Below, piece by piece: positions 1-42,169 of a stretch of 42,169 bases of DNA (positions are counted from its first letter, which is position 1; every line of letters starts with the position of its first letter). The DNA comes from Paludibacteraceae bacterium (GTDB lineage: Bacteria; Bacteroidota; Bacteroidia; Bacteroidales; Paludibacteraceae), in contig JAFVDD010000028.1 of NCBI GenBank assembly GCA_017478725.1, positions 1 to 42,169 of the forward strand, given 5' to 3'. The notes under the pieces are model-generated. The model saw only the letters and a program-made list of their open reading frames with translations. It was not told the DNA's origin and made no database searches. A program made the translations under genes and the position numbers.

Positions 1-336
1 CAACTGACGTCCCGGAACAATCGTGTTCACTCGTGCTTCCACCAACCGCTTCATGTTGTACGGCTTCACTTCCGGCAACACCACAGCAGCATGCATCTCC
101 AACGCCCTTTCCACAATCGCGCAATGCTTCTTCAGCTGCATCGGTGTAGCATCCGCATCCTTGCAAACCATCAGACACACCTCGGCGCCCAGCAACTGAC
201 ATTGCAGCAACTGATAGGCATTCGTAATAAGAATCGGTAGTGCTTGTTTTTTTGCCTTATCCAATGGATAGATCTGCACTTCAGTACCCGTCATCTTCTC
301 TATGTATTCGCTGATATTTCGCACGTTAACATTCAT
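1..336 (-). CDS. 5' part of an unrecognised conserved protein (cut by window edge)
   Basis: An open reverse frame of 112 codons starts at the ATG at 334-336 and runs off the left edge without a stop. It reads as a soluble alpha/beta protein with no signal peptide, and has a distinctive run VNTIVPGRQ near residue 105. The pattern (about 110 residues ending in NTIVPGRQ) recalls Bacteroidota proteins annotated as MarR-type winged-helix or AbiEi-like regulators, but the DNA-binding half would lie outside the window. That assignment is a memory-based guess. A good promoter lies 44-74 bp upstream, so the ATG choice is well supported. Confidence 0.55.
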   Translation of the reverse strand, partial: MNVNVRNISEYIEKMTGTEVQIYPLDKAKKQALPILITNAYQLLQCQLLGAEVCLMVCKDADATPMQLKKHCAIVERALEMHAAVVLPEVKPYNMKRLVEARVNTIVPGRQL

Positions 337-379
337 TTTGCTATTTATCATACATTAATTATAAATTGCAAATCCGCTG

Positions 380-410
380 CAAAGGTACACATTTTTTTTG
401 ACATGTGCAA
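380..410 (-). promoter_or_regulatory. Bacteroidota promoter for the gene at 1-336
   Basis: The reverse strand reads TTGC (407-410), a 19-bp spacer, then TACCTTTG (380-387). The element after TTGC is ACATGTC followed by an A-tract, as in most promoters of this window. Confidence 0.8.
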
Positions 411-450
411 GTTTTTTCTCTTGTCATTTATATCTTGCTGACTTGCCCTG

Positions 451-1839
451 TTATTTCTCAATTATCTCCCAGTGACCGGCACTGGTGTTTCCCACACGAA
501 CCAAAACACCCTTCTTTTGTAGGTCGGCAAGGTGGCGTTTTATCGTTCTCTCAACTAGTGACAAAACTAGTGACATTTCTTTTACGGAGACGCGCGAATT
601 CTTTCTTATCAATTCAAGTATATCCTTTTGTTTATCAGTCAGTTGCACTGGTGACAAACTGGTGACAGAACTAGTGACATCACTTGCGACATTATTACCG
701 ACAGCACTACCGACACGGGTCATCTTTATGAAGTTGGTTCGCTCAATGGTCACCCGAACACCCCCGCAGAAATTCTCCACTTTAGGCATGGGGATTCCTT
801 CAGTCTCGAAACCATCACGAATTTTCTGGAAACCTCGTCCCCATGTATCAATAAAGCCTGCCTTAAAGAAGACATTTGCAATCTTGAGGTTGCGCGGTTT
901 AGATGAATGCCGGGCGAAAAGAGTTTCCTGCGTATAGCCCTTTGGCAACTCGCCTTCATTCCAAATCTCTACGCTATCATCATAGATGTGCATCTGAATA
1001 TGTGCGCCGGTATAATCCTTATGCGCTATGGCATTATATAGTATCTCACGCAGTGCTTCTTTGGGCATTTCCAACTTTTCGTAGCGTTGCATACCCTCGA
1101 AACGAACCGGCGAAATCAGATATTTGGCTTTGAGCACATCCATCACGCGGTCGGCCATTTGTAGGATATTACCCTCGATAACATCTTGAAACCTCAGGTC
1201 GGCATCATCTATACCAAAACGACCTATCTTGAATACAGCACTTGGATAATAGCGTTGAGGGTTCTTGCCAAACAGCAGAACCGCAGCATTCATCAGCCCT
1301 CCGTTCTCGTCAATCAAACCAAGGCTCGTTAGTATTTCTTCCGTAGACGCTTTGCGGAGATCATCGGGAACACGCTCGGCTTCAATTCCTTTACGGATAA
1401 AGTAATCAATTGCCTCACGGTCAATATCATTGAGCGTTGCACGGTCGTTCGTCACCTCATCCCATGAACGCCCCATCTTACGGAGGACAAAGTTTTGGAG
1501 GGCAGCTCCATTTAATTCCTGCAATGTGCTGCCGGAACGGACATAGTACTTGCCTTTAAAACTGATAGGAACATCGCTTGATGGAACGGCAATCTCAATG
1601 TAATTTTTCCCGTCCTTGCTGAGAAGGTTCACATCAGCTATAATACCTAGGAAAGAAACTACTTTGTTCGGTATATCTTCAGACAGTCTATGCGCATTCT
1701 CGACACCACAAACATCTCCTTTGTCGTTGATTCCAATGTAGAGTGTTCCACCTTGCGCATTGGCAAAGCCGCATAGCCATTTGACATACTCATCACGCCA
1801 AGATTCTTTGTACTCTATATTTTGATTCTCGTTGTTCAT
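451..1839 (-). CDS. AlbA_2/Schlafen-type ATP-binding transcriptional regulator
   Basis: A 462-residue soluble protein. Residues 5-120 form an AlbA_2 (Schlafen AlbA_2) putative nucleic-acid-binding domain, with EYKESW at the start, FANAQGGTLYIGI near residue 26 and the YYVRSGSTL signature near residue 98. Residues about 250-360 match the GHKL-like ATPase domain of this family (LREILYNAIAHKDY, then IWNEGELP). The C-terminal 60 residues look like a winged helix (LTDKQKDILELIRKN). This family is usually annotated as a helix-turn-helix transcriptional regulator and is common in accessory regions near defence genes, but its role is poorly defined. A perfect inverted repeat sits on the predicted start site, suggesting autoregulation. 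A serine/threonine/valine-rich linker joins the ATPase and helix domains. No partner gene adjoins it. Confidence 0.85.
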   Translation of the reverse strand: MNNENQNIEYKESWRDEYVKWLCGFANAQGGTLYIGINDKGDVCGVENAHRLSEDIPNKVVSFLGIIADVNLLSKDGKNYIEIAVPSSDVPISFKGKYYVRSGSTLQELNGAALQNFVLRKMGRSWDEVTNDRATLNDIDREAIDYFIRKGIEAERVPDDLRKASTEEILTSLGLIDENGGLMNAAVLLFGKNPQRYYPSAVFKIGRFGIDDADLRFQDVIEGNILQMADRVMDVLKAKYLISPVRFEGMQRYEKLEMPKEALREILYNAIAHKDYTGAHIQMHIYDDSVEIWNEGELPKGYTQETLFARHSSKPRNLKIANVFFKAGFIDTWGRGFQKIRDGFETEGIPMPKVENFCGGVRVTIERTNFIKMTRVGSAVGNNVASDVTSSVTSLSPVQLTDKQKDILELIRKNSRVSVKEMSLVLSLVERTIKRHLADLQKKGVLVRVGNTSAGHWEIIEK

Positions 1840-1870
1840 TCTTGTCTTTTCTTATCTGGCATTTTGTCTC

Positions 1871-1888
1871 GCACGCAATTTTGCGTGC
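1871..1888. promoter_or_regulatory. Operator-like inverted repeat at the AlbA_2 gene start site
   Basis: GCACGCAA and TTGCGTGC are perfect 8-bp arms separated by 2 bp. On the reverse strand the repeat begins at the last base of the -7 box, so it covers the predicted transcription start. The downstream gene carries a winged-helix domain, so an autoregulatory operator is a reasonable inference. Confidence 0.55.
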
Positions 1889-1918
1889 AAAATTACTAAA
1901 TATTTCGGACATGTGCAA
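1888..1918 (-). promoter_or_regulatory. Promoter of the AlbA_2 regulator gene
   Basis: Reverse strand: TTGC (1915-1918), 19-bp spacer beginning ACATGTC, then TAATTTTG (1888-1895). The gene ATG is about 50 bp downstream. Confidence 0.75.
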
Positions 1919-2033
1919 GTTTTTTTGTCGGAAATAGGCAGGAAGATGCCACTTTATGCAGATTTAGGCAGGGAAAGGTGACAAAGAATCATCGGGATCA
2001 AATCCCAAATAATAAACAAACGCATAGCGGCTA

Positions 2034-2432
2034 TCATTCTTTCACCTGTTCGAAGAGCCAGTCGCGGACGGGTGTCAGGCGGTAGGCATAGTCGAACGAA
2101 GCCATGTGCTCCATGTTGCCTCCGTTCTCCAAGACTGAACCTTTGGTGAAGGTGATGAAGTTGATGGTGTTATGCTGCGCCAACAAGGCTTCGACCTTGG
2201 CGTTCTGCTCGTCTTCCGGCAGCGTGGCAGACCATGTATCTTCGGCAGGTGTGATGCCCTGCGAGAGCAAGAGTGTGCGCAGTTCGTTCATGCCTGCGGA
2301 GGCTTTGGTGTCGCCACCGGCTACGACATAGAAAAATCGTTTTTGCCCGAAGTCCGACAGTTCGTCTATGTTCCATTGGCATCCGACGAAGAGCGATGCC
2401 GTCAGCAGGTCGGGATAGTGGGCATTTTGCAC
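2034..2432 (-). pseudogene. C-terminal stump of a prolyl-oligopeptidase/esterase-like hydrolase
   Basis: About 130 residues remain open, beginning abruptly at NAHYPDLLTASLFVGCQW and including VVAGGDTKASAGMN and YRLTPVRDWLF. These match the last third of secreted alpha/beta-hydrolase esterases of the prolyl oligopeptidase type, where a (M/N)xRYPDLFAAS(L/F)xVxxQW stretch follows the nucleophile elbow and the block ends in PIRDWLF. The signal peptide, the GxSxG nucleophile and the upstream two thirds are missing. An in-frame TGA lies three codons before the first plausible start (GTG at 2430-2432). No matching coding sequence lies upstream, where the 11-nt repeat array begins. A non-functional remnant is the simplest reading. 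Confidence 0.7.
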
Positions 2433-2517
2433 GAAAAATCAAACGAGCCGAAGCCCGTCTGATTTGAACTATCCGATGTTTGTAGTAAGTTCGTTCAAGT
2501 GACGTTATAGTTGACTG

Positions 2518-2605
2518 TCGGCTCACCGTCGGCTGACCGTCGGGGAACAATCGAAAAACCACCAAAAAACCACCGAAAAGCCACCAAAAAACTGCCAAAA
2601 AGCAT
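2518..2605. repeat. 11-nt-period repeat array A (8 units, degenerate)
   Basis: Forward-strand units start at 2518, 2529, 2540, 2551, 2562, 2573, 2584 and 2595, exactly 11 nt apart. They read TCGGCTCACCG, TCGGCTGACCG, TCGGGGAACAA, TCGAAAAACCA, CCAAAAAACCA, CCGAAAAGCCA, CCAAAAAACTG and CCAAAAAGCAT. The array fills the gap between the esterase stump and the stop codon of the mutT-type gene. The phase is kept although base composition shifts from GC-rich to A-rich. Confidence 0.8.
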
Positions 2606-3018
2606 CAGCCCTTCATTAAGTCCTGAATGAGTGCGAGGTCGGCGGGCAGCCAACGGACGGAATTGAGGTCGTGCGGAGCGAGCCATCCGGCGTCCTCGTG
2701 CTCCAGGAGGGTGAAGGGCAGGGAGTTAATGGCGAGTGTGCAGCGGAAACAATGCATGGTGAGATGGAAAGCGGGATAGTCGTAGTCGATTGTGCGGATG
2801 AGTTCGCCCACCTCAATGTCAGCAGCCAGTTCTTCGCGTATCTCACGGCGCAGAGCCTGCCGGGGCGTCTCGCCGGCCTCAATCTTACCACCCGGAAACT
2901 CCCACCAGTCTTTCCATTCGCCATAACCCCGCTGCGTGGCAAAAATCCGTCCTTGTGCGTCAAAAATAACGGCTGCCACCACTTCAATCGTCTTTCGAAC
3001 TGTCTGCTCCATGTCCAT
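2605..3018 (-). CDS. mutT: Nudix hydrolase, MutT-like (8-oxo-dGTP diphosphatase family)
   Basis: 137 residues, the usual MutT length. Residues 14-40 begin the fold (EVVAAVIFDAQGRIFATQRG), and a complete Nudix box begins at the GGKIEAGE motif and continues through REIREELAAD. The conserved FPGGK and the Trp-rich loop (WKDWWEFPGG) favour a pyrimidine/8-oxo-G sanitising MutT over other Nudix classes; the exact substrate cannot be read. The frame stays open up to 3063, but that ATG lies inside the -33 box. Transcription should start near 3027, so ATG 3016-3018 or 3010-3012 is the real start, giving a very short leader. The gene is monocistronic and its stop abuts repeat array A. Confidence 0.85.
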   Translation of the reverse strand: MDMEQTVRKTIEVVAAVIFDAQGRIFATQRGYGEWKDWWEFPGGKIEAGETPRQALRREIREELAADIEVGELIRTIDYDYPAFHLTMHCFRCTLAINSLPFTLLEHEDAGWLAPHDLNSVRWLPADLALIQDLMKG

Positions 3019-3032
3019 GTGAAATCTGCCTG

Positions 3033-3063
3033 CAAAGGTACAATAAAAATTGCACATATGCAA
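3033..3063 (-). promoter_or_regulatory. Promoter of the mutT-like gene
   Basis: Reverse strand: TTGC (3060-3063), spacer of 19 bp beginning ATATGTGCAA, then TACCTTTG (3033-3040). The -33 region TTGCATATGTGCAA is nearly self-complementary. The upstream hairpin (3064-3091) ends in a T-tract that runs straight into TTGC. Confidence 0.85.
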
Positions 3064-3091
3064 AAAAAAGTGCCGTTTTGGGCACTTTTTT
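3064..3091. terminator. Bidirectional terminator hairpin
   Basis: AAAAAAGTGCC and GGCACTTTTTT are perfect 11-bp arms around a 6-nt loop, with T-tracts in both directions. It lies between two divergent genes, so neither gene needs it. Something in 3092-3350 may be transcribed toward it. Confidence 0.8.
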
Positions 3092-3210
3092 GCTCATAGC
3101 CGTCAGCCATCAGCCGTCAGAAGTTAGACATGACGAGATGCGAGGGGCAGCCATTACAGCCACGGGCTCAGAAGTCAGCTGAAGGCTGATGCAGGCCTGA
3201 CCCGGCTGAT
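3070..3210 (-). ncRNA. Possible small RNA between mutT-like gene and gyrB (low confidence)
   Basis: A near-consensus reverse promoter (TTGC at 3241-3244, 20-bp spacer, TATATTTG at 3213-3220) points at the strong terminator at 3064-3091, predicting a transcript of about 140 nt. Within it, CATCAGCC near the 5' end can pair with GGCTGATG near the 3' end. The spacer is one base longer than in all other promoters here, and there is no similarity to a known RNA family that I recognise. Confidence 0.25.
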
Positions 3211-3313
3211 AGCAAATATATCACTGATGTGCGCATAAATGCAACATTTGTGGCAGGTGTGTTGCTACAGTTCGTTAGCGCGCGGAGAGCGAAGCGTACG
3301 AAGGCTAAGCACT

Positions 3314-3345
3314 CGACATGGCGACATGACGACAGGACGACAGGA
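3314..3345. repeat. 8-bp tandem repeat (4 units) in the mutT-gyrB gap
   Basis: CGACATGG, CGACATGA, CGACAGGA and CGACAGGA follow each other without spacing. Another short repeat (GCCGTCA, GCCATCA, GCCGTCA; 7 bp each) lies near 3103-3123. No coding potential is seen in this gap (3092-3519) apart from hairpins and the gyrB promoter. Confidence 0.7.
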
Positions 3346-3355
3346 TGAATGTTGT

Positions 3356-3383
3356 AAAAAAGACGCTTTCGGGCGTCTTTTTT
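3356..3383. terminator. Terminator hairpin upstream of the gyrB promoter
   Basis: AAAAAAGACGC and GCGTCTTTTTT form an 11-bp stem with a 6-nt loop and T-tracts in both directions. It insulates the gyrB promoter from any upstream transcription. Confidence 0.8.
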
Positions 3384-3413
3384 CGAGTCTTGAGCACTTT
3401 TTTGCTTTTTTAT

Positions 3414-3444
3414 TTGCATATGTCAAAAAAATGTTGTACCTTTG
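3414..3444 (+). promoter_or_regulatory. gyrB promoter
   Basis: TTGC (3414-3417), 19-bp spacer beginning ATATGTC plus an A-tract, then TACCTTTG (3437-3444). About 70 nt of leader precede the ATG. This is probably the promoter for the whole run to folE, since no later one is visible. Confidence 0.85.
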
Positions 3445-3501
3445 TAGCCGAATTTCGTGTGCGCTCGAACGCGCGCGCGTAATAGAATTAGGAATATATA
3501 A

Positions 3502-5528
<2,027 letters not shown>

Positions 5529-5529
<1 letters not shown>

Positions 5530-6074
5530 TGAAAATAGCAGTTTATTGTTCGGCGAAAGATGCCATTCCTGAAGACTATCTGGCCTTAGGCGATGCACTG
5601 GGGCAATGGATAGGCGAACAGGCTCATACGCTGGTTTACGGCGGCGCTACGGGCGGACTGATGTCCCGCACCAGTAATGCCGCCAAAGCGGCGGGTGCTA
5701 CGGTGATAGGCGTCATACCTCCGCGTATCAAAGCAGCCGGACGGCTGGCGGATAACTGCGATGAATTGTACTACGTAATGGGTATGGCCGAGCGCAAGCA
5801 GGTAATGCGACATCTGGCTGACGTAGTGGTTTGTCTGCCGGGTAGTTATGGCACGCTGGACGAAATGATGGATGTGACAGCCAGCGGAACGGTAGGCGAG
5901 CACCATAAACCGCTTTTCGTGGTCAATTACAAGGGATTCTACAACCCTTTGATTGTGCAGATAGAACAAATGCGTGAGTTGCACTTTATCCCGGAGCAGG
6001 AGGCGTACAAGCCCGTTTTCGTGGACTCGCTGGAAGAACTGTTCGAGCTGCTTTCCTCCAAGGCAGATAAATGA
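5529..6074 (+). CDS. LOG-family (TIGR00730) nucleotide phosphoribohydrolase-like protein
   Basis: 181 residues with the Rossmann fold of the LOG/lysine-decarboxylase-like family, which hydrolyses nucleoside 5'-monophosphates such as cytokinin nucleotides or AMP to base plus ribose 5-phosphate. The first half has YGGATGGLM near residue 37. The second signature, normally PGGxGTxxE, reads PGSYGTLDE near residue 106: the second glycine is serine, while the Gly-Thr and the glutamate are kept. The start codon overlaps the gyrB stop. The physiological substrate in this lineage is unknown to me, so the enzymatic name is family-based only. Confidence 0.85.
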
Positions 6075-6109
6075 TTAAATGGTAAATGTTTAAATAGAAA
6101 AATGATATT

Positions 6110-7423
6110 ATGAACTTATTCACAGCCCGACTGACCGGAAAAATGCTCTCTACGGAGCAGTTCGAAAAAACGATGCGCGACATGCAGGAGCGTGTCAAAC
6201 GCTGGCGTGAGATAGAGAAATCGCCTGAATTGGCGGAGTATCTCAAACTGAAAAAGGAAATAGAAGACCCTGCTTTCCAGGCTCGCAAAACCGAACTGAA
6301 AGAGACCCGGTACAAGAATACCGAGGAAGGGAAGAAAATGAGCCGTTTGGACAAGTTGTCCTCTTCGCTGCCGATGAAAGGGTACAAAACGGCGCTGGAG
6401 AATCCTACATTCCAGGCTTTTCTGGAATTCCGTAACAGTGAGGAGTTTCAGAAAATAGGCAGCCTGAAGGAGCGTCTGAAATCATCCGAACTGCGGATGT
6501 ACAACGTTATTTACCGTTCGCAGTTCTACAAAAACTATCTGCGTGTGCTCAACTCGGAGGAACTCAAAGAGTTGACGGCACTGGAACAGGAAACCTCAAC
6601 CGAGGAGTTCCGGAAACGCAACGCTTTCTGGGCGGATGCCAAACGCTGGGAGCACTCGGTTGACTATCAGCGCGAACAGCGCCTTGAGGAACTGGCCAAA
6701 TCGGATGATATCAAGTTCTATTTTGCGCAGCGCGAGGAGCGTATTGACTGGGCGGAACTCTTCCGGCCGGCATTTGAGGACGACATGTCTTCGCCCAAGA
6801 ACTGGAAACCCGGTTTCGGCTACGCCAATCCGGCGCTGAAGGACGGACATTCGCGTACCAATGAACTGCAAGCCTACAACGGAGGCAAGAATACGTTCTT
6901 TGCCGATGGACACATGGATATAGAAACGCGTGAGGAGTCCAAGAAAGCGCTGGCTTGGGATGAGAAGAAAGGTTTCATCGAACAGGTGTTCCCTTATACA
7001 TCGGATGCGATGAACACCCGAGAGGCTTTCAGCCAGAAGGAGGGAATGTTTATGGCTAAAGTGCGCTGCCATGGAGCGGGACATACCTTCTTCGGCTTGA
7101 GCTCCGGCGACCCCAAGAAGGCGATGGCTGCACTCTATTTCTACAACGGTAAAAATCTGCAAGTAGGTCTCGTGGACGGCAAAAAAACACAGCTGGCTCC
7201 GCTGACAGGTGTACTTCGCTCGATATATCATGTCTATACCCTGCGTTGGAACAAGAAAGAACTCATCTGGTATGTCAATGACATGGAACTGCTGCGCGTG
7301 CCGAACACGCTGCCGCATGAGAAAATGTTCTATCTGGCACAGTCCTTCCTGCCTGCCACCGAGAAAGGCGGCGAAGGCAAACTGAAAGTTCAGTGGGCCC
7401 GTGCATACCGGTCAGTAGAATAA
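6110..7423 (+). CDS. Helical N-terminus plus GH16-like (concanavalin-A fold) domain protein
   Basis: 437 residues, no signal peptide. Residues 1-215 are strongly charged and helical, with repeating segments of the type SxEF/E...YLKLKK (for example SPELAEYLKLKKEIED, NSEEFQKIGSLKERL, NSEELKELTALEQE). Residues about 225-437 resemble the beta-jelly-roll of family 16 glycoside hydrolases (LFRPAFEDDM start, IYHVYTLRWNKKELIWYVND, KVQWARAYRS end). The catalytic ExDxxE motif of GH16 is not visible where expected, so a carbohydrate-binding or structural role is as likely as hydrolysis. Similar fusions are seen in Bacteroidota but their function is unknown to me. It lies 35 bp after the LOG gene and 13 bp before kdsA. 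Confidence 0.7.
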   Translation: MNLFTARLTGKMLSTEQFEKTMRDMQERVKRWREIEKSPELAEYLKLKKEIEDPAFQARKTELKETRYKNTEEGKKMSRLDKLSSSLPMKGYKTALENPTFQAFLEFRNSEEFQKIGSLKERLKSSELRMYNVIYRSQFYKNYLRVLNSEELKELTALEQETSTEEFRKRNAFWADAKRWEHSVDYQREQRLEELAKSDDIKFYFAQREERIDWAELFRPAFEDDMSSPKNWKPGFGYANPALKDGHSRTNELQAYNGGKNTFFADGHMDIETREESKKALAWDEKKGFIEQVFPYTSDAMNTREAFSQKEGMFMAKVRCHGAGHTFFGLSSGDPKKAMAALYFYNGKNLQVGLVDGKKTQLAPLTGVLRSIYHVYTLRWNKKELIWYVNDMELLRVPNTLPHEKMFYLAQSFLPATEKGGEGKLKVQWARAYRSVE

Positions 7424-7436
7424 TCGCCATTATAGT

Positions 7437-8219
7437 ATGTTCCTTATCGCCGGCCCGTGTGCCATTGAAAATAGAGACATCGTCATGACGACGGCTGAGA
7501 CGCTCAAGCGCCTCTGTGAGGATCTGGGCATCCGGCTGTTCTTCAAATCATCATACGACAAAGCCAACCGTACCTCCTCTTCGCCTCGCGGCGTAGGAAT
7601 GGACGAAGGACTGCGTATCCTGGAGGAAGTAAAGACGCAGTTCTCGCTGCCCGTTCTGACAGATGTGCATGAGAGCTGGCAATGCAGCCCGGTAGCCGAA
7701 GTGGCGGATGTGTTGCAGATACCCGCTTTCCTCAGCCGCCAGACGGACTTGCTGCAGGCCGCTGCGCGTACAGGCAGGATAGTCAACGTGAAAAAAGGGC
7801 AGTTCATGGCGCCGTGGGATATGGGCGGGGCGATAGCGAAAATCAACGAGGTCTCGCCGTCAGCCTCTCAGTCGGGCAGAGTATGGCTGACCGAACGCGG
7901 CTCGTCGTTCGGCTACGGAAGGCTGGTGGCAGATATGACCTCGCTGGTGGAGATGCGGCGTTTCGGATGTCCGGTTGTCTTTGATGCCACGCACGCGGTA
8001 CAGCAGCCTTCTGCGCAAACGGGTGTCACCGGAGGCAACCGCGAAATGGTGCCCTATCTGATGAGGGCTGCACTGGCGGTTGGAGTGGACGGACTCTTCA
8101 TCGAGACTCACCCCGATCCTGACAATGCCATCTCTGACGCCGCCAACCAGGTACGCCTGAGCGATATGGCATCATTATTGCAGCAGGCTTTGCAAATAGA
8201 TCAATTAGCTCACCAATAA
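7437..8219 (+). CDS. kdsA: 3-deoxy-8-phosphooctulonate synthase (KDO8P synthase)
   Basis: 260 residues. The enzyme condenses phosphoenolpyruvate with arabinose 5-phosphate to KDO 8-phosphate for the LPS inner core, in the cytoplasm. Signatures: IAGPCAIEN at the N-terminus, KSSYDKANRTS near residue 37, the SPRGVGMDEGL block, FLSRQTDLL near 98, VNVKKGQFMAPWDM near 118, FDATHAVQ near 182 and THPDPDNAISDAANQ near 223. The protein begins only a few residues before the conserved GPC motif, which is normal for this clade. It sits in the tight forward run after gyrB; no other LPS-core gene adjoins it. Confidence 0.95.
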   Translation: MFLIAGPCAIENRDIVMTTAETLKRLCEDLGIRLFFKSSYDKANRTSSSPRGVGMDEGLRILEEVKTQFSLPVLTDVHESWQCSPVAEVADVLQIPAFLSRQTDLLQAAARTGRIVNVKKGQFMAPWDMGGAIAKINEVSPSASQSGRVWLTERGSSFGYGRLVADMTSLVEMRRFGCPVVFDATHAVQQPSAQTGVTGGNREMVPYLMRAALAVGVDGLFIETHPDPDNAISDAANQVRLSDMASLLQQALQIDQLAHQ

Positions 8220-8234
8220 CCAATCAACCAACCT

Positions 8235-9920
8235 ATGGAGCCGACCATCACTATTTATTGCAAGAACACGCACAGTTATCATGAGGTACCCCGTGGCATT
8301 TCGCTCATCGAACTAAAAGAGCGGATGGGAATCCAATTGCCTTACCCTGTCATAGCTGCGCATGTCAATTACAAAGTGGAGAACCTGGATTTTCTGCTAT
8401 ATAAACCGAAAGATGTCGAGTTTCTGGACGCCAGTTCGCCCAGTGGCATGCGTGCGTATGTGCGGACATTGAATATGGTGCTGGCATGTGCTATCAGCGA
8501 ACTATACCCGCGTGCGGATTTGCGTATCGAGCATCCAATCAGCAAGGGGTATTACTGTACCCTGCAGTGGCATCCCGCGCACAAGGACGGGGAGGTGGAA
8601 GCACCTATCTTGACGCCTGAGATGATAAGCGCAATCAAACAACGGATGCTGATGATTGTGGCGGAGGACAGACCTATTTATGAAGAGGAGAAGCAAACCA
8701 AAGAGGTGATCAGGATGTTCGCCAACCGGCATAAGAACGAAAGCACCATCTTTGAAACACTCGGCAATCCCTATTGCCGCTATTTCCGGATGGGCGATTT
8801 CATCGATTATTACACCAATGTGCTGTTGCCCAGTTCCGGTTATATCAAAGTGTTCGATCTTGAGCCTTTCCAGGACGGAATGCTGCTGCGTATTCCCAAT
8901 CGCAAGAATCCCACGGAACTGGAGGAATCCATACCGCAAGAGAAAATGTTCTCGATTTTCCGAGAATACAACCGCTGGAACAAACTGCTGCGAATCAATA
9001 ATGTCACCGATTTCAACCTTGCATGCACAGCCAAGAAATCCTTTGAGATGATTCGTTTGGCGGAGGCTCTGCATGAGAAGAAAGTGGCGCAGATAGCTGA
9101 TGCCATAGCGGAAAAGCGGCCTAAGTTCGTGTTTATCAGCGGTCCCTCCTCCAGTGGCAAGACTACCTTCTCCAAGCGTTTGCAAATTCAGTTGCTGGTT
9201 GACGGTATCCGGCCGCAGGTGGTGTGTATGGATGATTATTTCGTCAACCGCGTGGACACTCCGCGTGACGAGAATGGCGAATGGGATTTTGAGAATGTGA
9301 ATGCAGTAGATCTGCCTTTCTTCCGCCAGCAGATGCATGATTTGTTGGACGGCAAAGAGGTAGAACTGCCTACGTATGATTTTACCAAAGGAGAACGTGT
9401 TTTTGACGGACGCAAACTGCAGTTACACAAAGATTCGGTGCTGATTATCGAAGGACTGCATGCGCTTAATCCGTGTGTGCTGCCGGATGTGGATCACAGC
9501 CTGACATTCAAGATTTATGTCTCCGCGCTGACTACCATCAATATTGACAACCACAACTGGATTCCTACCACTGATATCCGTTTGCTCCGCCGCATTGTGC
9601 GCGACTATAAATATCGCAATTTCTCTGCACGCGAGACTATTGCCCGCCTTCCGAGCGTTATCCGCGGAGAGATGAAATGGGTGTATCCCTTCCAGGAAGA
9701 GGCTGATGTGATGTTCAATTCGGCGCTAATCTTCGAATTCGCCGTACTCAAACGCCATGCCGAACCGATCCTGCAAGAGGTACCCAAGTTTTGTGAGGAA
9801 TATACCGAGGCACACCGTTTGCTGAAGTTTTTGCAGTATTTCATTCCTATCCCCGAACGCGAGATTCCGCCTACATCCTTGCTGCGTGAGTTCGTCGGAG
9901 GTAGTTCGTTCAGATACTAA
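8235..9920 (+). CDS. Nucleoside kinase with N-terminal TGS and tRNA-synthetase-like domains
   Basis: 561 residues. Residues 1-65 form a TGS domain (ITIYCKNTHSYHEVPRGISL). Residues 70-230 resemble the second additional domain of threonyl-tRNA synthetase (IEHPISKGYY near 97). From about residue 295 a uridine-kinase/phosphoribulokinase fold follows, with Walker A GPSSSGKTTFSKRL and a later DDYF...RVDTPRDENGEWDFE block, and IIEGLHALNP. This fusion is conserved in Bacteroidota and Firmicutes and is annotated as nucleoside (uridine) kinase, salvaging uridine/cytidine to the monophosphates. The synthetase-like half suggests binding to RNA or another ligand, but this is not established. It starts 16 bp after kdsA. 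Confidence 0.88.
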   Translation: MEPTITIYCKNTHSYHEVPRGISLIELKERMGIQLPYPVIAAHVNYKVENLDFLLYKPKDVEFLDASSPSGMRAYVRTLNMVLACAISELYPRADLRIEHPISKGYYCTLQWHPAHKDGEVEAPILTPEMISAIKQRMLMIVAEDRPIYEEEKQTKEVIRMFANRHKNESTIFETLGNPYCRYFRMGDFIDYYTNVLLPSSGYIKVFDLEPFQDGMLLRIPNRKNPTELEESIPQEKMFSIFREYNRWNKLLRINNVTDFNLACTAKKSFEMIRLAEALHEKKVAQIADAIAEKRPKFVFISGPSSSGKTTFSKRLQIQLLVDGIRPQVVCMDDYFVNRVDTPRDENGEWDFENVNAVDLPFFRQQMHDLLDGKEVELPTYDFTKGERVFDGRKLQLHKDSVLIIEGLHALNPCVLPDVDHSLTFKIYVSALTTINIDNHNWIPTTDIRLLRRIVRDYKYRNFSARETIARLPSVIRGEMKWVYPFQEEADVMFNSALIFEFAVLKRHAEPILQEVPKFCEEYTEAHRLLKFLQYFIPIPEREIPPTSLLREFVGGSSFRY

Positions 9921-9924
9921 AAAT

Positions 9925-10437
9925 ATGTATATGAAAAGATTGTTGATATTAATCTCAGTTGTATTTGCATTGCCTGTTCTGCATGCAGAGGATACACTGA
10001 TGGCCGCTGTGGATACTACAAGCATACAGACCGATACGCTGGCAAAAGATTCTGTTTTGCCACGGGTGATACCCAATCTATTGGACTCAATGCCCGGAGT
10101 AGAGGTACTGCAGGATTCTGCTGTGGCGCGCTTGCTCCAGGCAGCAGTCGAAGGGGGCGAGGAGTGGATTGAGATAACAGGTTATCGTGTGCAGGTCTAT
10201 TCCAGCAACCAGCAGCAAAAGGCTAAAGCCGAGGCGCTCCGTCTGGAGGAGAGATTGAAAGACCAACTGAGTCAAACGGTTTATGTACAATACGTCCCAC
10301 CGTTTTGGAAGGTGCGTATCGGTGATTTCCGCACGTACGACGAAGCCCGGATATATAAGAAAGAGGTGGTCAATTTGTTCCCTTCCCTGTTGGGAGATAC
10401 GTATATTGTCCGCGATCAAATCAAAGTTTTGAAATGA
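9925..10437 (+). CDS. Secreted SPOR-domain protein
   Basis: 170 residues from ATG 9925 (ATG 9931 two codons later is equally good; an upstream in-frame ATG would overlap the kinase gene by 35 bp). A signal peptide spans [20 protein letters not shown] low-complexity Asp/Thr/Ser stretch follows, then a SPOR domain at about residues 85-165 ([33 protein letters not shown]). SPOR domains bind denuded peptidoglycan glycan strands and often act at the septum. The gene sits 5 bp after the kinase and overlaps folE by 4 bp (ATGA). Confidence 0.85.
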
Positions 10438-11018
10438 ATCTACAGGAATTTCATAGCCGTCCCGAGGTGACGGATGCTATAGCACGGTCAGTAGAAACAA
10501 CGCTCTGTCAGATAGGCGAAGACCCGCAGCGGGAAGGGCTGAAGAAAACACCGCACCGTGTAGGCGAAGCTCTACAGTTTCTCTGCAAGGGGTATAACGA
10601 GGACCCGGAGGCTATTTTGCGCTCGGCATTGTTTGAGGAAGACTATCGCCAGATGGTGGTGGTCAAAGATATTGATTTCTACTCGCTTTGCGAGCACCAT
10701 ATGCTGCCTTTCTTCGGCAAAGTACATGTGGCGTATATCCCCAATGGACGCATTACAGGCTTAAGTAAAATCGCCCGTGTGGTAGATGTTTATGCCCGCC
10801 GCCTGCAAGTCCAAGAGCGCCTGACAACGCAGATCAAGGATTGTATCCAGAATACCCTCAATCCTCTTGGTGTGATGGTTGTCATCGAAGCCGAACACCT
10901 CTGCATGCAAATGCGTGGTGTCCAGAAACAGCACGCCATGACCGTCACCTCCGATTTCACCGGAGTCTTCAACCAGGCCAAAACCCGCGAAGAGTTCATG
11001 ACCCTGATCAGAGGGTAG
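10434..11018 (+). CDS. folE: GTP cyclohydrolase I
   Basis: 194 residues. It converts GTP to 7,8-dihydroneopterin triphosphate, the first step to folate or related pterins. Zinc ligands are visible as [12 protein letters not shown] near residue 84 and CMQMRGVQ near 156; the substrate-binding block [20 protein letters not shown] is intact. The start overlaps the SPOR gene stop (ATGA) and the stop is TAG at 11016-11018. It ends the forward run that began at gyrB. The 144 bp to the convergent gene hold no clear terminator hairpin. Confidence 0.96.
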
Positions 11019-11162
11019 TAACGCGCTTACCGGCTAATAAAGGTAAATAACGTGTAACAAAAAAAGAACGCCGGCAAACATACCAGATAAACCAGAGGTT
11101 TTATATTTGCGGCAAGACTCGTATGGTTCAGTACAACGGCCATGATAGAGAAAGCCTTCATA

Positions 11163-12713
11163 CTATCTGCCCATGCTATGCGTGTCTTCTGAGATGTCAT
11201 TCTGTCTAAAGATATTCATTGTAGCACAATCACCTTCTGCCTCTATACCGGCTGCATACAAAAGAGAATAGAACACATAATCGGTATGATATCGCTTGTT
11301 TCTGTTCGCAATCAACGCATTCACTTTGTCAGGATAAGCGGCAGCGAAGGCATCTGAATACCAGACTATACATGCGGGATGTTTAACCTCTTCCATATCA
11401 ATACCGTGCAGATAAGCGCCCTCTTCTCCCAATGCTTCTCCATGATCGGATTGGTACACGACGAGAGCAATCGAATTTTCCAGAGATGCGATCACCTTGT
11501 CTACAAAATAATCCATATAGCGGATGGAATTGTCATACGAGTTGATTATTTGCTCTAAGGAATTGGCGGTGATTACCCGATTGGTCGTAATCGGTTGGAA
11601 ATAATACATACAGGGAGGGACATGATTATTGTAGTACCAGTGGCTTCCGATGGTATGCAGTACAAACAGAGCGCGAGGATGATGCGCCGCCTTACGAATG
11701 GAATACATTATCGGGAGCAATTCTTTATCCATCCATGGCGAGTAAACAAAATCTGTCTTGCCGGCGTTAGCAAAGACCACAGTATCGCTCTCTGACGGGA
11801 AATGAGCGAACGTATTTCCCAAATCCTGATTGGACAGCCACGCCGTGCGGTAATCGTTTTGTCGGAATAATGTAATAAACGAACGCTCGGAATACTGGTA
11901 TTGCTCATGCGTGCTGTCCGCACGAGTAAGAATATAGGGCATACAGGCCAGCGTATGTGTCTGCTCGGAATATATATGGGGGAACGACACTATATTGCTT
12001 CGTTTGGACAATAGCGGGTTGGTCTCGCGCTCATACCCGTTCAGTTGCAAATGGTCAGCACGGGCGGATTCGCCGATTATAAAAACTATTGTTAGTGAAT
12101 CCGGCTGTTCCGTGATGGTAAACGGAGGAGTGGATCGATCCTGTTCTATAGACTGCTGCATAGCAACGTAAGCTTTTATTGTGGTAGGCACCGAATAAGG
12201 GAAACGCTGGCATAGGCTGTTTTGCAAACGGGCATTACATGTAAAATAGAGAGTGCCTGCTACCATCGCTATAATAGCATGTATCCATGAGTAGGTCAAC
12301 CCTATCTTCCTCCAGCGCCACACTAACAACAAAAACACACATAGCAGATTGAATACTACCCAGATGACCAATTGCCAGGATACGACTCCCATCGCCTCCT
12401 CGATATTCGTATGTAGCGTCACATCTAATATAATCGGAGTGAAGGTCGTATGAAAACCGATACGGTAGAATGACAAGACAGAACCCAAAATGGACCATAT
12501 GGGTAATAGAAAAGCACCTACGTACTTATTCGTCCCTATTATATACAAAAGGAAGAAAGAACCTATCCCGCAGGCAGTAATATATGCGGCCACCAATAGT
12601 TGCCCATACCACCCGTCTGTTGGATTGTCCATGAAATCAGGAACAATAAAACAGATTGTAGTCCATAATGTGACTACAAGCACCCAACTGGCATAGTCAA
12701 ATATCTGTTTCAT
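11163..12713 (-). CDS. Phosphoethanolamine transferase, EptA/sulfatase superfamily
   Basis: 516 residues from ATG 12711-12713, which overlaps the acyltransferase stop as ATGA; an upstream in-frame start would intrude into that gene. About five membrane helices fill residues 1-160. The periplasmic alkaline-phosphatase-fold domain carries FIIGESARADHLQLNGYERE near 215, a Thr-containing THTLACMP stretch at the nucleophile position, and SDHGEALGEEGAYLHG near 425. Relatives (EptA, CptA, EptC) transfer phosphoethanolamine from phosphatidylethanolamine to lipid A, LPS core or other glycans; the acceptor here is unknown. It is the last gene of the rdgB-porZ-acyltransferase operon. Confidence 0.85.
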   Translation of the reverse strand: MKQIFDYASWVLVVTLWTTICFIVPDFMDNPTDGWYGQLLVAAYITACGIGSFFLLYIIGTNKYVGAFLLPIWSILGSVLSFYRIGFHTTFTPIILDVTLHTNIEEAMGVVSWQLVIWVVFNLLCVFLLLVWRWRKIGLTYSWIHAIIAMVAGTLYFTCNARLQNSLCQRFPYSVPTTIKAYVAMQQSIEQDRSTPPFTITEQPDSLTIVFIIGESARADHLQLNGYERETNPLLSKRSNIVSFPHIYSEQTHTLACMPYILTRADSTHEQYQYSERSFITLFRQNDYRTAWLSNQDLGNTFAHFPSESDTVVFANAGKTDFVYSPWMDKELLPIMYSIRKAAHHPRALFVLHTIGSHWYYNNHVPPCMYYFQPITTNRVITANSLEQIINSYDNSIRYMDYFVDKVIASLENSIALVVYQSDHGEALGEEGAYLHGIDMEEVKHPACIVWYSDAFAAAYPDKVNALIANRNKRYHTDYVFYSLLYAAGIEAEGDCATMNIFRQNDISEDTHSMGR

Positions 12714-13732
12714 CTCTGTGTGCGTTTCAAAAAATGTTTTTCCATTAGATGCCACGACGCTAATCCTGTTAGAATGACACATACGATGTAAACGGCAGCG
12801 GCAGGCCATACACCTGTCTGCGTAAACAGCCCGATGGTCAACAGGATTTTCAGGATAGGCCCATGGTAGATGTATATGCCGTAAGATACATCTCCGTATT
12901 TGGCAAAATTATTCAATGCAGGTAGTGACCATGCACACCAAAGAACAATAATTCCCCATGCCAAAGGAGTAAGTACCTCCATAGCCCAAAGGTGTTCGAT
13001 AATAAAAATAAGGACAGCTGGTATAATCATGTGTTTTTTATACTGCATAAAATTATTTTTATACATATATCCACACATACCTACAGCAAAATAACTCATA
13101 AATCCTGGTAATTGGCGGGAGACAAAGGCGATAAAGGGCTTGTCCCATTGTTCGGCCAAATGTTCTAATCCTAATTTATAGACGACCGCCAGCACATAAA
13201 TAATGATCAGCCATAGCCATGGACGTTTACTTTTGCGCAATCCCCACAGAATGACGGGAACACATAGATAGAAACCGACCTCGATTTTCAATGTCCAGAG
13301 GGCTGGGTTGACGCTTGTGTCGCTGATTAGCGGATGGTCGAATACCCCAGGCAGAGATGGGTGTAGAAAATTCAGGAAACATAAATTCGCGCCGATATAT
13401 TCCCACAAGTCTTTCGAAGTAAAATATTCGCCGATAGGTAATGAACTGAGACTGGCTAACCCGAAAGCACAGCCGAGAACTACCAGCAAGTATGCTGGCA
13501 GCAAGCGGCGCGCCCGTTTGATGAAATAGGATTTCAATGAACTGCTGCGTTCATAACTCTGAGCAATGAGAAAACCGGAAATAACAAAAAAGCCGGTTAC
13601 AGATAGATAAGTGTTGAATATCCCTTTAAGTGGTTCAAATTCGGGGATTAATGCAATAGCAAACAAATGCCCCAATACTACATTGAGGGCAAATGTAAAT
13701 CTCAGGAAATCAAAACAATTATCGCGCCCCAT
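12710..13732 (-). CDS. Acyltransferase 3 (OafA/YrhL-like) membrane protein
   Basis: 340 residues, nearly all membrane helices (about ten). The N-terminus FDFLRFTFALNVVLGH carries the family's catalytic histidine. VTGFFVISGFLIAQSY and KSYFIKRARRLLPAYLLVV give the next conserved blocks (the RRxxRLxP type). Members acetylate or succinylate sugars of O-antigen, peptidoglycan or exopolysaccharide, using cytoplasmic acyl-CoA. The acceptor cannot be read from sequence. It overlaps the PorZ-like gene by 14 bp upstream and the phosphoethanolamine transferase by 4 bp downstream, so the three are almost certainly one transcript. Confidence 0.87.
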   Translation of the reverse strand: MGRDNCFDFLRFTFALNVVLGHLFAIALIPEFEPLKGIFNTYLSVTGFFVISGFLIAQSYERSSSLKSYFIKRARRLLPAYLLVVLGCAFGLASLSSLPIGEYFTSKDLWEYIGANLCFLNFLHPSLPGVFDHPLISDTSVNPALWTLKIEVGFYLCVPVILWGLRKSKRPWLWLIIIYVLAVVYKLGLEHLAEQWDKPFIAFVSRQLPGFMSYFAVGMCGYMYKNNFMQYKKHMIIPAVLIFIIEHLWAMEVLTPLAWGIIVLWCAWSLPALNNFAKYGDVSYGIYIYHGPILKILLTIGLFTQTGVWPAAAVYIVCVILTGLASWHLMEKHFLKRTQR

Positions 13733-16700
13733 TGATGATCAGTATTTTGCATACGCTGTGCTTGGTTGCAGCATTACATAGAGCTGTGTATATCCCCGGG
13801 GTAACGCGTTGACCGTAGGCGTTACGTCCGTCCCAGATGGCTGTTCCTCCATTGCTGCGTGTTTTGCAAACCAGATTTCCTCCTGCGTCAATGATGTTAA
13901 CTACGGTATTATCCATCAAACCGGATATGGAGATATACCCGCTGTAATGGCTGGAAACAGGATTGGGGTATGCGTAGATATCATCAAAATCCTCATGGGC
14001 TTTATTGGCATCGCTTTGATATGACATTAGTCCGATACTGGTGCCAATATAAACTTCTCCGGTTTTGGGATTGATCGCTAAAGCGTATATGGCGTTGGAT
14101 GCCAATGGAGAATCATTTTCAGTAAAGTGCTCAATGGTTTCCAAACCATCCTCTGAAACCAAGTACAATCCGGAATTGGCTGTGCCAATCCATTTGCGTC
14201 CTGCGGCATCTTCTGCAATGGCATATATGGCTTCATCGCCGAGCAAATAATCTCCCAGACCTGTGCCGTCATTCCTCGGGATAATGATGCGTCTGCAACT
14301 ATTGCTGCCGTTCAACATTGTGCGAATGTCGGGCAGAACGATTATACCTTTTTCTGTACCAACCCATATGGAGCCGTCAGCCATTTGACAGATGGAGTAG
14401 ATATAGTCGGGAGTAACTTTGCGCTTGTTCTGATCAACAAATGATGAGAAGAATATGGCTTTGTCGTCTCCTGTGTTTTCTATTGTTCCTTTATCGTCAA
14501 ACACTCCTACTCCGGCACCCTCGCGTGCGCAGGTCGTAATCTTAATGTTAGGATTCTGATTCCATATTAGCAAATCTTTTGATCTGTTCAAATCTTTGGT
14601 CGCCGCATTGCTAATACGTACCCATTTCCCATTTTTGAGCAGAACTTTAACTCCGCTCTGAGAAGTGTTCAGCATCCATACATTGCCATCCTCATCAAGT
14701 GCCAAACCATCTACCCATGTATAACCGTTTTCATTCTCTAATACAGATTCCAAGCCATTGATGGTATTGGATGGCATATAGTGCTTGTAAAATTCATTGT
14801 TGCGGAACTCGAATAGCCCATATCCAAAGCTGGCAATATAAAAATGAGATAAATCATCAGGATCCATGGCAGCATCGCAGAGCTCATAAGCGATTCTGCC
14901 TATATGCTGACGAATCTGGCGATAGGTGTAGTTGGTCCATGTCTTTTGGTTGGTGCTCTCCTCCATCATCATTATGTTTCCGTAGCGGTTGTAGAATCCT
15001 GCAAAATAACCACCGGGTAGCATGATTAGTTTATTGCCTGTGATACGGATGCGGTAGGCAAGGTTCTCATATGGACTGCTGATTTCGAATTTCTGAACGC
15101 CTGTCTGGGAATTCCATCGTATCATACCTTCTTCGGGTAATGCTATCCAATAGTCATTGCCGCTACGGAGAATATCGTTTGGAGAGTAGGAGTTGGTCAG
15201 TAAATCTCCTGTACTTTTTGTGATTTCATATAAACCGCTGTTGGTTAAACCGATTAGTGTGTTATGATGGGAATAGACTGTTTTCCAAGTCTTGTTGGAC
15301 AGGACCGGAGTCCATTTCCCTTGGCTGTAATGATGTAGTTTGGAACTGATATGCAGATAGATTCCATCACCTGTGCACCCGAAATTCTTGATTTCTCCTG
15401 TAGAGGGGAGAGTCATCTTTTTCCAATGGGTATAATCTACCAGATTCTCATTCAATGAGGCTGATAAGACCTGCGTTTCAGTTGCTGCATATATACTGTC
15501 TCCATATATACATACCCGACGAGCAATCACATCTTTGTTGTTATCTTGTAGCGCATATGTCTCAGCAATCTCATTACGTTTCATGTCAACGCAGATGATA
15601 CCTAACTGGGAGCATATATATACGTTGTTATTATAGCTGTAGGTACTGTAAAATTCGCTTGGAGTCATCCGTATCTTTAAGAATAAATCAGGCATGTTGT
15701 AGATTTCGCCGTTGTCTGTTCTTATATCAATCAATCCGTCCTGGTAGAGCAGTAACGTCTTTTTGTTCTGCTTATTATAGGAGGCTGCTACAACACTTGA
15801 CCCGTTTAATCCTGTGAGTTTGGATTGCGGTTCAATACTCTCGGATGACTTGTTGATAATAGCCATAGCTCCGTCGGCTATGCAGTAAATAGAGTTCTCG
15901 GATTCTTCAATACCCGAAATATTATTGTATGAGAAATAGGTCGTCCAACCCTTCATGCTGCCATAGGTGATGTCTTTGCCTTCGTTCTCGCGATCGGTAT
16001 AGATGCCGCCTTCTGTATCGCTGTCCCTATAGGTCATCAGGCCGGATCCTGTACCGATATACAGAATCTTTTCATTGGCACTATAGGCTAATGATTGTAC
16101 ATTCTCACTTAATATAGGAGAATTGCTGCTCGTGTAGTGGTGAATGACTTGTGACATGTCCGCTGACAGGCAATACAGTCCCTCTGTCTCTGTGCCAATC
16201 CATATATTATGGTTGCTGTCTTCTTCTATGCTTCGGATGGATTGGTCGCCGAATACATCGGAAATGCCTTCGGAGGGTAACGAAACTTTGATGGCTGTAG
16301 TAATATAACTGTCGTCCAATATGGCTGTGGGATCAGCAATCCGGTATAAGCCGTGGTTCGAACCTATCCACAATGCGCCGTCTTCTGTTTGCTGGATTGT
16401 CCAAATACGGTCTACAACAATATATTCTCCCCGTGCATCTTTAAAAGCTGTTAAATAAACGGCACGGTCATCTGATTGGTCAGCAATAGTGCCGTTGTCA
16501 TCCATTACGCCCAGACCTGTATTCAGACACGATACAATCTTGATGTTGGGATTCCGGTTGGAAATGAGTAAATCTTGGGCTCTGGTTAAATGTTTACAAG
16601 CCTCATTGTTGATATTAACCCAAATACTGTCATGCATCAGAACTTTAATCCCGTTATTGGAAATATTGGTCATCCATAGATTTCCTTCGGCATCGTATAT

Positions 16701-17783
16701 CAAACCGTCCACCCAGATGTATTTCGCTCCGGCTCCGTCCCATACTCCTTCTATGGCGCTGTTGGATGGTAAATGCTGTTTGTAGAACTCGTTCTTGCGG
16801 AACTCAATCAAACCGTATCCAAATGAGGCTACAAAAAAATGTGAATTATCTGCCGGGTCAAAGGCTATGTCGCTGTAGTCGTATGTATTTCCGCCTATAT
16901 GCGATTTCATATAGGCTGAACTGTAATTTTTCCATTGACCATCTTTCCGGGTCATTACAAATCCTACGCGGTCGCCGAATTCTACCTCGTATTTGCCGGG
17001 GACAATACCAATATTCTCGCCTGACAAACGTATTCGGTAGCAATAATTGCTTATGGGGCTGTTGGGAAGATACTTGGTGCGCTGACCTAAAAGGTCTGTT
17101 CTAACCACTCCCTCGCTACCGCTTGCTTGCCATACGATGCCGTTGTTGTCTTTGATATTTACTCCTTTGTCAGTGTCCCAAGCAGGAGGAGTGGCGGTGA
17201 CATGCCAATAATTGTAGTCCGGAATGTAGTCTTTCACATGTGCCGCGTAAACCGCACTGGATGTCTTTGCGTAGATACTGTCACCGGAAAAAGTAATATC
17301 TTTGACACTGATTTCGCTGGCATTCTCTCCTATATAGCAGCAGTCAAACGAGTTGCTGCGTATGTCGTAAATCACAACGCCGAACTCTGTGGACAGATAG
17401 GCTTTCCCTTCGCGGAATGTGATGTTGTTTACGTGTTTGTCCGATGTGATGTCTTTGCTGAAATAGTCGGTCACGGCTTTTATTCCGGCTGACGTAATAA
17501 TATCTATGCGCCCCAACTGGTAGATAATCAGCAGCGACTGAGTCTCCTCATCATATCCTATTTGTTCTATTTGGGAGAAATGCAATCCGCTTTTGCGGTC
17601 ATAGACGGTCAGAGTTTCGTATATGCGATCAATGCTGAACATATTTCCGTTCGACACGGCATACACCTTGTCGGGAGTGACGGCAATCTGTTTGACTTCA
17701 TCAAACGCCAATATCGATGTCCACTCTTGTGCTTGGGCTGCAAGCCCGGCCAGCAGCAATAATATACTTGCTATTTTTCTCAT
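13719..17783 (-). CDS. porZ: PorZ-like type IX secretion protein, tandemly duplicated
   Basis: 1354 residues. A signal peptide ends at AQAQ, followed directly by EWTSILAFDEVKQIA, the typical PorZ start. Beta-propeller repeats of the two-component-regulator type fill the rest, ending in a type A sorting tail near residue 1270 (YAYPNPVSSHYSGY, NIIDAGGNLV, WDGRNAYGQRVTPGIY). PorZ anchors at the cell surface and supplies A-LPS to the PorU sortase. Known PorZ proteins have two propellers and about 780 residues. Here the whole module occurs twice (about 20-605 and 606-1268): compare WTSILAFDEV with WTTYFSYNNI, FVASFGYGLIEFRKNEFYK with YIASFGYGLFEFRNNEFYK, and ISNRNPNIKIVSC with IWNQNPNIKITTC. Only one tail is present. 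It overlaps rdgB by 4 bp. A PorZ paralogue rather than PorZ itself remains possible. Confidence 0.78.
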   Translation of the reverse strand: MRKIASILLLLAGLAAQAQEWTSILAFDEVKQIAVTPDKVYAVSNGNMFSIDRIYETLTVYDRKSGLHFSQIEQIGYDEETQSLLIIYQLGRIDIITSAGIKAVTDYFSKDITSDKHVNNITFREGKAYLSTEFGVVIYDIRSNSFDCCYIGENASEISVKDITFSGDSIYAKTSSAVYAAHVKDYIPDYNYWHVTATPPAWDTDKGVNIKDNNGIVWQASGSEGVVRTDLLGQRTKYLPNSPISNYCYRIRLSGENIGIVPGKYEVEFGDRVGFVMTRKDGQWKNYSSAYMKSHIGGNTYDYSDIAFDPADNSHFFVASFGYGLIEFRKNEFYKQHLPSNSAIEGVWDGAGAKYIWVDGLIYDAEGNLWMTNISNNGIKVLMHDSIWVNINNEACKHLTRAQDLLISNRNPNIKIVSCLNTGLGVMDDNGTIADQSDDRAVYLTAFKDARGEYIVVDRIWTIQQTEDGALWIGSNHGLYRIADPTAILDDSYITTAIKVSLPSEGISDVFGDQSIRSIEEDSNHNIWIGTETEGLYCLSADMSQVIHHYTSSNSPILSENVQSLAYSANEKILYIGTGSGLMTYRDSDTEGGIYTDRENEGKDITYGSMKGWTTYFSYNNISGIEESENSIYCIADGAMAIINKSSESIEPQSKLTGLNGSSVVAASYNKQNKKTLLLYQDGLIDIRTDNGEIYNMPDLFLKIRMTPSEFYSTYSYNNNVYICSQLGIICVDMKRNEIAETYALQDNNKDVIARRVCIYGDSIYAATETQVLSASLNENLVDYTHWKKMTLPSTGEIKNFGCTGDGIYLHISSKLHHYSQGKWTPVLSNKTWKTVYSHHNTLIGLTNSGLYEITKSTGDLLTNSYSPNDILRSGNDYWIALPEEGMIRWNSQTGVQKFEISSPYENLAYRIRITGNKLIMLPGGYFAGFYNRYGNIMMMEESTNQKTWTNYTYRQIRQHIGRIAYELCDAAMDPDDLSHFYIASFGYGLFEFRNNEFYKHYMPSNTINGLESVLENENGYTWVDGLALDEDGNVWMLNTSQSGVKVLLKNGKWVRISNAATKDLNRSKDLLIWNQNPNIKITTCAREGAGVGVFDDKGTIENTGDDKAIFFSSFVDQNKRKVTPDYIYSICQMADGSIWVGTEKGIIVLPDIRTMLNGSNSCRRIIIPRNDGTGLGDYLLGDEAIYAIAEDAAGRKWIGTANSGLYLVSEDGLETIEHFTENDSPLASNAIYALAINPKTGEVYIGTSIGLMSYQSDANKAHEDFDDIYAYPNPVSSHYSGYISISGLMDNTVVNIIDAGGNLVCKTRSNGGTAIWDGRNAYGQRVTPGIYTALCNAATKHSVCKILIINGAR

Positions 17784-18424
17784 AATTGCTCTACTAACTT
17801 TGCCAGCGCACGGGCGCGATGGCTGATGTTGTTCTTGATTTCTGCGGGCAGTTCTGCAAAGGTCTCATTGTATCCTTCAGGAATAAAAACAGGGTCGTAG
17901 CCGAAGCCGCCTTCTCCGCGTTCTTGTTCGGCAATCCTGCCACGTACCACTCCTTCTATCTGTAGTGTCTCATCCTGGCGGATCAGGGTAATGACAGTCT
18001 TGAATTGGGCGTCACGGTTCGTTTTCCCGACCAATTCGCGCAGAGCTTTTGCCCTGTTCGCAGTAAAAATCTCCTGCTCGTTCATATCCTTCGTGCCTTG
18101 TACATCGTCGTATGCCCCTTGTCTGTACCATCTTGCGGTATATACGCCGGGTTTGCCGTCCAATGCATCAATCTCCAACCCGGTGTCGTCGGCAAAGACG
18201 CCGTCTACCTTCGCCCCTCGCCATTCGCCCTCCGCCTTTATCTTCAACCACTCCCATACGGTTTGGGCTTTCAGACGGCTGTTTTCCAACAGGGTGGTGC
18301 CTGTCTCTTCTATTTCTGCCGCAAAACCGATGTCTTTTAGACTCAGTACTTCTACGCCGGCAGGCATAATCTGCCTTACTTCTTCCAGCTTGTGGCTGTT
18401 ATTGGATGCAAAAACTAAAGTCAT
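17780..18424 (-). CDS. rdgB: Non-canonical purine NTP pyrophosphatase (XTP/dITP diphosphatase)
   Basis: 214 residues of the HAM1/RdgB family, which hydrolyses dITP, ITP and XTP to the monophosphates and keeps deaminated purines out of DNA and RNA. Signatures: FASNNSHKLEEV at the N-terminus (substrate-binding SxNxxK/H), LENSRLKAQTVW near 45, ADDTGLEIDALDGKPGVYTARW near 75 and GGFGYDPVFIPEG near 172. It is the first gene of the reverse operon with the PorZ-like gene and has a clear promoter at 18475-18505. Confidence 0.95.
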   Translation of the reverse strand: MTLVFASNNSHKLEEVRQIMPAGVEVLSLKDIGFAAEIEETGTTLLENSRLKAQTVWEWLKIKAEGEWRGAKVDGVFADDTGLEIDALDGKPGVYTARWYRQGAYDDVQGTKDMNEQEIFTANRAKALRELVGKTNRDAQFKTVITLIRQDETLQIEGVVRGRIAEQERGEGGFGYDPVFIPEGYNETFAELPAEIKNNISHRARALAKLVEQL

Positions 18425-18474
18425 TATATTACTCTTCTCGCTTGCATGTCAGGCATGCGCGTATAATCCGACGG

Positions 18475-18505
18475 CAAAATTACGAAAAAAAATCCGAATA
18501 TGCAA
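18475..18505 (-). promoter_or_regulatory. Promoter of the rdgB-porZ operon
   Basis: Reverse strand: TTGC (18502-18505), 19-bp spacer, TAATTTTG (18475-18482). The leader contains GCATG and CATGC arms near 18443-18458. Confidence 0.8.
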
Positions 18506-18558
18506 ATAAAACACGTTTTATTTTATCAAATGCAGTTTTTTTTGATGTATATGGGAAT

Positions 18559-18589
18559 TTGCATATTTGCAATATTTTTTGTACCTTTG
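18559..18589 (+). promoter_or_regulatory. Promoter of the DUF2147 gene
   Basis: TTGC (18559-18562), 19-bp spacer beginning ATATTTGCAA, TACCTTTG (18582-18589). It diverges from the rdgB promoter, with about 50 bp between the -33 boxes. Confidence 0.85.
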
Positions 18590-18627
18590 CACCCGAAATA
18601 GTTTATTAACGCTAAATTTCTGCTTTT

Positions 18628-19062
18628 ATGACAAAGAAAAAACTCATTCTTTCTTTGCTGCTCATCGTCGGTATGACAGCTTCGGCACAAGTGTCCGCCA
18701 TCCTTGGCGATTGGAAAACAGTGGACGACAAAACAGGTGAAATACGCTCCATTGTCACCATCTACCGCGGTAATGACGGACTCTATTACGGCAAAATCGC
18801 CAAAATGCTGGTCGGGGAAAAAGGACTTCTTTGCACGGAATGCAAGGACGAGGACTATAACGCCCCTCTCGAAAGCCTTGTCATCATACGTGGCATGCAG
18901 GAGAAAGACGGCGAACTGCAAGGCGGACGCGTTCTGGATCCTGAGTCCGGAAAATTCTATTATGGCAAAATCTATCTCAAGGACGGCAAACTGGTTCTAC
19001 GCGGTTCGCTCGACAAACGCGGATTCCTCGGACGCAACCAGACATGGCTTCGCGTGAACTAA
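18628..19062 (+). CDS. Secreted DUF2147 protein
   Basis: 144 residues. A signal peptide (MTKKKLILSLLLIVGMTASAQ) leads to a DUF2147 domain: ILGDWKTVDDKTGEI near the start, YYGKIAKM, then LVIIRGMQEKDGEL and GGRVLDPESGKFYYGKIYL. DUF2147 proteins are small lipocalin-like beta-barrels of the periplasm or surface with no proven function. The gene stands alone between its own promoter and a perfect terminator. Confidence 0.85.
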   Translation: MTKKKLILSLLLIVGMTASAQVSAILGDWKTVDDKTGEIRSIVTIYRGNDGLYYGKIAKMLVGEKGLLCTECKDEDYNAPLESLVIIRGMQEKDGELQGGRVLDPESGKFYYGKIYLKDGKLVLRGSLDKRGFLGRNQTWLRVN

Positions 19063-19080
19063 ACAGAATGATTATAGCAA

Positions 19081-19114
19081 CTAAAAAAGGTAGCAGAAAC
19101 GCTACCTTTTTTAG
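19081..19114. terminator. Bidirectional terminator between DUF2147 gene and tRNA-Met
   Basis: Fourteen-base perfect arms (CTAAAAAAGGTAGC and GCTACCTTTTTTAG) around a 6-nt loop. It serves the forward DUF2147 gene and directly abuts the 3' end of the reverse tRNA gene, with a T-tract on both strands. Confidence 0.9.
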
Positions 19115-19186
<72 letters not shown>

Positions 19187-19248
19187 ATCGAGCGTCCGGC
19201 AAGACTCAATTTAAGCGCAAAGCGCGGTCTTCTAACCAAACGCGACTG

Positions 19249-19279
19249 CAAAGGTAATGCTTTTTTTTGACATAGCCAA
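19249..19279 (-). promoter_or_regulatory. Promoter of tRNA-Met
   Basis: Reverse strand: TTGG (19276-19279), 19-bp spacer beginning CTATGTC plus an A-tract, TACCTTTG (19249-19256). About 60 nt of leader precede the tRNA. Confidence 0.7.
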
Positions 19280-19318
19280 ATATTTTTCACTTTTTTGTCA
19301 AAAAAAGCGTATTATTGC

Positions 19319-20278
19319 TTAAAAAAGGGATAAATCTGCCTCTGTGATAGTAGGCTTGGTGCGTTTTTTTCCGGATGAGCAGGGTAGCGGTCGACTTGTA
19401 CTATTGGTGGCATTCGAAGCCTCCGGAATATTTAGGATGCTTTCTGTCCGGGAACTTTCTGTTAGGGAACTTTCTGTTAGGGAGCTTTCTGTCCGCTGAA
19501 CTTTTCTGCCCAAATACGGCGCAATAATATCCCGAGTCTGCGGATCCGTCCATTTGCATTTGTCGGCTATCCATTCCAAATAACTCTTGTCCACGCGAAG
19601 CATGGACTCAATGCTCTCGCCGCGATGTGCACCTTGCGCCAGATAGAAATACCCGCCGCGTTGCAGCAACCAGCGGTCGAAAGAAATAAAGCCGAACTCG
19701 TCCCTTTGTGCCCAATTCCAACCATGCGCGGCTACCTGAGCCTTGAATACCTCAATCGTTGCCAATACATCGTCCAGCGAGTTGTGCGCTCCCTCAAACG
19801 GATGGCCGTAGTAGCGCGTGTAAGCCGCTGTCAGGTTATTATGCACTTTCTCGCCGTTCTCGTCAACCATTCCTGAGGTGTGGATGCGTTCCAAAGCCAA
19901 GGCGTCATACCATGTCCGGCCTTCAAACGGAAAATCCTTGCCTATCCGCTTCAGGTTATAATGTAGCAGCGGCGCATCAAATCCGTTTCCGTTGTAGCTG
20001 AGCATATCGCAGCCCTCAGTGAAGGCAATCAGTTCGTCATACACGCTGCGCAGTGACACGCCGTTCTCCTGCAAAAATGCCTTGCTGATATGGTGAACCG
20101 CCTCTGCTTCCGCAGGTATGGTGAACGGACCTTCCGGCAGAATATACCAGTCCCGGTATTCGCCTTTTTCCCATTCGCCGTCCTCCTTTATTTCCACTTT
20201 CACCAGCGACAACTGGATAATATGTTCTTTTTGGACATCCAGTCCTGTAGTCTCGGTGTCAAAACAAACGATCTGCAT
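19319..20278 (-). CDS. DEDDh 3'-5' exonuclease (DnaQ/PolC-epsilon-like)
   Basis: 319 residues from ATG 20276-20278, chosen because the conserved core begins at once (MQIVCFDTETTGL). Exonuclease motifs: DTETTGL (ExoI), YNGNGFDAPLL (ExoII) and AHNSLDDV (ExoIII), with catalytic Asp, Glu, Asp, His and Asp all present. Such proteins act as proofreading or repair exonucleases; the partner is unknown. The C-terminal 60 residues are poorly structured and contain four TES-rich repeats encoded by a 15-bp tandem repeat, then a basic patch (SGKKRTKP). The gene lies 25 bp after the RlmI-like methyltransferase gene, and the tRNA-Met promoter follows. Confidence 0.85.
   Translation of the reverse strand: MQIVCFDTETTGLDVQKEHIIQLSLVKVEIKEDGEWEKGEYRDWYILPEGPFTIPAEAEAVHHISKAFLQENGVSLRSVYDELIAFTEGCDMLSYNGNGFDAPLLHYNLKRIGKDFPFEGRTWYDALALERIHTSGMVDENGEKVHNNLTAAYTRYYGHPFEGAHNSLDDVLATIEVFKAQVAAHGWNWAQRDEFGFISFDRWLLQRGGYFYLAQGAHRGESIESMLRVDKSYLEWIADKCKWTDPQTRDIIAPYLGRKVQRTESSLTESSLTESSRTESILNIPEASNATNSTSRPLPCSSGKKRTKPTITEADLSLF
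19441..19500. repeat. 15-bp in-frame tandem repeat (4 units) in the exonuclease gene
   Basis: Units TTTCTGTCCGGGAAC, TTTCTGTTAGGGAAC, TTTCTGTTAGGGAGC and TTTCTGTCCGCTGAA lie head to tail. Because 15 is a multiple of 3 the frame is kept and copy number could vary freely. Confidence 0.9.
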
Positions 20279-20303
20279 AAATCTTGAAATCTTCAAATAA
20301 GTC

Positions 20304-21533
20304 TTATTCAACGAATAATACTAAGCCCTTCAGGTATTCTCCTTCGGGATGATAAATATTGATAGGATGATCCTGCGGCTGATGCAGTTGGTGGAGAATA
20401 CGCACTTTTCTGCCCACTTGTGCCGCTGCGCTGAATACGGCCAGGCGGAAAGCCTCTTTATCTACGGCTTGTGAGCAGCTGAAAGTGAATAAAATACCTC
20501 CCGGACGGATCATCTCAATCGCTTTGGCGTTGATGCGCTGATAGCCTCGCAGCGCATTCTTCACGGCGTCACGATGTTTGGCGAAGGCAGGAGGATCGAG
20601 AATAATCAGATCATACGTGTGCCCGGCTTCCCGCATGGAGGCGAGATAATCAAATGCGTCCGCCGCCACTGCTTTGTGGTTATCGGCCTGAGGGAAATTG
20701 CGTGCTACATTCACGTTCACCAGATCGATGGCTTTCTGACTCACATCCACGCTGTCCACGTTCTTGGCACCGCCGCGCAGTGCGTACAGCGAAAATCCTC
20801 CGGTATAGCAGAACATATTCAGCACATCTTTGCCAGCTGCATAGCGCTCTACCAACGCTCTGTTCTCACGTTGGTCGATAAAAAATCCCGTCTTTTGTCC
20901 TCTGAGCCAGTCTATCCGGAAAAGCAAGCCGTTCTCCTCGCTCCAATATTCCGCGTTCTCCCTTTCTTGCGGCGAGGGAAGAGAAGTTGTCAGCCAGCCT
21001 GTTTTCTCCCCTTCAATCCTTGCCTTGAAAGGCAACGTATCGTCACTCTTATAGTACACATTCTTTACCTGCGGCACATTTTCCATGACGGCTGCGGCGA
21101 TGGCTTCCCTGCACAAGTGCATGCCTATCGAATGTGCCTGGATGACCGCCGTTTCGGCATATACATCCACTATCAGCCCCGGCAGGAAATCTCCTTCGCC
21201 GTGAATGAGTCGGAAGGTAGTGTTGTCCTGGCGGATCAGTCCTATTGATTCGCGCACGCGGTAAGCGGCACGGATCCTTTCTTCCCAGAAATCCACAGGC
21301 AGTGACTCTACGCCGAACGCCAAGATACGTACGGCAATACTGCCCACTTGCCAGTGTCCGACGCCCAGTATTTCGCCGGCGGCAGACTGCACACACACCA
21401 ATTCGCCCTCCTGAGGTTCATTGAACGGGTAGTTTTTGTCTAAGGCAACACGTGCGATAGCACCGCTGAACACCCACGGATGCATTCGCTTGAGCGATTC
21501 CTCTTTATGTGGTTTCAGATAAACAGTAGTCAT
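20304..21533 (-). CDS. rlmI: Class I SAM-dependent rRNA methyltransferase, RlmI-like
   Basis: 409 residues from ATG 21531-21533; the frame is open for 20 more codons upstream but that stretch is repeat-derived. An N-terminal PUA-like domain (YLKPHKEESLKRMHPWVFSG) and a middle EEHD domain precede the methyltransferase, which has NMFCYTGGFSLYAL (SAM motif I) and LDPPAFAKH (motif IV). RlmI methylates C1962 of 23S rRNA to m5C in E. coli; the exact base here is inferred. The linker near residue 205 carries an extra LPSPQEREN stretch resembling a short mobile repeat. It follows the nucleosidase gene by 46 bp. Confidence 0.88.
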   Translation of the reverse strand: MTTVYLKPHKEESLKRMHPWVFSGAIARVALDKNYPFNEPQEGELVCVQSAAGEILGVGHWQVGSIAVRILAFGVESLPVDFWEERIRAAYRVRESIGLIRQDNTTFRLIHGEGDFLPGLIVDVYAETAVIQAHSIGMHLCREAIAAAVMENVPQVKNVYYKSDDTLPFKARIEGEKTGWLTTSLPSPQERENAEYWSEENGLLFRIDWLRGQKTGFFIDQRENRALVERYAAGKDVLNMFCYTGGFSLYALRGGAKNVDSVDVSQKAIDLVNVNVARNFPQADNHKAVAADAFDYLASMREAGHTYDLIILDPPAFAKHRDAVKNALRGYQRINAKAIEMIRPGGILFTFSCSQAVDKEAFRLAVFSAAAQVGRKVRILHQLHQPQDHPINIYHPEGEYLKGLVLFVE

Positions 21534-21579
21534 AACTCTGCATTCTTTCTCCTTCCCTTGTGGGGAGGCAGGGTGGTGT

Positions 21580-22074
21580 TTACTCCACGCCATGAGTTAA
21601 ATCATGGTAGGCGTGCAGCGACAAGTTGTCGCTCACATATTTCAGGCTGTGCAATTTGCTGAAGCCCAAAGCGGCAATGAACGCCAGCTCCATGTCAAAC
21701 ACACAGTCTTTATAATCCGATTGCAGCACGAAATCGCAGTTGGTATAGCATACCGCCTGAACAGCACCTGTCATTCTGCCCTGTATCGCCAGCTGCGGCT
21801 CCGGGTAGGTTACGTTCGGATGGTTGAGTCTCGCTTCTGTCACTTCGACCCACGTACCGATATCGAAATTGGCACTGCCGGCATAACCGATGTTCAGTAC
21901 CTCGGCTTCACGGGACAGGTTCTGCAGCGAACGGATGATATTGATTCCTCCGACACCCGTGTAAATGACTTTTGCTGCACGCCATTGTTCGCGTGCAGGC
22001 TCCTCCATTAGCGCCAGAGCCTTTTCTACCAGCTCGCGCTCGCCTTCTTCGGCTTGAATAATGTATCTCTCCAT
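21580..22074 (-). CDS. Nucleosidase/phosphorylase-superfamily protein (MTA/SAH nucleosidase-like)
   Basis: 164 residues from ATG 22072-22074; the upstream frame lies within the promoter. It has the PNP_UDP_1 fold: VIYTGVGGINI near residue 32, VLNIGYAGS near 54, VFDMELAFIAA near 124 (the Met-Glu that contacts ribose) and LKYVSDNLS near 145 (the Asp that protonates the base). MTA/SAH nucleosidases are about 230 residues, so this is a short form. The substrate (methylthioadenosine, S-adenosylhomocysteine or a futalosine type) cannot be settled from sequence. The neighbouring SAM-dependent methyltransferase makes an SAH-recycling role attractive, but this is inference. Confidence 0.8.
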   Translation of the reverse strand: MERYIIQAEEGERELVEKALALMEEPAREQWRAAKVIYTGVGGINIIRSLQNLSREAEVLNIGYAGSANFDIGTWVEVTEARLNHPNVTYPEPQLAIQGRMTGAVQAVCYTNCDFVLQSDYKDCVFDMELAFIAALGFSKLHSLKYVSDNLSLHAYHDLTHGVE

Positions 22075-22091
22075 AGTTTGTAAATTGTGTG

Positions 22092-22122
22092 CAAAGGTAC
22101 AAAAATAAATTGACATATGCAA
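22092..22122 (-). promoter_or_regulatory. Promoter of the nucleosidase-rlmI-exonuclease operon
   Basis: Reverse strand: TTGC (22119-22122), 19-bp spacer beginning ATATGTC, TACCTTTG (22092-22099). Confidence 0.85.
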
Positions 22123-22180
22123 GCAAATGAGGTATAATTCGCTATCCTATCCCAATTTTTGTATTTTTCAAAATCACGGG

Positions 22181-22206
22181 ATATATATTATATATATAAT
22201 ATATAT
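22181..22206. repeat. 26-bp perfect A/T palindrome
   Basis: Thirteen-base arms (ATATATATTATAT and its complement) meet without a loop. It lies in the 359-bp divergent gap 22075-22433, upstream of array B. Confidence 0.85.
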
Positions 22207-22221
22207 AGGGTGGGGTATGAT

Positions 22222-22298
22222 ACGATATTCACCCGATAAAACCCCGATGCGCTCCCGATGCGCTCCCGATAACCCCCCGATGCAGTCCCGATGCGAGT
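22222..22298. repeat. 11-nt-period repeat array B (7 units)
   Basis: Anchors ACGA/CCGA start at 22222, 22233, 22244, 22255, 22266, 22277 and 22288, all exactly 11 nt apart. On the reverse strand the units read TCGGGACTGCA, TCGGGGGGTTA, TCGGGAGCGCA (twice), TCGGGGTTTTA and TCGGGTGAATA, then a partial TCGTA. A G-rich tract follows at 22299-22314. No promoter of the usual type is visible between the array and the next gene. Confidence 0.9.
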
Positions 22299-22433
22299 GG
22301 GGAGGGGGGGGCGGCGCATGCGAATAAGGTTTCCGGCAGAACGGCAAGGCATAAGTCTCCTATTTGTGCTGTTTTGGGGAAACAGGTGTTTTGGCACGGT
22401 CTTTGTGGCAAAAGAGTCGTGAAAAATCGACTT

Positions 22434-23744
22434 ATGCATCATCGTTTCCTGATAATAGCCTTGCTGTTGCTGGCGCAGTTGCCAATAGGGGCGAAAAAGA
22501 AAGTGCGCGTGCCGGATTCGTTGCAGGTGATCACCGTAACGGCGAACGGTGTGGAATTGCGTATGCAGCGCGTGGAGGGCGGTTCGTTCGTCATGGGCGC
22601 AACGCCTGAACAATACGACCGCGACACCTATACCGACAAACCGGCTCACCTGGTATTTGTTTCGCCTTATTATATCGCTACGACCGAAGTTACGAACCGC
22701 CTCTGGCAGGCTGTTATGCCGGAGCGTGAGATGCTGGGGCCTTCGGGTTATCCGATGCATCCCGTATCGTTTGTGAGTTGGACAGATGCACAAGAGTTCG
22801 TACGACGGCTGGACAGTTTGACGGGTTATCCTTTCCGCCTGCCGACAGAGGCGGAGTGGGAGTACGCGGCGAGGGGTGGCGAACGGAGCAAGAACTATCG
22901 TTTCTCAGGCGGGCACGAAGCAGACAGTGTAGGGTGGCTGTACCCCTTGGCAGGTCAGTGGACTCATCCGGTGGGGCGCAAACATCCGAATGAATTGGGG
23001 CTGTATGACATGACGGGCAATGTGGCGGAGTGGTGCCAGGATCTGTATGGTCCGTACCAACTGAGTACGGAGCCTGACCCATGCGGCGCTGATACGGGTT
23101 CACTGCGTATCGTGCGCGGCGGCAGTTATGACCAGGTGAAAGCCAACAGCCATCTGTCCGTGAGGAAATGGTATCCGCCGGAGACGTCAGCCGGATATAT
23201 CGGTCTGCGTGTGGCGTTCTCGCTTCCCGATGACCCGATGCGTCAGGAGCCGCCGGAGGAACCGGAGCTGACACAGGATATCCGCCTGAAGGGCAGGAAA
23301 CTGCATTTCTCATTAGTGGCGGGCGACGAACCCTATTATCTCTCCGATGAAATCACGGCAGCGCACTGGAAAAAAATCATGAGCCTCTCAGCTCCTGATG
23401 AAGAGGACGGCGTGGCGATCGGTATGAGCCGTCCGGAACGCGAGCGTTTTGCCGAGACATGCAGCCGTCTGGCAGAGAGACCGATGGCCGTTGCGTCTGC
23501 CGGCGAGGTGAAGAAGGCTCTGGAACAGGGAGTGATAGCACCTCGTCCGGAGAAAAAGAGCAAGAAATCCGTCCGTGCGACCCAGCGCAGCCGCAAAACA
23601 CGCGACCAACTCTCGCCGTGGGCAGAAATGGTAGGCGCCAAACTGTCCAAACCGGATGATCCGATACTATTACAGTACAAGTCGGTAGCCGAGGATAACC
23701 GTCCGTTACGGCTTGTGATGAGGATTAAAGGGCGGCAGTTATAG
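22434..23744 (+). CDS. Secreted FGE-sulfatase-fold (SUMF1-like) protein with basic C-terminal extension
   Basis: 436 residues from ATG 22434, chosen because a signal peptide follows directly (MHHRFLIIALLLLAQLPIGA). Residues 30-270 match the formylglycine-generating-enzyme fold: MQRVEGGSFVMGAT, TTEVTNRLWQAVM, HPVSFVSWTDAQEFVRRL, PFRLPTEAEWEYAARGG, GLYDMTGNVAEWCQDLYG, RIVRGGSYDQ and GLRVAF. The catalytic cysteine pair of true FGE is absent after RGGSY, as in structural relatives such as GldJ/GldK of gliding and type IX secretion. No lipobox is seen. Residues 275-436 form a charged extension with a basic patch (EKKSKKSVRATQRSRK). Function unknown; a T9SS link is only suggested by fold and by the PorZ-like gene in the window. 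Confidence 0.8.
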   Translation: MHHRFLIIALLLLAQLPIGAKKKVRVPDSLQVITVTANGVELRMQRVEGGSFVMGATPEQYDRDTYTDKPAHLVFVSPYYIATTEVTNRLWQAVMPEREMLGPSGYPMHPVSFVSWTDAQEFVRRLDSLTGYPFRLPTEAEWEYAARGGERSKNYRFSGGHEADSVGWLYPLAGQWTHPVGRKHPNELGLYDMTGNVAEWCQDLYGPYQLSTEPDPCGADTGSLRIVRGGSYDQVKANSHLSVRKWYPPETSAGYIGLRVAFSLPDDPMRQEPPEEPELTQDIRLKGRKLHFSLVAGDEPYYLSDEITAAHWKKIMSLSAPDEEDGVAIGMSRPERERFAETCSRLAERPMAVASAGEVKKALEQGVIAPRPEKKSKKSVRATQRSRKTRDQLSPWAEMVGAKLSKPDDPILLQYKSVAEDNRPLRLVMRIKGRQL

Positions 23745-23772
23745 CGAAAAATACAAAAAAATGCATAAATAT

Positions 23773-23803
23773 TTGCGTATGTGAAATTTTTGTTGTACCT
23801 TTG
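23773..23803 (+). promoter_or_regulatory. Promoter of tRNA-Cys (and probably sufB)
   Basis: TTGC (23773-23776), 19-bp spacer beginning GTATGTG, TACCTTTG (23796-23803). The tRNA starts 20 bp downstream. Confidence 0.88.
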
Positions 23804-23822
23804 CACCCGCTTTTGAAAAAAT

Positions 23823-23894
23823 GGCCGGTTGGATGAGCGACTTAGTCAACGGTCTGCAAAACCGTCTAGAGCGGTTTGACTCCGCTACCGGCCT
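23823..23894 (+). tRNA. tRNA-Cys(GCA)
   Basis: 72 nt: acceptor GGCCGGT/ACCGGCC, discriminator U73 as required for cysteine, anticodon stem ACGGT/ACCGT with loop CTGCAAA. The variable-loop G48 faces G15, as in E. coli tRNA-Cys. The D-loop reads AGCGACTT and the T-loop TTTGACT, so the usual G19-C56 elbow pair is replaced by A19-U56. CCA is not encoded. Confidence 0.92.
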
Positions 23895-23901
23895 CTCGTC
23901 T

Positions 23902-23941
23902 CCCCAACACAAACATTGCATTGGTTTGTGTTGGGGTATTT
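23902..23941 (+). terminator. 13-bp hairpin between tRNA-Cys and sufB
   Basis: CCCCAACACAAAC and GTTTGTGTTGGGG pair perfectly around a 9-nt loop, followed by only TATTTTG. It ends 10 bp before the sufB ATG and no separate sufB promoter is visible. It may be a partial terminator, a processing site or an attenuator. Confidence 0.7.
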
Positions 23942-23951
23942 TGAAAAAGTG

Positions 23952-25400
23952 ATGGAAGATATTATCCAAAATATTACTACTCAGGAGTACAAGTACGGCT
24001 TCACTACAGACGTGGAGACGGATGTTGTACCCGCAGGCCTGAACGAAGATATCATCCGCCTGATTTCCGCCAAGAAGGGAGAGCCGGAATGGCTGCTGGA
24101 GTTCAGGCTGAAAGCCTACCGCAAATGGCAGACGATGAAAGTTCCTACATGGGCGCATCTGGAAATCCCCGAGATAGATTTTCAGGCAATCTCCTATTAT
24201 GCGGCTCCGGCAGTAAAAAAGCCTTCATCCATCAGCAGTCAGCCATCTGATGAGATTGATCCGGAGATCATGAAGACGTTTGACAAACTGGGTATCCCCC
24301 TGGAGGAACGTGCGGCGCTGGCCGGCAATATGGCTGTTGATGCCGTCATGGACTCGGTGAGCGTGAAAACCACCTTCCGCCAGACACTGGCAGAGAAGGG
24401 AATCATCTTCTGCTCCATCAGCGAAGCGGTGAAAGAGTATCCCGAATTAGTGAAAAAGTATCTCGGTTCGGTAGTACCGCCTGCCGATAATTTCTATGCA
24501 GCCCTCAATTCGGCTGTTTTTTCGGACGGTTCGTTCGTTTATATCCCCAAGGGCGTGAGATGCCCGATGGAACTGAGCACCTATTTTCGCATCAATGCCG
24601 GCAATACCGGTCAGTTCGAACGTACATTGCTGATAGCGGACGAAGGCGCATACCTCAGTTATCTGGAGGGTTGCACGGCGCCGATGCGTGACGAGAACCA
24701 GTTGCATGCCGCCATCGTGGAGATTGTGGTACACAAAGATGCCGAGGTGAAATACTCGACGGTGCAGAACTGGTATCCTGGCGACAAGAACGGTAAAGGC
24801 GGCATCTACAATTTCGTTACCAAACGCGGTATTACGTATGAAAATGCGCGGTTGAGCTGGACACAAGTGGAGACCGGCTCTGCCATCACATGGAAATACC
24901 CGAGCTGCATCCTGAAGGGCGATAACTCGACGGCGGAGTTCTATTCAGTAGCGGTAACGAACAACTACCAGCAGGCCGACACGGGAACAAAGATGATCCA
25001 TATCGGCAAGAACACGCGCAGCCGTATTGTCAGCAAAGGTATTTCTGCGGGCAAGAGCCAAAACGCCTACCGCGGTTTGGTAAGGATGGGCAAGAACGCC
25101 CTGAACGGCCGCAACTACAGCCAATGCGACAGCCTGCTGCTGGGCGACCGATGCGGTGCGCACACGTTCCCGGATATGCAGATCATGAATCCTACCGCTA
25201 TCGTAGAGCATGAGGCAACGACGAGCAAGATCAGCGACGACCAGCTTTTCTATTGCCGCCAGCGGGGTATAGGGGTAGAGGACGCCGTAGGACTGATTGT
25301 GAACGGCTACGCCAAAGAGGTGATGGACAAACTGCCGATGGAGTTTGCCGTCGAGGCCCAAAAACTGCTCCAGGTCAGCCTGGAAGGCAGTGTGGGATAG
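23952..25400 (+). CDS. sufB: Fe-S cluster scaffold SufB
   Basis: 482 residues from ATG 23952 ([17 protein letters not shown], the usual SufB start); an earlier in-frame ATG lies inside the hairpin. SufB is the scaffold of the SufBCD complex, which assembles Fe-S clusters using cysteine-derived sulphur. The beta-helix core is intact: [20 protein letters not shown] near 180, [36 protein letters not shown] near 238, and [18 protein letters not shown] near 390 with the conserved Cys. The C-terminal [20 protein letters not shown] is also present. No sufC, sufD or sufS follows; the next gene is convergent beyond a strong terminator. The upstream neighbour is tRNA-Cys. Confidence 0.95.
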
Positions 25401-25435
25401 TTAATCGAAGATTCTGCAAGTTTACCATAAAACTC

Positions 25436-25470
25436 AAGCAGGTGGACACTCGCCACCTGCTTGTTTGTTT
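25436..25470 (+). terminator. sufB terminator
   Basis: AAGCAGGTGG and CCACCTGCTT form a perfect 10-bp stem with a 7-nt loop, followed by GTTTGTTTG. Confidence 0.88.
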
Positions 25471-25498
25471 GTACATTCTATTTCGTCCCTTTAGTACT

Positions 25499-26512
25499 TT
25501 ATTTGACCGCTTTGCCAGTGATAGTATAAGTCTTATCCTCGCTCAGTATATACATGTTTCCATCTTTAATCAGTTTCTGCGCTGGGTTGGTGGGGGTGGT
25601 ATATACGGAAGGTGCAGAGGAAGGAATGTCTGGAGTTTCTTTAGAAATATCAATGCCCACGATATTGGTAAAGTCCTTCCAAACACTCGTTGTGCTATAA
25701 GCATCGACACTTTCTGTAGGGACATAAAGTGTGCAAGCAGATTTGTCCACCGCGAGGTTTACTGCGTTTCCTCCAAAGACATTACTATCTATCCCTTGTG
25801 GTATAATAGTATTATTGGTTATTGAGGCCAAACTGCTGCAACCCTCGAAAGCACGTTCGCCTATGCTTGTGATGTTACTAGGAATCTCTATTGAAGTCAA
25901 ATAGCTACAGTCCTGAAAAGCTGAAACACCAATGCTTGTGACACTGTTGGGAATATCAATAGAAATCAAACTGGCGCAACCATGGAAAACAAAATTTCCA
26001 ATGGCTGTGACCCTGTTTGGTATCTCAATGGAGATAAAACTGCTGCAATTCTGAAAAGCCCCATCTCCAATGCTCGTTACGCTATCCGGAATAACTACAG
26101 AGGTCAAACTCCTGCAGCCTGCGAAAACATTCTTTCCAAGAAAGTTGACACTATTAGGAATAGTCACAGAGGTCAAACGATAGCAATCAGAGAAAGCCCA
26201 TTCTCCAATGCTTGTGACGCTATTAGGAATTGTCACAAAGGTCAAACGGTTGCAATCGGCAAAAGCATAATTCCCAATGCTTGTGAGACCATCGGGTAGA
26301 GAGAGATAAACGATATAGGAGCGATAATCGTACCATGGAGCAGAGCGATAACTCGTGTTTGCCATAGCTCCGCTACCGGTGATGATGAGTGTACTGTCTT
26401 CCGTATTCAATGACCAAGTGAGGAGGTCGAAGCATTCACCCTTAAAGACTTCCGCTTGTGTAAAGTTTGCGCTGATTGCCAACGCAAAAAAGAAAGTAAA
26501 GGATTTACGCAT
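25499..26512 (-). CDS. BspA-like leucine-rich-repeat surface protein
   Basis: 337 residues from ATG 26510-26512, where a signal peptide begins (MRKSFTFFFALAISANFTQA). About seven LRR_5 repeats of 23 residues span residues 65-255, each of the form LTSVTIPNSVTSIGEWAFSDC. Such Treponema/Bacteroides BspA-type repeats mediate binding to host or bacterial surfaces. A proline/serine-rich linker leads to a short tail (LIKDGNMYILSEDKTYTITG) of a kind that often ends Bacteroidales BspA-like proteins and may serve as an export or anchoring signal. The gene is convergent with sufB. The repeats are high in DNA identity, so copy number may vary between strains. Confidence 0.85.
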   Translation of the reverse strand: MRKSFTFFFALAISANFTQAEVFKGECFDLLTWSLNTEDSTLIITGSGAMANTSYRSAPWYDYRSYIVYLSLPDGLTSIGNYAFADCNRLTFVTIPNSVTSIGEWAFSDCYRLTSVTIPNSVNFLGKNVFAGCRSLTSVVIPDSVTSIGDGAFQNCSSFISIEIPNRVTAIGNFVFHGCASLISIDIPNSVTSIGVSAFQDCSYLTSIEIPSNITSIGERAFEGCSSLASITNNTIIPQGIDSNVFGGNAVNLAVDKSACTLYVPTESVDAYSTTSVWKDFTNIVGIDISKETPDIPSSAPSVYTTPTNPAQKLIKDGNMYILSEDKTYTITGKAVK

Positions 26513-26539
26513 AATAGTATTGATTTTAATACTTTTATT

Positions 26540-26559
26540 TTGGCGCACGCCTGCGCCAA
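26540..26559. promoter_or_regulatory. Inverted repeat upstream of the BspA-like gene
   Basis: TTGGCGCA and TGCGCCAA are perfect 8-bp arms with a 4-nt spacer, 28 bp before the BspA-like ATG. With no T-tract on the reverse strand it looks more like an operator than a terminator for the toxin gene. Confidence 0.4.
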
Positions 26560-26644
26560 TTATGTCTTTAAGTATTTTATGTCACCGCTTTTTGCGCTGT
26601 CGGTGCCAGTGCTCAGTGTTTAACGTCCGTGAGAGGACGAGGGG

Positions 26645-26920
26645 TTATTTGTCGTCGTAATGACCCAACATCTGCAATATGGATACTTCTACAATATCAT
26701 CATATATGGAATATACTATTCTGTCTTTGCCTGATAGGCGTCGAGAATAGGTATTGGCTTTATAACGCAGTTTTTCCGGATTGCCAATACCGGTCAATGG
26801 ATGCTCGCTCAACTCAGTCAATATAACATGCAGCTTTTTTAATCGGGCTTGGTTACCGGACTTTTTGATTCTATCAAAGTCCTCCATTGCACGAGGCGAA
26901 AATATCAGGCTATAAATCAT
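26645..26920 (-). CDS. Txe/YoeB-type ribosome-dependent mRNA interferase toxin
   Basis: 91 residues with the RelE-superfamily fold typical of YoeB: LIFSPRAMEDFDRI at the start, HPLTGIGNPEKLRYK in the middle, YSRRLSGKDRIVYSIYDD and a C-terminal GHYDDK with the conserved His-Tyr. YoeB toxins bind the ribosome and cut mRNA at the A site; the antitoxin neutralises them. In the usual YoeB pattern HRLVY, the first residues are replaced here by KDRIVY, so activity should not be assumed. Its ATG overlaps the antitoxin stop by 4 bp. Confidence 0.88.
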   Translation of the reverse strand: MIYSLIFSPRAMEDFDRIKKSGNQARLKKLHVILTELSEHPLTGIGNPEKLRYKANTYSRRLSGKDRIVYSIYDDIVEVSILQMLGHYDDK

Positions 26921-27147
26921 AGGAACATTTTATCTAAAGCGTCCTTTGTATCTATACGTACGCCCTTTCCTTGGGCAATGTCTCGCTCTGCGGCGTCTAA
27001 ATCATGATAGAACTCAGGACTATCATAATAATCCCGTTTCTTTCGTAGAGGTTGTACCTGCCACCCCATATTCCCCGACAAGCGGCGAAGAAATGCAGCA
27101 TCGCTTAAAGGTAGAGTGACTTGTAATGTTCTCATTGAAGCATCCAT
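26917..27147 (-). CDS. Antitoxin partner of the YoeB-type toxin
   Basis: 76 residues from ATG 27145-27147 (ATG 27133-27135 is the alternative; the longer open frame upstream covers the promoter). N-terminal MRTLQVTLPLSDAAFLRRLSGNMGW looks like a small DNA-binding or dimerisation segment. The C-terminal half (LDAAERDIAQGKGVRIDTKD) is the acidic, toxin-wrapping kind common in Bacteroidota antitoxins. It does not match Phd/YefM clearly. A 12-bp palindrome lies directly before the start codon and may be the autoregulatory operator. Confidence 0.8.
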   Translation of the reverse strand: MDASMRTLQVTLPLSDAAFLRRLSGNMGWQVQPLRKKRDYYDSPEFYHDLDAAERDIAQGKGVRIDTKDALDKMFL

Positions 27148-27159
27148 AATTGTACAATT
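27148..27159. promoter_or_regulatory. Palindromic operator candidate of the toxin-antitoxin operon
   Basis: AATTGTACAATT is a perfect 12-bp palindrome in the leader, ending one base before the antitoxin ATG. Toxin-antitoxin complexes commonly repress at such sites; this one would also cover the ribosome-binding region. Confidence 0.45.
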
Positions 27160-27173
27160 TTTGTTTTCCGCTG

Positions 27174-27204
27174 CAAAGATACACAAAAAAAATGACACTC
27201 GCAA
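27174..27204 (-). promoter_or_regulatory. Promoter of the toxin-antitoxin operon
   Basis: Reverse strand: TTGC (27201-27204), 19-bp spacer beginning GAGTGTC, TATCTTTG (27174-27181). The TTGC lies in the loop of the recO terminator hairpin. Confidence 0.8.
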
Positions 27205-27217
27205 ATTTGAGTGCCAT
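27184..27217 (-). terminator. recO terminator overlapping the toxin-antitoxin promoter
   Basis: Reverse strand: ATGGCACTC and GAGTGTCAT form a 9-bp stem with one G-U pair, loop AAATTTGC, then eight T. The loop and right arm contain the -33 region of the next promoter. Confidence 0.8.
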
Positions 27218-27237
27218 TATTTTCGTTTTATTTGAAG

Positions 27238-27828
27238 TTAATCGAAGATTTCCGTCAGTACATCCAATGACCGTGGCGATTGCCATGAATCAATATTCTC
27301 GCTGAGGTAGCTGCAAAGCTGCCTCAGTTGTTTTTGCCGGTCTGCGCGACTGGCGGGCACACGCACCAGTTCGGGGTGTACCTGTTCATCAATGGCAAAG
27401 CCCAGCCGTTCTGCCAAGCCGATGAGGAACTGCAGGTGAAAATTCTGCGGCTCTTTTTCGTCGTCCAGCAAACGAATGGCTCCGCGAAGGAAATCATACA
27501 ACTCTGCATCCTCCATCGGATGACGCAGGGTGTGATAGAGTACCTCGCTCAGGAAAAGAGCAATAGTCTGTTTGTAGGGATCGGAGGTGATGGTGGCGGG
27601 TACGAACTGCAGATGCGCTGTCCGGACAGAAGGAGGACGGTTGTGGGGCTGGTCGGCGGTAAGTTGCAGTACCGCCAGCGGAGTATAGATACCCGCTGAG
27701 TGTTTGCGTCCCAAGCCGTACACCATATAGTTAACGCGTCCGCCCGCGCGTGTGTAGGCGTGCAGGATATGCGCTTTGTCCGAGTGAGGCTGCAGGGCCA
27801 GAACGATAGCCTCAGTGGTGGTCAACAT
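27238..27828 (-). CDS. recO: DNA repair protein RecO (short form)
   Basis: 196 residues, shorter than the usual 230-250. The N-terminal OB-fold matches RecO (MLTTTEAIVLALQPHSDKAHILHAYTRAGG, YGLGRK), and the helical part has LFLSEVLYHTLRHP and LQFLIGLAERLGF. The C-terminal zinc-binding cysteines seen in some RecO proteins are absent, as is common in Bacteroidota. RecO with RecR loads RecA onto SSB-coated single-stranded DNA and binds the SSB C-terminal tip. Its start overlaps the metallophosphoesterase gene by 17 bp. Two genes upstream lies a DUF3127 protein with an SSB-like tip. Confidence 0.85.
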   Translation of the reverse strand: MLTTTEAIVLALQPHSDKAHILHAYTRAGGRVNYMVYGLGRKHSAGIYTPLAVLQLTADQPHNRPPSVRTAHLQFVPATITSDPYKQTIALFLSEVLYHTLRHPMEDAELYDFLRGAIRLLDDEKEPQNFHLQFLIGLAERLGFAIDEQVHPELVRVPASRADRQKQLRQLCSYLSENIDSWQSPRSLDVLTEIFD

Positions 27829-28798
27829 ACAGGCTGTCGATTAGTGCGCCGTCACTCATGCGATAGGTGCGGAACTGTAAAGGCGAAGAGGAGACAGGCG
27901 AACGGCGAACGGATAGTACTGAATAGACGGGTTCGGGGGATGCGAACTCGAAATGTGCGGAGTCGCGCTGCGGCTTGGAGCGTCCGGCGGCATTGACTAC
28001 CACAAAAGGCGTCCGGCGCATGTAACTATGGTCATGACCGGCAATAGCAAGGTCGGTTTGCCCCAATGCGTAGCGGAAGGTGGTATAGATGGTGGGATTG
28101 AACCGTCCTTTGCCGGCTGACAGCACCGGGTGATGCATCATAACCACTACATAACGGTCTCCGGCGGTACTCATCAATCCGCGCAGCCAAGTCAGTACGC
28201 GTGTGCGATAGACAAGCAGGTCGATGGGGTTGGTGTCCATGACGATAAAGCGCAACTGCGGGAAATCTATATGATAGAAAACCCCGGGCACAGCCAGCTC
28301 ATCTGAGGGCTGAGGAAACCATTCGTGCCATTCATTGAGAAGAGTCTTGTGAAAGCCCTTGGTGTACTCATGGTTGCCGGGAGTGTTGATTACCGGCTTG
28401 CCGTACAAAGCACCGGCAGTCCATTCGCGGAGCAGCAGCTGATAGTAATATTTCTGTCCCCGGTCAAGCCAATCCCCGACCTGTGCGACGGCATCAATCT
28501 GCGGAACGCGTGCCGCCAAACTGTCATAATCAGCCCGGTTGAGCCGGTTGTGAACATCGCCTAATACCAGAATATCCAGCGATTCCGGGGTTATGGTGTC
28601 CTGCCAGCCCTGTGGCGTCGCTACAAACCCATAGACACTGTCCCCGCGAAAAGTAGGGAAGGTATAGGCAAGGCTGTCACCCGTCCAGACAGGCTCATCC
28701 GGCATGCCGAACCACGCCTGCCAGCGGACGACGCATGTGATTACGCCGGCCGCCAGCAGAAGGGTTGAGATAACTATTTTGATGATTCGTCTGCGCAT
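27812..28798 (-). CDS. Membrane-anchored calcineurin-like metallophosphoesterase
   Basis: 328 residues. One N-terminal membrane helix (IVISTLLLAAGVITCVV) is followed by a calcineurin-type phosphoesterase domain. All five metal/phosphate blocks are visible: LGDVHNRL near residue 80, GDWLDRG near 108, GNHEY near 140, MHHPV near 217 and AGHDHSY near 247. The histidines and aspartates for two metals are therefore present. The topology puts the catalytic domain on the periplasmic side, where it might act on phospholipid headgroups, nucleotides or wall precursors; the substrate is unknown. It overlaps the DUF3127 gene stop by one base (TGATG). Confidence 0.88.
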   Translation of the reverse strand: MRRRIIKIVISTLLLAAGVITCVVRWQAWFGMPDEPVWTGDSLAYTFPTFRGDSVYGFVATPQGWQDTITPESLDILVLGDVHNRLNRADYDSLAARVPQIDAVAQVGDWLDRGQKYYYQLLLREWTAGALYGKPVINTPGNHEYTKGFHKTLLNEWHEWFPQPSDELAVPGVFYHIDFPQLRFIVMDTNPIDLLVYRTRVLTWLRGLMSTAGDRYVVVMMHHPVLSAGKGRFNPTIYTTFRYALGQTDLAIAGHDHSYMRRTPFVVVNAAGRSKPQRDSAHFEFASPEPVYSVLSVRRSPVSSSPLQFRTYRMSDGALIDSLYVDHH

Positions 28799-29226
28799 CA
28801 GAACGGCAGTTGGCTGGAATCATCGTCCGTGGTAGCGTCAAACGGATCTACGTTAGCCGTAGCCGGGTTCTCCATAGGCTGTGCTGCAGGAGCAACCGGA
28901 GCAGCCGCAGGCTGTGCTACGGGTTGTGCAGCGGCTACTGCACCCTGTTGGGTGGTGTCACCCTGCTGGATACGCCATGCGCGGATAGATGTGTACCAAC
29001 GTCCGTTGAACTCACGGCTCTCGATATCAAAACTTACCGTTACAAGTTGGTCAATAGCACAGGGGTTCTGTTTGATACGGTCTTCGCCAAACACCTCAAA
29101 ATGCACTTTGCGGGGGTATTGGTCAAGTGTCTCCAGCACGTACGGCTGCACTTTCCACGGGTTGCCGTTGCGGCCTACACCGCTCTGCTCCGGCAATACC
29201 TGAATGATTTTTCCTACAATTTCCAT
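28798..29226 (-). CDS. DUF3127 OB-fold protein with SSB-like C-terminal tip
   Basis: 142 residues. The first 95 form a DUF3127 domain (VGKIIQVLPEQSGVGRNGNPWKVQ, FEVFGEDRI, SFDIESREFNGRWYTSIRAW), an OB-like fold widespread in Bacteroidota. A flexible Ala/Pro/Gln-rich linker follows and the chain ends in DDDSSQLPF. Single-stranded DNA-binding proteins have the same design: OB-fold, disordered linker, and an acidic tip ending in (D/I/L)PF that recruits RecO and other repair proteins. recO lies two genes downstream. That DUF3127 acts as an SSB-like or SSB-mimicking protein is inference. Confidence 0.85.
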   Translation of the reverse strand: MEIVGKIIQVLPEQSGVGRNGNPWKVQPYVLETLDQYPRKVHFEVFGEDRIKQNPCAIDQLVTVSFDIESREFNGRWYTSIRAWRIQQGDTTQQGAVAAAQPVAQPAAAPVAPAAQPMENPATANVDPFDATTDDDSSQLPF

Positions 29227-29231
29227 TGTAT

Positions 29232-29259
29232 AATTACGAATTAAAAATTACGAATTAAA
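29232..29259. repeat. 14-bp tandem repeat (2 units) between pgk and the DUF3127 gene
   Basis: ATTACGAATTAAAA occurs twice head to tail in the 35-bp gap. Such AT-rich spacers recur between Bacteroidota operon genes; no function is evident. Confidence 0.8.
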
Positions 29260-29261
29260 AA

Positions 29262-30512
29262 TTATTCGCCTTTGATGGCTGCGATACCCGGGAGTACTTT
29301 GCCTTCGATAGCCTCAAGCAGAGCGCCTCCACCGGTAGAGATGTACGAAACCTTGTCAGCCAAGCCGAACTTGTTGACGCACGCTACACTGTCGCCTCCG
29401 CCGATAAGGGAGAAAGCACCGTTGGCAGTAGCATCGGCAATGGCGTTGCCGATAGCACGGCTGCCGTCGCAGAAGTTGTCGAACTCGAATACTCCTGCAG
29501 GGCCGTTCCAAAGGATGGTCTTGGCACCCTTGATAGCTTCGGCAAATGCTTTCTGAGCCTTGGGGCCTGCATCCAAACCTTCCCATCCTTCGGGAATGGC
29601 GTTAGCCGGGCAAACCTGCTGTTTGGCGTCGTTGCTGAAACTGTCGCCACAGATGGCATCCTCGGCCATAACGAGCTCTACGCCGTTCTTCTTGGCCAGT
29701 TCCTCTACTCCCAGAGCAACATCCAGTTTGTCGAGCTCTACAATCGAGTTGCCGATCTCGCCGCCGTGAGCCTTTGCAAAGGTATAAGTCATACCTCCGC
29801 AGAGGATGAGTTTGTCCACTTTGCCGAGCAGATTCTCGATGATACCGATCTTGGAGCTGACTTTGGAGCCTCCCATGATAGCTACGAACGGACGCTTGAT
29901 GTCTTTGAGGATGGCATCCACAGCAGCAACCTCTTTCTCCATCAGGAAACCGAGCATCTTATGATCTGCGTCAAAATAGTCAGCGATAACAGCGGTCGAA
30001 GCGTGTTTGCGGTGAGCGGTACCAAAGGCGTCCATTACATAGCAGTCAGCATAGGAAGCCAGCGTCTTGGCGAACTCTTTCTGACGAGCCTTCATCTCTT
30101 TCTTGGCTGCCTCGTAAGCGGGATCTTCTTTCTCAATACCTACGGGTTTGCCCTCCTCTTCGGGATAGAAACGGAGGTTTTCGAGCAGCAATACCTCGCC
30201 GGCTTTTAATGCTGCAGCCTGTGCCTGTGCTTTGGCGCAATCCTCTGCGAATTGTACGGGACGACCGAGAGCAGCCGAAACGGCATCTGCGATCTGGGAA
30301 AGACTGAACTTGGCTTGCACTTTGCCTTTGGGTTTGCCCATATGGCTCATGATAATCAGCGCACCGCCTTTGTCAAGAATGTGCTTGAGTGTGGGCAGCG
30401 CACCGCGGATACGGGTGTCATCTGTGATTTTTCCGTTCTCGTCCAGGGGCACGTTGAAGTCCACGCGGACAATCGCCTTCTTGCCGGCGAAATCAAATTT
30501 GTCAATTGTCAT
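29262..30512 (-). CDS. pgk: Phosphoglycerate kinase
   Basis: 416 residues, full length. It transfers phosphate from 1,3-bisphosphoglycerate to ADP in glycolysis. Signatures: [17 protein letters not shown] at the N-terminus (the PGK signature), [12 protein letters not shown] near residue 53, [13 protein letters not shown] near 108, [14 protein letters not shown] near 159, [12 protein letters not shown] near 210 (substrate/ADP site), [10 protein letters not shown] near 334, and [12 protein letters not shown] near 371. It is followed by DUF3127, the phosphoesterase and recO with gaps of 35 bp or less. No standard promoter is visible upstream; array C lies 60-150 bp before the ATG. Confidence 0.96.
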
Positions 30513-30583
30513 AATAGTGTATGTTTTAATTGTTTGTTGTATGTTTTAGTCTGTATTGCATATCGGTATAAAGTTGTGACGCC

Positions 30584-30671
30584 CCGACTTACCTCCGACT
30601 CACCTCCGACTTACCTCCGACTTGCCTCCGACTTACCTCCGATAAAACCCCGATGCAGTCCCGAGTCATAT
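30584..30671. repeat. 11-nt-period repeat array C (8 units)
   Basis: CCGA starts at 30584, 30595, 30606, 30617, 30628, 30639, 30650 and 30661, all 11 nt apart. Reverse-strand units are TCGGGACTGCA, TCGGGGTTTTA, TCGGAGGTAAG (three times), TCGGAGGCAAG, TCGGAGGTGAG and TCGGGGCGTCA. The first two are identical to units of array B. It lies between the DUF6242 gene stop and pgk. Confidence 0.93.
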
Positions 30672-30683
30672 CGGGTGCGGAAT

Positions 30684-32018
30684 TTACCATCCGATGGAGT
30701 TGAGACGACCGCGATACACATCGCTGTAGGTATGAGAGGCGTCTTGCCCTCCGAACAGGTAGATATTATCGTCACGGACAATCGTGTTTTGTTTCTGGCG
30801 CGCCTGATACACCTCCGGCAGCCGGTTTTTGGTGCTGTCGGCTGCTGTCCAGTTCAGTCCTTCATCGGTGGAAATCAGTATTTCGCGTCCGTAATAACTC
30901 ATGTTTTTGTCCACGCCGCCGAACATGAGGAGTTGGTTGTTGTACCAAATCACAGAGGCTCCGGTTATACCGGTGAATTGGGGCCGGTCGATGGAGAATT
31001 CCTCCATGCGGTAGCCTCCGTCGGGTATATGGCGTGAGTACTCAATGTTCCATCGTGTATTGAGTGCTCGTCCGTTCTCGGCAAATCCGCCGATCACCAT
31101 AGCCCTCTCGCGTTCGCTGGTGCTGGTAAAGCAAACGGTGGCAAAATCGCTGATGGGGAAATCAGCATCGGTGGCTTTGAGGTTGGTCAGACGGAGGCTG
31201 TCTCCTTCCCAAATAGCAAGTTGCTGACCGGAGTTGTCCACTAATGCCCACACTTCGCCGTTCCAATACATGACCATAGTAGCCACCGGATAGTTGGCTC
31301 CGTGGGCAGTCCATTGGATAGCATCGGCAGAGGAGTATATAGAATCGCCCTGGCCGTAGAAAAGACTGTCGCCATCGCTGATGATCTGTCTTACTCGTGT
31401 GCCGTCCGGCAGACCGGCAGGTTCGCCCAGACTGCTCCAGTTCTCTCCCTCATCCGACTGATAGGCGCGGAGTGCGAAGCCGTTGCTCTTGATCATGACA
31501 AATCGGTCGTGAAGCAGTACCACCCGCTGCTCACTGTCGTCAAGGGGATAGATGGAGTCCGCTATCTGCTCCCACGAATACAGATCCGGATCAACCTGAT
31601 GAACGGAAGCGGCTATCTGATACGTCTTGGTCTTGGAGCCGTCCGCGGAACGGATGGTGAGATAGATAGGCTGCTTGGTGAAATTGAGTGTGTCGTATCC
31701 GGTGAGCACGCACACGGTGTCAGGTGTGCGCAAGTAAGCCGAGCCGGGTGTGGCTGCAAAAGTGAAACGCGGCACTACGGAGTCCAGACGGGTGCCGTAT
31801 AAAATGGAATCAGGATTCCAGACCAACCCTGTGTCAATCCGCTCTTCTACCACAAAAACAGCTTTTGCCAATCCGGGCATGCTGTCGTTCTTGGCAAACG
31901 CGAAAGCGGACAGCTGCGCCACGGATGATTTGGTGGTGCCGGACGAACTGGAACTGTTGTCGCAGGCTGTCAAGCCAAGCAGCAGAGGTAGAAATATTAT
32001 GTAAAAAAATCGTTTCAT
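30684..32018 (-). CDS. DUF6242-type lipoprotein with kelch/propeller repeats
   Basis: 444 residues from ATG 32016-32018. The signal peptide ends in a lipobox (LLGLTAC), so the mature protein is lipid-anchored at Cys20. A serine-rich linker follows, then an N-terminal Ig-like part (residues 30-145, YLTIRSADGSKTKTYQI) and a propeller with blades such as MYWNGEVWALVDNSGQQLAIW, VIWYNNQLLMFGGVDKN and IVRDDNIYLFGGQDASHTY. This arrangement matches DUF6242 of Bacteroidales, of unknown function and probably surface-exposed. No promoter is recognised upstream. The divergent cyclo-ligase promoter lies 34-64 bp before its start. Confidence 0.8.
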   Translation of the reverse strand: MKRFFYIIFLPLLLGLTACDNSSSSSGTTKSSVAQLSAFAFAKNDSMPGLAKAVFVVEERIDTGLVWNPDSILYGTRLDSVVPRFTFAATPGSAYLRTPDTVCVLTGYDTLNFTKQPIYLTIRSADGSKTKTYQIAASVHQVDPDLYSWEQIADSIYPLDDSEQRVVLLHDRFVMIKSNGFALRAYQSDEGENWSSLGEPAGLPDGTRVRQIISDGDSLFYGQGDSIYSSADAIQWTAHGANYPVATMVMYWNGEVWALVDNSGQQLAIWEGDSLRLTNLKATDADFPISDFATVCFTSTSERERAMVIGGFAENGRALNTRWNIEYSRHIPDGGYRMEEFSIDRPQFTGITGASVIWYNNQLLMFGGVDKNMSYYGREILISTDEGLNWTAADSTKNRLPEVYQARQKQNTIVRDDNIYLFGGQDASHTYSDVYRGRLNSIGW

Positions 32019-32051
32019 TGCGTGCAATCTTTGATTATTTGTCCTAATAAT

Positions 32052-32082
32052 TTGCTTATTTCGGAAAAAAGCAGTAATTTTG
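32052..32082 (+). promoter_or_regulatory. Promoter of the 5-formyl-THF cyclo-ligase gene
   Basis: TTGC (32052-32055), 19-bp spacer, TAATTTTG (32075-32082). Confidence 0.75.
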
Positions 32083-32116
32083 TGCTCTCAATTAACAAAC
32101 AATTATCTGGTTATAT

Positions 32117-32722
32117 ATGTTATTCAAATCCCAATTACTGGATTTATGGCGTTCTTTGCCTTGGGCTTATGCGCGTCGCAAACAACTTTCGCAGCGCGGA
32201 GTGGTTGAGCAGCAGCGCCGTATTCTCACGCAGGAGCAGGTTGCCGATTATTCCGCCCGTATAGTTGCTCAAATCGAGCAGATGTCAGTTTTCCGCGAGG
32301 CGAAGACCATTATGCTCTATTATCCGATTCACAACGAGGTGGATCTTCGTCCGCTGCTCGGCAAGTATGCCGGCGAAAAAACTTTTCTGTTGCCAGTGAC
32401 GCATCGTCATCGCCGGATGGAGGTCCGTCTCTACGATGGTGAGGAATCGATGCGCAAAGGCCGTTACGGCGTGCCTGAACCGCAGACTGGAACCTATTCC
32501 GGCGCGATTGATCTCATTCTGGTGCCCGGCGTTATTTTTGATTACCACTGTCATCGTATAGGTCGCGGCGGAGGCTATTACGACCGTTTTCTGCGTCATC
32601 ATCGCCGGTCCTACAAAATAGGTGTGTGCTATCCGTTCCAGTTGCAGAAGAAGGATATTCCCCATACGTGGCTGGATATGCGCGTCAACCGTGTGGTCAC
32701 TCCTCAGCTGACCATTGGATAG
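32117..32722 (+). CDS. 5-formyltetrahydrofolate cyclo-ligase
   Basis: 201 residues. It converts 5-formyl-THF to 5,10-methenyl-THF with ATP. Conserved blocks: IMLYYPIHNEVDLRPLL near residue 66, YGVPEPQTG near 117, and the active-site DLILVPGVIFDYHCHRIGRGGGYYDRFL near 132-160 (aspartate and the GxGGGYYDR loop). Compared with typical members there are some 25 extra residues at the N-terminus (MLFKSQLLDLWRSLPWAYARRK), but no later ATG sits closer to the core. Its 3' end overlaps the convergent gene by 26 bp. Confidence 0.93.
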   Translation: MLFKSQLLDLWRSLPWAYARRKQLSQRGVVEQQRRILTQEQVADYSARIVAQIEQMSVFREAKTIMLYYPIHNEVDLRPLLGKYAGEKTFLLPVTHRHRRMEVRLYDGEESMRKGRYGVPEPQTGTYSGAIDLILVPGVIFDYHCHRIGRGGGYYDRFLRHHRRSYKIGVCYPFQLQKKDIPHTWLDMRVNRVVTPQLTIG

Positions 32723-33464
32723 TAGGCTGGCTGTCTTGTATCTGTTTAAGCTCTCGGTCGCTCTCGGCTGAGAGCATTTTTTCACCCTTGCGGTAGTAAT
32801 AGATCAGTCCGTACTCCTTGCATTTCTGCATCTTGGCGTAGGGCAGTTCGTGGCGGAAATAGTGCTCCACAATATCCCATATCTGCAGGATCAACGCATC
32901 TGCCTGTTTGCGCAGTGTGCCTAAATCGCCCTGTACACGGCTGGTGTTCTGCTGGTGAAACAGGTGGCTCTGCATATGTTCGCAGAAAATATCGTAGTGC
33001 ACAATAACCTTGCTGATAGCCGGGTTGTAGATGGCAAATCCGCCTGCCGCTGTACGTTTCTGCTCGCCTGCGATGATTTTCTTGCCCCACTCGTACAAAC
33101 TCTCCTCGGTGGACAAATCCGGCACAAAATGGTTCTCGGGATCCAGACCGTACAGACGTTTCTGCTCCTTTTTGATCTCACCGCGGATGACCGCCAGATT
33201 GAGCACTTGGACGAAATGCGAGACATACATCCGGGCTTTCTGCACTATGTGGCGGTATTGTTTGTTTGCGCTTACCTTGGTGGTGTAGTTCTCCTTGGAT
33301 TGCAGTACCGCGTTCTCAAACTGCACCAGGAACTGGCGTGTCTCGCTCTGCAATTTATAGGGCAGCACCTGTTCGCTATAGCCGGCTATCTCACTCCTCT
33401 GCAAGGCTTCCTGCAACGAGCGGAGGCGTGCTAAATCCGTGTTGGGTAAACGTCTGTAGGGCAT
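32697..33464 (-). CDS. Conserved Bacteroidota protein of unknown function
   Basis: 255 residues, predicted all-helical and soluble, with no signal peptide. It begins MPYRRLPNTDLARLRSLQEA, which I recognise as a conserved start in Bacteroidota hypothetical proteins; no enzymatic motif is apparent. Residues 60-110 have a VSHFVQVLNLAVIRGEI helix and residues 115-160 a WGKKIIAGEQKRTAAGG stretch. The C-terminus is charged. It is the last gene of the ddl-polyprenyl synthase transcript (38 bp gap) and overlaps the convergent cyclo-ligase gene by 26 bp. Confidence 0.75.
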   Translation of the reverse strand: MPYRRLPNTDLARLRSLQEALQRSEIAGYSEQVLPYKLQSETRQFLVQFENAVLQSKENYTTKVSANKQYRHIVQKARMYVSHFVQVLNLAVIRGEIKKEQKRLYGLDPENHFVPDLSTEESLYEWGKKIIAGEQKRTAAGGFAIYNPAISKVIVHYDIFCEHMQSHLFHQQNTSRVQGDLGTLRKQADALILQIWDIVEHYFRHELPYAKMQKCKEYGLIYYYRKGEKMLSAESDRELKQIQDSQPTIQWSAEE

Positions 33465-33502
33465 AAGCTATGTACGATTTATTAGTTACGATGTACGATT
33501 AG

Positions 33503-34471
33503 TTAACTCTTCCGTGTGACCAGTCTTTCAGCCAGCAGGCGCAACTGGCCGGTCGCATTGTTCTGCGGCAGCCGGTCGAGTTGTTGCAATGCTAATGAAG
33601 TGTGCTGCTCAATCACATCTTCTGCTGCCGCACGGACACCCAGGCGGTTGTAAATATCCGTTACAGCGGCTATTTTCTCCTCGTTGTTGTCGGTAGCCAT
33701 CAGCCATTGCAGCAGTTCCGCTTTGGTGTCGCCGTCTGCTTTCTCCAGGGCGGTGAGCAGCAGGAATGTTTTCTTGTTGCAGCAAATATCTCCGCCAATG
33801 GCTTTGCCGAAAGTCTTGGGATCGCCATAAACGTCCAGCACGTCGTCTTGAATCTGGAATGCCAAACCGATGTGCAAGCCGAATTGATAAAGAGCCTCCT
33901 GTTGCGCTTCGTTGCCTCCGGCTATATAGCCGCCTATCTTCATGGCATAAGCCAGCAGCACCGAGGTCTTTTTCTCAATCATCATCATATAATCATCAAT
34001 GCTGACCTGATTGGCATGCTCAAAATCCACATCGTACTGCTGTCCCTCGCAGATGCCGGTAGCCATCTCGTTGAACCACTTGAGCACTTTGGGCAGTTTG
34101 TCAGCCGGCACGTCTGACAGCAGTTTGTATGCCTCGATGAGCATCTGGTCTCCCGAGAGAATGGCGGTGTTGTCGTTCCATTTGGTATGTACAGTAGGTC
34201 TGCCGCGCCGTACCGCAGCGCGGTCCATCACATCGTCGTGGAGAAGGGTGAAATTGTGAAACACCTCCAGTGCCAATGCCGCCGGCAGTACGTGGTCTAT
34301 CGCATCGCCGCTGATGAGTCCGCCGTTGACGACCGCTTCGGCGGCTGTCAGTGCCAGAGTAGGCCGGATACGTTTGCCGCCGGCGGCAAGAGTGTATTCG
34401 ATAGGCTCGTACAACCCGCGCGGTTCACGATTCCAGTCCAGAGACTCTATGGCTTTATTAATGTCAATCAT
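33503..34471 (-). CDS. Polyprenyl diphosphate synthase (FPP/GGPP type)
   Basis: 322 residues of the trans-isoprenyl diphosphate synthase family. The first Asp-rich motif is LLHDDVMDRA near residue 79, the second QIQDDVLDVYGD near 210; AAGGKRIRP near 30 binds the allylic diphosphate and KKTSVLL near 167 is the conserved lysine block. The product (C15, C20 or longer) depends on residues before DDxxD (here FHNFTLL) that I cannot interpret with certainty. It probably supplies precursor for quinones or undecaprenyl phosphate. The ATG follows the ddl stop by one base, so the two are coupled. Confidence 0.9.
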   Translation of the reverse strand: MIDINKAIESLDWNREPRGLYEPIEYTLAAGGKRIRPTLALTAAEAVVNGGLISGDAIDHVLPAALALEVFHNFTLLHDDVMDRAAVRRGRPTVHTKWNDNTAILSGDQMLIEAYKLLSDVPADKLPKVLKWFNEMATGICEGQQYDVDFEHANQVSIDDYMMMIEKKTSVLLAYAMKIGGYIAGGNEAQQEALYQFGLHIGLAFQIQDDVLDVYGDPKTFGKAIGGDICCNKKTFLLLTALEKADGDTKAELLQWLMATDNNEEKIAAVTDIYNRLGVRAAAEDVIEQHTSLALQQLDRLPQNNATGQLRLLAERLVTRKS

Positions 34472-34472
34472 A

Positions 34473-35447
34473 CTAAAACTTGTCTTCTATAATGTCTGTC
34501 AGCACATTCTTGATGTCCAACCCTGCTGCGCGTACCTGCTGAGGTATAAAACTCGTGGCAGTCATGCCGGGGGTAGTGTTGACCTCCAGGAGGTTGATCT
34601 GTTCGCCCGTGATGATCCAGTCCACACGGATAATTCCGCTGGCACCGATGATATCGTAGATGTGCTGTGTCTCGGCTTGTATCTTGTCGCGGATGGCATC
34701 AGGGATACGTGCCGGCGTGATTTCGTCCACCTGGCCTTTGTACTTGGCGTCGTAGTCGAAGAACTCGTTTTTCGTCACTACCTCGGTAATAGGGAACGCT
34801 ACGGCTTTCTCTTTGGTCTTATATACGCCGCAGGTTACCTCCGTGCCCTTCATATAGCTCTCGCATATCACCTCGTCGCCCTCCTCAAACGCACGTTCGA
34901 TAGCCGGCAGAATCTGCTCCTCGGTCTTCACTTTTGTGCACCCGAACGAGGAACCTCCTACATTGCTCTTGATAAAACAGGGCAGACCTATCTGAGTGGT
35001 GATGGTTGATTGTATATCGGCGATTTGTGACCGGTATGTATTCTTCCTCAGCAAAATACTGTCGGCTATGTTAAAACCGAATCCCGAGAGGTAGTGGTTG
35101 CAGGTGTATTTGTTGAATGTGAGCGCCGCAGCCAGCACATTGCAGCAGGAGTAGGGAATGCGCATCATTTCCAGGTAGCCCTGCAGCAGCCCGTTCTCGC
35201 CCGGAGTGCCGTGGATAGTGATATACGCAAAATCGAACGTGTGTTTCACGCCCTCGCGCGTAAAAGAAAAATCATTCTTGTCGATAGGGCAACCGTCCTC
35301 GGTGCGCCAGTCTTTTCCCTCAAAATCCACAATAGTGACGTTGTAACGCTCTTTGTCCATAAAGGACTTGATACCGGCGGCAGAGCGGAGCGACACGTCA
35401 TGCTCGCTGCTGTCTCCTCCGGCTATGATAGCTATGTTTCTTTTCAT
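34473..35447 (-). CDS. ddl: D-alanine--D-alanine ligase
   Basis: 324 residues from ATG 35445-35447; an open upstream stretch of 23 codons is leader repeat. ATP-grasp enzyme that makes D-Ala-D-Ala for peptidoglycan. Motifs: IAIIAGGDSSEHDVSLRSA at the N-terminus (substrate Glu), IHGTPGENGLLQGYLE near 78, PCFIKSNVGGSSFGCTKV near 148 (ATP loop), and IIRVDWIITGEQINLLEVNT near 280 ending in PGMT. It has its own promoter and an unusual two-hairpin leader, and heads a transcript with the polyprenyl synthase gene. Confidence 0.95.
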   Translation of the reverse strand: MKRNIAIIAGGDSSEHDVSLRSAAGIKSFMDKERYNVTIVDFEGKDWRTEDGCPIDKNDFSFTREGVKHTFDFAYITIHGTPGENGLLQGYLEMMRIPYSCCNVLAAALTFNKYTCNHYLSGFGFNIADSILLRKNTYRSQIADIQSTITTQIGLPCFIKSNVGGSSFGCTKVKTEEQILPAIERAFEEGDEVICESYMKGTEVTCGVYKTKEKAVAFPITEVVTKNEFFDYDAKYKGQVDEITPARIPDAIRDKIQAETQHIYDIIGASGIIRVDWIITGEQINLLEVNTTPGMTATSFIPQQVRAAGLDIKNVLTDIIEDKF

Positions 35448-35464
35448 TTTACCAAGTGTTCTTA

Positions 35465-35515
35465 GCCCTGAAGGGCACGATTGTTTCTTTGCCCTATGGG
35501 CACGGTTGTTTCGCA
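35465..35515 (-). repeat. Two imperfect 26-bp hairpin repeats in the ddl leader
   Basis: Forward strand: GCCCTGAAGGGCACGATTGTTTCTTT, here described by its parts, is followed directly by GCCCTATGGGCACGGTTGTT plus TCGCA. Each copy holds a small hairpin (GCCCT..AGGGC; GCCC..GGGC). They occupy the transcribed leader between the -7 box and the ddl ATG. Confidence 0.8.
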
Positions 35516-35525
35516 AATTTGGCTA

Positions 35526-35556
35526 CAAAGTTACTGCTTTTTTTTTACATACGCAA
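35526..35556 (-). promoter_or_regulatory. ddl promoter
   Basis: Reverse strand: TTGC (35553-35556), 19-bp spacer beginning GTATGT plus an A-tract, TAACTTTG (35526-35533). Confidence 0.8.
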
Positions 35557-35582
35557 GCGCGCGCGCCTTTTTTCCGAAAAAA

Positions 35583-36329
35583 TTAATCAAAACGCAGGTA
35601 ATATTGCAGCCGCTGAAGGTCAGTGCTGTCTAATTCTTCCAGTCTCCGCAAATCGCCGATACTGTCCAGCCGTACGTATTTCCTGCGCAGCTGGTAGATG
35701 GCTTTGGCCTGCCTGAAACGCAGGTACGGGTGCCGGCTCAGCCCGTCGGCTCCGGTGGTGTTCACATCTATGGTACGGATATCTCCGGGGTCGGCTGTGA
35801 AATGTGCGGTAAGGGTGTCGAGCCTGAGGCGCGAGAAAGGTTCGTCGGACAGTTGTGCGGGGCTGTAATAGCCGCCTAACTGCTCACGGTAGTCCACAAT
35901 CCGCTGCGCCGTGTATCTGCCGATGCCGCGGATAAACTGCAGTTCGGCAGTGTCGCAATGATTGAGGTCGAGAACAGTGTCTTTTTTGATGTGTTTTGGG
36001 AAGATAAAACCTATACTGTCGCGCCATAGACTGTCAGCCAGAAAGAATGAGTCATAGCGTGCTTTGCGTTCCGCGTTCCAGGCAGCGAAACGCGCATCGT
36101 CGGCTTGCTTGCAGGAGTCTTTGTACTGTTCCCACCGTGCTTCGCGCAGACTGTCGCGATATGCTTTGACCCGTGCTATGCTGTCGGCGCGCAGACTGTC
36201 CAGCCTGAGTCTGTCCGTTTGCTGCAAGGCTGCGGGCTGCGGCTGCGGACGGGTAGCGACAAACACCCACGCGCTGACGGCTATGACCAGCAGTGCCGCG
36301 GCGCCTATGTATTGTTCTTTGGCAAGCAC
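35583..36329 (-). CDS. Membrane-anchored helix-hairpin-helix (ComEA-like) protein
   Basis: 248 residues. One N-terminal membrane helix (IGAAALLVIAVSAWVFVA) is followed by a charged helical segment (repeats of DSLRADSIARVK, DSLREARWEQYKDS). Two HhH regions then follow: LDLNHCDTAELQFIRGIGRYTAQRIVDYRE near 120, and IDVNTTGADGLSRHPYLRFRQAKAIYQLR near 188. In competence systems ComEA binds incoming DNA at the membrane and passes it to ComEC, whose gene lies 1.2 kb upstream. A role in DNA uptake is plausible but unproven; other HhH proteins act in repair. Confidence 0.85.
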   Translation of the reverse strand: MLAKEQYIGAAALLVIAVSAWVFVATRPQPQPAALQQTDRLRLDSLRADSIARVKAYRDSLREARWEQYKDSCKQADDARFAAWNAERKARYDSFFLADSLWRDSIGFIFPKHIKKDTVLDLNHCDTAELQFIRGIGRYTAQRIVDYREQLGGYYSPAQLSDEPFSRLRLDTLTAHFTADPGDIRTIDVNTTGADGLSRHPYLRFRQAKAIYQLRRKYVRLDSIGDLRRLEELDSTDLQRLQYYLRFD

Positions 36330-36336
36330 GAGGAAA

Positions 36337-36371
36337 TTGAAAGTTGAAAGTTGAAAATTGAAAATTGAAAG
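36337..36371. repeat. 7-bp tandem repeat (5 units) between xseA and the HhH gene
   Basis: TTGAAAG, TTGAAAG, TTGAAAA, TTGAAAA, TTGAAAG head to tail in the 57-bp gap. Confidence 0.9.
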
Positions 36372-36386
36372 TTAATCGGAGATACT

Positions 36387-37568
36387 CTATCCGCGTAGTG
36401 GATTGCAGGTGATGGTGCTTTGCACGGTGCCGTCAGTCAGGTGGGTCTCTATCCGGTCGCCGTCTGCCAGTTCGCTGACGGAGCGGACAATCCGGCCGTT
36501 CTTGGTCATGAGGCTGTAGCCCATCCGGTAGATGCGTTCGGGATTGCAGGCGTTGAGGCGCTCTTCGAGTATCTCTACCCGATGGCGGCGGATGAGAATC
36601 TGCCGTTCGGCTGTGCGTGCCAGCCGTTGGGTGAGTTGCCCGATGCGTGCCAACTGTGCGTCCATCCTATGGATCAGCCATTCGGCTACGGCTGTAGGTG
36701 TCTTGAGCGCCTCGTGTGCTACCATGTCCAGCACACTCACGTCGCGTGTGTGACCGATGCCGGTAAGAACCGGCAACTCAAACTGCGCACAAACGGCGCA
36801 GAGGGTGTATTGGTCAAAGCAACTGAGATCGGTAGAGGCTCCTCCGCCGCGTATGATAGCTACGGCGTCAAAGGCATTTACCATTTCTAATCTCCCTGCG
36901 GTCGAACGATCTGCTTCGCCGTATGGGTCATTTGTCTTTGCGATCTCCTCCAATGCCGCAAGGATGGAGCGTTCCGCGCCTTCGCCTTGCATCGTGGCGC
37001 CGAAGAGTGTCGTCTCAAAGCGGTAACCGCTCTGCTCCAGCTGGTGGCAGAAATCGCCGTAACCGGCTGCTGTGGGCGACGAGATGACGGCTATGCGGCG
37101 GATGAGAGTGGGCAAAGGGAGCAGCTGCTGGGCGTCCAAGAGACCGTCGGCTTCCAGTTGGGCGATAGTCTGCTGGCGTTTGCGTGCCAACTCGCCTACT
37201 GTGAACCCGGGGTCGATGTTAACGATGGAGAGGCTGAGGCCGTAAACGGCGTGAAACTGCACTTCGGCTTCCACCAGAATATTCATTCCCACCTGCAGCT
37301 GCTGACCTGTCTCACTCTCGAAATAAGCCATCAGCAGTTCGTTCGTTCCAGCCCAGCACGTCGCCCTCACTTTGGCGGCGAGGTTGGATGTGCTGAATGT
37401 CCGTCCGGGTGTCGAGCCTCCCGACTCGACTAATTCCAGATACAGATGTCCGCCTTTATGACTGAGACTGCTGATCTCCGCCTGTACCCAATAGGTAGGT
37501 TGCAGGCTGTCATTCAGCACTTCTTCTATCTCGGCGCATAGTTGCGAGAGGGTGAGAAAAGTATTCAT
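36387..37568 (-). CDS. xseA: Exodeoxyribonuclease VII large subunit
   Basis: 393 residues from ATG 37566-37568 (overlaps the comEC stop as ATGA; the longer open frame intrudes into comEC). ExoVII degrades single-stranded DNA to acid-soluble oligonucleotides. The N-terminal OB-fold has LSQLCAEIEEVLNDS and YWVQAEISSL; the catalytic domain has ISSPTAAGYGDFCHQL near 170, VAIIRGGGASTDLSCFD near 245 and LTGIGHTRDVSVLDMVAHEA near 280. The C-terminal coiled coil that binds XseB is shorter than in E. coli (456 residues). xseB is not adjacent. Confidence 0.93.
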   Translation of the reverse strand: MNTFLTLSQLCAEIEEVLNDSLQPTYWVQAEISSLSHKGGHLYLELVESGGSTPGRTFSTSNLAAKVRATCWAGTNELLMAYFESETGQQLQVGMNILVEAEVQFHAVYGLSLSIVNIDPGFTVGELARKRQQTIAQLEADGLLDAQQLLPLPTLIRRIAVISSPTAAGYGDFCHQLEQSGYRFETTLFGATMQGEGAERSILAALEEIAKTNDPYGEADRSTAGRLEMVNAFDAVAIIRGGGASTDLSCFDQYTLCAVCAQFELPVLTGIGHTRDVSVLDMVAHEALKTPTAVAEWLIHRMDAQLARIGQLTQRLARTAERQILIRRHRVEILEERLNACNPERIYRMGYSLMTKNGRIVRSVSELADGDRIETHLTDGTVQSTITCNPLRG

Positions 37569-38932
37569 AGTGTGTATAATAGACAAAAAATAGTCATTGC
37601 GGTTGTTACGCCGGTGAGCCACCAAAGGCTTTTGTGTATGGTGAGCCATCCCATGGCGATGGCGGCATAAAGGAGAAAGACCATTGGCAGGCTGATTTGT
37701 ACGGCGGTGCTATTGCCCGGCAGGCTTTCTATCCATCCGACGGAGTGGTTCATGGCCCAAGCCAAACCGTATGTGGCATAACTGATTGCCTTGCCCGCCA
37801 ATGTTCCCCCTAACGCCACGCTTGCCAGTCCGCATGGAACCAGGAACGTCGCTATCGGCAGTACAATCAGGTTGGTCAGCAGGAAATAGTTGCTCATTTG
37901 TCCGAAGGTGTACATCGTAACAGGCAGCGTTCCTAATTGCGCCGCAAGGCTGATAATAACGGTGCCGGCTAACCAACTGAGTATTTTTCCATGAAGCTTG
38001 TTCCTCCATTCTTTTCGCTGTAGTATATGCTCAGTGTCCCTTGCCATAATCACAATCGCTGCTGTGGCTGCGAAGCTCAGCTGAAAACTCACGCTCCAGA
38101 GATCTGACGGACGCACAAGCAGAATCAGTACTGCGGCGGCAGCAATCGTGTTGAGCGTCGGGCTGTGGCGGTAGAGTATTTTGCCTGTTTCCGCCAGCGT
38201 GATCATCACTACGCAGCGCACCACCGAAGGTGTCATCCCCGTCAGCCATGCGTAACCCCACATCGCCGCAATGATGACGCCGCTCACGACCCCTCGCCCG
38301 AATATATCCTCATGCCTTGGCCGTACGCGTCCGCCGAGTGTGAGCAAACCGGTCAGCAGAACGTAGATAATACCTGTGTGCAGACCGCTGACGGCAAGCA
38401 CATGTGCGGCGCCTGAAGTCTGAAACCGCTGCCGTAGCTCAGGGTCAAGGTCTTCTTTGTAACCTAAGGTCAGCGCGCCCGTGGTAGCCAATTCGTCTCC
38501 GCTCAGCCCGCCTGCTTCCAGCCGCCTGTACAGCCGCTCTTGTAAGGGATAACCGCTCCGCCCCTCATCCGAAATCCTTACTTCGTAATTCCTCCCGGCG
38601 TAGGCGTTTCCGATGATTCCCTGCCGCCGCATGAATAATCCGTAGTCGAAGGCTCCTGTCTTGCCGCCTCGGCGGATGCGCGTATGAGCCACTATAGTGT
38701 CGCCTCTCCCCGGCTGAACACGGGTGCTGTCCTTGGGAAGGTAGAGCAACACCCTCTGTTCGGTCTCATAGCGCAGGCAACGGGCGGTCTCTTTGGGGTC
38801 GCTGCTTACGACAAAAGCGTACGTTCGCAGACTGTCAATCGTCTCGCATTCAGTCTGATAGAGCAGCCATTCGGGCTTGAAGTGATCCAACGACAGCAGC
38901 ACGGCAATCACCGCCGCCAGCACCACTATCAT
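37565..38932 (-). CDS. comEC: ComEC/Rec2-family DNA-uptake channel, without the nuclease domain
   Basis: 455 residues from ATG 38930-38932, preceded by AAAGGA at good spacing (a GTG 15 bp earlier lies in the repeat). The N-terminal OB-like part (residues 30-150) is followed by the competence domain: TSGAAHVLAVSGLHTGIIYVLL near 185 and GYAWLTGMTPSVVRCVVMI near 245, with ten or so membrane helices. The metallo-beta-lactamase-like domain of Bacillus ComEC is absent, as is usual in Bacteroidota. ComEC carries single-stranded DNA across the inner membrane in transformation. It lies between rpe and xseA; a ComEA-like gene follows xseA. Confidence 0.9.
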   Translation of the reverse strand: MIVVLAAVIAVLLSLDHFKPEWLLYQTECETIDSLRTYAFVVSSDPKETARCLRYETEQRVLLYLPKDSTRVQPGRGDTIVAHTRIRRGGKTGAFDYGLFMRRQGIIGNAYAGRNYEVRISDEGRSGYPLQERLYRRLEAGGLSGDELATTGALTLGYKEDLDPELRQRFQTSGAAHVLAVSGLHTGIIYVLLTGLLTLGGRVRPRHEDIFGRGVVSGVIIAAMWGYAWLTGMTPSVVRCVVMITLAETGKILYRHSPTLNTIAAAAVLILLVRPSDLWSVSFQLSFAATAAIVIMARDTEHILQRKEWRNKLHGKILSWLAGTVIISLAAQLGTLPVTMYTFGQMSNYFLLTNLIVLPIATFLVPCGLASVALGGTLAGKAISYATYGLAWAMNHSVGWIESLPGNSTAVQISLPMVFLLYAAIAMGWLTIHKSLWWLTGVTTAMTIFCLLYTL

Positions 38933-38940
38933 CGGATATC

Positions 38941-38975
38941 CTTTCACCTCTCACCTTTCACTTTTCACTTTTCAT
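38941..38975. repeat. 7-bp tandem repeat (5 units) at the rpe stop
   Basis: CTTTCAC, CTCTCAC, CTTTCAC, TTTTCAC and TTTTCAT head to tail. On the coding strand they encode the last residues of Rpe and continue past its stop toward comEC. Confidence 0.9.
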
Positions 38976-39608
38976 CTCCCTAATCGCTGCCTCCGGGTCT
39001 TCGGCTCCGAAGACGGCGCTGCCGGCTACCAGCACGTCTGCTCCGGCGTCAAAGAGCGCATGTGCGTTAGTTGTGTTCACGCCGCCGTCTATCTCAATCA
39101 GTGTCTTCAGCCCGCGGCGGTCGATCTCTTTGCGGATGAAACGGATCTTGTCCATCGTCTCGGGAATGAATTTTTGCCCGCCGAAGCCTGCGAAAACCGA
39201 CATCAGCAGAACCATGTCCACTTGGTCCAGATAGGGCAAAAGCCGCTTGGCGTCAATATCGGGATTGATGGTCAGGCATGTCCGCACGCCTTTGGCCTTA
39301 ATCAGATCCAGTATCGGCAGCGGGTTGTCCACTGCTTCCAGATGGAAGCCTACGGAGTAGGCACCGGCGTCGCAGAACCGCTCCACGTATTTCTCGGGAT
39401 GAACAATCATCAGATGTACGTCCAGCGGCTTGGTGCAATATTGCCGGAAGGGCTTCATCAGCGGAAAACCAAAGGAAATGTTCGGCACAAACACGCCGTC
39501 CATTACATCTATGTGCAGCCAGTCCGCCTCGCTGCGGTTGATCATTTCCAGATCCTGCCTGAGGTTTCCGAAATCCGCGGACAATACCGAAGGTGCTATG
39601 AGTCTCAT
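38958..39608 (-). CDS. rpe: Ribulose-phosphate 3-epimerase
   Basis: 216 residues from ATG 39606-39608; the frame is open for 49 codons more but these cover the promoter. TIM-barrel enzyme interconverting ribulose 5-phosphate and xylulose 5-phosphate. Motifs: IAPSVLSADFGNL at the start, WLHIDVMDGVFVPNISFG near 32 (catalytic Asp), DVHLMIVHPEKYV near 64, VLLMSVFAGFGGQKFI near 138 and IEIDGGVNTTN near 170 (second catalytic Asp). Its C-terminal residues come from a 7-bp repeat. It heads the comEC-xseA-HhH transcript. Confidence 0.96.
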   Translation of the reverse strand: MRLIAPSVLSADFGNLRQDLEMINRSEADWLHIDVMDGVFVPNISFGFPLMKPFRQYCTKPLDVHLMIVHPEKYVERFCDAGAYSVGFHLEAVDNPLPILDLIKAKGVRTCLTINPDIDAKRLLPYLDQVDMVLLMSVFAGFGGQKFIPETMDKIRFIRKEIDRRGLKTLIEIDGGVNTTNAHALFDAGADVLVAGSAVFGAEDPEAAIREMKSEK

Positions 39609-39625
39609 GTTTCTCAATTTTTGCA

Positions 39626-39656
39626 CAAAGGTACAACAAAAATTGCACATATGCAA
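39626..39656 (-). promoter_or_regulatory. Promoter of the rpe-comEC-xseA operon
   Basis: Reverse strand: TTGC (39653-39656), 19-bp spacer beginning ATATGTGCAA, TACCTTTG (39626-39633). Apart from one base in the spacer it is identical to the mutT-like promoter. Confidence 0.87.
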
Positions 39657-39736
39657 GTGAAAAAGGATTTTTTTGAGAAAGTAGTAGTTTATAGCCTCTG
39701 TAAGGGCATATGTTCTGCGTGTTATAACTACCAAAA

Positions 39737-39761
39737 GAGCCGATGAAAACATCACCGGCTC
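39737..39761 (-). terminator. Terminator of the WG-repeat lipoprotein gene
   Basis: Reverse strand: GAGCCG and ATG pair with CATCGGCTC around TTTT, with a 3-nt bulge, followed by TTTTGG. It lies 30 bp after the stop. Confidence 0.65.
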
Positions 39762-39791
39762 ATTCAGTAGTTCTTTCTTTTTTCTCTAAAA

Positions 39792-41324
39792 CTATTTACG
39801 TTTCAAGAACTTCTTCGCAGGGGCAGAGCCTCCTTCTGCTGGACCAACCTCTACATTTCCATTCGGATATTCAGCGGAGACATAATAATAAAACTCAGCT
39901 ATGAAGCCGATGCTGTAACCGTAATATGTTAATGCTTCCCTTACTTCGGACAGATCGAACCAACTAGCCCCATTGTCACTTGCAGTCGTATTGATATTTA
40001 CACCATTATCGCCCCATTGACCAATATAAGAATATACTTTACCCACATCCGTGAATTCTCCATAATACTGCATTGGTTGCCAAGTCCAAGCGCCACCACC
40101 CCACGGATGTTTGATATAATAAGTAGCTTGGCCATAGGGATCAGTCGGATCGGTCGGATCAGTCGGGTCAGATGGATTAATGGGATCTGTCGGGGTAGTA
40201 GGAGTAACGCCTGGAGTTGCTACCGGAGATGTGATGGGTTTGCCATTGGTCGCATCGCCAATCCAATCACGAACCTGATCACCACTGGTGGTGACGTAAC
40301 GATAGAAATACTGACCTTGATCATTATGTGACCAAACCAAGCAGAGACCGCCACGGAAATTTCCATAGGGAGCTTCACCTTTATTGAGCGAGAACTTGCG
40401 TGCTCCATCAGTTCCAACAGCCTCATAATCACCTCCATCAACGTATTTAACAAAAGCAATACCCTCATGGAAATCTGTAGCAGCAACTGCTCTACCGTTG
40501 CTCAAGTTCAGCTCTTTTCCATCTTTGTCAATGTAGGTGTACTTGCCATCTATTGTTACCAAAGCCAAGCCGTTGTCAGTGAAGGTGTTAATCTGTCCAT
40601 AAATCGGAGAATTGATTTCTTTACCCTGAGTATCCATCAAACCGTATTTTCTTCTTTCGTTATCCCAGAAAGAGAGACGTCCGTTACCAAGGCTCTTCAA
40701 TTGAGGATACTTAGGCTGAATAACAGTTTGAGCACTTTTGTTGATGGCAAAATAATTACCACCACGTTTTACGATAGCCACATTATCTGTGAATGTATTC
40801 GCTTCATCATAAATAGCATCAATGACCTGAGTTTTGTTTTTGTCAATGTAACCGTAGAAATCAGAGGAGTTTTTTTTGCAGCTAATCAAGCCGTTGTCAC
40901 TCATCTCGCCGAGAGCGTAGTAATAAGGGTCGATAACTATTTTCAGTTGGTTGTTCAACAATCCCCAATAACCACCCGATTGATAACGCATATAGCCGTT
41001 ATAGAATTCGCCGGTGCAATAGTCGAACGAAGGAGCACCGCTAACACGGTTTCCGTCCGTACCGATAAATTCTGTCACGCTACCCGTTTTTGCCAAAGCA
41101 TAGCCACTACTGAATTCATAGGCAGCAGTAAAACGAGCATCAAAAGCCCAGTCGCCCTTGGCATCCATGTACCCCCATTGTCTGCTGGACTCATCATAAC
41201 GAGGCCAGAGTTGAGCTGTTGATTTGTCAGGACTCGGAGTGGTTCCGCCGCCTGAATTCTCGCAACTCATCATGAACAGGGAGGCTACCATAGCCACACC
41301 TGCATAAAGAAATGATTTTTTCAT
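39792..41324 (-). CDS. WG-repeat lipoprotein with proline/threonine linker
   Basis: 510 residues. The signal peptide ends in a lipobox (SLFMMSC), giving a lipid-anchored protein. Residues 40-350 contain at least seven WG-type beta repeats (RQWGYMDAKGDWAFDARF, GYWGLLNNQLKIVIDPYY, YGYIDKNKTQVIDAIYD, KYGLMDTQGKEI, YTYIDKDGKELNL). A Pro/Thr/Asp linker (TPTTPTDPINPSDPTDPTD) leads to a C-terminal domain of about 100 residues rich in Trp and Tyr (HPWGGGAWTWQPMQYYGEF) that I do not recognise. WG repeats are thought to mediate protein binding; the function is unknown. It may be co-transcribed with the small gene 56 bp upstream. Confidence 0.85.
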   Translation of the reverse strand: MKKSFLYAGVAMVASLFMMSCENSGGGTTPSPDKSTAQLWPRYDESSRQWGYMDAKGDWAFDARFTAAYEFSSGYALAKTGSVTEFIGTDGNRVSGAPSFDYCTGEFYNGYMRYQSGGYWGLLNNQLKIVIDPYYYALGEMSDNGLISCKKNSSDFYGYIDKNKTQVIDAIYDEANTFTDNVAIVKRGGNYFAINKSAQTVIQPKYPQLKSLGNGRLSFWDNERRKYGLMDTQGKEINSPIYGQINTFTDNGLALVTIDGKYTYIDKDGKELNLSNGRAVAATDFHEGIAFVKYVDGGDYEAVGTDGARKFSLNKGEAPYGNFRGGLCLVWSHNDQGQYFYRYVTTSGDQVRDWIGDATNGKPITSPVATPGVTPTTPTDPINPSDPTDPTDPTDPYGQATYYIKHPWGGGAWTWQPMQYYGEFTDVGKVYSYIGQWGDNGVNINTTASDNGASWFDLSEVREALTYYGYSIGFIAEFYYYVSAEYPNGNVEVGPAEGGSAPAKKFLKRK

Positions 41325-41380
41325 ACGAATAAAAATTAAGTTAGTTAATAAATGTTAATAAGGGTGAATATAGATTCACT

Positions 41381-41587
41381 TTATATAATCGGCTTAATAG
41401 TGAGAGGAACATAACCTTTTTCGGTGTAGCGGCCACATGAAATCTTCAAAGGGATGGCATGATCGGCGGCATATTGCAGTTCAGTTTGAATGACCGACCG
41501 GATATCGGACTCTGTAGCACGGACATAACCTGTTTCTGAGCCTAAAAGGCTATGTTTAATTGTTATTTTCCAGTTGTATAGCTCCAT
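41381..41587 (-). CDS. Small conserved-looking protein of unknown function
   Basis: 68 residues from ATG 41585-41587. It starts MELYNWKITIKHSLLGSE and ends YVPLTIKPII; the composition and regular beta-alpha pattern look like a real protein and there is no membrane helix. The frame is open for 82 codons upstream, but that part lies in the structured RNA and has unlikely composition, so the short form is preferred. It begins 28 nt downstream of the T-tract of a strong terminator, so it depends either on read-through from the RNA promoter at 41940-41970 or on an unseen promoter. Confidence 0.5.
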   Translation of the reverse strand: MELYNWKITIKHSLLGSETGYVRATESDIRSVIQTELQYAADHAIPLKISCGRYTEKGYVPLTIKPII

Positions 41588-41614
41588 TCTATTTTGTAAA
41601 GCAATGCACAACAT

Positions 41615-41658
41615 AAAAAAAGCGCAGACCTCACGTTGCTTACTTACAACTTGAGGCC
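41615..41658 (-). terminator. Terminator of the candidate structured RNA
   Basis: Reverse strand: GGCCTCA-A-GTTGT and GCAAC-G-TGAGGTC form a 12-bp stem with one mismatch, followed by TGCGC and seven T (41615-41621). Confidence 0.85.
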
Positions 41659-41934
41659 TTCGCATTGCCTGAGAACCAAATAAACAACAATGAAACCTAC
41701 GCCGATATGACAACTGCCTTACACAAAAACGGCAAAGCAGGGTATAGTCATACCCATAGGCGTTCACCTTACGTTGTATCCGGTTCTTATTCTGAAAGTT
41801 GCGAAGTTCCAAGTTGAAGAACACAAACGTCAATAAACGCTATCAATATGTGTGAAAATCCCGCCGCTTTGAAGAGACACATCCCTCCGGCGTAGATTCT
41901 CGTATATCATTCGATCATGCTCGAACGATATTCC
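41615..41934 (-). ncRNA. Candidate structured non-coding RNA (about 315 nt)
   Basis: A full promoter (41940-41970) and a strong terminator (41615-41658) bound a region with poor coding character but dense pairing. The 5' end is an 11-bp hairpin (ATATCGTTCGA with TCGAATGATAT, loop GCATGA). Then CTACGCCG at 41888-41895 can pair over 190 nt with CGGCGTAG at 41697-41704, or locally with CGGCG. A 6-bp hairpin GGGTAT/ATACCC lies at 41740-41755. I do not recognise it as tmRNA, RNase P, 6S or SRP RNA. It may be a free RNA or a long leader for the 68-residue gene. Confidence 0.6.
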
Positions 41935-41939
41935 GACTG

Positions 41940-41970
41940 CAAAATTACAACAAAAAAACGACACTTGCAA
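41940..41970 (-). promoter_or_regulatory. Promoter of the candidate structured RNA
   Basis: Reverse strand: TTGC (41967-41970), 19-bp spacer beginning AAGTGTC, TAATTTTG (41940-41947). Confidence 0.8.
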
Positions 41971-41987
41971 GAAAAAGTGTCATTTTT
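41952..41987. terminator. Bidirectional terminator overlapping the structured-RNA promoter
   Basis: GACACTT and AAGTGTC form a 7-bp stem (41960-41966 and 41975-41981) with T-tracts on both strands. On the reverse strand it ends transcription from the IS982-like side, and the -33 TTGC lies in its loop. Confidence 0.7.
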
Positions 41988-42045
41988 ATGCATTTTTTTG
42001 CAGATAGTCCACTATATAATAAGTAGAGATAACCCGTTGGCGGAA

Positions 42046-42168
42046 TTACCCCAGCGCATATTTAATTCTTCCAATCGGTTTGTTGTTGATAAAGTTAATA
42101 TATTGTAGGACAGTGATTGCGCTGATTTTGCTGATAATACGAGCAAAAAGTCCTACTTGTTGTTTGGC
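42046..42168 (-). mobile_element. 3' end of an IS982-family transposase gene (cut by window edge)
   Basis: Forty codons plus TAA (42046-42048) are open to the right edge. The translation, with GLFARIISKISAITVLQYI and INNKPIGRIKYAL, matches the C-terminus of IS982-family transposases. The catalytic part lies outside the window. The right terminal inverted repeat should fall within about 41990-42045, where GATAACCCGTTGGCGG is a candidate, but the other end is needed to confirm it. Confidence 0.8.
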
Positions 42169-42169
42169 A

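Follow-up and report, generated by a model that had tools for sequence, protein, structure and literature searches.

An array of 11-nt units in a rumen Paludibacteraceae genome belongs to a dispersed intergenic element with a conserved head

Here, we present an analysis of array B, a tandem array of 11-nt units in a 42,169-nt stretch of DNA (contig JAFVDD010000028.1; the window) from G000, a rumen Paludibacteraceae MAG of 2.16 Mb in 60 contigs that is 84% complete. We found that array B forms the tail of an intergenic element with dispersed copies, in which a conserved head with an AT palindrome is followed by the 11-nt units. The elements form a family that is spread over the genus; they keep the 11-nt phase, their anchors resemble each other more within a genome than across genomes, and in G000 the anchor is close to perfect. 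We suggest, as a tentative reading held with somewhat less than even confidence, that the element is MITE-like and that a trans-acting DNA-binding protein, a reader that we infer, maintains its anchors. That the genomes of the genus have array words of their own that make up an 11-nt code with a co-evolving trans-acting reader or writer is, in our view, unlikely.

An earlier note on the window described seven TCGG anchors at 11-nt intervals at 22222-22298 and two further arrays (A and C) of the same kind. The strict 11-nt phase and the intergenic position held, and the signal is far above chance: three CCGA anchors at 11-nt steps with at most one mismatch matched 13 times in the window vs. 0.19 expected, and 0 of 100 shuffles gave 13. 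In array B, the anchor reads CCGA on the + strand and TCGG on the − strand. Six of the seven anchors are exact; the seventh, at 22222, is ACGA and part of the conserved head (Table 1), and among the matches listed, a similar first unit follows other heads, too. In array A, the period is kept throughout; however, the anchor is exact in three units only, and 2544-2605 lacks CCGA. Accordingly, the 23 anchored units counted over the three arrays come down to 17 exact anchors (six, three, and eight in arrays B, A, and C). The alpha head lies upstream of the predicted start of the left neighbor gene. Ahead of the gene at 22434, a TTGGCAC-N5-TTTGT motif at 22391-22406 is presumably a sigma-54-like promoter; by eye, a motif like it lies upstream of seven of eight genes related to this gene. 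The window also contains period-7 tandem arrays at 36333-36373 and 38940-38974 and a 69-bp tandem duplication with an 83% match at 26146-26286; in sequence from the genus, the commonest non-codon tandem period is 7, followed by 8 and 11. The sole match in an Rfam search at the gathering threshold was a tRNA.

Table 1. Coordinates of array B, its head, its neighbor genes, and arrays A and C in the window
Feature	Position	Strand	Basis
Conserved head alpha, full-length match to model R1 (1-55, E 1.5e-10)	22170..22231	+	
AT palindrome inside head, arms covary between copies	22181..22206	.	Self-complement match
Degenerate first unit ACGATATTCAC, overlaps head, in array phase	22222..22232	+	Sequence
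Array B proper, six 11-nt units with exact CCGA	22233..22298	+	Pattern scan
Array C, eight units with exact CCGA; no upstream alpha head seen	30584..30671	+	Pattern scan, flank alignment
Array A core, three exact CCGA units, CCGACGGTCA type (zeta)	2511..2543	-	Pattern scan
In-phase 11-nt units beside array A, without CCGA anchor	2544..2605	-	Period scan
Left neighbor gene, no NCBIfam/Pfam family at E 0.001	21580..22074	-	
Right neighbor gene, GldK/EgtB-like	22434..23744	+	NCBIfam matches below curated cut-offs

The excess extends over the genome. In G000, the pattern of four CCGA anchors spaced by 11 nt has 125 matches (64 forward and 61 reverse), and the control, the backwards pattern, has 0; this bears out the excess for which the earlier note had proposed a scan, and the arrays are not confined to the three loci of the window. 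In 442 kb of unselected G000 sequence, CCGA ranks 1st of 256 tetramers for same-strand 11-nt spacing (86 pairs vs. a background of 11.4), with peaks at 11, 22, 33, and 44 and none at 10 or 32; at lag 21, its spacing count is no higher than at other multiples of 3. Because the peaks fall on multiples of 11 and are lacking at 10 and 32, the spectrum fits neighbor-to-neighbor binding better than one flat DNA face. The proposal of one anchor per helical turn along one face holds only approximately: eight units span 88 bp and eight turns of B-DNA about 84 bp. A chance origin of the arrays is ruled out by the counts of 125 vs. 0 and 13 vs. 0.19 together with the rank of CCGA, a codon artifact by the period of 11 and the location of the arrays outside predicted genes, and a three-locus curiosity by the matches across G000. 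By pattern search, some CCGA array is present in 46 of 61 genomes of the genus sample and in 19 of 295 genomes of the order sample; in the genus, the control also matched in a few genomes (e.g., 14 matches vs. five for the control in G048). Two arrays (L122:17414-17490 and L184:2532-2630) have a 22-bp higher-order unit. In the literature, no report on 11-bp arrays in Paludibacteraceae was found among the titles and opening abstract lines listed, which took in few subscription papers.

In the alpha order, the head AAAATCACGGG is followed by the AT palindrome, GGTATGATACGATATTCAC, and then the array. Mean column identity over 25 aligned heads is 79%. A perfect palindrome is present in 108 of 108 heads, with arms of 7-13 (median 8) and 40 distinct palindromes, vs. 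a median arm of 4 and a 95th percentile of 6 in the shuffled control. In register, 100% of 184 cells pair; seven of eight pairs are invariant, and one is changed on both sides in seven sequences. The structure line of model R1 is one column out of register (13.6% of cells paired), and the model therefore acts mainly as a sequence model. Using R1 with the stricter filters of Infernal, we found the alpha head in 24 of the 61 genus genomes, with up to 22 matches (in G000), and among 198 genomes across the order in G000 only. Thus, sparse CCGA arrays are more widespread than the alpha head. The list of 80 head loci includes a few doubtful ones (e.g., L238 and L250), and the tail comparisons below used tighter rules (108 head loci, 106 after duplicate removal).

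Other ends accompany other arrays: the beta module is a tail, TCTCTCTCGATAGTGTCTCGCCAGTCTGATTT; gamma is a looser 3′ end after CCGATAAC; delta is a direct repeat, AAATCTTAATAATCG, that flanks the array on both sides; and zeta comprises the CCGACGGTCA arrays, the type of array A. The zeta arrays CCGACGGTCAG at L015 and L011 in G000 share the end GTATAGTATCAC(T/G)TGGGGAATCATACCACAAG. We collected 68 arrays and removed one at a stretch end; among the remaining 67, our own rules recognized alpha in 11 and no end in 20, and the ends occur in varying combinations. In one element of G015 (L260), alpha, array, and beta occur together, bounded by AAATCA on one side and TGATTT on the other. Carriage by phage is weighed against by the viral contigs, in which one exact 17-base head pattern had 0 matches. 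Similarly, a REP element with a RAYT is not supported, as the Y1 transposase (PF01797) had no match in the five head-carrying genomes searched (G000, G001, G002, G006, and G015, with 22, 8, 16, 11, and 9 heads, respectively).

The claim that the arrays lie only between genes holds nearly everywhere. In unselected stretches, 21 of 21 arrays overlap no predicted gene (one further array at an edge was dropped), in agreement with the proposed intergenic enrichment; in stretches mostly picked for arrays, 28 of 32 rows are gene-free, three lie wholly inside a predicted ORF, and one overlaps by 7 bp; two of the 32 rows (L175 and L184) are a second phase of an array already in the set. Genes were predicted with our own script, which gave a coding fraction of 0.89 of bases. 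The arrays occupy 12 codirectional, 6 divergent, and 3 convergent gaps vs. 74, 30, and 13 background gaps of ≥100 bp, and in codirectional gaps the CCGA strand runs with the genes in 13 cases and against them in 15 (51 rows counted); higher-order arrays and last units are excluded from the context counts, as from the anchor-break counts below. The contexts thus track the background of intergenic gaps, and the orientation relative to genes that was looked for is not conserved. Nor did a co-occurring protein emerge among 97 flanking genes: their products include no multi-copy family, and a few pairs share 26-39% identity. Among 19 neighbor genes scanned with Pfam, the matches are ordinary (including Cpn10, NqrA, PPDK-like, AraC-type, OmpH, YbeY, SprT-like, ExbB, and PdxJ), the remainder are without a family match, and no transposase or binding protein was found.

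In G000, anchors are almost never broken, and the seven bases between them vary, as the earlier note described for array B. In TRF arrays, the calling of which ignores the anchor, CCGA is in phase in 15 of 19 usable G000 arrays (four of 23 with fewer than four mismatches were left out); in these 15, the mismatch between neighboring units is 0-5% at CCGA vs. 23-42% at the other seven positions. In the anchored set of G000, the anchor is broken in three of 180 internal units vs. 29-37% in a simple neutral simulation, which treats units as independent under the same detection rule and ignores duplication history. The listed G000 arrays have three to eight exact-anchor units each. The contrast is weak in seven CCGA arrays of other genus genomes, in which the mismatch is 8-21% at the anchor vs. 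4-46% elsewhere. When 40 arrays from the other genomes of the genus are taken together, mismatches in the best 4-base block number 34 vs. 51 expected, and only two of the 40 individually reach p 0.05.

Behind the alpha heads, the tails match themselves at lag 11 with 0.67 in G000 (21 loci) and 0.48 elsewhere (87 loci), compared with 0.17-0.31 in G000 and 0.23-0.27 in other genomes at lags other than 11 and 22. Units 2-3 are more similar within genomes (0.58, or 0.49 without G000) than between them (0.39), a difference that 0 of 2000 label permutations reached; for the anchors the values are 0.78 vs. 0.54 and for the spacers 0.49 vs. 0.33. Unit 2 also resembles unit 1 of its own locus (0.456 vs. 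0.411 expected, 0 of 1000). The commonest anchor in units 2 and 3 is CCCGA in G000 (31 of 42) and TAGGA in G006 (12 of 18). Elsewhere, the words are CTCGG (6 of 22) and CCTTA (5 of 22) in G002, CTCGA (4 of 12) in G015, CCTTA (3 of 12) and CTTTA (2 of 12) in G030, and ACCGA (4 of 8) and CTCGA (3 of 8) in G036; CCCGA is commonest or tied also in G001 (5 of 10), G007 (4 of 14), and G044 (4 of 20), and G002, G003, G017, and G059 have no single dominant anchor. The pattern therefore amounts to a bias by genome that is strong in G000 and G006, the other genomes being mixed, and the differing commonest words rule out one anchor for the whole genus. Arrays of three TAGGA anchors were found in G006 alone among 14 genomes searched; the backwards control matched eight times in G006 because AGGAT is contained in TAGGAT units, and the four TAGGA loci inspected have no head within 200 bases upstream.

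Orthologous loci allow the head and tail to be followed separately. The head lies beside one small gene at the same place in G000, G003, G042, and two named records (L041 and L081), between uvrB and rplS in G006, G015, G044, G030, and G037, and between infC and rpmI in G002, G015, G034, and G030 (gene names by NCBIfam). In G000, the uvrB-rplS gap (L113) instead holds an array with delta repeats on both sides in place of the alpha type, and the infC-rpmI gap on contig C30 an array with beta and without alpha. Over seven orthologous sets, the similarity of units 2-3 is 0.27-0.45 in five, close to the between-genome value of 0.39, and 0.77 and 1.0 in two. In the sister pair G015/G030, the flanks of which are about 90-91% identical, a single base of 44 separates the two infC-rpmI heads and units 2-3 match with 0.32; for uvrB-rplS, the heads have 5 differences in 49 bases and the units match with 0.50, one G030 unit beginning with CTCGA, the G015 word. 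The tails do not differ at L316/L369, the third locus compared. The earlier note envisaged strain-to-strain turnover; the turnover seen here is between species, the level at which genomes were compared.

At the L259 locus, the element is present in G015 and missing from five genomes in which both flanks aligned; in G034, a head would not fit into the 39 bases between the flanks. We saw no clean target duplication at this locus, where 16-45 bases stand in other genomes. In the orthologous gap of G030 (L395) and G037 (L390), period-8 repeats of different sequence were seen by eye. A 54-bp array is identical at L130:10533-10587 and L180:2112-2166, with different flanks and with edges near the array ends. 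The lineage-specific presence together with this array common to two loci suggests that the elements are mobile. At the locus of array B, inspection by eye of ~330 bp upstream revealed no head in seven relatives of the left gene or eight matches of the right gene (one of them a G000 paralogue, L211); in G036 (L342), a head lies beside a gene that is 72% like the right gene and may be a paralogue. Among 34 head-adjacent gene ends of relatives with an orthologue in the G000 sequence examined, an array lies no more than 600 bp away in 21; in unselected stretches, this holds for 11 of 22 such gene ends (12 distinct gaps, four with an array) vs. 44 of 684 gene ends in the background.

Based on GyrB, G000 is near rumen Paludibacteraceae MAGs (top amino acid identity 97%). 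G000 has two infC-rpmI loci, on contigs C10 (L357) and C30 (L175), which are 75-85% identical; by the longest match, C10 is nearer to G034 (85% over 1127 bases) than to C30. At least one of these two contigs is probably from another species, and because the MAG is incomplete and the infC-rpmI loci are on both contigs, some G000 contigs may be foreign.

In our reading, array B is the tail of a small dispersed element that is MITE-like in its anatomy of head, AT palindrome, and direct 11-nt units, and we propose that a trans-acting DNA-binding protein would read the anchors head to tail in 11-bp steps. The reader could be a host factor or an enzyme that moves or copies the elements. Head-to-tail binding every 11 bp would account for the retention of the anchor, and not of the spacers, in G000: the anchors would be kept because the protein reads them, and the spacers would drift and in part be copied from the adjacent unit of their own locus. 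The arrays of one genome may be homogenized by inter-locus copying together with the shared reader, such that the anchor tends to change from genome to genome and the head and the beat persist. However, anchors might also become genome-specific with no reader at all, by copying from a lineage master, because the head ends are also partly genome-specific (the last 16 nt of the head are 0.82 alike within genomes and 0.69 between). In its broader form, this alternative holds that the arrays are neutral or selfish minisatellites, made and homogenized by slippage and inter-locus copying in the absence of a reading protein; we consider it possible, though not probable. The gap types that track the background, the richness of the genus in period-7, 8, and 11 arrays with unrelated units, the movement of array blocks between loci, as for the 54-bp array with different flanks, and the partly genome-specific heads all accord with such an origin. 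On the other hand, neutral divergence as fast as that of the spacers would leave about one-third of the internal anchors broken rather than the three of 180 seen, with the reservation that the simulation ignores duplication history. Similarly, CCGA is common to G000 families with unrelated ends, although these arrays were gathered by a CCGA search; the tetramer ranking, made without an anchor search, is fairer evidence.

Should the arrays instead be subterminal binding repeats of a mobilizing transposase, turnover of the enzyme between lineages would alter the anchor. The modular ends, the dispersal, the lineage-specific presence at L259, and the architecture of L260, with head, array, conserved tail, and AAATCA/TGATTT ends, agree with this idea; however, no transposase is found among the 19 neighbors, no neighbor is multi-copy, the one family searched (Y1) has no match in G000, and L259 lacks a clean target duplication, and we regard this explanation as quite unlikely. 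By analogy with ArcA sites, which have 11-bp spacing (PMC3798270), the arrays could be long direct-repeat sites of an OmpR/PhoB-type response regulator that controls a host regulon. G000 encodes two DNA-binding domains of this type (on C31 and C16), and some element positions are common to several species. Nevertheless, convergent gaps contain arrays as well, both orientations occur, the head adjoins functionally unrelated genes, and the anchor can differ between sister species, faster than expected of a global regulator; we therefore judge a regulon to be very unlikely. Rho sites consist of pyrimidine-C dimers about every 11 nt on a transcript, and the CCGA strand has more C than G. That the arrays are Rho utilization sites in RNA is nonetheless hardly credible, given that many G007 and G036 units end in GG and that the 13/15 split of the CCGA strand in codirectional gaps weighs against Rho sites and terminators alike. 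Finally, a dedicated enzyme might write the arrays: with a genome-specific template, it would renew the tail at every head and so change the anchors of many sites simultaneously. The conserved head and changed tail at two orthologous G015/G030 loci and the genome-biased anchors with locally copied spacers would be expected of such a writer; ordinary gene conversion could give the same outcome, however, and at the third G015/G030 locus the tail is unchanged, leaving dedicated writing highly improbable.

Were the anchor kept by a protein, the specificity of many DNA sites and of their reader would have changed in concert within one bacterial genus, and the orthologous loci would offer a built-in comparison of a conserved head with a changing tail. 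If no protein is involved, the arrays would be a clear and measurable case of fast concerted evolution of bacterial minisatellites. Either way, they may serve as strain markers in rumen metagenomes.

The statement of the earlier note that no named family has such properties was too strong, as ArcA sites, the R1 ParR system, and BrickBuilt, as far as the accessible parts of their descriptions go, share features with the arrays. TAACTGA heptamer repeats are intergenic and occur in Beggiatoaceae, cyanobacteria, and some Bacteroidetes (PMC4679880). Like these, the arrays here are intergenic short direct repeats of a fixed word, with Bacteroidetes among the hosts; the TAACTGA repeats, however, are 7-mers that in Beggiatoaceae lie mostly just upstream of start codons, and the available text describes no head element. 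ParR of plasmid R1 binds the ~11-bp direct repeats of parC cooperatively, with the DNA wrapped on the protein (PMC9426499, PMC5016525). Unlike parC, which is described as a plasmid centromere beside the par genes, the arrays are scattered over many contigs; of models for an R1-type RHH centromere protein, the one searched, RHH_1 (PF01402), had no match in G000 at its 84% completeness. ArcA sites are direct repeats with 11-bp center spacing, three to five of them in 92 of 158 sites (PMC3798270; see also PMC4832192 for direct-repeat sites of the OmpR/PhoB family). The arrays share this spacing and the direct orientation; in contrast to ArcA sites, for which one regulator is known, they have no preference for promoters or gene contexts, and their anchor tends to vary by genome.

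By comparison of the descriptions, the closest known kind is the BrickBuilt type of leader-minisatellite-tail element. Porphyromonas gingivalis, the host of BrickBuilt, belongs to the same order as the host genome here. BrickBuilt is an intergenic MITE of restricted host range with a 23-nt unit that has conserved and non-conserved sites and with IS5-like terminal inverted repeats of 12 nt; of its 19 copies, 11 have both ends, three the leader only, two the tail only, and three neither (PMC4596501). Terminal repeats in the complete element L260, a single copy, are limited to AAATCA/TGATTT. The unit of 11 nt sets the present elements apart by description from BrickBuilt, with its 23 nt and its longer leader and tail, as do the genome-specific anchors, which the accessible account of BrickBuilt does not mention. 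As in BrickBuilt, a leader and a tail flank a tandem array, some copies are without one or both ends, and the elements are intergenic and multi-copy.
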